Shown: in pieces, positions 1 to 64,000 of the stretch | Layout: each line of letters opens with the position of its first letter | How positions within the stretch are numbered: the first letter of the stretch is position 1 | Source: Maricaulaceae bacterium EIL42A08 | GTDB taxonomy: Bacteria; Pseudomonadota; Alphaproteobacteria; Caulobacterales; Maricaulaceae | Reading direction: 5' to 3' | Length of the DNA: 64,000 nt | Assembly: GCA_024178355.1 (NCBI GenBank) | Contig: JAMZNZ010000002.1 | Coordinates: 601,501 to 665,500, forward strand | The notes under the pieces: generated by a model | What the model was told of the DNA's origin: nothing | Databases searched by the model: none | The model's input: only the letters and a program-made list of their open reading frames with translations | Translations under genes and position numbers: made by a program

Positions 1-32
1 TTTACTGCAGAGATCAGTCGCGCTGCGCTCAT
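1..32 (-). CDS. Possible 5' end of a gene leaving the left edge
   Basis: An ATG on the minus strand at 32 opens a frame that stays open to the window edge (first residues MSAARLISAV). A purine-rich AGAGGG lies a few bases upstream, so this may be the start of a gene transcribed leftwards. Only ten codons are visible, so no function can be given. Its interest is positional: a perfect LexA-type box lies about 155 bases upstream at 187-201. A separate 29-codon ORF (52-141, minus) lies between the two and could be a leader or chance. Confidence 0.2.
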   Translation of the reverse strand, partial: MSAARLISAV

Positions 33-186
33 CAAGCCCTCTTGGCGTTGGTCAGCGCATGGCGCGCCGGCCGGATAAAAGCCAGCCGACGCGCACCCGG
101 ATTGGACCGGAATGCAACAACCGATTGGCGGGGACTGACATACGCCGAACCTGTTGCCGCGAAAACCTTTAGATCACGTCCTGGCT

Positions 187-201
187 GAACCAGACTTGAA
201 C
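187..201 (-). promoter_or_regulatory. LexA (SOS) box match, GTTC-N7-GTTC
   Basis: On the plus strand the bases read GAAC-CAGACTT-GAAC, i.e. GTTC-AAGTCTG-GTTC on the minus strand, a perfect match to the alphaproteobacterial LexA box GTTC-N7-GTTC. It lies in the intergenic stretch between the racemase gene, which ends at 235, and an ORF that leaves the window at its left edge. No convincing -35/-10 pair was found around it, so the regulated promoter is not defined. Confidence 0.45.
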
Positions 202-234
202 CAGAGTTTCAGGTAGCGGCCTCAAAGGCCGACT

Positions 235-1440
235 TCAGGAAATATTCCCGTCCGCTTTCAAGGCGTCGATCTCGGCCGCTTCAAAACCCCAATCGCTAAG
301 AATTTCATCACTGTCAGCACCCGGTGCAGGCGCTGGCCCTTGAACCGCTGACGGGGTTCTCGAAAAGCGCGGTGCCGCGGCTGACTGGGTCACGCCATCA
401 ACCTCAGTAAAGGCATTTCGCGCCTGCATGTGCGGGTGTTTTGCAGCCTCTTCGGTATTAAGCACCGGTGCGAAACACACATCGCTGCCCTCAAGCAGCT
501 CACACCACTCAGTCTGGCTTCGGGACTTGAAGGTCTCTTCGAAAGTCTCACGCATCGCTGGCCAGGTGGATCCATCATACTGGGCCTGCATGGCGGGGTG
601 GTCTTTCAGCCCAAGCTTATCGATCAGCAGAGAGAAGAACTCCCCTTCCAACGGCGCAATGGACACAAATTTGCCATCGGCACACTCGTAGCAGTCATAA
701 AATGGCGCGCCTCCATCAAGGAGGTTTTGCCCGCGCGGCTGGTTCCACATTCCAATGGCTGAGAGCTGGTGTACAGCCGCCATCAGGTGAGTGGTGCCGT
801 CGACAATCGCTGCATCAACAACCTGACCCTCACCCGTTGACCTGGCGTGGTTCAGGGCTGCGAGCACACCCACAGCGAGATAAAGCGATCCGCCCCCAAA
901 ATCGCCGACGACATTGAGCGGCGGGACCGGACGTTCTTTGGGCCCAATCCCATCGAGCGCGCCGGTCAAAGCGATATAATTGAGATCATGGCCGGCGGCA
1001 TGGGCAAGCGGACCATGCTGACCCCAGCCGGTCATGCGTCCATAAACAAGGGCTGGGTTGGCCTTCAGGCAGACGTCCGGCCCGAGGCCCAGGCGCTCCA
1101 TAACACCGGGACGATAGCCCTCAAGCAAGATGTCAGCTGACTTCAGAAGTTTCAGGCAAGCCTCTACCGAACCTTGTTTTTTCAGATTCACACCAATGGA
1201 TCTTCGCCCCCGAGCGAGGACCTCTGCCGGCCCGCCACCGCCAGCACCAGGGCGGTCCACGCGGATCACGTCTGCGCCGAGATCACTCAAGAGCATGGCG
1301 CAAAAAGGTGCAGGCCCCAGGCCAACAAATTCCACCACTTTAACGCCGTGCAAAGGCCCTTGTGCTTTCTTGGAGTCGATCATGTTTGAAATCCAGGCTG
1401 CTGGGGAATCGAAGGAAAAAGCTTGTGGCATTGAATACAC
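235..1440 (-). CDS. Alpha-methylacyl-CoA racemase (CaiB/BaiF CoA-transferase family)
   Basis: A CaiB/BaiF family protein, most like alpha-methylacyl-CoA racemase, which inverts the alpha-methyl centre of branched acyl-CoAs so they can enter beta-oxidation. The N-terminal Rossmann-like segment carries LLSDLGADVIRVDRPG. The residues of the racemase catalytic set can be seen: His in GHDLNY, Asp in VGDFGGGS, and Glu in IAPLEGEF after the conserved YECADGK. With the start at 1440 it has 401 residues; that start has GGAG six bases upstream. An internal ATG at 1383 would give 382 residues, closer to the family length, but with a weaker ribosome site. It is divergent from the GGDEF-like gene, with only 38 bases between the outer starts. 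Confidence 0.85.
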   Translation of the reverse strand: MYSMPQAFSFDSPAAWISNMIDSKKAQGPLHGVKVVEFVGLGPAPFCAMLLSDLGADVIRVDRPGAGGGGPAEVLARGRRSIGVNLKKQGSVEACLKLLKSADILLEGYRPGVMERLGLGPDVCLKANPALVYGRMTGWGQHGPLAHAAGHDLNYIALTGALDGIGPKERPVPPLNVVGDFGGGSLYLAVGVLAALNHARSTGEGQVVDAAIVDGTTHLMAAVHQLSAIGMWNQPRGQNLLDGGAPFYDCYECADGKFVSIAPLEGEFFSLLIDKLGLKDHPAMQAQYDGSTWPAMRETFEETFKSRSQTEWCELLEGSDVCFAPVLNTEEAAKHPHMQARNAFTEVDGVTQSAAAPRFSRTPSAVQGPAPAPGADSDEILSDWGFEAAEIDALKADGNIS

Positions 1441-1478
1441 GACTCCACAATGCGACCGGAATAGCCCGTGGGGGGAGT

Positions 1479-2720
1479 ATGGGGCGCACCTATTCGGTGA
1501 TGATTGTCGGGGGTGACGAGACTGGCGCGGCCGAAGCTGCAGCTGGGCTTGCTGGTCTTGGTTTTACCGTGCACCGCCATCAGGCTGACGGCGGCGTCGA
1601 TGCTGTTGTCGCGTTTGAGCCATCTGCTGAGCAGAGTATTCAAGACTGTCCTGTCTTGAACATTGGCAGCTTTGATCCCGACCGTCCTTCGCTCGCTCGG
1701 CCAGCCCACCCCATTCAAATTGCAGCGCGTCTTCGCAGCCTGATCCGTCTGCATGTGCTTGAGCGTGTCGCTCGCTTACGTGCTGAAGATGCCCATGACG
1801 CAGGGGCCCCGCCCCCGGCCAAAGATGTCTCAGGCGGTGATGCCAGCGTGCTATATGTCGGTGCTCCTGGCCCCGGTTATATGCGCCTTCAACACGCGTT
1901 ATCCGATGCATCGCTGAACACGATTGCGGCCTTCACGACCTTTACCGCCTTTGATTACATGCATGAGCAAGCCTTTGATGCGGTTGTGCTCAGCACCGAT
2001 CCAAGCCCGGACATGGCCCACACCGTCTGTTCAGCCATGCGGCGCAACACCCGCCTCTACCATACCCCTGCCATTCTCTATACGCGCGGTGATGCCTACT
2101 CCCAGGCTGACGAAGCATTTGCGCGCGGGGCGTCCGACATTCTTAGCTCAGGGTCCGAGCCAGATGAAATCAGCCGCCGCATCACTGCGTTGAGCGGGGA
2201 GCGTCGTCGTCGCCGCCGAGCGAAGTCCGTGCTCGAAGCCTGCCGCGGCAAAGCACTTCTCGATGAGTCCAGTGATCTTTTCGGCCCTGAATTCGGCGAA
2301 CGCCACTTCCAGACCTTGCTGCATGCGGCGGCCACAAAAAGCGAAGGCTTCAGCCTGATCGCACTTGGTGCCGATGCCCCCGTCGAAGCCGGTGCCGGTG
2401 AAACCGCCTCAGCTCTTGACCAATTCGCTGCCATGCTGCGCCATTGTGTTCGGGCTGAGGACCTGGCCGTTCGCGCATCTGCCGATCAGTTTTATCTGGT
2501 CCTTCCAAACACACCCGTGGATCAGGCCGATCTGGTAGCTCAGCGCGTTTGTGCGATTGCTGAATGCACAGCCTATGAAGGCTGTAACCCGTCGTCGCCT
2601 TTTCGCCTGTCACTGACGGCAAATGTCACCGCCCCGCTGAGCGCTGAGACAGCGCAGAGCAATCTGCAGCAGGCCTTCTCGGCCTTGGGTGGGCGCGGCT
2701 TCAAAGCGTTTGGAACCTAG
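1479..2720 (+). CDS. PopA/PleD-like protein with two receiver-like domains and a degenerate GGDEF domain
   Basis: A 413-residue protein with a diverged receiver-like N-terminus (MIVGGDETG onward), a second receiver-like domain (about residues 115-235, SVLYVGAPGPG to GASDILSSGS) and a C-terminal GGDEF-family domain. The active-site GG(D/E)EF is replaced by SADQF (residues 334-338, bases 2478-2492), but the upstream allosteric I-site RxxD is kept as RAED (residues 325-328, bases 2451-2462). This predicts c-di-GMP binding without synthesis. Caulobacter PopA, a c-di-GMP effector in cell-cycle proteolysis, has the same domain plan. The receiver domains lack a clear phosphoacceptor Asp. The start at 1479 follows GGGGGAG almost directly; ATG at 1500 is an alternative. 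Convergent with mfd, sharing the stop bases CTAG. Confidence 0.7.
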   Translation: MGRTYSVMIVGGDETGAAEAAAGLAGLGFTVHRHQADGGVDAVVAFEPSAEQSIQDCPVLNIGSFDPDRPSLARPAHPIQIAARLRSLIRLHVLERVARLRAEDAHDAGAPPPAKDVSGGDASVLYVGAPGPGYMRLQHALSDASLNTIAAFTTFTAFDYMHEQAFDAVVLSTDPSPDMAHTVCSAMRRNTRLYHTPAILYTRGDAYSQADEAFARGASDILSSGSEPDEISRRITALSGERRRRRRAKSVLEACRGKALLDESSDLFGPEFGERHFQTLLHAAATKSEGFSLIALGADAPVEAGAGETASALDQFAAMLRHCVRAEDLAVRASADQFYLVLPNTPVDQADLVAQRVCAIAECTAYEGCNPSSPFRLSLTANVTAPLSAETAQSNLQQAFSALGGRGFKAFGT

Positions 2721-5700
2721 GTCGCGGCCTCATTTGATTTACGCGCAGCATCGACGACCGGGCCCAGCAGACGCTGAACGCCCTTCAGGCGGTCATTTAC
2801 GCTGGGGAATTCCCCGCGCATGACGAGGGTGTTGTCAGGCCGCAGTTTGTAGTCAGCGGGTCTGCGCGTCATCAATTCGACCAGAACACCTGGATCCTGG
2901 AACGCCAGATCGCGGAAGGTGGCAACAGCGCCTTTCGGACCAGCGTCGAGCTTGGCAATGCCAGCTCGCTTGCACAGCCCCTTGATGGCCACGACCTGCA
3001 TCAGGCTTTCCACCTCCTCTGGCAGTGGTCCAAAGCGGTCGATCAGTTCAGCGGCGAAGCCTTCACGCTCATTCTTGGTATCCAGCCCCGACAGGCGGCG
3101 ATAAAGCGCCATGCGAACATCCAGATCCGGTACATAGTGCTCAGGGATCAGGACTGCCGCACCGATATTGATAGCTGGCGACCAGTCTGTGTCATCGACA
3201 GGCGCGTTGTTCTGGAGCGAGGCGACTGCCTCTTCCAGCATGGACTGATAAAGCTCCACACCCACATCCTTGATGTGACCAGATTGCTCCTCACCGAGGA
3301 GATTGCCGCCACCGCGCAGATCAAGGTCATGGCTGGCCAGCGTGAATCCTGCACCAAGGCTATCGAGCGACTGCAGCACTTTCAGGCGCTTATCGGCATT
3401 ATCGGTCAGCTTTTTATTGGCTGGCGTCGTCATATAGGCATAGGCGCGCGCCTTGGCCCGACCAACGCGGCCCCGCAGCTGATAGAGCTGAGCCAGACCG
3501 AACTGATCGGCCCGGTGGATCACCATCGTGTTGGCGGTTGGAATATCGATACCGGACTCAACAATCGTGGTCGAAAGCAGGACATCGTAACGGCCCTCGT
3601 AGAAGGCATTCATAATGTCTTCAAGGTCGGTCGCGGCCATCTGACCATGGGCCACAACGAAACTGATTTCAGGACACTGTTCTTTCAAAAACTCAGTGAC
3701 ATCCGTGAGGTCTTTAATGCGCGGCACAACGTAGAAACTCTGCCCACCGCGATAGCTTTCCCGCAAAAGGGCTTCGCGGATCGTCACCGGGTCAAACGGC
3801 GTCACATAGGTACGAACGGCGAGGCGGTCGACCGGCGGTGTCGCGATGATCGACAGGTCGCGAATGCCCGTCATGGCCAGCTGCAGCGTGCGTGGAATTG
3901 GCGTTGCGGTCAGTGTCAGCACGTGGACGTCTGACTTAAGCTCTTTCAAGCGCTCCTTGTGGCGCACACCAAAATGCTGCTCCTCGTCAATGACCAGAAG
4001 GCCTAGCCGATCAAACTTCACCGATTTGGCGAGGAGTGCGTGGGTCCCCACCACGATGTCAACCTGACCGCTTTCAAGCTCCTTGCGGGTCAGGGACGCT
4101 TCCTTGGCGTTCACCAGACGAGACAGCTGGCGCACCTTCACCGGCCAGCCCTTGAAGCGCTCTTCGAAGGTTTTGAAGTGCTGGCGCGCAAGCAGTGTGG
4201 TTGGCGCGATCACGGCCACCTGACGCCCGGACATGGCAGTGACAAACGCGCCGCGCAGCGCAACCTCAGTCTTGCCAAAGCCAACATCGCCACAGACGAG
4301 ACGATCCATCGGCCGCCCCTTGGTCAGGTCGGTGAAGATGTCATCAATGGCGTTGAGCTGATCATCGGTCTCTGCATAGGGGAAGCGGGCTGCAAACTCG
4401 TCGTAAAGCCCGGCGGGTGGTTCGATAATCTCAGCGTCGCGTGCATTTCGCTGTGCTGCGATCTTGATCAGCTGATCAGCCATGTCACGCAGGCGCTTCT
4501 TCGCCTTGGCTTTGCGCGCCTGCCAGGCGGCACCACCAAGCATGTCCAGTTGCGCGGTTTCTCGATCCTCGCCATAGCGCGACAGGAGTTCGCTATTCTC
4601 AACCGGCAGGTAGAGACGGCTTTCGCCGCCATATTGCAGCTCAAGGCAGTCGTGTGGAGCCTCGCCCACTGACAGCGTTTTCAGGCCAATATAGCGGCCC
4701 AGCCCGTGATCTGCGTGGATGACCAGATCGCCCGGCGACAGAGTCCCGGCTTCAGAGATGATGTCCGCCGTCTTACGCTTGCGGCGCGGGCGGGCAAGGC
4801 GGTCACCAAGAACGTCCTGCTCAGAAATGAAGGCCAGCGTCTCGGTTTCAAAGCCGCGTTCCAACGGCATTACGGCTCTGATCACTGCATTGTCCGGCTG
4901 CGAAAGCGCGTGAGGCCAGTCTTCAGCGGCTGCGATCGGTGAAAGGCCATGCTCGGACAGCACGCCTCCCATTCGCTCTGATGCGCCTTCGCTCCAGCTG
5001 GCAAAGATCACCCGTTTGCCCGATTTGCGAAGCCGTGCTGCGTGGCTGGCCGCAGCATCGAAGACATTCTGATCGGCCTGACGTTCAGCGGCGAAGGTCC
5101 GCCCTTGCTTGCCCGCCATATCGACAATGGCCCCAGTGGCTTCCTGAAAGGCCGTAAAGCGCCGTGAGTCGTGCTCTTGAATCTGCAGGTCCCACTCAGA
5201 CTCTTTGAGATAAAGCGCCTCGGGCTCAAGCGCGCGGTAAGCAGGAGCGCCCATCGCCCCTGCTCCAGACTTTGCCGCTTCCTGGCGGGCATCGAAATAG
5301 TCCCGAATCTGCTCAAGCCGTTCTTCACGCGCTTCAAGCGCCAGCGGATCAAGTCCAATCAGTGCGTGGTCGCCCACATAGTCAAAGACCGTGTTGAGCG
5401 TTTCGTGAAAGAGCGGCAGCCAGTGCTCGGCCCCATTAGGGCGCGCACCCGCACTGACGCTATCGTAGATCAGATCGCTAGACCCCACTGCACCAAAGCG
5501 CTTCAAAAACCCCGAACGGAAGCGTGAGATCGATTCATCATTAAGGACGATTTCGCTCACCGGGGTGAAGAAGACATCTTTCAACTGGTGGGTCGTGCGC
5601 TGAGTCTCAGGATCAAAGCTACGCACTGTTTCAAGCGTGTCACCGAAGAAGTCGAGGCGTACCGGCTCGGCAGCATCGGCGGGCCAGACATCCACCACTC

Positions 5701-6205
5701 CGCCGCGAATGGCATAGTCGCCACGCTCGGTCACCGTGGCTGCGCGCGCGTAGCCGTTTTCTGTCAGGTGCGCCTTGAGGTCTTCAACATCCAGCACGCC
5801 TCCCGGTTTTGCAGACAGGCCACCAGCAAGCATTGCCGATTTCGGCGCACAGCGCTGCAGCACGCTGGCCGTTGTGGTGATCACCAAAAGCGGTTTGTCG
5901 CCTTCACGTCTTCTGGCCAGCCGGTGCAGGGCCCCAGCTCGTTTGGCTGCAGTGCGAGGACTGGGACTGATCCGATCATAGGGCTGGCAATCCCAACCGG
6001 GCAGGCTGAGCCGTTCCAGATCGGGGGCAAAAAAGGCGCAAGCCGCTTCAAAGGCGCTCGCACGAGCTGTGTCCGAGGCAATGAAGAGACCAATTCCGCC
6101 GCGCGCCCGCAATGCGTCGCAAAAGATAAGGGCGTCGAAGCCTTCGGGCGCACCCGTGACGGTCAGATACCCAGCCTCTTTGGAAATCCGGTCAAACTCG
6201 TTCAC
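2717..6205 (-). CDS. mfd: Transcription-repair coupling factor Mfd
   Basis: Mfd is a DNA translocase that displaces RNA polymerase stalled at lesions and recruits UvrA. The 1162-residue protein has the N-terminal UvrB-like region (GWDCQPYDR), the RNA-polymerase interaction region (SPGDLVIHADHGLGRY), then the RecG-like helicase core with Walker A (VCGDVGFGKTEVA), DEEQHFG, TATPIPRTL and QLRGRVGR motifs, and a C-terminal TRCF domain. A longer frame reaches 6289, but a GTG at 6205 has AAGGA eight bases upstream (6214-6218), while the ATG at 6214 overlaps that same AAGGA, so the GTG start is preferred. The stop codon overlaps that of the convergent GGDEF-like gene in a CTAG palindrome. Confidence 0.97.
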   Translation of the reverse strand: MNEFDRISKEAGYLTVTGAPEGFDALIFCDALRARGGIGLFIASDTARASAFEAACAFFAPDLERLSLPGWDCQPYDRISPSPRTAAKRAGALHRLARRREGDKPLLVITTTASVLQRCAPKSAMLAGGLSAKPGGVLDVEDLKAHLTENGYARAATVTERGDYAIRGGVVDVWPADAAEPVRLDFFGDTLETVRSFDPETQRTTHQLKDVFFTPVSEIVLNDESISRFRSGFLKRFGAVGSSDLIYDSVSAGARPNGAEHWLPLFHETLNTVFDYVGDHALIGLDPLALEAREERLEQIRDYFDARQEAAKSGAGAMGAPAYRALEPEALYLKESEWDLQIQEHDSRRFTAFQEATGAIVDMAGKQGRTFAAERQADQNVFDAAASHAARLRKSGKRVIFASWSEGASERMGGVLSEHGLSPIAAAEDWPHALSQPDNAVIRAVMPLERGFETETLAFISEQDVLGDRLARPRRKRKTADIISEAGTLSPGDLVIHADHGLGRYIGLKTLSVGEAPHDCLELQYGGESRLYLPVENSELLSRYGEDRETAQLDMLGGAAWQARKAKAKKRLRDMADQLIKIAAQRNARDAEIIEPPAGLYDEFAARFPYAETDDQLNAIDDIFTDLTKGRPMDRLVCGDVGFGKTEVALRGAFVTAMSGRQVAVIAPTTLLARQHFKTFEERFKGWPVKVRQLSRLVNAKEASLTRKELESGQVDIVVGTHALLAKSVKFDRLGLLVIDEEQHFGVRHKERLKELKSDVHVLTLTATPIPRTLQLAMTGIRDLSIIATPPVDRLAVRTYVTPFDPVTIREALLRESYRGGQSFYVVPRIKDLTDVTEFLKEQCPEISFVVAHGQMAATDLEDIMNAFYEGRYDVLLSTTIVESGIDIPTANTMVIHRADQFGLAQLYQLRGRVGRAKARAYAYMTTPANKKLTDNADKRLKVLQSLDSLGAGFTLASHDLDLRGGGNLLGEEQSGHIKDVGVELYQSMLEEAVASLQNNAPVDDTDWSPAINIGAAVLIPEHYVPDLDVRMALYRRLSGLDTKNEREGFAAELIDRFGPLPEEVESLMQVVAIKGLCKRAGIAKLDAGPKGAVATFRDLAFQDPGVLVELMTRRPADYKLRPDNTLVMRGEFPSVNDRLKGVQRLLGPVVDAARKSNEAAT

Positions 6206-6333
6206 AGCCACCATCCTTACAACGCACGACGCCCGCACGCCGAAAATCAGCGTCGGGTTGTCTTCAAACAAAAGCGCCAGCGAACGCATGTCGCTCGCTG
6301 GCGCGATATAGGATCAGCGCAAGAAAAGTCCGC

Positions 6334-7839
6334 CTAGTCGAGCAGCTTCTTGCGCAGAATTTCGTTCACGGCCTGCGGGTTGGCCTTGCCCTGCATGGCT
6401 TTCATGACCTGGCCAACAAACCAGCCCATGGTTTTGGGCTTGTCTTTAACCTGGGCTGCCTGCTCCGGGTTGGCCGCAATCAGGTCGTCGATGACTCTCT
6501 CGATCGCACCGGTATCGGTGACCTGCTTCAGGCCTCTCGATTCAACGATCTCAGCTGGATCACCACCCTCTTCCCAGAGGATTTCAAAAACGTCCTTGCC
6601 GATCTTGCCGGAAATCGTGCTGTCCTTGATCAGCTCAACCAGGCCACCCAGCTGCTCCGCGCTCACCGGGCTTTCCGTAATGCTCAAGCTTTCCTTGTTA
6701 AGCCGACCGAATAGCTCGTTATTCACCCAGTTTGCCGCCAGCTTTGCATCGCGCCCGGCCAGAACCGCTTCAAAGTAATCAGCACGATCCTTGTCAGCTG
6801 CCAGGACCGAAGCGTCGTATTCTGACAGCCCAAGCTCCTCAACGAAGCGCTTGCGCTTCTGTGCCGGCAGCTCGGGAAGGTTGACGCGGATCTCGTCCAC
6901 CCATGCCTGGTCAAGTTCTAGCGGAAGCAGGTCAGGATCAGGGAAGTAGCGATAATCGTGAGCTTCTTCCTTGGAGCGCATGGAGCGGGTCACGCCAGTA
7001 TTGGCGTCAAACAGGCGGGTCTCCTGAACGATCTCGCCGCCATCTTCGATGATATCGATCTGACGCTTCGCCTCGTATTCGATGGCCTGCATGATGAAGC
7101 GCAGCGAGTTCACATTTTTGATCTCGCAGCGGGTACCCAAATGCTCAAACGAGCCGGTCTCCTGGAATTTCTCATACTGGCCGGGGCGGCAGACAGACAC
7201 GTTCACGTCCGCGCGCATCTGGCCCTTTTCCATGTCGCCGCCACAGGTATCGAGATAGCGCACGATGGTCCGTAGCGTGCGCACATACGCCGCCGCATCA
7301 GCGGGCGTGCGAACGTGAGGACGCGAGACGATCTCCATCAGCGCAACGCCTGAGCGGTTCAGGTCCACATAGGTCGCGTTCGGATCAAGATCGTGGATCG
7401 ACTTGCCCGCATCCTGTTCCAGGTGCAGGCGCTCGATGCCCACTACAAAGGTTGATCCATCGTCGCGCTCGCATTCAATCTCGCCTTCACCCACAATCGG
7501 ATGGGCGAACTGGCTGATCTGATAGCCCTGCGGCAGGTCCGGGTAGAAATAATTCTTGCGGTCAAAGCGCGAGAAATTGTTGATTTGGGCGTTCAGGCCA
7601 AGACCAGTACGAACCGCTTGCTCCACACAACGCTGATTGATGACAGGAAGCATGCCGGGCATGCCGGCATCCACGAGGCTTACCTGTGTGTTTGGCTCAG
7701 CGCCGAACTCGGTAGCCGCGCCGGAAAACAGCTTGGCGTTTGATTTCACCTGAGCGTGGACCTCAAGCCCAACAACGATTTCCCAATCCCCGGTGGCTCC
7801 TGGAATGACATAGCTGTGGTCAGTGGTGTCAAGCGGCAT
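6334..7839 (-). CDS. gatB: Asp-tRNA(Asn)/Glu-tRNA(Gln) amidotransferase subunit B
   Basis: GatB transfers ammonia from GatA onto Glu-tRNA(Gln) or Asp-tRNA(Asn), the indirect route to Gln- and Asn-tRNA in most alphaproteobacteria. The 501 residues carry the hallmark [10 protein letters not shown] near the N-terminus, [11 protein letters not shown], the metal- and ATP-binding catalytic core ([28 protein letters not shown]) and the helical YqeY-like tail ending in [11 protein letters not shown]. The length is typical. gatA and gatC are not next to it, so the complex is encoded at split loci. It lies 128 bases downstream of the mfd start in the same orientation. Confidence 0.97.
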
Positions 7840-7917
7840 GGCTGCGATCTCGCTGGAACTTCGACTTAAGTGTTCTTCTTCGGCATCGGGACGCCTTCGG
7901 TCAAGCGCGCGGTGAAG

Positions 7918-8901
7918 CTAAACCGTCACCAGCACCCCACCAATCTTCTCACCTGCCTCGACACAGGCGTGGGCGTCCGGCGCTTCAGCAAGGTCAAAGC
8001 GCTTGTAAATGACCGGAGTTAGAGCGCCCTCTTCAAGCGCGCGGTTGATGTCGTGAACAGCCTTTGCCCGGTGTTCGGACCGAAGGGTGTAGACAAAAAT
8101 CGTGACCAGCTGGGCGTTCTTGAAGATCAGATCGTAGACCGGCAGCTCAGGCGTGCGCTCGGCTTCAGAGCCATAGGTCGCAATCACACCGCCAGGCCGC
8201 AGGGTTGCGATGGCGTCTTTCAGATTTCCGCCGAGCTCCACCTCGACGATATGGTCAACGCCCTCACCTTCTGTCACAGCCTCGATCGCTTCGACCACGT
8301 CCTGGCTTCGGTAGTTGATGACTTCATCGGTACCGACCGCAAGCGCCGCTTCGGCCTTTTCCGGTGAAGATACTGTCGTGATGACCTGACGTGCACCAGC
8401 CCATTTGGCGAGCTGAATTGCCATGAGGCCCACAGCCCCGGCTCCACCAGTTACCAGCACGGTCTTGCCCCGAACCCCGCCAGCACAAAACAGCGCCCGA
8501 TGGGCCGTCATGGCCGGAACGCCGAGACATGCACCCGCGTCAAAGTCGATCGCATCGGGAAGCGTCGCGGCAAATTCTGCGGGCAGAATACAGACCTCGG
8601 CACAGGTCCCGTGGGACCGCTTGAAGGCGGCATTGAACAGCCACACCCGCTCGCCAATGCGAGACGGATCAACGCCCTCACCCACCGCCTTGATGACGCC
8701 CGCACCATCACAATGGGGAATCTGGCGCGCGACGGTCATCTCACCGCGTAGCCCGGCGCGCTGTTTCACATCGGACGGATTCACACCGGACGCTTTGACG
8801 TAAACAGCGACCTCACCCGGACCGGGATGCGGCTCCGGCATTTCACCCAGGGTCAGGACATCGCCCGCCGCTCCCTGCTGCGAATACCAGATCGCGCGCA
8901 T
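7918..8901 (-). CDS. NADPH:quinone reductase-like MDR oxidoreductase
   Basis: A medium-chain dehydrogenase/reductase of the quinone oxidoreductase type, 327 residues. The GroES-like N-terminal half contains VKASGVNPSDVKQR and HCDGAGVIKAVGEGV. The Rossmann half has the nucleotide site VTGGAGAVGLMAIQLAKWAG. The cysteine and histidine ligands of zinc alcohol dehydrogenases are absent, so a zinc-free NADPH-dependent reductase of quinones or enones is most likely; the substrate cannot be read. The ATG at 8901 has GAGGAG upstream, lying in the last codons of the preceding small gene. The longer frame to 8961 would overlap that gene and is rejected. Confidence 0.85.
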   Translation of the reverse strand: MRAIWYSQQGAAGDVLTLGEMPEPHPGPGEVAVYVKASGVNPSDVKQRAGLRGEMTVARQIPHCDGAGVIKAVGEGVDPSRIGERVWLFNAAFKRSHGTCAEVCILPAEFAATLPDAIDFDAGACLGVPAMTAHRALFCAGGVRGKTVLVTGGAGAVGLMAIQLAKWAGARQVITTVSSPEKAEAALAVGTDEVINYRSQDVVEAIEAVTEGEGVDHIVEVELGGNLKDAIATLRPGGVIATYGSEAERTPELPVYDLIFKNAQLVTIFVYTLRSEHRAKAVHDINRALEEGALTPVIYKRFDLAEAPDAHACVEAGEKIGGVLVTV

Positions 8902-8902
8902 C

Positions 8903-9139
8903 TCACAGCTCCTCATCGTCGAGAGGGAGCTCTCCACGCTGTCGCGCAGCGGCTTCATCAATGGAGGCTTTAAGGCGCGTGAACAGAATCACATTGCCAA
9001 TTCCCACCGCGCCGATCACCAAAAGCGTGATGCCAACCGCCAGATTCAAGCCGCTTTCGCCCAGACGCCCCGATGCCAGCAAGGCACCGAGGATCGCCAA
9101 CAGGCCAAAGATCGGGATGAGGAGACGCGTATAGCTCAT
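8903..9139 (-). CDS. Small two-helix membrane protein
   Basis: A 78-residue protein with two predicted transmembrane helices (about residues 5-22 and 33-52) and a charged C-terminal tail ending LPLDDEEL. I do not recognise a named family. It sits one base upstream of the MDR oxidoreductase, whose ribosome site lies inside its last codons, so the two are almost surely translated from one mRNA. typA lies 39 bases upstream in the same direction, so the three may form a unit. Confidence 0.6.
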   Translation of the reverse strand: MSYTRLLIPIFGLLAILGALLASGRLGESGLNLAVGITLLVIGAVGIGNVILFTRLKASIDEAAARQRGELPLDDEEL

Positions 9140-9178
9140 GCTTACAGGGTAGGACTGACGGCCTTCTATGGCAAAGCC

Positions 9179-11005
9179 CTAGCCGGCTGCGCGCGAGGCC
9201 TTCTTGCGCTCGTGTTCTTTCAGGAACTTCTTGCGCACGCGGATGCTTTCCGGGGTCACCTCGACCAGCTCGTCATCGTTGATGAACTCAAGGGCATACT
9301 CCAGCGTCAGGCGGATCGGCGGGGTCAGGACCACCGCTTCATCGGAGCCCGCAGCACGGATATTGGTGAGCTTCTTGCCCTTAAGCGGGTTCACGATCAT
9401 GTCTTCATCGCGTGAGTTCACGCCCACGATCATGCCTTCGTAAACCTCAACCGCGTGGCCGATGAACAGCTTGCCGCGTTCCTGGATATTCCAAAGCGCG
9501 TAGGCAAGCGCCTTGCCGTTCTCCATGGAGATGATGGCCCCCTTCTGGCGCTGGCCCATCTCACCGGCGGCCTTTGGCGCATAGTGATCGAAGGAGTGGA
9601 ACATCAGGCCAGACCCCTGCGTCAGGGTCAGGAATTCAGAGCGGAAGCCGATCAGGCCACGCGTGGGTGCGGCGAATTCGAGGCGCACGCGGCCGTTGCC
9701 GTCTGGCGTCATCGCCTTCAGCTCGGCCTTACGCATGCCAAGGCGCTCCATAACGCCGCCCTGGTGCTGCTCTTCAACGTCGATGGTCAGGTTTTCAACG
9801 GGCTCGCTGATGACACCGTCGATCTCCTTGGTGATCACCTGGGGGCGCCCCACGGCGAGCTCAAAGCCCTCCCGGCGCATGGTTTCGATGAGAACCGACA
9901 GGTGAAGCTCTCCGCGGCCAGACACCAGAAATTTGTCAGCATCATCGAGCTGCTGAACGCGAAGCGCCACATTGTGGATCAGCTCGCGATCAAGACGCTC
10001 CTTGATTTGGCGCGATGTGACAAACTTGCCCTCACGACCGGCAAACGGGCTGTCATTCACCTGGAAGATCATGGAGATGGTGGGCTCATCCACCGTCAGC
10101 GGCTCCATGGCCTCCACATGCTCCGGGTCACACAGCGTGTCGGAGATGTTCAGCGGATCAACGCCGTTAAAGGTGATGATGTCGCCAGCAGAAGCACTGT
10201 CACGCTCCACTTTCTCAAGACCGTGGAAGCCGAACACCTGTAGCACCTTGGCTTTGCGCGACTTGCCATCGGCACCCACCACCGTGACCTGCTGGTTTTT
10301 TGACAGCGTACCGCGACGGATACGACCCAGGCCGATCACACCGGTGTAGCTGGAATAATCAAGCGCAGAGACCTGCAGCTGCAGCGGAGCGTCCTGATCC
10401 ACATCAGGATGGGCTACGCGGTCCACAATGGCCTGGAAGAGCGGCGTCAGGTCTTCACCGCGCTCACCCTCTTCCAGGGTCGCCCAGCCCTCAAGGCCGG
10501 ATGCATAGACAATCGGGAAGTCCATCTGTTCGTCATCTGCGCCGAGACGATCGAACAAATCAAAAGTCTGGTCCACGACCCAGTCCGGACGTGCACCTGG
10601 ACGGTCCACCTTGTTCACAACGACAATCGGCTTCAGGCCAAGTGCCAACGCCTTCTTGGTCACGAATGTCGTCTGGGGCATCGGGCCGTCGACAGCGTCG
10701 ACCAGCAGCAGCACGCAGTCGACCATGGACAGAACGCGCTCAACCTCGCCGCCAAAGTCGGCGTGGCCGGGCGTGTCCACAATGTTAATCGCGTAGTCGT
10801 TCCAGGTCACCGCCGTGTTCTTGGCGAGAATCGTGATGCCACGCTCTTTTTCCAGATCGTTGGAGTCCATGACCCGCTCGATCTCGCCCACACGGTCACC
10901 CAATGTACCAGACTGCTTCAAGAGCATGTCCACCAGCGTGGTTTTGCCGTGGTCAACGTGCGCCACAATGGCGATGTTACGAATGCGTTCAACGGGGGCC
11001 GTCAT
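9179..11005 (-). CDS. typA: Ribosome-associated GTPase TypA/BipA
   Basis: TypA (BipA) is an EF-G-like translational GTPase that binds the ribosome and acts in 50S assembly and stress adaptation. All GTPase motifs are visible: G1 AHVDHGKTT, switch I ERGITI, G3 DTPGHADFG, and G4 [10 protein letters not shown]. Domain II ([14 protein letters not shown]), EF-G-like domains III and V, and the TypA-specific C-terminal domain ([16 protein letters not shown]) follow. The 608 residues match the family. The start at 11005 has AAGGACG eight bases upstream. It is divergent from the M14 peptidase gene over 154 bases, in which I could not define a clear promoter. Confidence 0.97.
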
Positions 11006-11159
11006 GGGCGGGCGTCCTTATTGGGGAGAATGTTTGCGCGCTCTCATACAGGTGCGAAGCCGGTTCGGCTAGCACTGGTCGCCGCGCGCGCTTTGATCTA
11101 GCTTCCCCGCCAATCAAGGCCAGTCGGCCTATCAAGAAAAACAGAAGCAAGGGGAAGCC

Positions 11160-13739
11160 ATGTCCATTCGCTCCGCATTTGCCAGCGCGATGATGGGTGC
11201 ATTTGCATTCACCGCGTCAGCGATCGCTGAACCCATTGAATTCTTTCAGGTTGATGGCGTCATATATGACCAAAGCGTCCAATCGCCAGAGGACGCCTTC
11301 GGCTATGAAATCGGGGAGCGGCCTGTGCGCGTGGGCGACATGGTCTCCTATCTGCGCTCCATCGCAAATGGCTCGGACCGCATCCAGGTGGAGACCATTG
11401 GCTATTCCCACCAACGCCGCCCGATCCTGTTTTTTACCGTAACGTCACCGGAAAACCACGCTCGCCTTGATGAGATTCGCGAAGCGCACCACGCCCGCAT
11501 GCGCGGCGAAGAGGTTCCGGCCGACACGCCCATGGTGCTCTGGATCAATTTCGGTGTTCACGGTGCTGAGGCCTCCGGCATGGATGCCGCCATTCCGACC
11601 ATCTACCATTTTGCCGCTGGCGATTCTGACCAGATCGACACCATGCTGGATGATAGCGTGATGGTCTTCACGGCGGTTTTTAACCCGGACGGACATTCGC
11701 GCCGTGTGGACCACGTGGAAACTTTCTGGTCGCGCGCGGATAACACCGACCCTGCCGACATGATCCACAATCTGTGGACCGAAGCGCGGGTCAATCACTA
11801 TTGGTTCGACCTGAACCGCCAATGGCTCCTGCTGACCCAGCCGGAAAGCCAGGCCTGGATTGCCAAATGGCATGAATGGAAGCCGATGGTATCTGCCGAC
11901 TATCACGAGATGGGTTCGGCTGCGCCGTTTTACTTCCACCCTGGCGAAGAGCTGCGCCGCAATCCGTTGATCCCGGAGCGCGCGCGCGAACTCACCTTCC
12001 AGATTGGTCAGCGGCATGCGGAATTCCTCGATAGTGAAGCCCGGCTCTACACCACGCAGGAGCGCTTCGATAACTTCTATATCGGGAAAGGCTCGACCTA
12101 CCCGCAGATTAACGGCTCGCTGGGCATTCTGTATGAGATTGGCGCAGCACGCGGCGGGGCAATCCAGACCGAGCGCGGGCTGGTGACCCATGCCGACAAT
12201 GTGCGCACCCAGTTCCGCACCGTGCTGACAACGGTTCAGGGCGCGCTGGACCTGCGCAGCGAGATTACGGACTACCAGCGTCAATTCTTTGCTGACGCCG
12301 CCGCAGACGCCGAGCGTGATCGTCGCCGCAACTATGTCTTCACCGCCGCTGGTGACCCGGAGCGGGCCGCTCGCTTTGTGCGCCTTCTGCGCATGCACGA
12401 CATCGACGTCTACGAAACGAGTGCAGACCTCAGCGCCGGTGGCCAGACCTTCCCGGCGGGTGAAAGCTATGTGGTGCCGCTCGATCAACAGCAATACCGC
12501 ATGATCCAGGGCATTTTTGAGCGCGTGACCGAGTTTGAAGAGAATATCTTCTACGACGTCTCTGGCTGGACCCTGCCCCTGGCCTATGACCTTGAATACG
12601 CCACCATTTCCAACGCTCGGCTGAGCGAAGGCGCAGCACTGGCTGATGGCGGGTTTGAAGTGGCTCCGGCCCCGGACCGCTCCAGCTACGGCTATGTTAT
12701 CGAGTGGTCGCAAACCTATGCGCCGCGCGCGCTGAACCGCATCCTGGCCGAAGGCATCATGGCGCGCGCCGCGAATGAAGAGTTTACGGTCAACACAACG
12801 CGTGGCCCGGTGTCTCTGGGTCGTGGCTCTGTGTTCGTGCCCCTGGCCCGTCAAGATGCAGACGCAGACGACATCTTCGCCATCATGCAGACCATTGCTG
12901 CTGAAGATGGCGTTCCCGTTCATGCCACAACCTCGGGCCTGACCCCGACAACGGGTCGCGACCTCGGCGCGACGAACGTGTTCCGTGCGCTGGAACAGCC
13001 GCGTGTGGTGCTGGCGTTTAACGATGGCCTATCACGCTATGACGCCGGCGAGATCTGGTGGACGCTGGACTTCCAGCACGACATGCCGGTTACGCTGGTG
13101 GAAAAGGATGATCTGGGCAGCGTTGACTGGAGCGATTACACGCATCTGGTTCTGGTTGGCGGCAATGCCTCCTTGCCAGACGGCACTCGCGACATGATCC
13201 AGAACTGGATCCGCCGCGATGGCGGCACGCTGATCGCCACGCGCCAAGGCGCGCGCTGGGCGCAAGGTGCGTTCTTCAACCATGGCAACGGCGACAGCGA
13301 CGCTAGCGAAAGCGAAACGCCGGAGCGCGTCGACTTTGCCGAAATGGCACTGCGCGATGCTCAGCATGTGATTGGCGGGGCCATCTTCGAGGCCGACCTC
13401 GACACCAGCCACCCTCTCGGCTTTGGCTTTGCCAACCGTCAGCTGCCGGTGCACCGCAATGTAAGCTTCACGCTGGAGCGTCCGGACGGTGATCCTTATG
13501 CGGTGCCGCTGCAATACACCGATGAGCCACTGCTGACCGGCTATGCCTCGGAGCGTCGCCAGGAAGAGATCGCCGGTACGCCTTCGATCGTCTCCCAGCG
13601 TCAGGGCCGCGGTGCAATCATCCTGATGGCCGACAACCCGGTCTTCCGTGCCACCTATCCTGGCACGGAGCGGCTGTTAATGAATGCGATCTTCTTCTCC
13701 GACCTGATCGACCGCCCGCGCGGTGATTACGAGGAGTAG
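11160..13739 (+). CDS. Secreted M14-family zinc carboxypeptidase with C-terminal amidotransferase-like domain
   Basis: An 859-residue exported metallopeptidase. A signal peptide (cleavage expected after residue 23, AIA) is followed by an M14 carboxypeptidase domain of about residues 45-350. The zinc ligands are His134 and Glu137 (HGAE) and His249 (SADYHEMG); Asn-Arg occurs in WFDLNRQW, and the catalytic Glu is likely Glu326 in LYEIGAARGG. The C-terminal third (about residues 610-860) looks like a class I amidotransferase-like fold (VVLAFNDGLSRYD, LVLVGGNASLPDG) without a clear Cys-His-Glu triad. Large exported M14 proteins of this layout are common in aquatic heterotrophs; the substrate is probably environmental peptide, which is inference. 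AAGGGGAAG precedes the ATG and a strong terminator follows. Confidence 0.85.
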   Translation: MSIRSAFASAMMGAFAFTASAIAEPIEFFQVDGVIYDQSVQSPEDAFGYEIGERPVRVGDMVSYLRSIANGSDRIQVETIGYSHQRRPILFFTVTSPENHARLDEIREAHHARMRGEEVPADTPMVLWINFGVHGAEASGMDAAIPTIYHFAAGDSDQIDTMLDDSVMVFTAVFNPDGHSRRVDHVETFWSRADNTDPADMIHNLWTEARVNHYWFDLNRQWLLLTQPESQAWIAKWHEWKPMVSADYHEMGSAAPFYFHPGEELRRNPLIPERARELTFQIGQRHAEFLDSEARLYTTQERFDNFYIGKGSTYPQINGSLGILYEIGAARGGAIQTERGLVTHADNVRTQFRTVLTTVQGALDLRSEITDYQRQFFADAAADAERDRRRNYVFTAAGDPERAARFVRLLRMHDIDVYETSADLSAGGQTFPAGESYVVPLDQQQYRMIQGIFERVTEFEENIFYDVSGWTLPLAYDLEYATISNARLSEGAALADGGFEVAPAPDRSSYGYVIEWSQTYAPRALNRILAEGIMARAANEEFTVNTTRGPVSLGRGSVFVPLARQDADADDIFAIMQTIAAEDGVPVHATTSGLTPTTGRDLGATNVFRALEQPRVVLAFNDGLSRYDAGEIWWTLDFQHDMPVTLVEKDDLGSVDWSDYTHLVLVGGNASLPDGTRDMIQNWIRRDGGTLIATRQGARWAQGAFFNHGNGDSDASESETPERVDFAEMALRDAQHVIGGAIFEADLDTSHPLGFGFANRQLPVHRNVSFTLERPDGDPYAVPLQYTDEPLLTGYASERRQEEIAGTPSIVSQRQGRGAIILMADNPVFRATYPGTERLLMNAIFFSDLIDRPRGDYEE

Positions 13740-13765
13740 GCGGTAGCGCCACCAAGCTTCTCGAT

Positions 13766-13796
13766 AAAGCCCTGGCCTGTTGGTCGGGGCTTTTTT
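13766..13796 (+). terminator. Rho-independent terminator of the M14 peptidase gene
   Basis: An 11-pair stem (AAGCCCTGGCC pairing with GGTCGGGGCTT, two G-T pairs) closes a TGTT loop and runs into six T residues at 13791-13796. It lies 27 bases past the stop codon. Confidence 0.85.
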
Positions 13797-13817
13797 CGTG
13801 GCCGATCTCTCAGCCCG

Positions 13818-13911
13818 TCATGGCCCGGCTTGTCCGGGCCGCCCATGCCGGTCGGGTCGAGGCTGACTGAGGGGTGACAGCATGGGTCCCCCGGATGACC
13901 CGGGGGATGAC
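13818..13911. repeat. Composite intergenic palindromic element
   Basis: Two GC-rich hairpins lie about 45 bases apart between the peptidase terminator and the cupin stop. The first is GGCCCGG-CTTGT-CCGGGCC at 13822-13840. The second is TCCCCCGG-ATGA-CCCGGGGGA at 13887-13907. Both are flanked by GTCATG or GATGAC words, facing outwards in opposite senses. This resembles dispersed palindromic repeats in alphaproteobacterial intergenic DNA that carry GTCAT next to a CCCGG stem. No second copy was seen in this window. Confidence 0.5.
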
Positions 13912-13922
13912 AACTGTAAGGA

Positions 13923-14300
13923 TCAGATATCCTCAATCGACTGAGTGAGATCGCCCGCCTCGGCATCGCCTGTGTTCACAACGCCTGCCTTCTCAAACAA
14001 CAGGATGTGGACCGGGCCCTCTTCGACTACGGGCTGGTGACGCACACCTTTAGGGATGATGGTCATTTCACCGAGGTGAAGGCGCACAGAGTCGCGATCT
14101 TCAAAATCGATGCGCAAGATACCGGACGTTATGAAGAAGAGCTCGTCCTCGTCCTGGTGGGCGTGCCAGGCAAAGCTGCCTTCACCCTTAGCGAGTTTCA
14201 CTTCGTAGTTATCAACCCGACCAATCCGCTTTGGCGACCAGGGCGCGTCAAACTTCGAGTGGAGATCGGCCAGGTTGAGAACGCGGGGACTATCGGCCAT
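13923..14300 (-). CDS. Cupin-domain protein
   Basis: A single-domain cupin of 125 residues. Motif 1 is visible as HAHQDEDELFFITSG (two His and a Glu as metal ligands) and motif 2 as IPKGVRHQPVVEEG with the third His. Such small cupins bind a metal and act as sensors, isomerases or dioxygenases; nothing here shows which. The ATG at 14300 starts at MADSPRVLNL. The longer frame to 14489 would overlap the lipoprotein gene and codes a low-complexity basic leader, so it is rejected. The 11-base overlap with the lipoprotein gene stop suggests translational coupling. Confidence 0.8.
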   Translation of the reverse strand: MADSPRVLNLADLHSKFDAPWSPKRIGRVDNYEVKLAKGEGSFAWHAHQDEDELFFITSGILRIDFEDRDSVRLHLGEMTIIPKGVRHQPVVEEGPVHILLFEKAGVVNTGDAEAGDLTQSIEDI

Positions 14301-14820
14301 CAGCGTCGCAATCAAAGCTCGTGTCTGAAAGCTCGGTCCAGAGAGTCGACACGATCCTGCCCTCACGCCCCTCGTCTGTCTCTGTTTCCGAAACCACCGT
14401 GAACTGGCCAACGGGCGGCGCTGACCAGATTTGGCGCATGGTTGCGGCGCTGTCTCCCGACCCGAACACGATATTCCAGTCAAGCTCACCGCCCTCTACC
14501 GGATAGGCAACCAGCTCGATTGGGCTCTCAGGGTCAACAGACGAGGTCAGAGCGCCTTCAGCATGAGCGCCCTGCTCAGAGACACCGCCCAACAGCTGAG
14601 CTGCCCACTCGCCATCAAGCTGCTCGAAATAGCAGATGCGGACCTCATTCGAGCCGCCACGCTCAAGAACGAGGCGGCGGCTCTCTGTTTCGTCCTGCCA
14701 GCTTCCAAGGAAGGGCTCAAACTCGATCAGTGACGGGTCTTCAGAACCGGAGTCTGGCAGTTCCGGCTCAGAGCATCCGACCAGAGCAAGCCATCCGATT
14801 GGGAAGAGAAACCGTTTCAT
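14290..14820 (-). CDS. Putative lipoprotein
   Basis: A 176-residue protein with a lipoprotein signal: MKRF followed by a hydrophobic stretch and the lipobox LVGC, with Cys16 as the lipidated residue. The mature part is acidic, with a likely beta-rich fold (FLGSWQDETESRRLVLE). I do not recognise a family. It lies 10 bases upstream of the E2 gene's end, in the same direction as the PDH operon, and overlaps the cupin gene, so it may be the tail of the PDH transcript or its own unit with the cupin. Confidence 0.65.
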   Translation of the reverse strand: MKRFLFPIGWLALVGCSEPELPDSGSEDPSLIEFEPFLGSWQDETESRRLVLERGGSNEVRICYFEQLDGEWAAQLLGGVSEQGAHAEGALTSSVDPESPIELVAYPVEGGELDWNIVFGSGDSAATMRQIWSAPPVGQFTVVSETETDEGREGRIVSTLWTELSDTSFDCDADGR

Positions 14821-14830
14821 AGGCCTCAGA

Positions 14831-16177
14831 CTACATCAGCATTGTCATCGGGTCTTCCACAAAGCCCTTGAACGCCTGCAGCCATTTGGCTCCGGTTGCG
14901 CCATCCACCACACGGTGATCACAGGTCAGCGTCACCGTCATTACGGTGGCCTTCGCAAGTGCACCGTCGATTACGACGGGACGCTCCTCACCGGCCCCCA
15001 CCGACATGATCATGCCCTGTGGCGGATTGAGGATGGAGGCAAAGCTCTTCACGCCGAACATGCCAAGATTGGAAAGCGAGAAGGTGCCGCCCTGATACTC
15101 CTCGGGCTTCAGCTTGCGATCTCGGGCGCGGGTGGCCAGATCCTTCATCTCTTTGGAGATTTGCGACAGGCCCTTCTGGTCCGCATCGGCGATGATCGGG
15201 GTGATCAGACCGCCTTCAATCGCCACAGCGACGGATACGTCGGCATGCTTGTGCATGGCGATGCGGCCATCCTCGATCCAGCTGGCATTGGCTTCAGGCA
15301 CCATTTTCAGAGCCAGACCCGAGGCTTTGATCAGGATGTCATTGACCGACACTTTCACACCCTCAGGGGCCTTGTCGTTGATCTGCTTGCGGAACTTCAG
15401 CAGGCCATCGATGTTGCAATCCACATTGAGCGGGAAGTGCGGAACATCGCGGAAGCTTTCCGACAGACGCTTTGCGGAGATCTTGGTGATCCCGTCGGCT
15501 TTCTTCAGCTCATAGCGATCTGCACTGATGCCATAGCGGGCCAGCGGCTCATCAGCATCGATCTCGACAGCGGGTTCTTGCGCTGCCGATGTATTCGATG
15601 ACGGAGCAGCTTCAGCCTTCAGTGCCGATGCAGGCTTATCCTTCGCTGCCTCAATATCGCGCTTCACGATACGGCCGTAAGGACCCGATCCTTCAATGCT
15701 GGCAAGATCGAGCCCTGCATCCGCGGCCAAGCGCCTGGCCAGCGGTGACGCCTTGATGCGGCCGCCCTCGCTCGTGGCTGACTTCGCGGACGCAGCTGAA
15801 CTTTGATCCGGTGCCGACTTTTCGCTGGACTGAAAGGCCCCGCCCTCCGGCTTGGCCGGTTCCGGGGTTACGGGTGCTTTGGGAGCCCCCTTGGCTCCGC
15901 CAGCTTCATAGCCCTCAAGCGAAGACGCATCTTCACCCTCTTCGAGCAGCAGCGCGATAACCGCATTTACTTTGACGCCTTCGCTACCCTCTTCCACGAG
16001 GGTTTTGCCAATGGTGCCTTCGTCGACGGCTTCCACTTCCATGGTGGCCTTGTCGGTTTCAATCTCGGCAATGACATCACCAGAGCTGACCGTATCGCCT
16101 TCTTTCACCAGCCAGGAGGACAGCGTGCCCTCTTCCATGGTTGGCGACAGGGCGGGCATCAGGATTTCAATGGGCAT
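14831..16177 (-). CDS. pdhC: Pyruvate dehydrogenase E2, dihydrolipoyl acetyltransferase
   Basis: E2 forms the core of the pyruvate dehydrogenase complex and moves the acetyl group from lipoate to CoA. The 448 residues comprise one lipoyl domain (about 1-80; modified Lys in [11 protein letters not shown]), an Ala/Pro-rich linker, the E1/E3-binding domain (about 140-177; [24 protein letters not shown]) and the catalytic domain with His and Asp in DHRVVDGA near the C-terminus. It is the last gene of pdhA-pdhB-pdhC, five bases after pdhB. The E3 gene lpdA is not adjacent. Confidence 0.96.
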
Positions 16178-16182
16178 CGTGA

Positions 16183-17595
16183 TTACTCCGCGTAGGTGAC
16201 GGTTTTGACAGCTGCGATGATGTCCTCAGTGCCCGGCAAAGACAGGGCTTCAAGGTTCGCAGCATAGGGCAGCGGTACGTCTTTCTGGAAGACACGCGCG
16301 GGCGGAGCGTCGAGATAGTCGAACGCATCGGCGACCACGCGTGCGGCGATTTCGGCACCGACGCCATGCTGGCCCCAGCCTTCTTCGGCGCAGACGATGC
16401 GGTTCGTCTTCTTGACTGATTCAATGACCGTGTCGGTGTCCAGCGGGCGGATCGTGCGCAGATCGATCACCTCAGCGTCGATACCCTGCTCGGCCAGCTT
16501 CTCAGCTGCTTCAAGGGCAAAGCCCACCATGCGTGAATGCGCGGTAATGGTGACGTCGGAGCCTTCACGGCGTACCTTCGCCTTCCCGATGGGCAGGACA
16601 AAATCATCCATGTCCGGGATTTCAAAGCTGGTGCCATACATCAGCTCATGCTCCAGGAAGACGACCGGGTTCGGGTCACGAATAGCCGCCTTCAACAAAC
16701 CCTTCGCATCCGCAGCATCGTAGGGCGCAATCACTTTCAGGCCCGGCACATTGGCGTACCATGCCGAATAGTCCTGGCTGTGCTGAGCGCCAACGCGGGA
16801 GGCTGCGCCATTCGGTCCACGGAACACGATCGGACAGCCCATCTGGCCACCGGACATGTAGAGCGTTTTGGCGGCTGAGTTGATCAGGTGGTCAATCGCC
16901 TGCATGGCGAAGTTAAACGTCATGAACTCGACAATGGGCTTTAGGCCACCAAAGGCCGCACCCACACCCAGACCCGCAAAGCCATGCTCGGTGATTGGGG
17001 TGTCGACGACGCGCTTGGCCCCGAACTCCTGAAGCAGCTCTCGGGTGACCTTGTAGGCACCCTGATACTCCGCGACCTCTTCACCCATCACGAAGACGGT
17101 ATCGTCGCGGCGCATCTCTTCAGCCATGGCATCGCGCAGCGCATCACGAACGGTGATGTCGACCATGTTGGTCCCGGCCGGAATTTCAGGGTCAGACGCG
17201 GTGGGTTTGGGCTCCGCTGCGGAAGCAGGGGCAGGCTGAGGCATTTCGCGCGGCTCAGGAACTTTCGTTCCAACATCGCTATCGGCCCTCGGCTCCGGTG
17301 CTTTTTCAGCCGACTTCATTCCACCAGCGTCATCAAGCGCGCTTTCGTCTTCACCTTCCTCCAGAAGGATGGCGATGGGCGCATTGACCTTTACGCCTTC
17401 AGCACCTTCTTCAACGAGAAGCTTGCCAACAACGCCTTCTTCTACGGCTTCCACTTCCATGGTGGCCTTGTCGGTCTCGATTTCGGCAATCACATCACCT
17501 GAAGAAACCGTGTCGCCAACCTTGACGGTCCACTTTGCGAGCGTGCCCTCTTCCATCGTGGGCGACAGGGCAGGCATGAGAACTTCGATGGTCAT
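16183..17595 (-). CDS. pdhB: Pyruvate dehydrogenase E1 beta subunit with N-terminal lipoyl domain
   Basis: The beta subunit of E1, 470 residues. Residues 1-80 form a lipoyl domain (Lys in [11 protein letters not shown]) nearly identical to that of the adjacent E2. An acidic Pro/Ala linker follows, then the transketolase-like pyrimidine-binding domain (about 145-320; [35 protein letters not shown]) and the transketolase C-terminal domain ([10 protein letters not shown]). A lipoyl-bearing E1 beta is known from alphaproteobacteria and contrasts with the short form elsewhere. It sits six bases after pdhA and five before pdhC. Confidence 0.96.
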
Positions 17596-17601
17596 CTCGG
17601 C

Positions 17602-18618
17602 TTATCCTTCCACCAGAACGTCGGTCCACAGCTCGGACGGATCGGGTTCGGGGCTGTCCTGGGCAAAGTCGGCTGAAGCCGCAGCAATGGTCTTGGCCTC
17701 CTTGTCGAAGCCTTTCAGCGTGTCTTCATCGGCCCAACCGGCATCAAGGATTTTTGCCTTAGCCAGCTCAATCGGGTCCTTGGTGTCGCGGTAAGAGTTC
17801 ACTTCGTCGCGCGTACGATATTTGGCCGGATCCGACATCGAGTGGCCACGATAGCGATAGGTCTTCATCTCGAGGATATACGGACCCTTGCCAGCGCGGG
17901 CGTGGTCAGCGGCTTTCTTGGCCGCCTCATACACTGCGACGACATCCATACCGTCGACTTCCTCGCCGGGGATACCGAAGCTGATGCCACGCTTGTAGAG
18001 GTGGGTTTCGGAACTGGCGCGCTGGACGCTCGTGCCCATCGCATACTGGTTGTTCTCAATGATGAAGAGAACCGGCAGATCCCACAGCTTGGCCATGTTG
18101 AAGGTCTCATAGACCTGGCCCTGGTTGGCTGCGCCGTCACCGAAATAGGTCGCGCTGATCTTGCCGTTTTCCTTGTATTTGTCTGCAAAGGCGAGCCCGG
18201 CCCCGATCGGAACCTGCGCACCCACAATGCCGTGGCCACCAAAGAACTGCTTGTCGCGGGAGAACATGTGCATGCTCCCGCCTTTGCCTTTGGAGTAACC
18301 GCCCGCACGACCGGTCAGCTCCGCCATTACACCATCAGCTTCCATGCCGGTGGCCAGCATGTGGCCGTGGTCGCGATAGCCGGTAATGACCTGGTCGCCC
18401 TCTTCAAGCGCTCCCTGTACGCCGACGACCACAGCTTCCTGACCGATGTATAGGTGACAGAAACCTGCGATGAGACCCATTCCGTAAAGCTGACCTGCCT
18501 TTTCTTCAAAACGGCGGATCAACAGCATGTCACGGTACCAGTCCAGAAGCTGGTCCTTGCTCACCGATGATTTGGGCTTGGTCGCCTTTGATCGACTGGT
18601 CGACTTACGCGCTGCCAT
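17602..18618 (-). CDS. pdhA: Pyruvate dehydrogenase E1 alpha subunit
   Basis: The alpha subunit of E1 decarboxylates pyruvate with thiamine diphosphate. The 338 residues include the Ser/Lys-rich N-terminus, RRFEEKAGQLYGMG, HIYIGQEA-like LYIGQEAVVVG, HGIVGAQVPIG, the thiamine motif GDGAANQGQ ending in ENNQYAMG, and the phosphorylation-loop-like YRYRGHSMSDPAKYR. It opens the PDH operon. There is no clear Shine-Dalgarno at normal spacing; a candidate operator copy ends five bases upstream of the ATG, so the mRNA may have a very short leader. Confidence 0.96.
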   Translation of the reverse strand: MAARKSTSRSKATKPKSSVSKDQLLDWYRDMLLIRRFEEKAGQLYGMGLIAGFCHLYIGQEAVVVGVQGALEEGDQVITGYRDHGHMLATGMEADGVMAELTGRAGGYSKGKGGSMHMFSRDKQFFGGHGIVGAQVPIGAGLAFADKYKENGKISATYFGDGAANQGQVYETFNMAKLWDLPVLFIIENNQYAMGTSVQRASSETHLYKRGISFGIPGEEVDGMDVVAVYEAAKKAADHARAGKGPYILEMKTYRYRGHSMSDPAKYRTRDEVNSYRDTKDPIELAKAKILDAGWADEDTLKGFDKEAKTIAAASADFAQDSPEPDPSELWTDVLVEG

Positions 18619-18622
18619 GTAT

Positions 18623-18726
18623 TTCGCACACGAACTTCAATAGGTTCGCGCTCCCTGTTCGACGTTGAACAGGCTTTAACAGCGACAAGCGCCATACGTA
18701 AAGTCTTGATTAGGTTCGCACACGAA
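18623..18726. promoter_or_regulatory. Candidate operator cluster upstream of pdhA
   Basis: The 121-base gap between ftsB and pdhA holds two identical 12-base sites, TTCGCACACGAA, at 18623-18634 and 18715-18726, 92 bases apart. Each is itself a TTCG-N4-CGAA dyad. The word TAGGTTCGC also occurs twice (18641-18649 and 18711-18719). Between them lies CCTGTTC-GACGTT-GAACAGG (18654-18673), a 7-base inverted repeat. The layout suggests a repressor or activator bound at both ends of the pdh promoter. The regulator is not identified and no -35/-10 pair is convincing. Confidence 0.5.
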
Positions 18727-18739
18727 ATACTAGCGCGCA

Positions 18740-19057
18740 TTAGCCTTGGGGCGCAGCGTCCAGCGTCACAACGATTTCGTCAGGATGCGCTAGGCGTAGG
18801 ACGGCCCTGGCGCGCTCCTCGAGATAGTCGACATCGATCTGAGCATCTGGCCCTGCGTCATCAAGGCGCGCAACGCGATCTTCCATCGCGATGCGCACAG
18901 CCCTGATTTCGGCCAGCTCTTGCCGCGTTTCAGCGATTTCAGCGGACAGGCGAAGGTGGTTGCGATACCCCTGCTCACCCGTCCAGGCGTGAAAGCCCAG
19001 ATAGGCAATCACAACCATCAAACCGCCTAACGGTATGAAGCGCTTTAGCGCATTCAT
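18740..19057 (-). CDS. ftsB: FtsB/DivIC-family septum formation initiator
   Basis: A small bitopic division protein of the FtsB/DivIC type, 105 residues: a short cytoplasmic N-terminus, one membrane helix (about residues 7-23, FIPLGGLMVVIAYLGFHAW) and a periplasmic coiled coil (about 28-62, AEIAETRQELAEIRAVRIAMEDR-like heptads). The family bridges FtsL and FtsQ in the divisome. The ATG at 19057 has GGGAG six bases upstream; the longer frame to 19120 lacks this. The position between eno and pdhA is the usual alphaproteobacterial setting for this gene, which supports the assignment more than sequence alone. Confidence 0.82.
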   Translation of the reverse strand: MNALKRFIPLGGLMVVIAYLGFHAWTGEQGYRNHLRLSAEIAETRQELAEIRAVRIAMEDRVARLDDAGPDAQIDVDYLEERARAVLRLAHPDEIVVTLDAAPQG

Positions 19058-19174
19058 GCCCGTCTCCCATCCACCGTCCGCCTTTTGCGGATCGAACGGT
19101 TTGTAGGCTACCCAGACCAAGTAAAGGAAGCGTTAGGGAGAATCAGAAAAGCGACTGATTCGCGATACGATTGC

Positions 19175-20569
<1,395 letters not shown>

Positions 20570-20603
20570 TTATTCGCCAGCGCAAACTGCGCTGAACGCG
20601 AAA

Positions 20604-20786
20604 TCAGTCTTCGCTAGGCGTGAAAATCTGCTTACCGCGATACATGCCGGACTTCAGGTCGACATGGTGCGGACGGCGCAGTTCGCCAGAATCCTTGTCC
20701 TCGATGTAGGCAGTGGTGCCAATCGCATCGTGAGCGCGGCGCATGCCACGCTTGGACTTCGTAATCTTACTCTTAGGGACCGCCAT
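20604..20786 (-). CDS. rpmF: Ribosomal protein L32
   Basis: L32 of the 50S subunit, 60 residues. It starts [20 protein letters not shown] and ends in the family's short basic and polar tail ([15 protein letters not shown]). The zinc-binding cysteines of some L32 proteins are absent, as is usual in this class. GGAGAG lies six bases before the ATG. It is not next to plsX or fabH here. The gene is divergent from the AraC-type regulator across 143 bases. Confidence 0.97.
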
Positions 20787-20929
20787 GGGTCTCTCCTACA
20801 TTCGAATGCCGGGTCGCACGGAAATCACTGTTTCCAGACGAGAGCGCAGGCGTATACATGCCCGCCGCCCGGCGCGCAAGCCAAAGACATGCGTGCAACA
20901 CACTCGCATCTGCAGCCTATCACGATAGC

Positions 20930-21988
20930 ATGGCGACCATGGAATCGCTTGAGCTCTTCTTTCGCTTCGGCGCGATCTCGCTCTTTGCCTGGCAGATTGC
21001 CGTGATCGCACGTGATGCACGCCATGTGGCTGTGGCACAGTTCTACGGGCTCATGGCTGCCGGCTTGATAGGCTTTCTCGCGACCCATGCCAGCGTTGAT
21101 CTGAACCTCCCGGCGGCGGCCTATTATCCCCTGTCATTCCTCAGCAAGAGTTCAGCACTTTTCATCTGGTGGTTTGTGTTTGCGATTTTTGACGACGATT
21201 TCCGCCTCAGGCGGATGGAGCTGGGCTTTGCCGCGTTGTGGATCGCTCTCATACCGTTTGACTATGAACCTATCAGCCGGCTAGCTCCGAATCTGGCTGA
21301 TTTCTCAACTGGCTTGCGGGTACTGCTGTCGATCGCTCTGGCAGTCTTTATTCTAGGCCGTCTGTTCGCGGACTATGCCAATGACCTGGTGGAGGCGCGT
21401 CGCCGGGCGCGATTGTGGCTGCCAGCCGTCATTGTGGCCTTGTTCATCATAGACCTGGCCTGCGACTACCTGACCGGATACGGCGCGCCGCCCCTTAATT
21501 ATTCGGTATTCCAGAAGGCGGTGATCTTCGGCTTTGCATTTGCAATCGGTACAATCACACTTCGCCTTCGCGCAGTTGATCTCGAGCTACCAGCCGAACC
21601 TGAGCGCCCGACAACCCAGGCCCAAACGTCCTCTGACCCTGTCCTTCTTGAGCGCTTACAGGCGGCGATGGATGAGAAGGTGTTCCTCGACCCTGAGCTC
21701 AGCCTGACGGGCCTGGCGAAACAGCTGGCTGTGACGGAGGCGCGTTTACGAGCGGTGATCAATGCAGACCTCGAATACCGCAATTTCAGGACCTTTTTAA
21801 ATCAGCACCGCGTCGAAGCCGCAAAGAAAGCGCTCAGTGATCCAATGCGCAAGCAGGATCCCATAATCGCGATTGCCCTCGATTGCGGATTCAATGCGCT
21901 GCCGAGCTTTAATCGGGTCTTTAAAGACCTGACAGGGCAAACCCCGTCAGCTTTTCGAGCGCTGAAAGGCACAAATTTTACATCATAA
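20930..21988 (+). CDS. Membrane-anchored AraC-family transcriptional regulator
   Basis: A 352-residue regulator with about seven hydrophobic segments in residues 1-215 and a cytoplasmic AraC-type double helix-turn-helix at about 255-350. The DNA-binding part shows LSLTGLAKQLAVTEARLRAV and then the second HTH DPIIAIALDCGFNALPSFNRVFKDLTGQTPSAFR, quoted in two pieces here: DPIIAIALDCGF and NRVFKDLTGQTPSAFR, the latter a close match to the AraC signature. A membrane sensor fused to an AraC output suggests a response to envelope or lipophilic signals (inference). ATG at 20939 is an alternative start; neither has a good ribosome site. An exact 11-base direct repeat lies just past its stop, before the next gene. 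Confidence 0.8.
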   Translation: MATMESLELFFRFGAISLFAWQIAVIARDARHVAVAQFYGLMAAGLIGFLATHASVDLNLPAAAYYPLSFLSKSSALFIWWFVFAIFDDDFRLRRMELGFAALWIALIPFDYEPISRLAPNLADFSTGLRVLLSIALAVFILGRLFADYANDLVEARRRARLWLPAVIVALFIIDLACDYLTGYGAPPLNYSVFQKAVIFGFAFAIGTITLRLRAVDLELPAEPERPTTQAQTSSDPVLLERLQAAMDEKVFLDPELSLTGLAKQLAVTEARLRAVINADLEYRNFRTFLNQHRVEAAKKALSDPMRKQDPIIAIALDCGFNALPSFNRVFKDLTGQTPSAFRALKGTNFTS

Positions 21989-22003
21989 ATTCAGTGGTTT
22001 AAC

Positions 22004-22036
22004 GTTTTGAGAAGTGATTGAGCAGGTTTTGAGAAG
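22004..22036 (+). promoter_or_regulatory. Direct-repeat operator candidate, 2 x GTTTTGAGAAG
   Basis: GTTTTGAGAAG occurs exactly twice, at 22004-22014 and 22026-22036, a 22-base period that puts both copies on the same helix face. AraC-family proteins often bind two direct half-sites about 21 bases apart, and the AraC gene ends 15 bases upstream. The sequence TATAAG at 22094-22099 could be the -10 of the next gene, but it lies very close to the ATG at 22114 and may instead be part of the ribosome site. Confidence 0.5.
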
Positions 22037-22113
22037 CGTAGCTTTTTCAAGACTGGCATCACCGGTTTCGACATTGCGCATCTGAGCGCAAACTATAAGG
22101 ATTGAGGTTCGCG

Positions 22114-23370
22114 ATGCGCATCCTGCTTAAACTTCTCGCCGGTCTTTTCGGGCTCATTGTCCTCGGGATTACTGCGGTCTTCGCCCTGCCCCAATGGCCC
22201 ACCCTTCAGGATCGGTTCGGCAGCGGTCCCTATCAGGCCTGGCTGTCTGAAAATCGGACCGAGATTAATGTCGCCAACGCAGGAGCCATCGCCGCGTTCG
22301 ACCCAGAGGTCTACCAGTCGCGTTTTATTATTCTGTCTGAGATCCATGGCTACCGCGCTGTTCAGGCGATTGATCTGGCCCTGGTGCGACACTTTGCTGA
22401 GAACGGACCTGGCCGGACCTATCTGGCGGAGCTTGGTCCCGAACAGGCGATGGCGTTCAATCACTATCTTGCCACCGGGGATGAGCAGCCGATACGGGCC
22501 GTCTTCGATGCGTGGGCCGAGCAAACGGCGCAGTGGGGTAATGTTGAATTCTTCCAGAAGCTTGTGGCCATGCGCGCTCTTAACGCCAGCCTCCCGGACA
22601 ATCTCAAGATCTGGTTTGTTGGCGTAGACAAGCTGCGTAGCACCGACCAGCTCGCCGCCTTGAGCGCTGTTTTGCCTGAAGGCGTGGCGGCCGGTTTTGA
22701 GAGCTTTGAAAGCGTGCAGGCGCTTAATGCCGAACTGGGGCGGCTGGCGCTGGAACGTCCAGAAGAGTCAGGACGTTACGAGCATATTCTTCCCAATATC
22801 GAGCACCTTGTGAGCGTTGATCCTTCCCGTCATTTCTATGGCCTCTGGGGCCTGTTCCACGGCACCAAGACAACTGTGAACGGGGCTGATCCGCTTGCGC
22901 TGCGCCTCAATCGGGCGGGTGGCGCTTTTGAAGGCTCGGTCACCACCTTCACCACGATGTGTATCGACGGCTGTCTGAACATGATGCCCGCCCGAGCCAT
23001 GCCTAGCGCCCTGCATGGCAACGATAATCCAGATTATCTCTATATGCCGATGAGCTTCGATTCAGCGCTGCTTCAACGGGTGCGCGGCTCCAACGATGTA
23101 CGCGCCAGTATGGGCGATGCAAGCGTCACTGCGTTCAAGGTGATCGGCCCAGAGAGCCCCTACAATGACGGCGTGCGGCTGAGCGAGCTGACCGGCTACA
23201 TGACGATGATGCAGTCGTTTGAGTACGGCGGGCCAGCCTCTGAAGTGACGGATTGCTTCATTGCTATCCGCGGCTCTGCTGGCCTCACACCCTGGAGCGG
23301 ATCTTTCCATGATGTGAGCGGAATAGCGGACACAGTTGGCATCCCTGAAGTCGCTGAAGCTCTGAACTAG
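22114..23370 (+). CDS. Erythromycin-esterase/ChaN (Tiki-fold)-like protein, membrane-anchored
   Basis: A 418-residue protein with an N-terminal signal anchor (residues 2-25, ILLKLLAGLFGLIVLGITAV) and a large extracytoplasmic part. The segment FIILSEIHGYRAVQAIDLAL followed by YLAELGPEQA resembles the Glu-x-x-His motif of the erythromycin esterase/ChaN/TIKI superfamily, whose members hydrolyse esters or peptides or bind haem. The later FVGVDKLRSTDQL matches the next conserved strand in position. I would not predict macrolide resistance from this. GAGG lies six bases before the ATG. It follows an AraC regulator and a repeat operator candidate and precedes a CPBP protease. Confidence 0.6.
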   Translation: MRILLKLLAGLFGLIVLGITAVFALPQWPTLQDRFGSGPYQAWLSENRTEINVANAGAIAAFDPEVYQSRFIILSEIHGYRAVQAIDLALVRHFAENGPGRTYLAELGPEQAMAFNHYLATGDEQPIRAVFDAWAEQTAQWGNVEFFQKLVAMRALNASLPDNLKIWFVGVDKLRSTDQLAALSAVLPEGVAAGFESFESVQALNAELGRLALERPEESGRYEHILPNIEHLVSVDPSRHFYGLWGLFHGTKTTVNGADPLALRLNRAGGAFEGSVTTFTTMCIDGCLNMMPARAMPSALHGNDNPDYLYMPMSFDSALLQRVRGSNDVRASMGDASVTAFKVIGPESPYNDGVRLSELTGYMTMMQSFEYGGPASEVTDCFIAIRGSAGLTPWSGSFHDVSGIADTVGIPEVAEALN

Positions 23371-23471
23371 CCTCAGCCGAACCTGACCCCAAACACGGTG
23401 AAACCTGACCCGTCGCGCATTGGCGTGCGCGAACGCCCCTTCCTTGTCCAAATTTTCGATGGAGAACTCCC

Positions 23472-24206
23472 ATGTCTATCCCCCTGACCGCCGATCTGAT
23501 CGAGATCGGGCTTATGCTCGCCAGCCTCCTGATCACAGCGGCAATTTTCAGAAAGCGGGTGCAGACCGGCTGGCTGCTGGCTTCGGTTGGCGCGATCCTC
23601 GTTGGCGCTGTGGCGCTCACCCAGGGCTTTGGTTTGATCCCCCGGCCGGAGATATTCAACGGGCTGAGCTATAACTGGTTCCTGTTCGGCCTTTTAGGCG
23701 CAGTCAGCATCGCCCTCATTGCTGCGATGCCGAATGGCTGGCAGCGCTCCGGTTTGACGCTGGCACAGAACGGACCGGGCGTTCGCTCCGCCTCATTCGT
23801 AGCCTTCGCGGTGTGTGCCCTCCTGACCTGGATGGCGACGCAAAACATTTTTGGCGATCCGAGTTTCCGCTGGGAGCCAGTCCTCTACAACGCAGTCGCC
23901 GTCGGCCCTGTGGAAGAGCTGTTCTTCCGCGGTGTCGTCTTTGCGCTGGTGCTTGAAGCCTTTGGTGCGCGCAAAACAATTCTTGGTGCTGAAATGAACT
24001 GGGGCATGATCCCAGCAGCCTTGGTATTCGGTTTCGCCCACGCCACCTCCACCCCGGCAGGCGCAGAGATCGTATTCAATACCTACTTGATCCTGTGGAC
24101 AACGCTTGGAGGCTTTGTACTGGCGTGGATGCGCCAGGCCTCAGGCAGCCTGCTGCTGCCCTACGTGGTCCATGTCTACGGCAACAATATCCACTACCTG
24201 CTTTAG
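23472..24206 (+). CDS. CPBP-family intramembrane metalloprotease
   Basis: A 244-residue polytopic protein of the CPBP (CAAX protease/bacteriocin-processing) family. The three family motifs are present: Glu148-Glu149-x3-Arg153 (VEELFFRGV), His190 (FGFAHAT) and His234 (LPYVVHVYGN). About seven membrane helices are evident. Family members are glutamate-type intramembrane proteases; their substrates in bacteria are mostly unknown. GGAG precedes the ATG at good spacing. It is the last gene of the AraC/Ere-like/CPBP group and ends in a hairpin shared with pyrG. Confidence 0.85.
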   Translation: MSIPLTADLIEIGLMLASLLITAAIFRKRVQTGWLLASVGAILVGAVALTQGFGLIPRPEIFNGLSYNWFLFGLLGAVSIALIAAMPNGWQRSGLTLAQNGPGVRSASFVAFAVCALLTWMATQNIFGDPSFRWEPVLYNAVAVGPVEELFFRGVVFALVLEAFGARKTILGAEMNWGMIPAALVFGFAHATSTPAGAEIVFNTYLILWTTLGGFVLAWMRQASGSLLLPYVVHVYGNNIHYLL

Positions 24207-24215
24207 GCAGGCACA

Positions 24216-25950
<1,735 letters not shown>

Positions 25951-26388
25951 TCAAAGCACCCGAATGAAGAAGCAGAGCCACAGGCCGCAGAGCGCTGTGA
26001 AATTGATCGAAAAGACAAGACCGCGCGCGATGACGTTGGCTGTAAAGGCGTGAACAAGTGTATGGACCATGCGGCCAGCCACAAAGATCCAGGCCAGGAT
26101 GAGGTCTGCGCTCGACACAAGGTCGGCGAGCCAGAGCGTCAGCGCGATGATGTGAAAGAAGACCGGGGCCTGAAACTGATTGTTCAGGTTGGCGGCGACC
26201 CGCCCTGCCCGACCGGTTTCAGCGCCGGGAAGCACCAGCTCGCGATAGGCCGTGCGCCCGCCAACCGCATTTGAAAAGCGCTCGAAGGTCAGCCAGGCAT
26301 AGAGCCCGAGCACCAGAGCCAGATGCGCCAGAACCGGCCAAAGGATGAAGACCTCTGACCGGGTGGGCGCTAGCAGCGAATCAATCAG
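25951..26388 (-). CDS. MAPEG-family membrane protein, probably with a non-ATG start
   Basis: A four-helix membrane protein of the MAPEG type (eicosanoid/glutathione metabolism superfamily; bacterial roles unclear). Family features include ERFSNAVGGR, the polar segment GRVAANLNNQFQAPVFF and the RMVHTLVHAF helix. The first usable GTG (26313) would remove the first helix, because the in-frame upstream codons spell VFILWPVLAHLALVLGLYAW. No ATG, GTG or TTG occurs in that stretch before the secG stop. CTG at 26388 has AGGA eight bases upstream, and ATT at 26385 is next. I give the CTG as the likely start, making 145 residues. Only two bases separate it from secG. Confidence 0.7.
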   Translation of the reverse strand: MIDSLLAPTRSEVFILWPVLAHLALVLGLYAWLTFERFSNAVGGRTAYRELVLPGAETGRAGRVAANLNNQFQAPVFFHIIALTLWLADLVSSADLILAWIFVAGRMVHTLVHAFTANVIARGLVFSINFTALCGLWLCFFIRVL

Positions 26389-26390
26389 GA

Positions 26391-26783
26391 TTAGCGTCCT
26401 GGAACTTCAGCCGGGACATCGCCAGTCGGTTCATCACCGGGCACTTCAGCTGGCGGCTCTTCATCAGCGGCAGGAGCGTCGTCGATGTCATCGAAGCTCA
26501 GCGGAAGGCCATCCTGGTTATCACCAGCAAGCTCATCTGCGATCGAGCCGGTATCGGAGGATGCGCCTGACAGCACGGCCAACAAAATGCAGGTGCCCAT
26601 GAAGACGATGCCGAGGATCATTGTGGTGCGCGTCAAAAGGCTTTCAGCGCTGGCACCGCTCATCATGCCACCCGGGCCACCGCCACCAATGCCAAGCGCA
26701 CCGCCATCAGAGCGCTGCATAAGGATGACGCCGATCAGGGCGATGGTGACAAGCAGAAGAATGATAAGCAGAACAATGGTCAT
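26391..26783 (-). CDS. secG: Protein translocase subunit SecG
   Basis: SecG of the SecYEG channel, 130 residues. It has two membrane helices (MTIVLLIILLLVTIALIGVI and the ILGIVFMGTCILLAVLSG region) joined by the family loop VILMQRSDGGALGIGGG. A long acidic Pro/Glu-rich tail (about residues 80-130) follows, as in other alphaproteobacterial SecG proteins. The ATG at 26783 is the family start. The MAPEG gene begins two bases downstream and pyrG follows, so all three may share a transcript. Confidence 0.93.
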   Translation of the reverse strand: MTIVLLIILLLVTIALIGVILMQRSDGGALGIGGGGPGGMMSGASAESLLTRTTMILGIVFMGTCILLAVLSGASSDTGSIADELAGDNQDGLPLSFDDIDDAPAADEEPPAEVPGDEPTGDVPAEVPGR

Positions 26784-26835
26784 TGTCGGACGGCGATCCA
26801 CGCGTGTGTTATCAGGCGCTCGACAGACCGAGCCC

Positions 26836-27837
26836 CTAGCTGGCCGCGCGTTTTAGCTCAGGCTCGCCTTCAGCGCCACCATTGGCTTCAGCTTTTCGTG
26901 CCGCAGCATTTGCCATGCGCTGTTGAAGGGCCGCCGCTGCCTTCTCAATCTCTTCTGCCGAACGCTCCATGCCATCATCACCGGCAAACGCCACATAGGC
27001 GGCCATGGCAAGCTCTTTGGCGAGCGACAGATTGGCGAAGGTCAGGCCGCCCTTCTCGCGCAATTCCACCGCAACCTCGCACAGAGCCTGGGCAACACGG
27101 GTTGCTTCAGACGATTTGATCCGGGCAATCCGGGTGCAAACTTCTCGAGCGCCCTTTTCAAACTCTTCAAGGTCAATGACCGGCTGGCGACCATCCTTCA
27201 TCTCTCGCGCGGCCGCTTCAGCGCCAATGATGACCCGCATGCACAAGCGACGCAGACGCTCCTGATCAACCGTCTTCTGGGCTTCATCGATCCAGGCTTT
27301 GGCTTTAGTGAGCGCTTCGTGATCATTGTCGATCACGGCTTTGAGAACGTTGGGTGTCTCAATCGGTGCAGCCCCGCCACCGCGGGCCGGGTCCTTGCGT
27401 CGATCCGGGCCGATATAGTCGCTGGTGACAATGAAGGGCTTGCGCGCCCGAATAAGGGTGCGAATACGTTCTTCAGCAAAGGTGGTGGAGAACGGACGCA
27501 TGATGACGTCATCCGCGCCACACCCGATCGCTTCACGAACAATAGCCGTTTCACGCTTCCAGCTGGTCACGATGATGGCTGCAAAGGGATTATGAGACAG
27601 GTCGCCAGCGCGAATGGCGCGAACCATCTTGAACACGTCAGCCTCGCGGTCCCCGGTCTCCATCATGATCAGATGGGGTGCATCTTCATTGAGCCGACGC
27701 TTCATGTCAGCCAGATCGCTTATCGATTCAATCGACTTGAACCCGAGCTGCTGAAGCGCATAACGGGTCGTGCGCAAATTCACATGGACCGGGTCGTACA
27801 GCGCTACAGTTGCGCGACCATAATCTGAGTCAGCCAT
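26836..27837 (-). CDS. Response-regulator-like protein with a non-phosphorylatable receiver domain
   Basis: A 333-residue protein with an N-terminal CheY-like domain (residues 9-125) and a helical C-terminal part of unknown type. Key receiver residues are altered: the phosphoacceptor position is Glu60 (HLIMMETGD) instead of Asp, the acidic pocket keeps only Asp15, and the conserved Lys is Arg (ADDVIMRPFS). A YIGPDRRKDPAR linker follows, as in several alphaproteobacterial response regulators. The C-terminal region (about 170-300) is helical and acidic. A Glu at the acceptor site can mimic the phosphorylated state. The second of two tandem ATGs (27837) has AGGGG six bases upstream. It lies between tpiA and secG. 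Confidence 0.7.
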   Translation of the reverse strand: MADSDYGRATVALYDPVHVNLRTTRYALQQLGFKSIESISDLADMKRRLNEDAPHLIMMETGDREADVFKMVRAIRAGDLSHNPFAAIIVTSWKRETAIVREAIGCGADDVIMRPFSTTFAEERIRTLIRARKPFIVTSDYIGPDRRKDPARGGGAAPIETPNVLKAVIDNDHEALTKAKAWIDEAQKTVDQERLRRLCMRVIIGAEAAAREMKDGRQPVIDLEEFEKGAREVCTRIARIKSSEATRVAQALCEVAVELREKGGLTFANLSLAKELAMAAYVAFAGDDGMERSAEEIEKAAAALQQRMANAAARKAEANGGAEGEPELKRAAS

Positions 27838-27880
27838 CATTCACCCCTAAACGGCGAAGGCTCAAAAGCCTTTTCTATCG

Positions 27881-27904
27881 TTCAGGATAGGATGAAATCC
27901 TGAA
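27881..27904. repeat. Inverted repeat between tpiA and the response-regulator gene
   Basis: TTCAGGAT and ATCCTGAA form a perfect 8-base inverted repeat with an 8-base loop, 8 bases past the tpiA stop. A second small hairpin, AAGGCT-CAAA-AGCCTT, lies at 27857-27872. Neither has a T-run in the minus direction, so they may be weak terminators, mRNA-stabilising hairpins or an operator. Confidence 0.4.
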
Positions 27905-27911
27905 TATCGCC

Positions 27912-28640
27912 TTACTTTGCCGACGCGATGATCGAAGCAAAGGACTCAGCGTCAAGGCTGGCCCCGCCCACCAGAGCCCCATCAATGTCACGCTGAGCCA
28001 GCAACTCGGCTGCATTCGCCGGTTTGACCGAGCCTCCGTAGAGAAGGCGCAGCGCGTCGTGATCATCGCCAGGCCAGGCCTGTCGAAGAATTTCGTGCAT
28101 GTCCTGAGCTTGCTGGGCCGTAGCCGTGCGTCCAGTTCCAATCGCCCAGATCGGCTCATAGGCAATGACGACTTTGGCCGCGGGAGCCTCGGGAATACTG
28201 GCCAGCAATTGATCGCGGCAGACATCTTCAGCGTTTCCGGCATCGCGTTCGCCAAGACTCTCGCCAAGGCAAATGATCGGTGTGAGACCAGCCTCAAGCG
28301 CTCGTTCTGCCTTGGCCTTCACCACAGCATCGGTTTCGCCATGGTCGGCGCGCCGCTCGCTGTGGCCTACAATGACATAGCTGCACCCGGCATCAGCCAG
28401 CATGCGTGCTGAGATTTCGCCCGTATGCGCGCCTTTCTCATGGACAGAGCAATCCTGTCCCCCAACCGAAAGCCAGTCGGGCGCGGTTTGAGCCATTGTG
28501 GTTATGAGCGTAGCAGGCACGCAGACTGCAACATCGTTCGACGGTGGCGTCGTAACAGCGGTCTCAAGCGCTGGAATCCAGCTCTGATTCTCCTGAAGGC
28601 CGTGGAGCTTCCAGTTGCCAGCAATCAATGCGCGCCGCAT
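27912..28640 (-). CDS. tpiA: Triosephosphate isomerase
   Basis: TpiA interconverts glyceraldehyde-3-phosphate and dihydroxyacetone phosphate. The 242 residues show GNWKLHG (Lys11), VGHSERR (His93), and the catalytic loop AYEPIWAIGTG with Glu162; the phosphate loop YGGSVKPANA follows. The ATG at 28640 is the family start; the frame reaches 28775 but the extra residues are unlike the family and would cover the promoter region. It is divergent from ppiD, with a candidate promoter for each strand in the 156-base gap. Confidence 0.97.
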   Translation of the reverse strand: MRRALIAGNWKLHGLQENQSWIPALETAVTTPPSNDVAVCVPATLITTMAQTAPDWLSVGGQDCSVHEKGAHTGEISARMLADAGCSYVIVGHSERRADHGETDAVVKAKAERALEAGLTPIICLGESLGERDAGNAEDVCRDQLLASIPEAPAAKVVIAYEPIWAIGTGRTATAQQAQDMHEILRQAWPGDDHDALRLLYGGSVKPANAAELLAQRDIDGALVGGASLDAESFASIIASAK

Positions 28641-28676
28641 GACGAAACCCTTCCCGCAAACAAAATTCGAGGCGGA

Positions 28677-28705
28677 GCGATAGCAGCGTGATGCCAAAGC
28701 GGCAA
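28677..28705 (-). promoter_or_regulatory. Candidate tpiA promoter
   Basis: On the minus strand TTGCCG (28705-28700) and TATCGC (28682-28677) are separated by 17 bases. This would start transcription about 30 bases upstream of the tpiA ATG. Judged by eye only. Confidence 0.4.
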
Positions 28706-28722
28706 TGTACGGTGTCCGATGC

Positions 28723-28751
28723 TTGCCCGGCCTCGGCGTGAAAGCTAGGGT
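28723..28751 (+). promoter_or_regulatory. Candidate ppiD-trpE promoter
   Basis: TTGCCC (28723-28728) and TAGGGT (28746-28751) are separated by 17 bases, 46 bases upstream of the ppiD ATG. The -10 is weak, so confidence is modest. Confidence 0.4.
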
Positions 28752-28796
28752 CCGCACCTCTTCTTGAATGTTCACAACGAGCCGTTCGACAGACCC

Positions 28797-30695
28797 ATGC
28801 TTTCTGCAATTCGCGCCCTCGCCCGTTCGCCCATCTTTGGCGGTTTCATCATCGCCCTCCTGGTCGCAGCATTTGCGCTGTTCGGGGTCAACGACATTTT
28901 TGCCGGTGCAGGCAATTCTGCCGTCGTCGTGGGCAGCGAGCGCGTCCAGGTCCAGGACCTCAGCCGCGCCTACGAACGCCAGCTTTTCAACATTCAGCGC
29001 GAGAACCCGCGCCTTACGCGCGAGCAGGCCGATGAGTTTGGTCTGGGCGAGCAGATGGTCCAGTTGTTGACGTCTCAGGCCGCGGTTCAGGCCAAGGCGC
29101 GTGAGCTAAATCTCGCAGTCTCTGATGAGCAGGTCGCAGATGCGCTTCAGGATATCGAGGCGTTTCGAAACCCGTTCAATAACCGCTTTGATCCATCGAC
29201 CTATCTCAGCGTGCTTCAGGCAAACGGCTATAGCGGACCTCGTGCGGGCGAAGTCTTCGAAACCGAGCTGAGAGACGAGCTGCTGCGTATTCAGGTGCTG
29301 GGTGCGATTTTGGGCGGGGTGCAGGCTCCGCGTGTGCTGGCGACCGCGCGCCGCGGCTTTGAACAGGAACGCCGCTCCATTACCGCGCTGCTAATCCCGC
29401 CGACGCTGGCTGAGACGGTCACAATCCCCGGCGACGAAGAGCTGAATGCCTTTATGGCAGAGAATGCACAGATTTTCCGGCAGGCCGAGCAGCGCCGTTT
29501 CACCCTGGTGCGCTTCAACCCGCAGGACTTCAGCCGCGACGTTGCTGTGGATGAGCGAGAGCTGCGCGATCTTTATCAGTTCAGGGTCGACACTGGTGAG
29601 CTGGCAGAGCCACCGACCCGTTCCATCACACAGTGGGTCGTTGGCGATGAGGCAGAAGCCAACGCCGGTGTCGCCGCCTTGCAGGCCGGTCAAACGCCGC
29701 AGGATGCCGGGTTGGCCGAAGGCGTAAGCCTTGAAGCTGTGCAGGCCTTTGAGATCCCGGACAATGCAATCGCCGTAGCCTCCTTCGAGCGTCAGCAAGG
29801 CGATGTCTTTGCTATCGAGGGCCGTCTTGGCTGGCGCGTTGTGCGTGTGGACGCCGCGTTCGATCCGATTGTTCCAAGCTTTGAAGAGCAGCGCCCTGCT
29901 CTCATTGAAGAGCTGAGCGGAAATCAGGCTGCTGAGATGATGGCTGACGCGCTGTCACGGTTTGAAGAAGCGCGGGCCCAGGGGCTTAGCTTTGAAGCAG
30001 CCGGTGCCCAGGCTGGAGTGCCTGTTGAAGGGTTCGACTTCATGACTGCACGCGGGACCACAGTTGAAAGCGTGCCTGCAGCAACGCTGCAAAACGCGCC
30101 GGACATTATATCTGCGATCTTTGATGCACCGGCTGGCTTTGAAACCGACCCGGCCACCTATGGTGACGGCGGGTATTTCATGTTCCGCGTGGATGAGATC
30201 GAACCGGAGCGTCTACCAGATGTGTCTGAGGTCCGCGACTTTGTTGAGTCGGTGTATCGCACCCGCCAGATCGATAACCAGCTGCAAGTCATGCTCGATG
30301 AAGCGATGGAGCGTGTAGCGGCCGGTGAAACGCTCAATCAGATATCCGAAACAATGCCGGGCACTATCGTAGAAAGCGCCATTCTTCCGCGCTCGGAGTC
30401 GTCCGGTCCGTTCAGCCGCCAGGTGGTTCAGCGCGCCTTTGGCCTGCCGGCTGGAGAGGCCTTTGATGCCCGTGCAAGCGATCCCAGCACCCGCATGGTT
30501 GCTGTTGTAACCGACATCACCGCACCATCCGGTGCAAATCTTGACCCGGCTCAGCTGGGCGCGATTTCCGGTGAGCTTGAGAACGACATAACAGTCGCGC
30601 TGGAATCGGCCTTGTTCGCCAGCTACGACATTCGCGAGAATCAGGAACTGATCGATCTTGCGCTCGGGCGCACCGATCCGAACGCTATTCCGTAG
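28797..30695 (+). CDS. ppiD: PpiD-like periplasmic folding chaperone (SurA-N/parvulin)
   Basis: A 632-residue inner-membrane-anchored chaperone that greets proteins leaving the Sec channel. One membrane helix (about residues 13-38, GGFIIALLVAAFALFGVNDIF) is followed by a SurA_N-like helical region (GSERVQVQDLSRAYERQL, NPRLTREQADEFGLGEQMV), a parvulin-type domain in the middle and a long helical C-terminus. The frame extends upstream to 28764 but MLSAIRALARSP is the natural start. trpE begins six bases after its stop, as in other alphaproteobacteria, so trpE expression probably depends on this transcript. Confidence 0.88.
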   Translation: MLSAIRALARSPIFGGFIIALLVAAFALFGVNDIFAGAGNSAVVVGSERVQVQDLSRAYERQLFNIQRENPRLTREQADEFGLGEQMVQLLTSQAAVQAKARELNLAVSDEQVADALQDIEAFRNPFNNRFDPSTYLSVLQANGYSGPRAGEVFETELRDELLRIQVLGAILGGVQAPRVLATARRGFEQERRSITALLIPPTLAETVTIPGDEELNAFMAENAQIFRQAEQRRFTLVRFNPQDFSRDVAVDERELRDLYQFRVDTGELAEPPTRSITQWVVGDEAEANAGVAALQAGQTPQDAGLAEGVSLEAVQAFEIPDNAIAVASFERQQGDVFAIEGRLGWRVVRVDAAFDPIVPSFEEQRPALIEELSGNQAAEMMADALSRFEEARAQGLSFEAAGAQAGVPVEGFDFMTARGTTVESVPAATLQNAPDIISAIFDAPAGFETDPATYGDGGYFMFRVDEIEPERLPDVSEVRDFVESVYRTRQIDNQLQVMLDEAMERVAAGETLNQISETMPGTIVESAILPRSESSGPFSRQVVQRAFGLPAGEAFDARASDPSTRMVAVVTDITAPSGANLDPAQLGAISGELENDITVALESALFASYDIRENQELIDLALGRTDPNAIP

Positions 30696-30701
30696 GTCGA
30701 G

Positions 30702-32204
30702 ATGCCTGATTTTGCACCGGATAATCAGGCCGCCATTGACGCTGTGGCCAGCGGAACACCTGTGCTCATTACAGCGCGCAGGGTCGACGATCTTGAGACC
30801 CCGGTTTCGGCGTACCTGAAACTGGCGGCCGGTGGCACCAACACATTCCTGCTGGAGAGCGTTGAAGGCGGTGCTTATCGCGGACGCTATTCAGCTATCG
30901 GGCTTGATCCGGACCTGATCTGGAAATCCGATGGCGACAAGGCTGAGATTGCCCGCGCGCCCGCGCCGGGCATGGCCCCCGGAAGCTTCGAGGATGCAGG
31001 CAAGCCGCCCCTGGACTCTCTGCGCGACATTCTGGATGAAACCCGGATGCCGCTTCCATCCGGCATGCCGCCGATCAGCGCAGGCCTGTTTGGTTATCTG
31101 GGCTATGACATGGTCCGCCACGTCGAACGCCTGCCCAATCACGCGACCGCTGATCCGTTGCAGACACCGGATGCTTTGATGGTCCGCCCACGCGTGATGG
31201 TGGTGTTTGATGCCCTGCGGCAGGAAATCCTGGCGGCTGCGCCGGTGCGCCCCAAGGAGGGCGAAGATCCTGCCCTTCAGGTCGATGCCGCCCGGCGTCG
31301 CATCGAAGCTGTGTTTGCAAGACTTGATGCGCCCGCTCCGATTCAGACCGAGCGTAAACCCACGCCGCCAGAAACACCGCAATCGAATATGAGCGATGAG
31401 GCCTACCGGGCCGCCGTCGACGCTGGCAAACGCTATATCCGTGCAGGGGATGTTTTTCAGGTCGTCCCAAGCCAGCGCTTCACGGCTCCGTTCGATCTTC
31501 CGCCCTTCTCGCTGTATCGATCTCTACGTCGGACCAATCCTTCGCCCTTCCTGTTCTTCTTCAACTTTGCAGGCTTTGCGATCTGTGGTTCCAGCCCGGA
31601 AATCCTCGTTCGTCTGCGCGATGGCAAGGTCACGGTCAGACCCATCGCCGGCACCCGTCCGCGCGGTCATTCGAAGGACGCTGATGACGTCTTTGAAGCC
31701 GAGCTGCTGGCGGATCCCAAGGAGCGCTCAGAGCATCTGATGCTTCTTGATCTGGGTCGCAATGACGTGGGCCGCGTCGCCAAGCCCGGCACGGTGCGCA
31801 TTACCGAACGCGAGATCATCGAGCGCTACAGCCATGTCATGCACATCGTCTCCAATGTCGAAGGCGAGCTGGATGATGGCCACGATGCGGTTAGCGCCCT
31901 GATGTCCGGCTTCCCGGCAGGAACCGTGTCCGGCGCGCCCAAGGTTCGCGCCATGCAGATCATCGACGAGCTGGAGCCCCATCGCCGTGGCATTTACGCC
32001 GGCGCGGTCGGGTATTTCGGTGCGGATGGTGATCTGGACGTGTGTATCGCCCTGCGCACAGCGGTGATCAAAGACGGCAAGATCAATGTTCAGGCTGGCG
32101 CTGGCGTGGTGCTGGATTCTAATCCAGAGTCAGAGCGGGTAGAGACGGTGAACAAAGCCCGCGCCCTGTTCCGGGCCGCGGCCGAAGCCTGGCGCTTTGC
32201 CTAG
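30702..32204 (+). CDS. trpE: Anthranilate synthase component I
   Basis: TrpE makes anthranilate from chorismate with ammonia from TrpG. The 500 residues carry the N-terminal feedback-site region (TFLLESVEGG, where LLES is the tryptophan-sensing motif), and the chorismate-binding domain with VFQVVPSQRF, IAGTRPRG, LLDLGRNDVGRV, FPAGTVSGAPKVRAMQIIDE and GAGVVLDSNPESE. It is separated from trpGDC by the oppositely oriented yibQ-like gene. No leader peptide with Trp codons is seen upstream, so attenuation is not supported; feedback inhibition is likely from the LLES motif. Its TAG shares CTAG with the convergent gene. Confidence 0.97.
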   Translation: MPDFAPDNQAAIDAVASGTPVLITARRVDDLETPVSAYLKLAAGGTNTFLLESVEGGAYRGRYSAIGLDPDLIWKSDGDKAEIARAPAPGMAPGSFEDAGKPPLDSLRDILDETRMPLPSGMPPISAGLFGYLGYDMVRHVERLPNHATADPLQTPDALMVRPRVMVVFDALRQEILAAAPVRPKEGEDPALQVDAARRRIEAVFARLDAPAPIQTERKPTPPETPQSNMSDEAYRAAVDAGKRYIRAGDVFQVVPSQRFTAPFDLPPFSLYRSLRRTNPSPFLFFFNFAGFAICGSSPEILVRLRDGKVTVRPIAGTRPRGHSKDADDVFEAELLADPKERSEHLMLLDLGRNDVGRVAKPGTVRITEREIIERYSHVMHIVSNVEGELDDGHDAVSALMSGFPAGTVSGAPKVRAMQIIDELEPHRRGIYAGAVGYFGADGDLDVCIALRTAVIKDGKINVQAGAGVVLDSNPESERVETVNKARALFRAAAEAWRFA

Positions 32205-33142
32205 TCAGCGACAAGCGCGCTGACCGGAACAATCGCTACCCCTTGTGCCCGCGCTTTAGCGGCCAGCGTCTCGAGCACCGCAAGAGTGTCCGGATAAGGG
32301 TGGCCAATCGCGATCGCCTGCCCCTCATTAATGGCACGCTGAAGTGCCAGATCGAGTTGCGCCTCAATGGCCGAGGCGTCCGCCTCGTGATCCAGGAAGA
32401 TGTCGCGGTCGAACGCGGTGAAGCCTTCAGAGACCGCGGCCTCGCGGGCGACAGACCGGGGATGGGTCAGCGAGTCGACGAAGAGCAGCTGGTCCTGAGC
32501 TCCATCAAGCGCGGAGAAAATTTCCACCATCGCGTCCCGGTCGGCCGTCAGACGGCTTCCCATGTGATTGTTGAACCCGGAAGCGGCCGGAACCTGTGAC
32601 AACGCCCAGCGAACCCGCGCAGCGCGCGTTTCGCCCGCCATGGATTTGGTCAGCGCGTACGGTCCTGGGTCTTCCAGCCCCACCGGCTCCATCGGCAGAT
32701 GAAGGAAAACCTCCCGCCCCTGCGCCCGGTCTGAAATCACGCTGGCATCATTCGCATACGGCAACACGGACACGGTGATCGGGATATCGAGCGACCATAT
32801 CCGCTCTGCTGTGGCGACATCCATGATGTCGTCGATAATCACGGCAAGCTGAGGCGCTCGAGCCGGGTTTTCTTCGAGAGCTGCAACAACACCAGAGTCC
32901 TGTGCGGCGGGCTCCTCTGTCACAGAGCGCAGAGCGTTCGCCGCCCATTCGATATCACCGGCCCCTGATTGAGGTTGCGAAGCCGGTAACGCCGCTTCAT
33001 CACCCAATGGCGACCGGTTCTCCACATTATCCTGGCGATCCTCGCTGCGCGCGCCAGCCTGAAACGCAATAGCCGACAGGATCATCAATCCTGCACCCAA
33101 GGCGGCCCCGATCTGGGGTGCGGCTGAAGATAAACGGCTCAT
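32201..33142 (-). CDS. Divergent polysaccharide deacetylase family protein (YibQ-like)
   Basis: A 313-residue protein of the divergent polysaccharide deacetylase (YibQ/DUF610) family. An N-terminal membrane helix (about residues 9-28) precedes a low-complexity linker and a catalytic-like (beta/alpha) domain with [47 protein letters not shown] and [13 protein letters not shown]. The family is periplasmic, related to NodB deacetylases but with altered metal ligands; its reaction is not settled. It lies between trpE and trpG on the opposite strand. Confidence 0.85.
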
Positions 33143-33168
33143 GGACCTGCATTTACAGCGAGTCGCGG

Positions 33169-33197
33169 TTGGCGGCGCACACGTCGGGACCTAAGGT
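33169..33197 (+). promoter_or_regulatory. Candidate trpGDC promoter with -10 palindrome
   Basis: TTGGCG (33169-33174) and TAAGGT (33192-33197) are 17 bases apart, 29 bases before the trpG ATG. The -10 lies within the perfect 11-base palindrome GACCT-A-AGGTC (33188-33198), a possible repressor site. Confidence 0.4.
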
Positions 33198-33226
33198 CTG
33201 TTCACAAAGACCGCCCGGACACCACC

Positions 33227-33820
33227 ATGCTCCTGATTATCGACAACTACGACAGCTTCACCTTCAACCTTGTGCACTATGTCAAGCAGCTGGGTGCGGA
33301 AGTGAAAGTCGTGCGTAATGACGCGTTGAGCGTTGAAGAGGCGCTGGCGCTCAAGCCCAGCGGCATTCTTCTCAGCCCCGGCCCCTGCGACCCGGATAAG
33401 GCGGGTATCTGTCTGGAGCTGATCGAGACCGCCCCTGAAGAGATGCCAATCATGGGCGTGTGCCTGGGTCATCAGGCAATAGGTCAGATTTTTGGCGGTA
33501 CGGTGGTGGAGGCCAAATCCATCATGCACGGCAAAACCAGCCTGATGCATCATGAGGGCAAGGGCCTGTTCAAAGGCCTGCCGACGCCGTTCACGGCGAC
33601 ACGCTACCACTCGCTATCGGTCGATCTGCCCGGTGACAGTGTGCTGGAGATCACCGCGCGAACCCAGGATGGCGAGATCATGGGCCTGTCCCATCCAGAT
33701 CGCCCCATCCATGGCGTGCAATTCCACCCCGAAAGCATCGCGTCGGAGCATGGTCATGCCCTGCTGGCCAACTTCCTGCGCCTTACCGGGGTGGAGCCCA
33801 AAGTGGTGGAGGCTGCCTGA
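33227..33820 (+). CDS. trpG: Anthranilate synthase component II (glutamine amidotransferase)
   Basis: TrpG releases ammonia from glutamine for TrpE. The 197 residues show the class I amidotransferase pattern: [17 protein letters not shown] at the N-terminus, [12 protein letters not shown], the nucleophile in [10 protein letters not shown] and the His-Glu pair in [14 protein letters not shown]. It opens the trpG-trpD-trpC operon; its TGA overlaps the trpD ATG (TGATG). Because trpE lies elsewhere, the two subunits are expressed from separate promoters. In some bacteria this subunit also serves p-aminobenzoate synthase; a PabA role cannot be excluded. Confidence 0.95.
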
Positions 33821-34845
33821 TGTCACGCATGAAGCCCGCCATCGCGGCCCTGGCCTTAGGTCAGGAACCGGATACCTCGGCGCTTGAGGCTGCATTTGAT
33901 GCGCTCATGGAGGGTGAAGCCGATCCGGTTGAGGTTGGCGGTTTTCTGATGGCGCTCGCCGCCGTTGGCGAAAGCCCGCAAGCTCTGGCCGTTGGCGCAC
34001 GCGCGATGCGGGCCCGCATGACACCGGTGATCGCGCCTGAAGGTGCGATTGATACCTGCGGCACGGGCGGTGATGCACGCGGCACCTGGAATATTTCAAC
34101 CGCCGCGGCCCTGGTTGCGGCTGGTGCGGGCGCGGTGGTGGCCAAACATGGCAACAAGGCCGCCTCGTCCAAATCCGGCTCAGCTGAAGTCCTGGAAGCG
34201 GTGGGCGTGAATCTCTTTGCCAAGCCGGACCAGTTGGAACAAAGCCTGCGCGATGCGCGTGTGGCCTTCCTGTTTGCCCAGGCCCATCACGGCGCAGTGC
34301 GCCATGTGGGCCCCGCGCGCCGGACGTTGGGCGTGCGCACGATCTTCAATTTGCTGGGGCCGCTATCAAACCCCGCAGGGGCCAAACGCCAGCTGCTGGG
34401 CGTTTTTGACCGCAAATGGCTTGTCCCGCTGGCAGAGGCCCTTCGAGATCTGGGCGCGGAACGGGCGCTGATCGTTCACGGTGAGGACGGCCTTGATGAG
34501 ATCACCACCACAGGTGTGACCTATGCAGCCGAGCTGGCTGAAGATGGCGCCATCTCGACTTATGAAATTACGCCAGAAGATGCGGGGCTGACGCGCGCCT
34601 CTCTGGATGACCTTAAAGGTGGTGAGCCGGAGGAAAACGCGGTCGCTTTGCGTGCTCTGCTTGAAGGTGAAAAATCGCCCTATCGCGATATCGTCGTGCT
34701 CAACGCCGCAGCTGCGCTAAGGCTTGCCGGCCTTGCCGACACGCTGCTGGACGGCGCGCGACTGGCCGAAGCCGCAATCGATGATGGTCGGGCCCGCCTG
34801 GCGCTGGAGCGGCTCGTTTCTGCCAGCAATGGAGGCGCATCATGA
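33820..34845 (+). CDS. trpD: Anthranilate phosphoribosyltransferase
   Basis: TrpD joins anthranilate to phosphoribosyl pyrophosphate. The 341 residues have an N-terminal helical domain ([15 protein letters not shown]), the glycine-rich PRPP loop [36 protein letters not shown], and [19 protein letters not shown]. Length is typical. It overlaps trpG by one base and trpC by four (ATGA), which points to translational coupling across the operon. Confidence 0.97.
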
Positions 34846-35633
34846 GTGACGTCCTGGCGCGCATCGAAGCCTATAAACGCGAAGAGATCGCCGAGCGAAA
34901 AGCTAAACGCTCACAAGCCGAAATCGAGCGTGCTGCGAAAGCCGCTTCACCGGTACGCGGCTTTCTTCAGGCATTGAAGAACGACACCGCCATCCATGGC
35001 CTGTCGCTTATCGCCGAAGTGAAGAAGGCGAGTCCGTCAAAGGGGCTGATCCGTGAGGATTTCGATCCGCCTGTTCTGGCAAAAGCCTATGAGGACGGTG
35101 GCGCGAGCTGCCTGTCAGTGCTGACCGATACACCAAGCTTTCAGGGGGCGGACGCGTTTCTGGGAGAGGCCCGGGCGGCAACGACCCTGCCCGCGCTGCG
35201 CAAGGACTTTCTCTACGATACATGGCAGGTCGCCGAATCGCGCGCGCTCGGTGCGGACTGCATCCTGGTGATTCTCGCGGCGGTGGATGATTCTGTCGCC
35301 CACGACCTCATCACCGAGGCACAGCGTTGGGGCATGGATGCCCTGATCGAAGTGCATGACGAGGAAGAGATGGAGCGCGCGCTGCGGCTGCCTTCGCCTT
35401 TTGTGGGCGTAAATAACCGCAATCTTCGCACCTTTGAGACCTCACTTGAGACCTTCGAGCGACTGGCTCCAATGACGTCGGACTCCCATTTCCTGGTTGG
35501 CGAAAGCGGCGTTTTCAGCCACGAGGATGCGACCCGACTCAAAAGCGCCGGAGCAAAGGCGCTACTGGTGGGGGAAAGCCTAATGCGCCAGCCTGACGTC
35601 ACAGCGGCAACACGGGCCCTCATGGGGCGATAG
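34842..35633 (+). CDS. trpC: Indole-3-glycerol phosphate synthase
   Basis: TrpC closes the indole ring in the fourth step of tryptophan synthesis. The 263-residue TIM-barrel protein shows [17 protein letters not shown] (catalytic Lys residues), [47 protein letters not shown] and [12 protein letters not shown]. In Caulobacter-type genomes moaC and moeA often separate trpC from lexA; here lexA follows after 82 bases, with its own promoter. Confidence 0.97.
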
Positions 35634-35647
35634 CGCTCGACCTTCAC

Positions 35648-35676
35648 TTGACGTTAACCCGGAACAGGCATAGAAC
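35648..35676 (+). promoter_or_regulatory. lexA promoter with LexA box over the -10
   Basis: TTGACG (35648-35653) and TAGAAC (35671-35676) are 17 bases apart. GAAC-AGGCATA-GAAC (35662-35676), i.e. GTTC-N7-GTTC on the other strand, covers the end of the spacer and the -10. LexA bound there would block RNA polymerase, giving normal SOS autoregulation. The box is a perfect match to the alphaproteobacterial consensus. Confidence 0.85.
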
Positions 35677-35715
35677 ATTGCCAAGTACTGGTTTTGTTCC
35701 AACGTCGAGGCCGTC

Positions 35716-36405
35716 ATGCTCACACGCAAGCAGCAAGAGCTTTTGCTGTTCATCCACAAGCGCTTGTCGGAAGACGGCGTGTCTCCCTCCTTTGATGAAA
35801 TGAAAGAAGCCCTCGGGCTTGCATCAAAGTCTGGTGTTCACCGCCTGGTCAGCGCTCTGGAGGAGCGCGGCTTCATTCGCAGGCTTGCCAACCGCGCCCG
35901 GGCACTTGAAGTACTCAAGCTCCCCAATGGGCAGGCCGCCGACACGTCGACCGCGATTGCACAAAGCGACAACGTGGTCTCTGCACCCTTTGGTCGCCGC
36001 GGTGAGCCGGTTGAAGATTCCGGCATCGAGGTGCCCGTCCTGGGCCGGATTGCCGCAGGTGTACCCATCGAGGCGATCCAGCACGAGACCGATCGCTTGA
36101 GCGTGCCCAGCAATATGATCTCCGACGGCGATCACTTCGCGCTGGAAGTCAATGGCGACTCCATGATCGAGAAAGGCATCCTTGATGGAGACCTTGTGAT
36201 CATCAAGCGCGCTGACACCGCGACGACAGGTGAAATAGTGGTCGCCCTTGTCCATGATGAGGAAGCCACGCTGAAGACGCTGCGCAAGAAGGGCGGCTCC
36301 ATCGCCCTTGAAGCAGCCAACCCGGCCTATGAAACCCGGATCTTTGGCCCGGGAGAAGTGAAGGTTCAGGGTCGCCTGGTCGGCCTGATCCGCCGCTACC
36401 ACTAG
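35716..36405 (+). CDS. lexA: SOS repressor LexA
   Basis: LexA represses the SOS regulon and cleaves itself when RecA is activated. The 229 residues have a winged helix-turn-helix (residues 1-65; [38 protein letters not shown]), a hinge, and an S24 peptidase domain. The cleavage site is Ala114-Gly115 ([10 protein letters not shown]), the nucleophile is Ser149 (NGDSMIEKG) and the general base is Lys187 (EATLKTLR). Length and recognition helix fit the alphaproteobacterial type that binds GTTC-N7-GTTC. It is controlled by the operator just upstream and is followed by a terminator. Confidence 0.98.
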
Positions 36406-36427
36406 CCTCATTCATAGGTCATCAGAC

Positions 36428-36459
36428 AAGCCCGTCAGCTCGCGCTGGCGGGCTTTTTT
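36428..36459. terminator. lexA terminator, overlapping the comEC 3' end
   Basis: A 12-pair stem (AAGCCCGTCAGC with GCTGGCGGGCTT, one G-T pair) and a TCGC loop followed by six T residues at 36454-36459. The stop codon of the convergent comEC frame (36435-36437) lies inside the stem. Confidence 0.88.
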
Positions 36460-38514
36460 ATGTTGCAGATGACCAGATCCGATGACGACGCTGGTCTTGG
36501 GCCGCTCTCCTCAGCAGAGACCAGCAAAGCCCGGCATCGCCGTGTGCGCCATGAACTGGCCGCCGCTTTATAGACAACCAGGTCAGCCAGCTGGCAATCC
36601 TCGGCAAGGCCCTCAGGTGTTTCAGCAAAGGCGATTACAAAACCCTCCAGCGTCGTTCCAACACAGCCTGCCGGATCGCAGGCGAGACGCGCTCGCGTAA
36701 TGCCAGCTCCCTGCTGTCCTGCCCGTTGCAGCAACACATTCCGTTTAAAGCGTGACGCCCGAAGGCTGGATGCCTGAAACTGCCCGCTTTCATCGAACCG
36801 GGCGATCACGACACCATCGTCGGTAATCATGAGGTCTGATGGCGCTTGAAAAATCCAGAGCCCGAGCGCGGCGACGCAGGTTGTCAGACCTGCTGCGCGG
36901 ATCAGGCCAAGCCCCAGCGTTGTTACGGCAAACCCAACTCCATAAAGCCCGATCACGAGGCCATCGGCCGCTATAACCGAAACGGCTGCCCCTGAAAGGG
37001 ATTCCGTCCACCGCCCAATCACCAGCACAATCTCAAGCCCGAGATCCATGACCGCCAGCGCCGGTCCGTCTAACCCTAGTGGTGAGAGCGCAAGCGCGAC
37101 AACCCCTGCGTGCATGACCCAAAAGGTAAAGACCGGCATGGCAGCCAGATTGGCAATCAGGCCATACGCGGCCAGGCGCTGGAAATGGAAGGCCGCGAAG
37201 GCCCCTGTTGCTCCGCCCGCAATGACGCTCGTCATGGCCAGACCACCAAAGGCATCCGTGGCGCGTCCAAGGAGGCTCGAGCCGCTTGAAGCCTCGGGCC
37301 GCAGCTTTGACCAGACCTACCTAATAGACCGCAATCAGCGCAGCGACAGCGGCAAAGCTCATCTGGAACCCGGCCTCCACCACGCTTTCTGGGGCCAGAA
37401 AGATCACGACCATGGCAGCAAGGGCTAGAGAGCGCATGGAGAAGGCGCGCCGGTCGAGCATGACCCCGATCAGAACCACACCAGCCATGACCCAGGCCCG
37501 CTGTGTCGGGATCGCTGCACCTGAAAGAATGAGATATCCGGTGGCCGCAATCAGCGCGATTGCCGCTGCTGGTTTGCGCGGATCGTGGGCACGGGCATAG
37601 CGATCAACAGAGGCAAGCGCGAAGCGCACGGCAAAATAAATACCTCCTGCAAACAGCGCCATGTGCAGGCCCGAGATCGCCAGGATATGCCCCAGCCCCG
37701 ACACCCTCAGCGTTTCAGCGTCTTCAGGCCGCACGCCGGAGCGATCACCGGTCAGAAGCGCAGCGGCAATTCCACCCGTCTCCTCACCCGCCTTTGCGCG
37801 AATTCGCTCTGCCAGCTGCCAGCGATACCGGGCCAAAGCTCGTGCAAGGTGGTCCCCCTGCGCTGGCTCAGCGGCGGACAGGTCAGAAACCGCAAAGCCG
37901 GTCAGCGCTATTCTATCGTACCAGGCCGCTCTCGCCGGATCGTATCCACCAGGTGCGGCAGGTCCGGGCGGTCGGGTCAGAACTGCCCGCAAGGAAACAG
38001 TGTCGCCTGGACCAAAGCCTGCGAGCCCCACCCGGACGCGAACCCGTTCTGGAGGCGTCTCAGTTCCCGACAACTCTGTAACCCGAAGCCGGATACGTGG
38101 ACGCGAGCCGCCTCGTTCCACAGCCTCTATCCAACCGACGACCGTCGTGGCACGTTCGCCCGTGTCGAACTGAGGGGGAGCGGCATCAAAAGTACGCCAC
38201 TGCGCCACACCAAATCCGGCAAGCAGGAAGCCACAGAGAACAAAGCCATAGAAGGCGAGCGCATTCGCTCTGAAAAACGCTGAAACTCCAATGAGCGTGA
38301 GACATGATCCTGCCGCCACAGGAAGAAGCCAACCAGCCGGCTCAGTGGCAGGAAGAAAATACGCCGCGGCCCCGATTCCGAATACCAACGGAACCCACAA
38401 TATAAGTCGCGCCGCATCCGGCTGGTTCACAGTCAAAGGGGCCCCAAAAAGAGCCTTGATCAGGCGTTCGAGCCAGCTCAGCTCGCGCGATAAGGGAAGT
38501 TCAGACCGGGCCAC
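36435..38514 (-). pseudogene. comEC: Broken comEC (DNA uptake channel ComEC/Rec2)
   Basis: ComEC conducts single-stranded DNA across the inner membrane during transformation. The N-terminal part (38514-37321, 397 codons) has the DUF4131 region and the start of the competence membrane domain, including GLGHILAISGLHMALFAGG and AIPTQRAWVMAG. It stops at TAG (37321-37323) right after [11 protein letters not shown]. The rest continues in another frame from about 37316 as VWSKLRPEAS, then DAFGGLAMTSVIAGG and FQRLAAYGLIANLAAMPVF, and ends at 36435. At the junction the tandem TAGGTAGG adds four bases and places a TAG in both frames (37321-37323 and 37317-37319). So two changes, or one small duplication beside an older lesion, destroy the gene unless the assembly is wrong there. 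No lactamase-like C-terminal domain is seen. Confidence 0.75.
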
Positions 38515-38939
38515 ACCTGCATTGTGGCGTCAAAGGCATGAGAAGACTATCACCTTGTGGATTTTGCGTGCTAAGGAAGCCGCTCTCATTGCAGCGCAAC
38601 ACGATCTCGCAGGTGCAAAAGACTCTTACCCGTCGACGACACGTCTCAACCCTCGATTCGCTCACTCTTTTCTCGGGACAGGCCTGATCGGATTAAGAGC
38701 TTCTGGACTGGCCCGCCCTGCGGGCAAGACAGCATCACCGGCTCCTGAATTCTACTGAGGTCGCATTGGTCGCCTTTAGTAGGGTTGGACAGAGGTTCAT
38801 CGCTGCGCTAATTGGCGGTGCTACGGCACCGAATACGGGTTCTTGCTCGCGGCCCCGGGACAGCAACACGTCCTGTCGCGACTTTATAATGCAATCCTGC
38901 CAACTAGTTAGCTGGCATGACGAAATAGAGGTAACGACG
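38515..38939. other. Gene-free stretch upstream of gltA
   Basis: 425 bases between the comEC start and gltA without a credible gene on either strand. In related genomes gltX commonly sits here; no remnant is recognisable. Two promoter-like signals for gltA are seen: TTGGAC (38785-38790) with TAATTG (38809-38814), 18 bases apart, and a perfect TATAAT (38885-38890) without a clear -35. Confidence 0.5.
38885..38890 (+). promoter_or_regulatory. Consensus -10 (TATAAT) upstream of gltA
   Basis: A perfect TATAAT lies 49 bases upstream of the gltA ATG. The base positions where a -35 would be expected (about 38861-38867) read CAGCAAC, a poor match, so an activator or an extended -10 would be needed. 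Confidence 0.4.
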
Positions 38940-40244
38940 ATGGAAAACAAAGTCACGCCAAAGGGCACCGCGCAGCTGACCGTGAACGGTCAAACCCACG
39001 ACCTGCCGATTCTTGGGGGCAGCATCGGGCCGGATGTGCTCGATATACGCACGCTGTACAAGAACACCGGCATGTTCACCTATGATCCGGGCTTCACCTC
39101 GACCGCGAGCTGTGAAAGCACGATCACCTACATTGATGGTGATGAGGGCACCCTGCTCTATCGCGGCTATCCAATCGACCAGCTGGCTGACAATGCAAGC
39201 TTCATCGAAGTCGCTTACCTGCTTTTGCATGGCGAGCTGCCTAATCCGAAGCAGCTTGAAGATTTTGACTGGACGATTCGTCGCCACACCATGCTTCACG
39301 ACCAGTTCGACGCCTTCTTCCGAGGCTTCCGCCGCGATGCACACCCGATGGCCATCATGGTTGGTTCGGTTGGCGCACTGTCGGCCTTCTATCATGACTC
39401 AACTGATGTGAATGATCTGCGCGCTCGCGAGATCAGTGCCCATCGCATGATCGCCAAGATGCCAACGATCGCCGGCAGGGCCTACAAGTATTCTATCGGC
39501 CAGCCCTTCGTGACACCGCGAAATGATCATGACTATGCGTCGAACTTCCTGCGGATGTGCTTTGCTGTTCCAGCTGAAGACTACGAAGTCTCCAAGACTC
39601 TTGCTCGGGCGATGGACAAGATCTTCATCCTGCACGCTGACCACGAGCAAAACGCGTCAACCTCAACGGTTCGCCTTGCTGGGTCGTCCGGTGCAAACCC
39701 GTTTGCGTGTATCGCCTCCGGCATTGCCTCGCTCTGGGGCCCGGCACACGGTGGTGCAAATGAAGCCGCCCTCAACATGCTTGCAGAAATCGGCTCGGTG
39801 GATCGCATTCCTGAGTATATCGAAAAGGCGAAAGACAAGAATGATCCCTTCCGCCTGATGGGCTTCGGTCACCGGGTCTACAAGAATTACGATCCGCGCG
39901 CGAAAGTCATGCGCGAGACCTGTCACGAAGTGCTCGACGCACTTGATTTGAAGGACGAGCCGCTCCTGGCTGTCGCGATGGAACTTGAAAAGATCGCGCT
40001 TGAAGATCCCTACTTCGTGGAGAAGAAGCTCTACCCGAATATCGATTTTTATTCAGGTATCACGCTCAAGGCGATGGGCTTCCCGACCGAAATGTTCACC
40101 GTCCTGTTCGCTCTGGCCCGCACCGTGGGCTGGATTGCACAGTGGGGCGAGATGATCGAGGATCCAAGCCAGAAGATTGGCCGCCCGCGCCAGGTCTTCA
40201 CCGGTTCAGAACAGCGCAATTTCGTACCGCTCAATCAGCGCTAG
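38940..40244 (+). CDS. gltA: Citrate synthase
   Basis: Type II hexameric citrate synthase, 434 residues, which condenses oxaloacetate and acetyl-CoA at the entry to the TCA cycle. Visible features are the N-terminal beta domain ([19 protein letters not shown]), [33 protein letters not shown] (catalytic His), [15 protein letters not shown] and the active-site [15 protein letters not shown], with the catalytic Asp in the later NIDFYSG. GAGG lies eight bases before the ATG at 38940; the same frame runs up to 38766 but without family similarity. Carbon flows to it from the pdh operon about 20 kb away. Confidence 0.97.
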
Positions 40245-40268
40245 CCATCGATAGCGCCAAGATCAAAG

Positions 40269-40304
40269 AAGCCGGCAGGTCTTAGACCTTGCCGGCTTTT
40301 TCTT
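40269..40304. terminator. Bidirectional terminator shared by gltA and lpxB
   Basis: AAGCCGGCA-GGTC and GACC-T-TGCCGGCTT form a 13-pair stem with one bulged T and a TTA loop, followed by TTTTTCTTT on the plus strand. It lies 24 bases past the gltA stop. The lpxB stop codon (40282-40284) is the loop itself, so the last lpxB codons also encode half the hairpin. Confidence 0.88.
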
Positions 40305-41460
40305 TGGCAATTTTCAAAATCGCCGCCGCCGCGGCCTGACTTGGGTCTACCTTTCCGGCCATTTGCCGGGTGGTCTCGACAAGCTGCCGGGATTTGGTGG
40401 CTCGCAGGTCTTTATCCTTGAGCAGGTCAGATAGAGCTGCAGCTAGCTGCCGGCCAGTGCACCGGGTCTGGACATATTCGGGAATGAGCTCGTCATCCGC
40501 CGCGATATTTGTCAGCGAAATGTATTTGGACTTCATCAAAAATGTGCGAGCAGCGGCCCATAGAAGCCAGCCTAAACGATAGGCCGCGATGGTAGGTACG
40601 CCGACCCGCGCCAACTCTGTGGTTACTGTGCCAGAGCACGCCAATGCAATATCTGCGGCATGGAACGCATCTCGGCGCTCACTTGAGTCCGTAATGACAA
40701 TGTCACGAAGGATTGGATCGCCCTGCAAGCGCTCACGCGCAATTTTCTCGATCGTTGGGCTCAGCACAGTCGCGACCTGGAGCTCGGGGAATTCACGCCG
40801 CAGCCGTGCCACGGCATCAGAAAAGTGCGGAAATAGTCGATCCAGTTCGCTGGTCCGGCTGCCGAACAGAATCAGCAGCAATGGCCGCTCTTCGTCCAGC
40901 TCATAGCGCTGCCTGAACGCCTGCCCATCGCCACTCAAATCCCGAGCAAGCGCTGGATTACCGACAAATGTAACCGGCAATCCAAAGGGCTCATAAAATG
41001 GGGCATCAAACAGATGAATGGCGAGCAGATGGTCGAAATTTTCTGCGATGACCCTGGCTCGCCCCTGTCTGGAAGCGAAGACCTGTGGACCGACATATTT
41101 AATGCGAGGAATGTCGGGGATTGTATCCTTCAGCTTCCACGCCAGACGCAGCATGAAGCCATAACTGTCGATAGCCACCACCGCGTCAGCTCTGAAAGAA
41201 GCCGCATCCTCGGCTGCTTCCAACGCTCGCGCATGGGCAAGCTTTGCGATCCGCAACCCATCAAAAAAGCCGAAGACCGACAACTCGCTTGTGTCGTAGA
41301 GCGACTGAATGCCCCGTGCGGCCATCTCAACGCCGCCAACACCAGCGATTTGAACGTCAGGCTCCTGTTCGCGCAAAGCATCAATCAGGTCACCAGCCAG
41401 AGCGTCCCCTGAAGGCTCTGCTGTTACAAGATATATACGAGGCGCCCCCTCAGCCGTCAT
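40282..41460 (-). CDS. lpxB: Lipid-A-disaccharide synthase
   Basis: LpxB joins lipid X to UDP-2,3-diacylglucosamine to give the lipid A disaccharide. The 392-residue GT19 protein shows the N-terminal LVTAEPSGDALAGDLIDAL, ELSVFGFFDGL, YVGPQVFASRQGRA (the family's SPQVWAW position) and the C-terminal donor site CSGTVTTELARVGVPTIAAY. ATG at 41460 is chosen because AGGTG lies six bases upstream; a GTG at 41469 is possible. It overlaps lpxI by 11 bases and is the last gene of the envelope block. Confidence 0.95.
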   Translation of the reverse strand: MTAEGAPRIYLVTAEPSGDALAGDLIDALREQEPDVQIAGVGGVEMAARGIQSLYDTSELSVFGFFDGLRIAKLAHARALEAAEDAASFRADAVVAIDSYGFMLRLAWKLKDTIPDIPRIKYVGPQVFASRQGRARVIAENFDHLLAIHLFDAPFYEPFGLPVTFVGNPALARDLSGDGQAFRQRYELDEERPLLLILFGSRTSELDRLFPHFSDAVARLRREFPELQVATVLSPTIEKIARERLQGDPILRDIVITDSSERRDAFHAADIALACSGTVTTELARVGVPTIAAYRLGWLLWAAARTFLMKSKYISLTNIAADDELIPEYVQTRCTGRQLAAALSDLLKDKDLRATKSRQLVETTRQMAGKVDPSQAAAAAILKIAKEKAGKV

Positions 41461-42289
41461 CGTCGGCACCTATGACAAATACACCATGGGCATCCGCAGA
41501 GGCGGCAACTGCATCTCGGCCCAGTACCAAAGCGCCACCGGCCGGTGCGATAATCCCTGCAAGACCTGCCGCAGCTACGCCTTCGATCGTCGAGACGCCG
41601 ATTACAGGTAAATCAATGCGTCTCTCCTGGCCCGGTTTCGGGCGCTTGGCGAGCACCCCGCGACGGCGTTCTCTGGTCCCACGAATAGCCTCAGGAAGCC
41701 CGGCAACACGCAAAAGCATGTTATCGGTACCTTCCTGAGCCTCTACCGCAAGAACCAGCCCGTCACAGACGACGGCCCCCTGACCGATATCTTCAGCTCC
41801 AATTACGCCGGCAATGTGCAGTGCTTTTTGCGCATCTTTCAAACCGGCCTCGTCGGGGTGCAACCGCGTCAACACGCCAGGGCGAAGGACCAGCGATTGA
41901 GCAATTTCATCCGCCCCAATAACAGCCAGCCCCTCAGCCTCAAACAAAGCGACGACCGTGCGCAGCAGCTGGTCATCACCACGCGCCGCCGCCGCGATCA
42001 CCCGCGGCAGCACCGCCATGGCCTTCATATCAAGCTTTAACTTTGAAAAATCCGGGCGAGGAACAATCCCGGCAAAGCAAACCGCATCGCAGTTGGCACG
42101 ACGCAAGCTGGCAAATATTTTTCCCAACTGCCCGAGCGCCACACTTTCAGCGTTTGCATAGGCGGCGGGATCGCCAAATCCATCCAGGGTCACAACACAG
42201 GCAAGACGCCTTTCCTGCCGGGCAGCCTCGGCGACATGAACCGGAAGGTCTCCACCGCCCGCAATCAACCCTAGCCGAGTCCAGGACAT
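41450..42289 (-). CDS. lpxI: UDP-2,3-diacylglucosamine pyrophosphatase LpxI
   Basis: LpxI replaces LpxH in many alphaproteobacteria and hydrolyses UDP-2,3-diacylglucosamine to lipid X. The 279 residues (formerly DUF1009) show LGLIAGGGDLPVHVAEAA at the N-terminus, FAGIVPRPDFSKLKLD, and the C-terminal GAVVCDGLVLAVEAQEGTD and DLPVIGVSTIEGVAAAG. Position between lpxA and lpxB is the diagnostic setting. No lpxH is present in the window. Confidence 0.93.
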   Translation of the reverse strand: MSWTRLGLIAGGGDLPVHVAEAARQERRLACVVTLDGFGDPAAYANAESVALGQLGKIFASLRRANCDAVCFAGIVPRPDFSKLKLDMKAMAVLPRVIAAAARGDDQLLRTVVALFEAEGLAVIGADEIAQSLVLRPGVLTRLHPDEAGLKDAQKALHIAGVIGAEDIGQGAVVCDGLVLAVEAQEGTDNMLLRVAGLPEAIRGTRERRRGVLAKRPKPGQERRIDLPVIGVSTIEGVAAAGLAGIIAPAGGALVLGRDAVAASADAHGVFVIGADDDG

Positions 42290-42298
42290 GAGATCGAC

Positions 42299-43093
42299 CT
42301 AACGCGATTGAGGAAAGCACAGCGGCCGTTTGGCAGGGGCCTTCAGGAACTCGATGATGGACTGAACTTCTTTGCTGTTCTCAAAGATACGAGCCGTGTC
42401 TTCAATCCGTTCTGCGAATGCCCCCTCCTCTGCGAACAACAGGCGGTAGGCTGCGCGCAGGTCATGAATGGTCTCACGCGGAAAGCCCCGCCGCTTAAGA
42501 CCAACAAGGTTCAGGCCCGCGAGATATCCATGGTTGTCGGCCATGCCAAAGGGAATGAGGTCACCCACGACAGCGCAACCGCCACCCACAAAAGCATGGT
42601 GGCCAATGCGACATTGCTGGTGGAGCGCCGAAAGGCCGCCCATGATTACATAATCACCAAGTTTGGACCCACCGCCCAATGTCGCATTATTGGCAAACAC
42701 CGCGTGGTGTCCGACAACACAGTCATGGGCGATATGACTGCCGACCATGAAAAACCCGTCATCGCCGACTTCGGTTTTGCCCCGGCCCGCCTGTGTGCCC
42801 ATATGCATTGTGACATGCTCACGGATGACATTACGGTTGCCGATCTCAAGGCTAACCGGATCGCCATCTTTGTGTTTGAAATCCTGTGCCGGCGCTCCCA
42901 GGACCGCAAAAGGATACACGACGCAGTTTTCGCCGAGCTTCGTATTGCCACTAACAGCGACGTGAGTCTGGAGCTTGGTTCCTGCCCCGATTTTTACCTG
43001 AGCGCCAATCACGCAATATGGGCCCACGCTAACGCCATCACCCAGAACGGCCCCATCTTCCACGATGGCAGTTGGATGGATTTCAGTGCCCAT
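42299..43093 (-). CDS. lpxA: UDP-N-acetylglucosamine acyltransferase LpxA
   Basis: LpxA adds the first 3-hydroxyacyl chain to UDP-GlcNAc. The 264-residue protein is a left-handed beta helix of hexapeptide repeats from IHPTAIVEDGAVLGDG through the middle, with the catalytic His in GSHIAHDCVVG and NNATLGGGSKLGDYV. The C-terminal helical domain has GLNLVGLKRRGF and DLRAAYRLLF. It overlaps fabZ by a single base (ATG within the TGA junction), a common lpx operon feature. Confidence 0.96.
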   Translation of the reverse strand: MGTEIHPTAIVEDGAVLGDGVSVGPYCVIGAQVKIGAGTKLQTHVAVSGNTKLGENCVVYPFAVLGAPAQDFKHKDGDPVSLEIGNRNVIREHVTMHMGTQAGRGKTEVGDDGFFMVGSHIAHDCVVGHHAVFANNATLGGGSKLGDYVIMGGLSALHQQCRIGHHAFVGGGCAVVGDLIPFGMADNHGYLAGLNLVGLKRRGFPRETIHDLRAAYRLLFAEEGAFAERIEDTARIFENSKEVQSIIEFLKAPAKRPLCFPQSR

Positions 43094-43569
43094 CAGGATG
43101 CCTCTTTGGGAGCAGACGTAGCAGAAAAAGCCGCATCTGCGACGCGCACACCATTCACCCTGGCCTGACCTTCAAACTGAAATATACCGCGCCGATTTTT
43201 CACAACACGAACCGGCATTTCAAGCACATCACCCGGCCGTACGGTTTTACGGAAGCGCGCCTTATCAACACCCATAAAGAAGATCACCGTATTGGAGATG
43301 TCAGCATCGAGGGTCTTCGACATCAAAACCGCCCCGGTCTGAGCCAGCGCTTCGATAATCAACACTCCGGGCATCACCGGGTTCTCAGGAAAGTGGCCCG
43401 CAAAATGAGGCTCGGCTGCAGACACACATTTGATGCCGGTTATTGACTCGCCGAATACAAAATCCTCCGCCCGATCAATCAGGAGAAAGGGATAACGATG
43501 GGGAAGCCGCTTCAGGATTTCATCCGGCCCGATCGAACTCGACGGGGTGCTACCTGTGTCGTCACTCAT
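43093..43569 (-). CDS. fabZ: 3-hydroxyacyl-ACP dehydratase FabZ
   Basis: FabZ dehydrates 3-hydroxyacyl-ACP in fatty acid elongation and competes with LpxA and LpxD for the same substrate, which explains the co-location. The 158-residue hot-dog protein has LPHRYPFLLIDR, the active site HFPENPVMPGVL with His59, and Glu73 in IIEALAQTG. It overlaps lpxD and lpxA by one base at either end. Confidence 0.96.
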   Translation of the reverse strand: MSDDTGSTPSSSIGPDEILKRLPHRYPFLLIDRAEDFVFGESITGIKCVSAAEPHFAGHFPENPVMPGVLIIEALAQTGAVLMSKTLDADISNTVIFFMGVDKARFRKTVRPGDVLEMPVRVVKNRRGIFQFEGQARVNGVRVADAAFSATSAPKEAS

Positions 43570-44609
43570 CAGGCCTCTCGCTTTCCAGGCTTTTCAGACA
43601 CTTTACGCTTTGGCCGGCCCGCCGACTTCCTCAACCAGGCAACCTCTCTGAGAAAGCGCCTGATAGGCTGAGCGGGTGATCCGGCCCACATCTCGCCGTC
43701 GGGAACGTCGTCCATGACCCCGGCAAAGGCAGCTAGCCGTGCTCCACTTCCAATATGAAGATGATCTGCAACGCCAGCACGCCCGCCAAACTGGACGCCC
43801 TTGCCGACCTCAACGCTTCCTGACACGCCAGAAAAGGCCGCCATGACCGTATACTCGCCAATCTCGCAATTGTGGGCCACATGGCAAAGATTATCGATCT
43901 TCACGCTGCGGCGCAAAACTGTGTCACGGATCATACCGCGATCAATTGTTGAGTTCGCGCCAACGGTAACGTCGTCTTCCAGGATCGCACGTCCGATATG
44001 GGGGATCGCGATCAAGCCTGTTTCATCGGGTGCAAGGCCGAAGCCTGCTTCGCCAATGATCGCACCGGCATAGATCTCGCAGCGCGCACCAAGGATCGCG
44101 CATTGCACCGTCGCGCGAGCGCCAATACGGCTGCCTTCGCCAATTTGCACACCGGGGCCGATCACCGCTCCCGGTCCAACCACAACATTGGCTCCGATCA
44201 CCGCGTCCTGGGCTACAATCGCTCCAGGTGCGATACGGGCGCTCTCATCGATTTTGGCGGTCGGGTGAATGGCTTGGGGACCCTCATGGGTCCTCAGACA
44301 TGTCAATCGGCCGACGATACGAGCGAACGCACTCTTGGGATTAGCTGCAACGAGGACGGAAGACGCCTGACTAACAGCGGTCACGTCCTGCGTATCAGGA
44401 AGGATGACCACACCGCCATTGGCATCAAACCCGGCATCCCCAGGACCTTTTGACAAAAAGCAAATCTGGTTGGGCCCCAACGCATGCGGCTCCACAGCGT
44501 CTTCAACAACCGACGAACGCTCTCCAAAACACGAAAGGCCCAGCTCATCAGCCAGGCCTCCCGCAGTAAACGGTCCGAGCCGGTCAAAAAAACGAGGATC
44601 GGCCCCCAT
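43569..44609 (-). CDS. lpxD: UDP-3-O-acylglucosamine N-acyltransferase LpxD
   Basis: LpxD adds the second 3-hydroxyacyl chain during lipid A synthesis. The 346 residues comprise an N-terminal uridine-binding domain ([18 protein letters not shown]), a hexapeptide-repeat beta helix ([19 protein letters not shown] onward) and a short C-terminal basic tail. The catalytic His is in [12 protein letters not shown], and [12 protein letters not shown] is the typical preceding turn. It lies nine bases downstream of the skp gene. Confidence 0.95.
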
Positions 44610-44618
44610 AACCCGAAA

Positions 44619-45218
44619 TTACTCCTGCGCCGCCGCGGCGCCTTGCGCCTGCTGCTGTGGCAGACGTACGCGGTTGACCGGCGTGGTTGGCATCACTTCG
44701 TTCAGACGCGCGATGGCCTGGTCGGAGATGTCGATCGAATCGGCTGCAAAGACGACAGTGGACCGATCGATGAGCAAGGCTGCACCCCGCTCGTCCACAA
44801 TCTCCTGCAGGATATTCTGCAACGCGCCGAGCACAGGCTGCATCGCAGCTCGCTCAGTGGCCTGAATTTCACGCGCGGCAACCTGGCGCCGAACTTCAAA
44901 CTGCTGCGCATCCGACTGCAGAGTTTGCAGGCGGCTGATGAGGTCCGGACGAGCGCGAATTGCCTCTTCCGACAGCGCAGCCGTCTCGGCAGTCAGCGCT
45001 TCGTTTTCCTGCTGGATTTGTGTGCCAAGCGGAGACAATTCATTGGCAATCTCGCCGCTGATGCGCTCGATCTCGCTGGCGACATGCTGGCCCACGGCGC
45101 TTTCACGCAGAATACGCTGCTCATTCATGACCAGAATCTGTTGGGCCTGAGCGAGGCTGGAGAGGCCAATGGCCAGCATGACGGCTGCGCCGATGGCGAT
45201 GAAAAATTGACGTTGCAT
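44619..45218 (-). CDS. skp: OmpH/Skp-family periplasmic chaperone
   Basis: Skp holds unfolded outer-membrane proteins in the periplasm before BamA inserts them. The 199 residues have a signal peptide (cleavage likely after SLAQA), the short beta strand ILVMNEQRILRES and a long coiled coil (about residues 45-120), then the strand-forming C-terminus (ALLIDRSTVVFAADSIDIS). ATG at 45218 is preferred over the GTG three bases upstream. It lies between bamA and lpxD, the classical setting. Confidence 0.9.
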   Translation of the reverse strand: MQRQFFIAIGAAVMLAIGLSSLAQAQQILVMNEQRILRESAVGQHVASEIERISGEIANELSPLGTQIQQENEALTAETAALSEEAIRARPDLISRLQTLQSDAQQFEVRRQVAAREIQATERAAMQPVLGALQNILQEIVDERGAALLIDRSTVVFAADSIDISDQAIARLNEVMPTTPVNRVRLPQQQAQGAAAAQE

Positions 45219-45222
45219 CACG

Positions 45223-47616
45223 TTAGAACCCTGTTCTCGTGCTGAATCTGAAGAAGCGCGCCCGGTCGTAGTCTTCTTTTACAAAGGCGTGCGCGAAGTC
45301 GAAACGAACCGGCCCGAAGGGCGAGTCCCAGAAGACACTGAGGCCCGCTGACGCTCGCGGCGACAGGTCGTCAACCGTGAAGATTGCATCACTCGTGCCA
45401 TCATCAGCCAATTGGTCCTCATCCGGCAGAAGGCCAAGCGTACCCACCTCAGTGAACAGGCTGCCACGGATACCATACTGCTCAGGCAGCCCAAGCGGGA
45501 AAGCCAGCTCGAGTGCACTGATCGCATAGAAATTACCGCCAAGCGCGTCACGTGAGATGAAAGCATCACCATCTTCATCTGGCTCGCGGCGCTGAACAAC
45601 ACGCGGACCAATACCGGCCACTTCAAATCCACGGAAGGTGTTGCCCCCACGGAAGAAACGGTCGTTGATCCGGGCGGTGTCACCACCCCACGAGAAGAGA
45701 TATCCACTTTCACCAGTCAGGCTGAGCACAATGTCATTCCGGAATACGTTTCGATAGATGCCAGCCTGAAGCTCAGACCGGACATAGCGAACATCGCCCC
45801 CAAATCCGGCAAAATCTTGATTAAAACTGACTCTAAATCCATTGCTGGGTTCACGAGGGTCATCCACGCGGTTCCATGACAGCGAATACCCCAGCAAAGA
45901 GGTCACGCGCGAACCTGCAGCCCGGCTGATCGACGACGAGACACCACCAAAGGTGCGCACCTCGTCCGTACGCAGCGTATAGCTGACGCTCGCCTGCACA
46001 GCACGGGTCAGCGGGAAGCCGGCACGCAGGGAGAAACCGGTCGACTCAGTCTCGAACGAGGCCTCCCTAGAAAAGTCCGAGCGGACCTGGAAGAGGTCAA
46101 AACCTGCCGCCAGGTTACGATCAAGGAAGCGCGGCTCGGTGAAGCGAATGTCAATCTGCTGACGGCGCGAGCTTGCTGATACACGCAGGCGCAGGAACTG
46201 GCCCCGCCCACGCAAATTCCGTTCTGAGATGGAAAAGTCGACCAGGAAGGCGTCGGTCGAGGAGAAACCTGCGCCAAAAGCGAGTTCCCCGGTCGGCTGT
46301 TCAACGACAGCAACCTGAACTCGTGCGCGGTCAGGCGCTGAGCCCTGATATGGCTCGACCGTTACGTCTTCAAAGAAACCAAGTCGGCCCACCCGGGCAC
46401 GCGAGATGTCCAGCAGAGCCTGGTTAAACGCATCGCCTTCAACGATATCAAGCTCACGGCGGATAACCCGGTCAAGCGTACGGGTGTTACCCACGATATC
46501 GATCCGCTCAAGATAAACGCGCGGGCTCTCATTGATCACGTAGGTAATGTCGACCGTTTGATCTTCACGATTAACCCGAACCTGCGGGTTGATGTCGACA
46601 AACGCATACCCCGCCGCGCCGGCAGCAAAGGTTAGCGCATCGGTGGATTCCTCAATGAGGCTGCCGACATAAAGATTGCCGGGCTGCGTTGGAACTGAGC
46701 GCTTCAGAAAATCGACATTGAGATCAGAGATGCCGGTCTCAACTTCAATTTCACCAAAGGTATAGCGCTCACCTTCATCGATATTGAAGGTAACGTAAAA
46801 GGCTTCCTGATCAGGGGTAAGCTCCGCAACAACGGAGGTCACGCGGAAGTCAGCATAACCGCGATCATTGTAGAAAGTCCGCAGCTGCTCACGATCAAAC
46901 TCGATCCGGTCCGGGTCGTAATTGTCGTTACTTGAAAAGAAGCGCCACCAACGGGCCTCCGTCGTGACAATTTCCCCGCGCAGACGACGATCCGCGTAGC
47001 TTTCATTGCCGAGGAAAGCAATCCGGCGCACGCCAGTAACCGGACCTTCGGAAATCTCAAAGACAAGATCGACCCGGTTCTGCGGCAGCTCAACGATCTG
47101 CGGCATGACCTGGGCGGCAAACCGTCCAGACTGGCGATAGACCTGAAGAATGCGCTGAACGTCCGACTGAACACGCGAGCGGGTAAAGATGGCGCGGGGT
47201 TGCAGCTCAATCTCTTCGGTAATGCGGTCGTCAGCGACAGCTCGGTTACCCTCCAGGATCACGCGGTTGATGATCGGATTTTCCTGCACGTAGACGACCA
47301 TCTGCGTGCCATCGATCCCGATGCGCACGTCCGCAAACAAATTGGTCCCGTAGAGGGTCTGGATCGACAGGTTAATCAGACGCGGATCTGGCAGCTCACC
47401 TGGCCGAATTAGCAGGTAGGACAAAATGGTATCAGCTTCGACGCGCTGATTGCCCTCGACCTGGATGCGCAAAATCGGCTGAGCGGCTTGCTGGGCTGGT
47501 GCAGGCTGGGCAACAACCTCGGCCGGTTCTTCAGGTGCGGGCACCTGAGCGTGAGCCATCGCAGCAAACGCCACGCTCGCGACCAATGCGGCCATCGCCT
47601 GGAAAATACGCGTCAT
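45223..47616 (-). CDS. bamA: Outer membrane assembly factor BamA
   Basis: BamA inserts beta-barrel proteins in the outer membrane. The 797 residues begin with a signal peptide (cleavage after AMAHA), a short Pro/Ala-rich stretch, five POTRA domains (about 45-425; ILRIQVEGNQRVEADTIL opens the first) and the 16-strand barrel. The barrel ends in FSTRTGF, the aromatic C-terminal residue expected of outer-membrane proteins; RGGNTFRGFE is in the conserved loop 6 region. ATG at 47616 has GAGGG six bases upstream. rseP lies 36 bases upstream. Confidence 0.97.
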   Translation of the reverse strand: MTRIFQAMAALVASVAFAAMAHAQVPAPEEPAEVVAQPAPAQQAAQPILRIQVEGNQRVEADTILSYLLIRPGELPDPRLINLSIQTLYGTNLFADVRIGIDGTQMVVYVQENPIINRVILEGNRAVADDRITEEIELQPRAIFTRSRVQSDVQRILQVYRQSGRFAAQVMPQIVELPQNRVDLVFEISEGPVTGVRRIAFLGNESYADRRLRGEIVTTEARWWRFFSSNDNYDPDRIEFDREQLRTFYNDRGYADFRVTSVVAELTPDQEAFYVTFNIDEGERYTFGEIEVETGISDLNVDFLKRSVPTQPGNLYVGSLIEESTDALTFAAGAAGYAFVDINPQVRVNREDQTVDITYVINESPRVYLERIDIVGNTRTLDRVIRRELDIVEGDAFNQALLDISRARVGRLGFFEDVTVEPYQGSAPDRARVQVAVVEQPTGELAFGAGFSSTDAFLVDFSISERNLRGRGQFLRLRVSASSRRQQIDIRFTEPRFLDRNLAAGFDLFQVRSDFSREASFETESTGFSLRAGFPLTRAVQASVSYTLRTDEVRTFGGVSSSISRAAGSRVTSLLGYSLSWNRVDDPREPSNGFRVSFNQDFAGFGGDVRYVRSELQAGIYRNVFRNDIVLSLTGESGYLFSWGGDTARINDRFFRGGNTFRGFEVAGIGPRVVQRREPDEDGDAFISRDALGGNFYAISALELAFPLGLPEQYGIRGSLFTEVGTLGLLPDEDQLADDGTSDAIFTVDDLSPRASAGLSVFWDSPFGPVRFDFAHAFVKEDYDRARFFRFSTRTGF

Positions 47617-47652
47617 CAAATGCCCTCGTCCCTCGTTGCGACCGAGTCTGTA

Positions 47653-48861
47653 TCAAGAAAACAGACCGCGCAAATAACTCAAATCATTCCAGGTCGCCAC
47701 CACGAACGTACCAAGTAGCAGGACTAAGCCCAGCTTGAAACCGGCTTCTTGCACTGCAGGACTCGGCGGCCGCTGTGTTACAGCCTCGTACGCGTAGTAC
47801 ACAAGGTGCCCGCCGTCGAGCACCGGTATCGGCAACAAATTCATCAATCCCAGTGTGACCGAGAGCAGTGCAGACAGGGTCACGAAGGCCAGAAACAGCC
47901 GATAACCGCGCTCAGAGACCGTTGCAATTGCTGAGTTCGCTGCAGCCTCGCTCGGTTCTGCATCAACAATTGCGTTGGCGAGCTGGCCTGAGGTTGTCGC
48001 GATCCCGATCGGGCCGTTCATAAGCTCAATCGACGCACGTCCCGTCACAAGGCGAGCTATGACGTCGACGATCATGCCAGTGGTTCGCACAGTCTCGCTC
48101 ACACCGTAAAAGGGGGCCTCATACCACCGACAACAAACAGTCTCGGGCGGGCCAGCTGGCGAAAAGCCTACACCAAGACGTCCCAACGGACGCTCCCCAC
48201 CAAGCCCATCCGGGATCATCTCACGACGCGGAGCAGCGGTAAGAACGAGCTCCTCATTTCCCCTGAGGACAGTGAAATCAATGTCCTGACCGGCTCGTAT
48301 TCGAATGTATTGCAGGATATCGCGGTCATTACCGGGAGCGGCCCCGTCCATCGCCACAAGCAGATCGCCCACCTGGAAACCAGCTGCCTCAGCCGCAGAA
48401 TTTTCAGCAACAAGTCCGACCTGAAGCTGCTGCACATATTCGCCACGGATCAGCCCGACGACAGAAAAGAGCGCTATCGCCAATAGGAAATTCGCAATCG
48501 GCCCAGCCGCCACGATGATAGCGCGCTGCCAGACTGGTTTGAAATGAAGGATGGTGTCAGCATTCTTCGTGTCGCGGCGAAGGGCGTCGAGGGTTGCCCG
48601 GTCAGGCGCGCTTGCTGCATTGCGATCCCCGCGGAACTGGACAAAACCGCCCAGCGGAAGCGCGGCGATCCGCCACACAGTGCCATTGCGGTCGCGCCAG
48701 CTGTAGAGCGTCGGCCCAAAGCCAACGGAGAAGGCTTCCGCGTGGACACCAAATCTGCGCCCGGCCCAGTAGTGACCCAGCTCGTGAATCACGACGACAA
48801 ATGAGATGACGACGACGAAGGCGACGAAAGACAGCGCACCAGAGCCAATCAGGTCAAACAT
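47653..48861 (-). CDS. rseP: RIP metalloprotease RseP
   Basis: A site-2 protease of the inner membrane that cuts anti-sigma factors and clears signal peptides. The 402 residues show the zinc site HELGHYWAGR in the first membrane helix, a PDZ domain (about 140-215; AGFQVGDLLVAMDG), and the third zinc ligand motif NLLPIPVLDGGHL. The ATG at 48861 has GGAAGAG six bases upstream; ATG at 48876 has no such site. It lies between dxr and bamA. Confidence 0.95.
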   Translation of the reverse strand: MFDLIGSGALSFVAFVVVISFVVVIHELGHYWAGRRFGVHAEAFSVGFGPTLYSWRDRNGTVWRIAALPLGGFVQFRGDRNAASAPDRATLDALRRDTKNADTILHFKPVWQRAIIVAAGPIANFLLAIALFSVVGLIRGEYVQQLQVGLVAENSAAEAAGFQVGDLLVAMDGAAPGNDRDILQYIRIRAGQDIDFTVLRGNEELVLTAAPRREMIPDGLGGERPLGRLGVGFSPAGPPETVCCRWYEAPFYGVSETVRTTGMIVDVIARLVTGRASIELMNGPIGIATTSGQLANAIVDAEPSEAAANSAIATVSERGYRLFLAFVTLSALLSVTLGLMNLLPIPVLDGGHLVYYAYEAVTQRPPSPAVQEAGFKLGLVLLLGTFVVATWNDLSYLRGLFS

Positions 48862-48890
48862 TGTCCACTCTTCCATCTGCGCAGGCAGGA

Positions 48891-50072
48891 TCAGACCAAC
48901 CGGCGAGCAATCGCATCAGCGGTAAATCGCCGACCTTCCCGGTCTGCATGATACACCGCTTCGAAATCGGCTGGCGCTTTCCCCGCAAGTCCGGCCCTGT
49001 CCCCCTGCTCCAGAGCGTCTGCAACCACCTGAGCAATGTCAAGAAAACCAATCTTACCGTTCAGAAAGGCAGCCACTGCGACTTCGTTCGCTGCATTCAT
49101 AACAGCAGGAGCGCATCCAGCCGCATTAAATGCCGCACGGGCAATTGATGGCCCCTGGAAGCGTTCTGCATCTACGGCCTGAAATGTCAGATCGCTCAGC
49201 TGAGCAAGATCAAGGCGTTTTACGGGTGTCTCCATACGATCTGGCCACGCCAGTGCATGGGCGATGGGGGTGCGCATGTCCGGTTCACCAAGCTGGGCAA
49301 GCATTCCACCATCGGTATATTCCACGAGCCCATGCACAATCGATTCAGGATGGATCAGGACATCCACTTCTGACTCTGGCAAATCAAACAGATGGCAGGC
49401 CTCAATGACCTCAAGGCCTTTATTGAACATGGTCGCACTATCGACGGAGATTTTCGCGCCCATGCTCCAGGTCGGGTGATTCACCGCTTGCGCGGGGGTT
49501 GCCGCGCGCATCGTTTCTAAAGATGCTGTGCGAAACGGGCCGCCCGATGCTGTCAGGATGATCCGACGTATACCCGCCCGACGCTTCTCATCAAAGGCCT
49601 GGAATATCGCGTTGTGCTCAGAGTCGACAGGCAAAAGCATGGCACCGGACTGCCGAGCGGCTCCCATGAAAAGCGTGCCGGCACAGACAAGCGCCTCTTT
49701 GTTGGCAAACGCCACACAGCCGCCCCGCCGAACAGCCTCAAGCGTTGGCGGCAGACCTGCAGCACCAACGATGGCAGCCATTAACCAGTCGGCCTCCATG
49801 CGTGCGGCATCCAGCACCGCTTCAGCACCGGCTCCATGGGCGATACCAGTGCCTGCGAGCGCATCGGCCAGAGCCTCGCCAGACGCTTCATCAGCGACCG
49901 CACAAAAGTGCGCACCGACGCGTTTGGCAGTGTCGGCCAGCTCGCTGACACTGGTATTGGCCGTCAACGCGACTACCTCAAACTGCCCTTCCGGAGCGCG
50001 CTCGATCAGATCCAGCGTTGCTTTACCGACAGACCCGGTCACCCCGAGTATGCTTACCTTACGTGCGCTCAC
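48891..50072 (-). CDS. dxr: 1-deoxy-D-xylulose-5-phosphate reductoisomerase
   Basis: Dxr makes 2-C-methyl-D-erythritol 4-phosphate, the committed step of the MEP isoprenoid route that feeds UppS. The 393 residues show the NADPH site VSILGVTGSVGKATLDLI, ALANKEALVCAG-like FANKEALVCAG, VDSEHNAIFQ, the flexible-loop LTASGGPFR and WSMGAKISVDSATM. GTG at 50072 is chosen: GGGAGGAG lies just upstream, and GTGA overlaps the cdsA stop. The longer frame to 50090 starts at TTG without a better site. Confidence 0.96.
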   Translation of the reverse strand: MSARKVSILGVTGSVGKATLDLIERAPEGQFEVVALTANTSVSELADTAKRVGAHFCAVADEASGEALADALAGTGIAHGAGAEAVLDAARMEADWLMAAIVGAAGLPPTLEAVRRGGCVAFANKEALVCAGTLFMGAARQSGAMLLPVDSEHNAIFQAFDEKRRAGIRRIILTASGGPFRTASLETMRAATPAQAVNHPTWSMGAKISVDSATMFNKGLEVIEACHLFDLPESEVDVLIHPESIVHGLVEYTDGGMLAQLGEPDMRTPIAHALAWPDRMETPVKRLDLAQLSDLTFQAVDAERFQGPSIARAAFNAAGCAPAVMNAANEVAVAAFLNGKIGFLDIAQVVADALEQGDRAGLAGKAPADFEAVYHADREGRRFTADAIARRLV

Positions 50073-50905
50073 CCTGCTCCTCCCGGCCAAAGGCCTGGCG
50101 ACGCAAAGTTGACTGCGCCTGCCAGGACTGTCGCCAGCATTAACGCATCAACCCTATCCAGAACGCCGCCATGACCCGGAATAAGTGATCCGGCATCCTT
50201 CACACCGAAACGACGTTTGGCCAGAGACATCATCAGGTCGCCGATAACCGCGGCAATCGCGGTCGGAACCGCCAGGCTGAGCGCCAACATCACTGACAGA
50301 CCAACCCAGTCAGCCAAAAACAAGCCGGCTCCTGCACCGAAACACAGCCCTGCGACAAGCCCCGCCCAGGTCTTGTTCGGGCTGGCCACCGGTAACAACT
50401 TCGGTCCGCCGATCCAGCTGCCAACCAGATACGCAAAGGTATCAGCCGCCCAGACGACGGCAAGCAGGAAGGCAATCGCCTCTAACCCGCCATCCCCGTT
50501 TTGACGCAGGCTGATCAGGATCGCCACAGATGCGGCAACATAGGCAATTCCCAAACCCGTCTCCCAGGCCCGTCCCCGCGGCCAGCGGTCCCAAAGCCCG
50601 CCCAGCGAGCCCGCAACGATCCAGAACAAAGTCCAGACCTGAGCATCCTGCGCGGCCAGCAAGGCGGCCCCGACAGCCGTACCGGTCGCAATGGAAAAGG
50701 CACGGGGCGGAGCGGACTTGTCCGACATACGCACCCATTCCCAGGCCATTGCGGCTGCGAAGGCTGCAATAAAGATCGCGAATGCGTGACCGCCAAGAAT
50801 GACGAGCCCGAGGGAGACGGGCCCCAAAACGAGGGCCGACAGGACCCGTCGTAAAAAAACCGGATCACCGGGCGGGCGCCGCCGGGGCTGATCGGTCTCA
50901 GCCAT
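50069..50905 (-). CDS. cdsA: Phosphatidate cytidylyltransferase
   Basis: CdsA makes CDP-diacylglycerol, the precursor of all phospholipids. The 278-residue protein has about eight membrane helices and the family signature spread over SPNKTWAGLVAG, GDLMMSLAKRRFGVKD and PGHGGVLDRVDAL, with the conserved metal-binding Asp. It overlaps uppS by eight bases upstream and dxr by four downstream. Confidence 0.96.
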   Translation of the reverse strand: MAETDQPRRRPPGDPVFLRRVLSALVLGPVSLGLVILGGHAFAIFIAAFAAAMAWEWVRMSDKSAPPRAFSIATGTAVGAALLAAQDAQVWTLFWIVAGSLGGLWDRWPRGRAWETGLGIAYVAASVAILISLRQNGDGGLEAIAFLLAVVWAADTFAYLVGSWIGGPKLLPVASPNKTWAGLVAGLCFGAGAGLFLADWVGLSVMLALSLAVPTAIAAVIGDLMMSLAKRRFGVKDAGSLIPGHGGVLDRVDALMLATVLAGAVNFASPGLWPGGAG

Positions 50906-51614
50906 TTATGCCACCGTAGCGCCGCTTGCGCCTGGCGTACTCTTCCAGAGCCGCCTTCATGTCCGCCTCGCCGAAATCGGGCCAAAGCACATCGGTGAAA
51001 ACAAATTCAGCGTAGGCGGCCTGCCACAGAAGAAAGTTTGATACCCGATGCTCGCCGCTGGTCCGGATAACCAGATCCGGGTCGGGCATGTCTGTTGTAT
51101 CAAGATAGCGGGCAAAATCAGCTTCCGTCAGATCGGACAGATCCCCATCCCGATCACGGCAGGCTCTGCGCGCCGCTCGAACAATCTCATCGCGCCCGCC
51201 ATAGTTAAAAGCCAGAACAAGCTTGAACTCGGTGTTGTGCAGGGTGCGCTCTTCAGCGTTTTCAATGATTTTGATGAGATCCGGGCTTAGGTCTTCACTG
51301 CGGCCAATCACCTTGACGCGCACGCCCTCTTCCACCAATCGATCAAGGTCGGCCGCCACGAAGCGGCGCAGCAACTCAAATAGAGCCTCAACTTCTTCGG
51401 CGGGTCGGCGCCAGTTTTCAGTGGAGAAGCTGAAGACTGTCAGCTGCTTAACGCCAAGTTCTCCGGCGACTTTGACAGCTTCGCGAAGCGATTCCACACC
51501 TTTGCGGTGCCCAAACACGCGCGGGCGCCCGCGCGACGATGCCCAGCGACCATTCCCATCCATGATGATGGCAACATGATGTAGCGGCAGCGTCTCGACA
51601 CTCGGCTCTGTCAT
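50898..51614 (-). CDS. uppS: Isoprenyl transferase (undecaprenyl pyrophosphate synthase)
   Basis: UppS builds the C55 lipid carrier for peptidoglycan and polysaccharides. The 238 residues start with HVAIIMDGNGRWASSRG (catalytic Asp in MDGN), GHRKGVESLREAV, TVFSFSTENWRRP, and end in RTSGEHRVSNFLLWQAAYAE with DVLWPDF. The length and cis-prenyltransferase motifs are complete. It lies 37 bases downstream of frr in the same direction. Confidence 0.97.
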   Translation of the reverse strand: MTEPSVETLPLHHVAIIMDGNGRWASSRGRPRVFGHRKGVESLREAVKVAGELGVKQLTVFSFSTENWRRPAEEVEALFELLRRFVAADLDRLVEEGVRVKVIGRSEDLSPDLIKIIENAEERTLHNTEFKLVLAFNYGGRDEIVRAARRACRDRDGDLSDLTEADFARYLDTTDMPDPDLVIRTSGEHRVSNFLLWQAAYAEFVFTDVLWPDFGEADMKAALEEYARRKRRYGGING

Positions 51615-51651
51615 GTAAGGACACTCCCGCCTGTGGCGTGCCTCGAGGTCA

Positions 51652-52209
51652 CTAGACCTGCGTGATCTCGTCCTGCTTGTGCTTCAGCAGCTCGTCAATG
51701 TCCTTGATGACGGCGTCAGTGGCCTTCTGGACCTGATCGGACAGCTTCTTCTGCTCATCTTCGCTGATATCACCAGCCTTTTCAGAGCGCTTCAGGGCAT
51801 CCATGCCGTCCCGGCGCACATTGCGTACCGCGACACGTGCGTTTTCCGCGTAGCTTCCGGCCGTCTTGGCAAGATCCGCACGGCGCTCTTCATTCAGCGG
51901 CGGGATCGGAATGCGGATCGACGGGCCTTCGACAACCGGATTCAAACCCAGGGACGAATTGCGGATCGCCTTGTCGACGGCCGGAGCCAGGCTTGCGTCC
52001 CAGACCTGAACCGACAGCATGCGTGGCTCAGGAACGGTCACTGTACCCACCTGATTGATCGGGGTCGGCGTGCCGTAGGCTTCGATCTTGATTGGATCAA
52101 GCAGGCTTGCAGAGGCGCGGCCGGTGCGCAGTCCGGAAAATTCTTTCTTCAGTGCATCCACGGCACCAGCCATGCGGCGCTTGATATCATTGATGTCGAA
52201 ATCCGACAT
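51652..52209 (-). CDS. frr: Ribosome recycling factor
   Basis: RRF splits post-termination ribosomes together with EF-G. The 185 residues contain [36 protein letters not shown], and [16 protein letters not shown], all diagnostic. ATG at 52209 is used; the frame extends to 52227 without family support. It lies 33 bases downstream of pyrH, and 37 upstream of uppS, so it links the translation genes to the envelope genes. Confidence 0.97.
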
Positions 52210-52242
52210 GATTTTTCTCCCTGTCAATCGATGCTGACTGGT

Positions 52243-52983
52243 TCAGCTACCGACAATCGTACAGACACCGTCGCCGGCAAGCACGCGCGCCAAGCCACCC
52301 TTCTCGCGGATATTGAACACGACGATCGGGATCTGGTTATCGCGCATCAGCGTCACAGCTGACGCGTCCATCACTTTGAGGTCGCGCGCCAGAACGTCAA
52401 TATAGTCAAGCTGCTCAAAGCGCTTCGCGTCGGGGTTTTTGCGCGGATCGTCATCGTAGACGCCATCCACGCTCGTGCCCTTGAACAGCGCATCGCAGCC
52501 CATCTCCGCCGCGCGGAGCGCTGCAGCGGTATCGGTTGTAAAGAAGGGGTTGCCGGTACCGGCAGCAAAGATCACCACGCGGCCCTTTTCCATGTGGCGC
52601 ACAGCGCGGCGACGGATATAGGGCTCACAGACGGTCGTCATCGGGATGGCTGATTGAACGCGGGATTCAACGCCGAGACGCTCAAGCGAGGTCTGCATGG
52701 CGAGCGCGTTCATGATCGTCGCCAGCATGCCCATATAGTCAGCGGCCGCACGTTCCATGCCTTTGGCGGCTGCGGTCAAACCGCGGAAGATATTCCCACC
52801 ACCGATGACAAGGCAGATTTCATATCCGGCTTCGACAGCCTCACCCACCTCACCGGCAATGCGATCGGCGGTGTTCATGTCAATGCCGTAGGGTTGGTCG
52901 CCCATCAAGGCTTCACCGGAGACCTTTAAAAGAACCCGCTTGAACCGGCCCTCTATCGTCTTCGTGTGCTCAGCCCCATCCAC
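52243..52983 (-). CDS. pyrH: UMP kinase
   Basis: PyrH phosphorylates UMP to UDP. The 246-residue amino-acid-kinase-fold protein shows [46 protein letters not shown], and [20 protein letters not shown]. The frame runs to 53136, but a GTG at 52983 has AAGGGG eight bases upstream and matches the family start, so it is chosen. It is separated from tsf by a hairpin. Confidence 0.95.
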
Positions 52984-53021
52984 GGCGAATCCCCTTTTGA
53001 ATGCTCGACCCTCATATACAC

Positions 53022-53055
53022 GAAGACCCGGCAGACGACAGCCTACCGGGTCTTC
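53022..53055 (-). terminator. Hairpin between tsf and pyrH
   Basis: GAAGACCCGG and CCGGGTCTTC form a perfect 10-base inverted repeat with a 14-base interior that can pair further. It lies 17 bases past the tsf stop. There is no T-run on the minus strand, so it may act as an attenuating or processing hairpin that reduces readthrough into pyrH rather than a full terminator. Confidence 0.55.
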
Positions 53056-53071
53056 AAATGCATGCCCGCTA

Positions 53072-54013
53072 TTAGCCCTTGGCGACAGCGGCGACTTCAG
53101 CTGCGAAGTCTTCTTCTTTCTTCTCAACGCCTTCACCCAGCACCATGCGGATGAAGCCAGTCAGTTCAATCTCGGCACCGGCGTCCTTTTCGGCGGCTTT
53201 CAGGGCCCCCTCGACGGTCACGTCCGGATCAAAAACGAAGGCCTGCTTGAGAAGCACGACTTCCTTGTAAAACTTTTGGATGCGGCCTTCGACCATCTTC
53301 TCGATGATGTTGTCTGGCTTGCCCTGCTGGCGCGCCTGATCAGCGAACACTTCGCGTTCTTTTTCAACGATCGAAGCGTCGACACCATCAACATCAACCG
53401 ACACAGCAGCAGCCGGAGAAGCCGCAGCAACGTGCATGGCGATCTTGCGCCCAAGCTCAGCCAGAACAGCCTTGTCGCCGGAGGACTTCAGCGCGACCAG
53501 CACACCGATCTTGCCCATGTCGGTCGCAGCAGCGTTGTGCACGTATGCTGCAACCACGCCCGGATCGACAGCCAGCGTCGCCGTACGTCGCACGGACATG
53601 TTCTCACCGATCGTTGCGATCAGGTTGGTCAGGCCGTCCTCGACAGACTTGCCGCTGGACATGCTGGAGCCCAGCAGAGCGTCCACGCTGTCAGCGTCCA
53701 CTGCCAGGTTGGCGATCTCACCAACTGCAGCCTGGAAGGTCTCGTTGCGAGCCACAAAGTCAGTTTCAGAGTTCACCTCAACCGCAGCCGCCTTCATGCC
53801 GGCACCGGCGTCAGCGGCAGCGACAGCCACGAGGCCCTCAGCCGCTACGCGGTCAGCTTTTTTCGCGGCCTTTGCGAGACCCTTCTTGCGCAGCCAGTCG
53901 AGGGCCGCTTCCATGTCGCCGTCGTTCTCCACGAGAGCTTTCTTGGCATCCATCATGCCTACGCCGGTTTTCTCGCGCAGGTCTTTAACAAGTGCGGCTG
54001 TAATCTTAGCCAT
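53072..54013 (-). CDS. tsf: Elongation factor Ts
   Basis: EF-Ts recharges EF-Tu with GTP. The 313 residues contain the N-terminal UBA-like helix bundle with [19 protein letters not shown], the core domain ([16 protein letters not shown]), the coiled-coil dimerisation arm and the C-terminal module. Length is typical for alphaproteobacteria. It follows rpsB by 29 bases in the same direction, the nearly universal rpsB-tsf operon. Confidence 0.97.
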
Positions 54014-54042
54014 GGGGAGTTCTCCTTGTCGCGTTACAGCGA

Positions 54043-54906
54043 TTATTCGGACTTGGTCTGGGCTTCGGCAGGGGCTTCTTCGGCCGGTGCTGCGTCAGCT
54101 TTTTCTTCTGCCGGAGCTTCTGCAGCCGCCTCAGCCGGTGCTTCTTCAGCAATGCCGAGTGCCTCTTCAGATGGAGCTTCAGACGCACCCAGATCCATGC
54201 CCAGAGCGGCCTGGCTGTCAGAGATGCCGTCCAGCACAGCGTCAGCAATCAGCTCGCAGTAGAGCGTGATGGCGCGTGCAGCGTCGTCGTTGGCCGGGAT
54301 CGGGAAGTCAATCGGGTCAGGGTCACAGTTGGTGTCGACCACAGCCACGACCGGGATGTTCAGACGCTTGGCTTCCTGAATTGCGATCGCTTCCTTGTTG
54401 GTGTCGATCACAATCATCAGATCGGGTGTACCGCCCATTTCCTTGATCCCGCCAAGCGAACGCTCGAGCTTCTCGCGCTCGCGAGACAGCATCAGGATTT
54501 CTTTCTTGGTCAGACCGGTCGGGCCACCTTCAGCGTCCAGCAGGCCTTCAAGCTCGCGCAGACGGGTGATGGACTTGGAGATGGTCTGCCAGTTGGTGAG
54601 CGTACCGCCCAGCCAACGGTGGTTCATGTAGTATTGCGCGCAGCGCTGAGCCGCAGCAGCAATCGGGTCAGCTGCCTGACGCTTGGTGCCCACAAACAGA
54701 ACGCGACCGCCCGCAGACGCAACTTCGCGCACCTTCACCAGAGCCTGGTGCAGCAGCGGAACCGTCTGGGACAGGTCGATAATGTGGATGTTGGAACGCT
54801 CACCAAAGATGAAGTTCTTCATCTTCGGATTCCAGCGGTGGGCCTGGTGACCAAAGTGCGCACCAGCTTCCAGGAGCTGACGCATGGAGAATTCAGGAAG
54901 GGCCAT
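54043..54906 (-). CDS. rpsB: Ribosomal protein S2
   Basis: S2 of the 30S subunit, 287 residues. Core motifs are [51 protein letters not shown]-like [14 protein letters not shown], and [13 protein letters not shown]. After about residue 230 a tail of some 55 residues is almost all Ala, Glu and Pro, an extension seen in several alphaproteobacterial S2 proteins. ATG at 54906 is the family start. A good promoter lies 134 bases upstream, leaving a structured leader. Confidence 0.97.
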
Positions 54907-54927
54907 CGATTTAATCCTTTTCCGGTT

Positions 54928-54970
54928 GGCCTCCGTAGGGCGGAGCCACTTCTTCAAAGGACCGAAGTCC
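54928..54970 (-). promoter_or_regulatory. Structured 5' leader of rpsB
   Basis: Two hairpins lie in the predicted leader. GGAC-TTCG-GTCC (54959-54970 with neighbouring pairs) has a stable UUCG tetraloop on the mRNA. GGCTCCG-CCCTA-CGGAGGCC (54928-54947) ends 21 bases before the ATG, close to the ribosome site. Autoregulation by S2 through its leader is known in other proteobacteria; that these stems serve it is inference. Confidence 0.45.
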
Positions 54971-55040
54971 CTATTCAAAGCAACACCGGAGCGACATCTG
55001 ACCACCAGATGCCGAAGCCCCACGTGCGTGATTGCGCGCG

Positions 55041-55069
55041 CTTATAGGCCCGTCGGCCCTTTGTCGCAA
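55041..55069 (-). promoter_or_regulatory. rpsB-tsf promoter
   Basis: On the minus strand TTGCGA (55069-55064) and TATAAG (55046-55041) are separated by exactly 17 bases. Initiation near 55034 would give a leader of about 127 bases before rpsB. Confidence 0.65.
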
Positions 55070-55200
55070 GCCATGAAGGCTGATCAAATCAGATCAGGCG
55101 CACAGGGATGGTTGCCGGTCACCACACAAGACACCCCGAAGCGCCGACGATCAGGCGTACCACCACACCGTCCAGCGGAGGATGAGGCGGCACCAAGCCC

Positions 55201-58200
55201 CTATAATTGCTCGATTTTCTCGACCCCTGAGACGGCCTTGATCGCAGCCCTTGCGGCCGGGTGGATGGCATGCTGGCCCGGCAGGCGCAACTCCGCCGAG
55301 CGACCATCGGCGAGCGGTACGATCAGATGCATGCCGCCTCTGGCCCCTTCGCGTTCATTGGCCCGCTCAATCCGCCGCTTCAGGCTTTCAAGAACCGAAA
55401 CGTCGGAAAGCCGAATACGCAGGCCCTCTCCCGAATGCTCTTTGGAGAATGGGTCAATGACATCCGCTCCGTCCAGGATCAGGCGCATGCCTTCATCGTT
55501 GTCCTCAATCTTCATGTTGAGGCTGGCGGCCGCACCGGGTTCGAGAACCTCGCGCACCTCGCGTAACACCTTTGGCGGGACAAGCGCTTCAAATTCACCT
55601 GAAGGGTCGGACAGGGTCACAAAGGCAAACTTCTCGCCGGAGCGTTGGGACACCTTCTCCTGGCGACGGCGCACCATCGCCGCCATGCGTGCTGCGCGCG
55701 CACCATCGGCCACTTTCGCAGGCAGCTCGGCAAACAGGCTCACGCCACGACGCGCCAGAGCCGGGCGCATGTCATCAAGCGGGTGGCCGGAAAGATAGAA
55801 GCCAACCGCAGACAACTCCTCATCGAGGCGACGGACCGGATCGAAAGGCTCCACGTCAGGCAGATGCGGACGCGCCAGACCGGGCGCATCCCCGCCACCG
55901 CCACCAAACAGTGAGACCTGCGCACTTTCGCGCTCGGCGTGGGCAGACTGGCTGAACGCCAGAAGCGTCTCAGCCGCCGCCAGCGCCTTGGCGCGATCTG
56001 GCTCCAGCGTATCAAACGCCCCTGCCCTCGCGAGGTTTTCAAGCGCACGCTTGTTGACGTGACGTGGATCGACGCGCTCTGCAAAGTCAAACAGATCCTT
56101 GAAGGGCCCGCCCTTTCGGCGCACGTCGGCCACGTGCTCCATCGCCGAAAAGCCCACATTGCGGATGGCTCCAAGCGCGTAACGAAGCTTGCCATCTTCA
56201 AGCGAGAAGTCAGCTTCTGATGCGTTCACGTCCGGCGGCAGCACTTCGATCCCCATGCGCCGGGCCTCCTGGAAGAACACAGCAAGCTTTTCGGTATTTG
56301 CGGCATCAAGGCTCATCAGGGCGGCCAGGAATGCGACCGGATGGTTCGCCTTCAACCAGCCGGTTTGATACGCAATCACGGCATAGGCGGCAGCGTGGGA
56401 TTTATTGAAGCCGTAGCCGGCAAATTCGGCAACCAGATCAAAGATATAGTTGGCCTTGTCTTTTGAGACGTCGTTCTTGCCGGCACCTTCAAGGAAGCGG
56501 ACACGCTGCTTGTCCATCTCTTCCTTTTTCTTTTTACCCATGGCGCGGCGCAGAAGGTCAGCTTCACCCAGCGAGTAGCCCGACAGGATCTGGGCGATCT
56601 GCATCACCTGTTCCTGATAGATGATCACCCCGAAGGTTTCCTTCAGGATCGGCTCAAGATCGGGGTGGAGATAATCGGGCTCCTCCTGACCAAACTTACG
56701 ACGTACATAGACGTCGATATTCTTCATCGGCCCCGGGCGATAAAGCGAAATCAGAGCGATAATGTCTTCAATGGTGTCGGGCTTCAGCTTCTTAAGCGTA
56801 TCTCGCATGCCCGAGCTTTCCAGCTGGAACACACCGATGGAGCCTCCGGATGCCAGAAGCTCATACGTGGCCGGCTCATCAAAGCCCATCGCATCCATGT
56901 CGGGACGTTCAAGGCCAGCACCTTCGATATAATCGAGCGCACGTGCGATCACCGTGAGCGTTTTCAGCCCCAGGAAGTCGAACTTCACGAGCCCAGCTGG
57001 TTCAACCCATTTCATGTTGAACTGGGTCGCTGGGAGATCAGACCGCGGGTCCTGGTAAAGCGGGACGAGCTCAGTCAGCGGCCGGTCCCCAATCACCACA
57101 CCGGCAGCGTGGGTCGAGGCGTTTCGAAACAGTCCCTCCAGCTGAAGCGCAACGTCGATCAGGCGATCCACCATGGCGTCTTCGCGGCGCATTTCCTGCA
57201 GTTTGGGCTCGGTTTCCACCGCTTGGGCCAGCGTCACCGGTTGCGCCGGATTGTTGGGCACCAACTTGGCAATTCGGTCAACAAGACCGAAGGGAAGCTG
57301 GAGGACCCGCCCCACATCGCGAACAACGGCACGCGCCTGAAGCGTACCAAAAGTGATGATCTGAGCGACCCGGTCATCACCGTAGCGATCCCTCACATAA
57401 CGGATCACCTCGCCGCGCCGGTCCTGACAGAAGTCCACGTCGAAGTCCGGCATGGAAACGCGTTCCGGGTTCAAGAAGCGCTCAAACAGAAGCCCGAAGC
57501 GAAGAGGATCAAGATCGGTAATCGTGAGCGCCCAGGCAACCAGCGAGCCAGCGCCTGAACCCCGCCCCGGCCCCACAGGAATATCCTGAGACTTTGCCCA
57601 CTGGATGAAGTCCGAAACGATCAGGAAGTAGCCCGGAAACCCCATCTTCTCGATGATGCCAAGCTCGTAATCGAGGCGCTCCATATACTCGGATTCCGGA
57701 GCGGCTGGGTCGACCTTCTCGAGCCGCTCCTTCAGGCCTTCAAGCGCACGGGCGCGCAGTTCCTCAGCCTCGTTACGGTCACCCTTGGTGGGGAAGCTGG
57801 GCAGGATCGGAGCACCGGTGCGCGGGCGAAAGGCGCAGCGACGCGCGATATCAAGCGTTGATTCAATCGCTTCAGGCAGGTCGGCAAAGCGCTCGACCAT
57901 GTCCGCGCCCGACTTGAACGCATGCTCAGGCGTCACCTTGCGGCGATCCTCAACACTGACATAGGTCCCTTCAGAAATGCACATGAGCGCGTCATGGGCC
58001 TGATGGAGTGCGGGGCGCGCAAAATAAGGTTCATTGGTCGCCACAAGCGGGATATCGCGGGCATAGGCCTGATCAACCAGCACGCCCTCAGCCGTGACAT
58101 CATCGGCGCGCCCGTGGCGCTGCAACTCGATATAAAGCCGGTCGCCATAGGCCGCTTCAAGCTTGTCGAGGATGTCCAGCGCCTGGGGTTCTCGCCCCGA

Positions 58201-58650
58201 ACAGATCAGACGATTGAGGACCCCGTCATGCCCGCCGGTTAGGCAGATCAGCCCCTCATTAAGGTCGAGGAGTTTCTGAAGGGGAATGTGAGCAATGTCC
58301 GTGGCGGCCACATCAAGATAGGCCGCAGACGACAGCTTCATCAGGTTTGCGTAGCCGGCTTCAGACTGCGCGAGAACCACAAGTGTGCCGGTTGGCTCTG
58401 ATCGCTCACCGGGGCGCGGAGCCTCGGTCAGAACAGACAGTGTGCAGCCAATGATGGGCTGAACGCCCTCGCCTGAAAGAACCTCTGAAAACTCCAGAGC
58501 ACCAAACAGATTGTTGGTGTCGGTCAGAGCCGCCGCCGGCATGTCGTGAGCACGACAAAGTTCGGCGGTTTCCTTGATACGGATAGCCCCTTCAAGCAGC
58601 GAATACGGCGACCGCACGCGAAGATGAACAAAGGGGATTTTGTCCGACAT
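55201..58650 (-). CDS. dnaE: DNA polymerase III alpha subunit
   Basis: The replicative polymerase subunit, 1149 residues. The PHP domain starts at [16 protein letters not shown]; the His of the usual second position is Arg, so a metal-dependent PHP exonuclease is unlikely, as in other proteobacterial DnaE proteins. The polymerase core shows [14 protein letters not shown], the catalytic Asp pair in [15 protein letters not shown], and [10 protein letters not shown]. The beta-clamp and OB regions follow in the last third ([15 protein letters not shown]). ATG at 58650 has GGAG six bases upstream. A 30-codon membrane-peptide gene ends 77 bases upstream in the same direction, so the two may share the LexA-boxed promoter. 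Confidence 0.97.
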
Positions 58651-58726
58651 ATCCGGCTCCACAAAGGCAGGGCGCGCGTTCCGCGACTCGAAAGGCGTTC
58701 AGCTTAACCCGCCAGAGCCAGTGCGG

Positions 58727-58819
58727 TCAGCCGACGATTGCGGCTCCCAGTGTCAACGCGGTTGCCATAAAGCCAACAATCACCGCAGCAGTGGTTAGAT
58801 CCTGAACGAAATCACGCAT
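58727..58819 (-). CDS. 30-residue single-helix membrane peptide, SidA-like SOS candidate
   Basis: A very short gene, missed by usual length cut-offs. ATG at 58819 has AAGGA nine bases upstream (58827-58831 region), and the 30 codons end in TGA at 58727. The product begins MRDFVQDLTTAA and is one hydrophobic helix from about residue 10 to 29 (AVIVGFMATALTL, then GAAIVG), with a short charged N-terminus, so it should sit in the inner membrane. Two LexA-like boxes and a TTGACG -35 lie just upstream. Caulobacter SidA is a 29-residue, SOS-induced inner-membrane peptide that inhibits division through FtsW and FtsN; size, topology and control agree. Homology itself is unproven because short helices align poorly. 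Confidence 0.6.
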   Translation of the reverse strand: MRDFVQDLTTAAVIVGFMATALTLGAAIVG

Positions 58820-58854
58820 GGGAACAGTCCTTGTACAAAGCCGCTTATGCAGCT

Positions 58855-58904
58855 ATTCCTGTTTTGTTCTCCTTTACATATTCGCCTTTTGTTCTGCTCG
58901 TCAA
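58855..58904 (-). promoter_or_regulatory. Promoter with two tandem LexA-like boxes
   Basis: On the plus strand ATTC-CTGTTTT-GTTC (58855-58869) and ATTC-GCCTTTT-GTTC (58880-58894) each match GTTC-N7-GTTC with a single change in the same position, 25 bases apart. On the coding strand the half-sites read GAAC-N7-GAAT, the same orientation as at lexA. TTGACG (58904-58899) is a near-consensus -35; ATATGT or TATGTA around 58875-58881 is a weak -10. One box sits in the spacer, the other near the predicted start site, so LexA could block initiation twice over. Confidence 0.6.
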
Positions 58905-58959
58905 GAGGGTTGACTCGATTTTTTTCGAAGGTGTGGAATATCAAGCTACTAGGCGGCAA

Positions 58960-59652
58960 TCAGCCAGGAGCCTGCCATGCCACCAGCTTGCCTTTATCCA
59001 GCGTAATGACCCGGTCCATGCGGTCAGCAAGAGTAAAATTATGTGTCGCGACAAGAGCCGCAGCGCCGGTTTCGCGGCACGCAGACCGCATCGCCTCAAA
59101 CACCTGGTCGGAGGTATCGGGGTCGAGATTACCTGTCGGCTCATCGGCGAGGAGAACGCTAGGCCTGTTGGCCAAGGCGCGTGCAATCGCGACGCGTTGT
59201 TGCTCCCCCCCTGACAGCTGACCGGGCCGATGCGTCAACCGATCTCCAAGCCCAAGCAGCACCAGGCGTTCGGTCGCGGCCTTGTCGGCAGCTCTTGCGC
59301 TCAAGCCCGCGATACGAGCGGGCAGAGAGACGTTCTCTAACGCATTAAGTTCGGCTAGCAAGTGGTGGAATTGATAAACGAAACCAATTTCGTCGCGGCG
59401 CAGGCGCGTACGCTCGGCCTCGCCGAGTTCGAAGCCATTGCGACCGCCGATCAAAACCTCACCGCCATCAGGGCGCTCAAGAAGAGCGGCGGCGTGAAGC
59501 AATGAAGACTTACCTGAGCCTGATGGCCCGACAAGCCCGACAAGCTCGCCCGGGTTCAGATCGAGATCCGCTCCCGTCAGAACGCAGAGCGCTTCACCCT
59601 CGGTCTGATAAGTACGCTTCAGGCCGCGCAGGCTGAGAGCTGGATTACTCAT
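58960..59652 (-). CDS. lolD: Lipoprotein-releasing ABC ATPase LolD
   Basis: The ATPase of LolCDE, which extracts lipoproteins from the inner membrane. The 230 residues carry Walker A (GPSGSGKSSLL), the Q-loop, the signature LSGGEQQRVAIARAL, Walker B (VLLADEPTGNLD) and the H-loop (ATHNFTLADRMD). ATG at 59652 overlaps the lolC stop by eight bases, indicating coupling; the longer frame to 59913 only overlaps lolC and is a shadow. Confidence 0.95.
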   Translation of the reverse strand: MSNPALSLRGLKRTYQTEGEALCVLTGADLDLNPGELVGLVGPSGSGKSSLLHAAALLERPDGGEVLIGGRNGFELGEAERTRLRRDEIGFVYQFHHLLAELNALENVSLPARIAGLSARAADKAATERLVLLGLGDRLTHRPGQLSGGEQQRVAIARALANRPSVLLADEPTGNLDPDTSDQVFEAMRSACRETGAAALVATHNFTLADRMDRVITLDKGKLVAWQAPG

Positions 59653-60961
59653 TGCGCAGCGCCTCCACCGGGTCCATGCGCCCTGCCCGCCAGCTTGGCC
59701 AGATTGTGGCCAGCAATGACATCGCAAATCCCCAGACCGAAACATAGGCCACCTCGCCCCAATCGAGGCGAGCCGGAAGGCGATAGAGCGAGTAGACGTC
59801 CGGGTTGAAGATATCAACGCCGCTAGCCCAGCTGACAAAGTCCTGGATCGGCCCGATAAAGGTGACAACCAGCAGGCCAATTGCGATCCCGAACACGGTG
59901 CCGAGGACACCAATCGTGGCGCCTGAGATCAGGAAGACGCGCATCACAGCCCCTTCCGAAGCGCCCATGGTGCGCAATATCGCGATATCACGGGTCTTGT
60001 TCTTCACCAGCATGACAATACCGGAAATGATGTTCAGAGCCGCGATCAGGATCACGATGCTGAGGATCAGGCGCATAGCCACGCGCTCGACCTGAAGGGC
60101 ATTCCAGAACGCTTCGTTCTGACCACGCCAATCCAGCACCAGCGTGTTGGGCGGGGCTATGGCCTCAATCGCGGCCTTGATCGCGTCAGGATCATCAGGT
60201 GCCTCAATGCGCACATCGATAAAATCTCCACCGGCTGGGCGGTTAAAGAAGAGCGAGGCCTGCTCGATGGGCATGTAAGCAAGGATCTGATCCAGATCCT
60301 GAACACCAACGGTGATAATCCCACCGACAGCATAGCTTTTGGGTCTTGGTAGCACGCCCATGGGCGTCGCCGCCCCGCGCGGCGCCAGCAAGGTCACTTC
60401 GTCGCCCGCATTGACACCGAGTGTCGCGGCCATGGCGGAGCCGATGATGATCTCATTACCGCCATTGCGGCCCTCACCGAAAGTGTCTGCGTTGCCCTGC
60501 ACCAGGCCACCGCCTGCTTCGCGCGCTCCATTGTCGCCAGTGATGAGGTCAAAGCGCCGAAGATCATTCGCACGAACCCCGGCGACCTGAGCAAAAGCTG
60601 CGCCCCGTCGCGACGTCACAAGTGCCTGGCCAATGGCCACCGGCCCAGCCTGACGCACGCCTTCGATATCGCGGATGGCATCGGCCAGCTCACCGCGGTC
60701 CATATCCGCTGCAGCCGGTGCGTAGACATAGACATGGGGCTGAACCCCCAGAAGGCGGGTCAAAAGCTCATGGCGAAAGCCGTTCATGACGCTCATCACC
60801 GCAATCAGCGCAGCAACCGCAATCATGATCCCGAGAAAGGAGATAATCGCGATGAGCGTAACGCCGCCCTCTTTGCGACGGGCGCGCAGATAGCGCATGG
60901 CGAGCATGAATTCGAAGCCGGAGAACGGCCCGGCTCCGCGCTTTGGTGCCGCGTCACTCAA
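59645..60961 (-). CDS. lolC: Lipoprotein-releasing system permease LolC/LolE
   Basis: The membrane partner of LolD, 438 residues. Four helices are evident: one near the N-terminus ([20 protein letters not shown]), then a large periplasmic domain, and three close to the C-terminus ([57 protein letters not shown]), the FtsX/MacB fold. [16 protein letters not shown] is the coupling helix region. TTG at 60961 is the probable start: AGGGAG lies seven bases upstream and TTGA overlaps the proS stop. A GTG at 60979 is an alternative. One such gene probably serves as both LolC and LolE here. Confidence 0.93.
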
Positions 60962-62289
60962 GAAAAGGCTCCCTCGCACAGGCGCGCGATCGCGTCTTCA
61001 AGGCTGAGCTCATGGCGCTCACCCGTGGCGCGGATCTTCACCTCGGCCTTACCCTCTTTCAGTCCACGTGGTCCGATGATCAGTTGATACGGCAAACCGA
61101 TCAGGTCCATGCGAGCAAACTTTGCGCCGCCACGGTCTGCGGTGTCGTCCAGCAAAGGCTCTTTGCCAGCCGCTTCAAGAGCCAGATAGGCCTTTTCGCA
61201 GGCGGCATCGGCTTCATCATCGCCAGCTTTAAGATTGATAATGCCGACACCAAACGGCGCCACGCTTTCAGGCCAGATACAGCCGGCCTCGTCATGGTGG
61301 GCCTCAATAATGCCGCCCATCAGGCGTGAAACCCCAACACCATAGCTGCCCATGTAAACCGGGCGTTCCTGCCCGTCGGGGTGAGCCACCTTGGCATTCA
61401 TGGCCTCGGAATACTTGGTGCCGAAATAAAAGATGTGGCCCACCTCAATACCGCGCGCAGAGAGCTGACGGTCGGCCGGGACCTCGCTGGTAAAGCGTTC
61501 CGGCTCGTGCATCTCGTCGGTGGCGGCATAAAGCGCGGTGCGCTTGTCGACCAGCGGCTGCAGGTCGCCGTTAAAGTCCACATCAAGGCCAGGAGCCCCC
61601 ATGTCCACGAGCGCGGAGTCACAAAAGACCTCACTTTCACCGGTGTCGGCGAGGATAATGAATTCGTGGGACAAATCTCCGCCAATGGGCCCTGTATCCG
61701 CGCGCATCGGAACCGCCTTCAGCCCCAGACGAGCAAAGGTGTTCAGATAGGCCACAAACATGCGGTTATAGGCCTTGCGCGCGCTTTCCTCGTCGGTGTC
61801 GAAGGAGTAGGCATCCTTCATCAGGAACTCGCGCCCACGCATGACCCCAAAGCGCGGCCGACGCTCATCGCGGAACTTCCACTGGATATGGTAGAGAATT
61901 TTCGGCAGGTCCTTGTAGGACTTTGAATAGGCGCGGAAAATCTCGGTGATCATTTCCTCGTTGGTAGGGCCGTAAAGCATCTCGCGCTCGTGGCGGTCGA
62001 CGATGCGCAGCATCTCTTCGCCATAGCCGTCATAGCGCCCGCTTTCGCGCCACAGATCGGCCAGCTGAAGCGTCGGCATCAGCATTTCAACAGCACCGGC
62101 CCGGTCCTGCTCCTCGCGCACGATCTGTTCGATTTTCTTCAGCACACGAAACCCTAGCGGCAACCAGGCATAAATGCCGGCTGCTTCCTGGCGAATCATG
62201 CCCGCACGCAGCATCAGGCGGTGAGAGGCAATCTGGGCCTCGGACGGAGTTTCCTTCAGGACGGGTAGGAAAAAGCGGGACAGGCGCAT
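60958..62289 (-). CDS. proS: Prolyl-tRNA synthetase
   Basis: ProRS charges tRNA(Pro). The 443 residues form a class II synthetase with motif 1 ([19 protein letters not shown]), motif 2 ([17 protein letters not shown]) and motif 3 ([13 protein letters not shown]), followed by the anticodon-binding domain. It is about 130 residues shorter than E. coli ProS because it lacks the inserted editing domain, the usual alphaproteobacterial form. Mischarged Ala-tRNA(Pro) would then need a separate editing protein. It overlaps lolC at its 3' end. Confidence 0.97.
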
Positions 62290-62408
62290 GGGACAGGTAG
62301 GCTCCGGTTAAACCGCAGCGCGCAGACGGCTCTGCGCACCAAAGGTATGAAGCCTTCACTTAGACCGTGCCGAACGCGCCTTGCAAGACAAGTCCGCGCC
62401 TTTGGCGT

Positions 62409-62771
62409 TTAAGCCGCTGCAACGGGCTCCGGCGACCAGCCGAACGGAATGGCATCAAGGCTGACAAGCTGGAACTCAAACAGCACGAAATAGACCAGCC
62501 ACAGCCCAGCTGTGATCAAGGACGTGATCCACATCTTCCACTTCAAACGCGGGTCGACAGGCGCGCCTTCATCAGAGCCTGGAACGATGTCGCCTGCTTC
62601 ATGCTGGCTCTGCACGCTGACCGGTAGCACCATGAAGAACACCATCCACCACACGATCAGATAGACGACCGCGCCTGTGACGAAGCCCACGCCATTGTCG
62701 GGCAGAAAAAGCTGGGCAATCCAGAGGCTGCCAACCAGCCCCAGTAGGACGTATTGCAAATAGCGGATCAA
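62409..62771 (-). CDS. DUF1467 family membrane protein
   Basis: A 120-residue protein of the DUF1467 family, found in alphaproteobacteria between mce and proS. Three helices are visible (about 8-20, 28-50 and 82-104) with the conserved WWMVFFMVLPVSVQSQHE. Function unknown. The start is TTG at 62771, overlapping the mce stop as TTGA; the 119-base gap to proS shows no gene. Confidence 0.85.
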   Translation of the reverse strand: MIRYLQYVLLGLVGSLWIAQLFLPDNGVGFVTGAVVYLIVWWMVFFMVLPVSVQSQHEAGDIVPGSDEGAPVDPRLKWKMWITSLITAGLWLVYFVLFEFQLVSLDAIPFGWSPEPVAAA

Positions 62772-63208
62772 TGTCCGCCCTCGCCTTTGTAAAGCGCAGG
62801 GTCCTGCATCAGCTCGATCAGAACTCCGCCGGTATCTTTGGGGTGAACGAAGATCACCGGCACGCCGTGCGCCCCGATATAGGGCTCGCCGGTGCCCAGC
62901 ACGGTGGCCCCGCGCGAAACCATTTCATCGCGAGCTTCAATGATGTCGGGCACTTCAAAGCACATATGGTGCTGGCCACCCTTGGGGTTCTTTTCCAGAT
63001 ATTTGTGGATCGGGCTTGCGTCACCCAGCGGCTCGATCAGTTCAATCTGCATGTTGGGAACCGACACAAAAATGACTTTCACACCGAGCTGAGGAAAATC
63101 TCTGGCGGGCGTCGCTTCGACAGCGCCATAGAGCCGCGCGTAGACTTTCGCTGCCTCTTCAACGTCCGGCGTTGCCACACCCACATGGTTCAAGCGTCCG
63201 ATTTTCAT
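62768..63208 (-). CDS. mce: Methylmalonyl-CoA epimerase
   Basis: Mce interconverts the (R) and (S) forms of methylmalonyl-CoA in propionyl-CoA catabolism. The 146 residues form two vicinal-oxygen-chelate repeats. Metal ligands are visible: His in LNHVGVATPDV, His in GGQHHMCFEV and Glu in GGVLIELMQ. It overlaps the DUF1467 gene and lies 18 bases after the RNase J gene in the same direction; the racemase at the left edge may act in related branched acyl-CoA breakdown, but that is a guess. Confidence 0.93.
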   Translation of the reverse strand: MKIGRLNHVGVATPDVEEAAKVYARLYGAVEATPARDFPQLGVKVIFVSVPNMQIELIEPLGDASPIHKYLEKNPKGGQHHMCFEVPDIIEARDEMVSRGATVLGTGEPYIGAHGVPVIFVHPKDTGGVLIELMQDPALYKGEGGH

Positions 63209-63226
63209 GGCTCTGTCTCCGTGGAC

Positions 63227-64000
63227 CTAGCGGCTTAGAATGATGACTTCGACATGGGGCTTCTTACCCCAGATGCGGTTGGCGTCGCGTCGCACCGCAC
63301 GGCGCAGCTGTTCTTCAATGGCAGCTTCATCGCGGCGCTCCCGGCGGCCCATGCGCTTGAAGGCCTCATCAGCTGTTTGCGCAAGATCATCGAGAAAATC
63401 GTCCAGGTCATACTCGTAGGTCGAGGCGACACCCATGGCGCGCACATCGATCTCGCTGACCAGATCACCATCTTCCAGAATGGCCGCGACAACGATATGG
63501 CCGGATCCTGCCAGTCGGCGGCGTTCCTTGATGGACTCTGCTTCGCCTTCAACCAGGAAATTGCCGTCCACATACATGCGCCCGGACGGGGCTTCATCAA
63601 CGATACGCGCACCGTCGCGGGTAATCTCGATGACCGATCCATTTTGCGGGGCAAGCGCGTGAGGGATCTGCAGCGACTTTGCAAACTCAGCATGCTCTAT
63701 CAGATGGCGACGTTCGCCATGGACGGGAATGGCCACGTGGGGCTTTGCCCAGGCATACATCTGGCGCAGCTCATCACGGCAGGGGTGACCGGACACATGG
63801 ATATGCTCATCCTTCTCGGTAATCAGCTTCACCCCGCGCGCAGCCAACCGGTTCATGAGATCGAAGATACCTCGCTCGTTTCCTGGAATGATGCGCGAGG
63901 AGAAGATCACGGTATCGCCCCTGCCCAGCGTGACATGGCGATGGGTGCCTTCAGCGATACGCGACAGCGCCGCGCGCGGTTCGCCTTGCGAGCCGGTACA
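63227..64000 (-). CDS. rnj: Ribonuclease J, 3' part, leaving the right edge
   Basis: The C-terminal 257 codons of an RNase J, a metallo-beta-lactamase/beta-CASP exo- and endonuclease for mRNA decay and rRNA maturation. From the right edge one reads CTGSQGEPRAALSRIA, then FSSRIIPGNERGI, HVSGHPCRDELRQMYAW and HVAIPVHGERRHL, the beta-CASP signature set with the His near the RNA site. The C-terminal domain ends in NRIWGKKPHVEVIILSR. The 5' half lies outside the window. It heads the mce-DUF1467-proS-lolCD group. Confidence 0.95.
   Translation of the reverse strand, partial: CTGSQGEPRAALSRIAEGTHRHVTLGRGDTVIFSSRIIPGNERGIFDLMNRLAARGVKLITEKDEHIHVSGHPCRDELRQMYAWAKPHVAIPVHGERRHLIEHAEFAKSLQIPHALAPQNGSVIEITRDGARIVDEAPSGRMYVDGNFLVEGEAESIKERRRLAGSGHIVVAAILEDGDLVSEIDVRAMGVASTYEYDLDDFLDDLAQTADEAFKRMGRRERRDEAAIEEQLRRAVRRDANRIWGKKPHVEVIILSR

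Follow-up and report, generated by a model that had tools for sequence, protein, structure and literature searches.

A peptide gene with LexA-type boxes between lolD and dnaE in Maricaulaceae probably encodes a diverged ortholog of the Caulobacter division inhibitor SidA

The region between lolD and dnaE

The window analyzed here, 64,000 nt of a contig from Maricaulaceae bacterium EIL42A08, encodes on its reverse strand a lolD-like ABC ATPase, a small peptide and the alpha subunit of DNA polymerase III, in this order (Table 1). The ORF, the AAGGA, the TTGACG hexamer and the two LexA-type boxes that a first-pass annotation had placed upstream of dnaE were all recovered in place by direct reading, and the boxes have the layout that it described, being 25 nt apart and each one base off GAAC-N7-GAAC. 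Read directly, the ORF translates as MRDFVQDLTTAAVIVGFMATALTLGAAIVG, 30 aa with one hydrophobic stretch and a predicted membrane location, and thus resembles SidA (~29 residues, one helix) in length and topology. The distal box lies directly 3' of the -35 hexamer and fills the -35/-10 interval; the proximal box seems to cover the probable transcription start, and together the two would represent the usual repressor-operator layout. A gap of 76 nt lies between the peptide gene and dnaE, for which an alternative GTG start is present at 58662. Comparison of the window peptide with Pfam and NCBIfam yielded nothing meaningful, with a TAT-signal match remaining under the cut-off, and a plasmid collection queried with the peptide region gave no match.

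Table 1. Features of the peptide-dnaE locus and of the lexA locus in the window
Feature	Position	Strand	Remarks
Peptide ORF, 30 codons; single hydrophobic helix, SidA-type (predicted)	58727..58819, stop included	-	conserved in genus and order
Shine-Dalgarno-like AAGGA	58828..58832	-	8 nt 5' of peptide ATG
Proximal LexA-type box GAACAAAACAGGAAT	58855..58869	-	one base from GAAC-N7-GAAC; near-invariant in 14 genus members
Distal LexA-type box GAACAAAAGGCGAAT	58880..58894	-	25 nt 5' of proximal box; one base off consensus
TTGACG, -35 hexamer	58899..58904	-	invariant in 14 genus members
Candidate separate dnaE promoter	58702..58730	-	CTGACC overlapping peptide stop codon; TTAAGC/CTAG-type hexamer 17-18 nt downstream
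dnaE (DNA polymerase III alpha)	55201..58650	-	TIGR00594, 1180 bits; start is ATG of MSDKIPF
lolD-like ABC ATPase gene	58960..59652	-	upstream conserved neighbour; tblastn in related loci
Perfect LexA box GAACAGGCATAGAAC	35662..35676	+	5' of lexA; serves as reference box for this genome
lexA, presumed repressor	35716..36405	+	translation

Conservation of the peptide and of the LexA-type boxes

A search of 60 relatives identified the peptide in 14 of the 15 same-genus genomes, the source genome included, and in four other genera. In these relatives, the peptide gene always adjoins dnaE, with lolD on the other flank where the contig allows. The gap to dnaE ranges from about 34 to 272 nt. Among the 14 genus members, all 91 pairwise comparisons show more synonymous than nonsynonymous change (0.56 vs 0.21 per site), and third codon positions are variable in 29 of the 29 columns; the excess of synonymous change is absent in the other two frames. 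The peptide is under purifying selection, and in the peptide frame only.

The upstream elements are conserved as well. The genus alignment retains a purine-rich AAGG/AGGG-type ribosome site before the peptide. In the distal box, GAACAAAA-N3-GAA is invariant, and most of the proximal box, GAACAAAACAGGAAT, is conserved in all 14 genus members; both candidate operators deviate from the consensus at the last base throughout the genus, and 22 related genomes within the family share the 25-nt spacing. A third one-mismatch match in the peptide leader (58822-58836) is not conserved. The first-pass reading had been made dependent on the conservation of the peptide and the boxes in relatives, and both proved to be conserved.

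Matches to the LexA box with one mismatch number 44 in the 64-kb window compared to 46.2 expected from shuffles, so the case for these boxes rests on conservation, which puts the peptide together with its boxes far above chance. Exact GTTC-N7-GTTC is uninformative genome-wide (50 matches vs 70 for the reversed pattern). The stricter pattern GAACAWAANNNGAA has only 6 matches in the whole 3.0-Mb genome; two of these are the peptide's boxes, and three more are perfect boxes, one before ssb/uvrA, one before an imuA-like gene that precedes dnaE2 and one before an mmcB-like gene (gene names assigned by reading the sequence), all three of the GAACAWAA type. The imperfect boxes had also been taken to indicate graded or late induction, a suggestion that finds no support because, in Caulobacter, the properties of LexA boxes do not predict the timing of induction and sidA belongs to the early genes (PMC12700426). 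Perfect AT-rich LexA-type boxes with candidate SOS genes downstream were also observed elsewhere in the source genome (L198, C3:25074-25088; L048, C2:387537-387586).

Survey of the order

A dnaE start could be assigned in 287 of the 299 genomes examined across the order; for 60 loci, the upstream region was retrieved. In three families, every retrieved region contains a hydrophobic peptide before dnaE, with a length of 29-31 residues and one exception. When these peptides are combined with those from the 60 relatives, a LexA-type box lies within 130 nt of each of the 70, at least two boxes are present at 61 and a perfect one at 44; the respective means for base-shuffled sequences are 6 (at least one box), 0.5 (at least two) and 0.3 (perfect). 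An acidic residue (D or E) occupies position 7 in 69 of the 70 peptides, and most of them have G/S followed by F/L at positions 16-17. Family f4 lacks the peptide, and some of its genera retain a box directly before dnaE.

Relationship to SidA of Caulobacter

The link to SidA comes from Caulobacteraceae (family f3, which includes Caulobacter vibrioides DSM 9893). In Caulobacter and its relatives, the same slot between lolD and dnaE holds a 29-residue peptide, which is also found in named C. vibrioides records (L141), and the Caulobacter slot peptides match the NCBIfam model NF033228, 'cell division inhibitor SidA', with 71-72 bits (cut-off 35). SidA is a 29-residue, LexA-controlled inner-membrane peptide that targets the late divisome and acts on FtsW (PMC4211646). 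In Caulobacter, sidA is CCNA_02004 (PMC10769358) and dnaE is CC1926 (PMC1839093); the NF033228 match in the slot is consistent with the location of sidA (CCNA_02004) beside dnaE. The window peptide shares this location, with dnaE downstream and lolD upstream, along with the ~30-residue single-helix architecture, the acidic residue 7, the G/S-F core and promoter boxes of the GAAC-N7-GAAC type. As in SidA, a LexA operator is found at the promoter, in this case as two conserved one-off boxes that are predicted sites. However, sequence similarity to SidA is only remote, the window peptide lacks the W and C of the Caulobacter core, and the box cluster in Caulobacter includes a perfect box, in contrast to the two one-off boxes 25 nt apart found here.

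The curated annotation misses the window peptide because it gives no match to NF033228 at E<=10, and none of the 99 genomes searched in its family exceeds the cut-off; the model yields only scattered weak matches in this family, mostly within larger frames. NF033228 covers peptides of the Caulobacter and Phenylobacterium types (tested on the peptides of L067, L068, L070 and L074), but three peptides of the same family that have diverged further score 33.5, 26.1 and 17.4, below the cut-off of 35. A broader SidA model could be built from the 70 order-wide peptides.

In a direct comparison, the profiles of the Caulobacteraceae peptides and of the window-genus peptides show no mutual recognition above shuffled peptides. 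By contrast, with a profile of the other genera of the window's family, 14 of the 14 window-genus peptides and 16 of the 20 Caulobacteraceae peptides exceed 99.9% of shuffles. Judged from this bridge, homology with SidA is detectable through intermediate genera that connect both groups; the window peptide aligns with the Caulobacter peptides without gaps except at the C-terminus. Given that the direct profiles fail and the intermediate one succeeds, orthology rests on position, operator, length and the bridge. Under the strict curated definition, the window peptide is not SidA; by descent, it most likely is. Coding sequence, LexA-type operators and synteny with the Caulobacteraceae sidA locus are all conserved. 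The first-pass annotation proposed that the peptide is a functional counterpart of SidA under SOS control. Strong support for this comes from the match of the Caulobacter slot peptide to the SidA model and from the presence of boxes at all 70 peptide genes, and 'functional counterpart' can be sharpened to a predicted 'syntenic ortholog'.

Putative mechanism and alternative explanations

We consider it highly probable that the window peptide is a diverged, LexA-repressed ortholog of SidA that holds the FtsW/FtsI/FtsN complex inactive and so blocks division after DNA damage. For this peptide, we infer LexA binding, induction, membrane insertion, an FtsW target and division arrest, as follows. 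LexA bound to the two promoter-overlapping operators would keep the peptide gene off; upon DNA damage, active RecA would bring about the cleavage of LexA, and the peptide would be made. It would then enter the inner membrane as one helix and lock the FtsW/FtsI/FtsN septal synthesis complex in an inactive state, such that the cell would elongate without dividing until repair is done.

Several known proteins are comparable to the peptide in the proposed role. DidA of Caulobacter is likewise small, resides in the inner membrane and inhibits the late divisome (PMC4211646) but is SOS-independent, binds FtsN and is encoded by a separate gene with the regulator DriD, whereas the window peptide has LexA-type operators. 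YneA of Bacillus, which binds FtsW (PMC13396833), SosA of Staphylococcus and ChiZ of Mycobacterium are small membrane proteins that are induced in the SOS response and block division at a late stage. These three proteins differ from the window peptide in having unrelated sequences and other hosts and, in the case of ChiZ, a LysM domain.

TisB and DinQ of E. coli are toxic membrane peptides of similar size that are under LexA control and antisense RNA control. An SOS-induced toxin of this type, which would depolarise the inner membrane and slow growth or promote persistence without being specific for the divisome, could account for the similar size, the single hydrophobic helix and the LexA-type control of the window peptide, and DinQ is an example of a small SOS membrane peptide in E. 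coli (PMC3567139). We nevertheless regard such a toxin as quite unlikely: the peptide occupies the slot of SidA, which targets FtsW; a search of 58300-59300 of the window against Rfam detected neither an antisense RNA nor any other RNA family, although novel antisense RNAs would escape it; and the order-wide acidic residue 7 and G/S-F at positions 16-17 fit a specific contact better than a generic pore. A variant of the SidA explanation, which is compatible with it, holds that the family is the same and the main contact was switched in the window genus, for example, from FtsW to FtsN or FtsI. The strong divergence from Caulobacter SidA and the precedent of DidA, with FtsN as an alternative target (PMC4211646), favor this variant, as does position 31 of FtsW, which is T in the source genome vs A in Caulobacter and varies across the order. 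The A31K substitution in Caulobacter FtsW strongly suppresses the effect of SidA overproduction, and the difference at this residue implies that the contact between the peptide and FtsW may have drifted. On the other hand, the FtsW encoded in the source genome retains F145 and A246, two Caulobacter suppressor positions, and SidA touches both FtsW and FtsN in two-hybrid assays, so the complex would remain the common target; a switched contact appears rather unlikely.

Another reading takes the ORF mainly as a leader peptide for dnaE, acting through translational coupling or attenuation, with the LexA operators serving dnaE. The constant position of the peptide directly 5' of dnaE, with no terminator between them, would fit, as would the LexA-type box that is retained right before dnaE in three relatives without the peptide (L112, L113 and L114). 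However, the amino acid sequence is conserved beyond what mere translation would require, in Caulobacter the counterpart has been proven to inhibit division in trans (PMC4211646), and the variation of the gap to dnaE (~34 to 272 nt) makes attenuation unlikely because the spacing is too loose; a leader function of this kind is very improbable. A chance ORF accompanied by chance near-matches to the LexA box, as the shuffle-level frequency of such matches in the window might suggest, is refuted by the conservation and the controls and has a negligible probability.

Transcription of dnaE

Between the peptide and dnaE, no terminator-like site was found, as the first-pass annotation had maintained. 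Given the short gap and the lack of a terminator, it is plausible that dnaE is co-induced with the peptide by read-through. Tentatively, dnaE may also have its own promoter, the TGACC...CTA pair between the peptide and dnaE (Table 1), which is conserved across the 14 genus members and was not detected by a sigma-70 scan. In three genomes without the peptide, two from family f4 (L112 and L113) and one from family f2 (L114), LexA-type boxes (GAACAAAACAAGAAT, GAACAAAACGGGAAT and GAACAAGAGGAGAAC, respectively) are located ~20-75 nt before dnaE. The persistence of these boxes without the peptide points to possible LexA control of the replicative polymerase itself in these relatives.

Occurrence beyond the order and implications

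Beyond a few models, little is known of how bacteria respond to DNA damage by halting division, as the inhibitors involved are tiny and unrelated in sequence. Systems of this kind have been described; the present member and its range appear to be new within the searchable literature, where we found no report of SidA outside Caulobacter. As delineated by these searches, the peptide family extends well past Caulobacter and past the coverage of curated models. If the interpretation is correct, the fixed address lolD-x-dnaE combined with a GAAC-N7-GAAC box would locate the inhibitor across much of the order and in isolated families elsewhere in the class, whereas the curated SidA model sees only Caulobacteraceae; it would then be possible to test directly, in many species, whether the interaction of SidA with FtsW is conserved and whether a division block is coupled to dnaE transcription.

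A profile search of 385 genomes of the class produced matches 5' of dnaE in further families, most of them behind perfect boxes; the weak matches L214, L218, L221 and L223 were discarded given that, on reading, they resemble diacylglycerol-kinase helices. In an unbiased examination of 60 further regions upstream of dnaE, 9 combine a perfect GAAC-N7-GAAC box with a hydrophobic microORF downstream of it; in the same regions, there was no such case on the opposite strand or with any of the eleven permuted half-sites, and at most 1 for a spacing other than 7. The microORFs outside the order may share function, or even descent, with SidA. We further lean toward placing SidA as a single branch within an ancient family of alphaproteobacterial SOS division inhibitors, ~30-45 residues long and encoded before dnaE. 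These peptides would evolve fast in sequence, be held in place by the operator and the neighbours, and allow LexA to link the arrest of division to transcription of the gene for the replicative polymerase.

SidA-like microORFs before dnaE in other alphaproteobacterial families were recorded at L203, L205-L207, L209-L212, L226, L228, L230, L234, L241, L242, L245, L257 and L280. These microORFs sit behind perfect LexA boxes, and several have a W-[VI]-K-D start.
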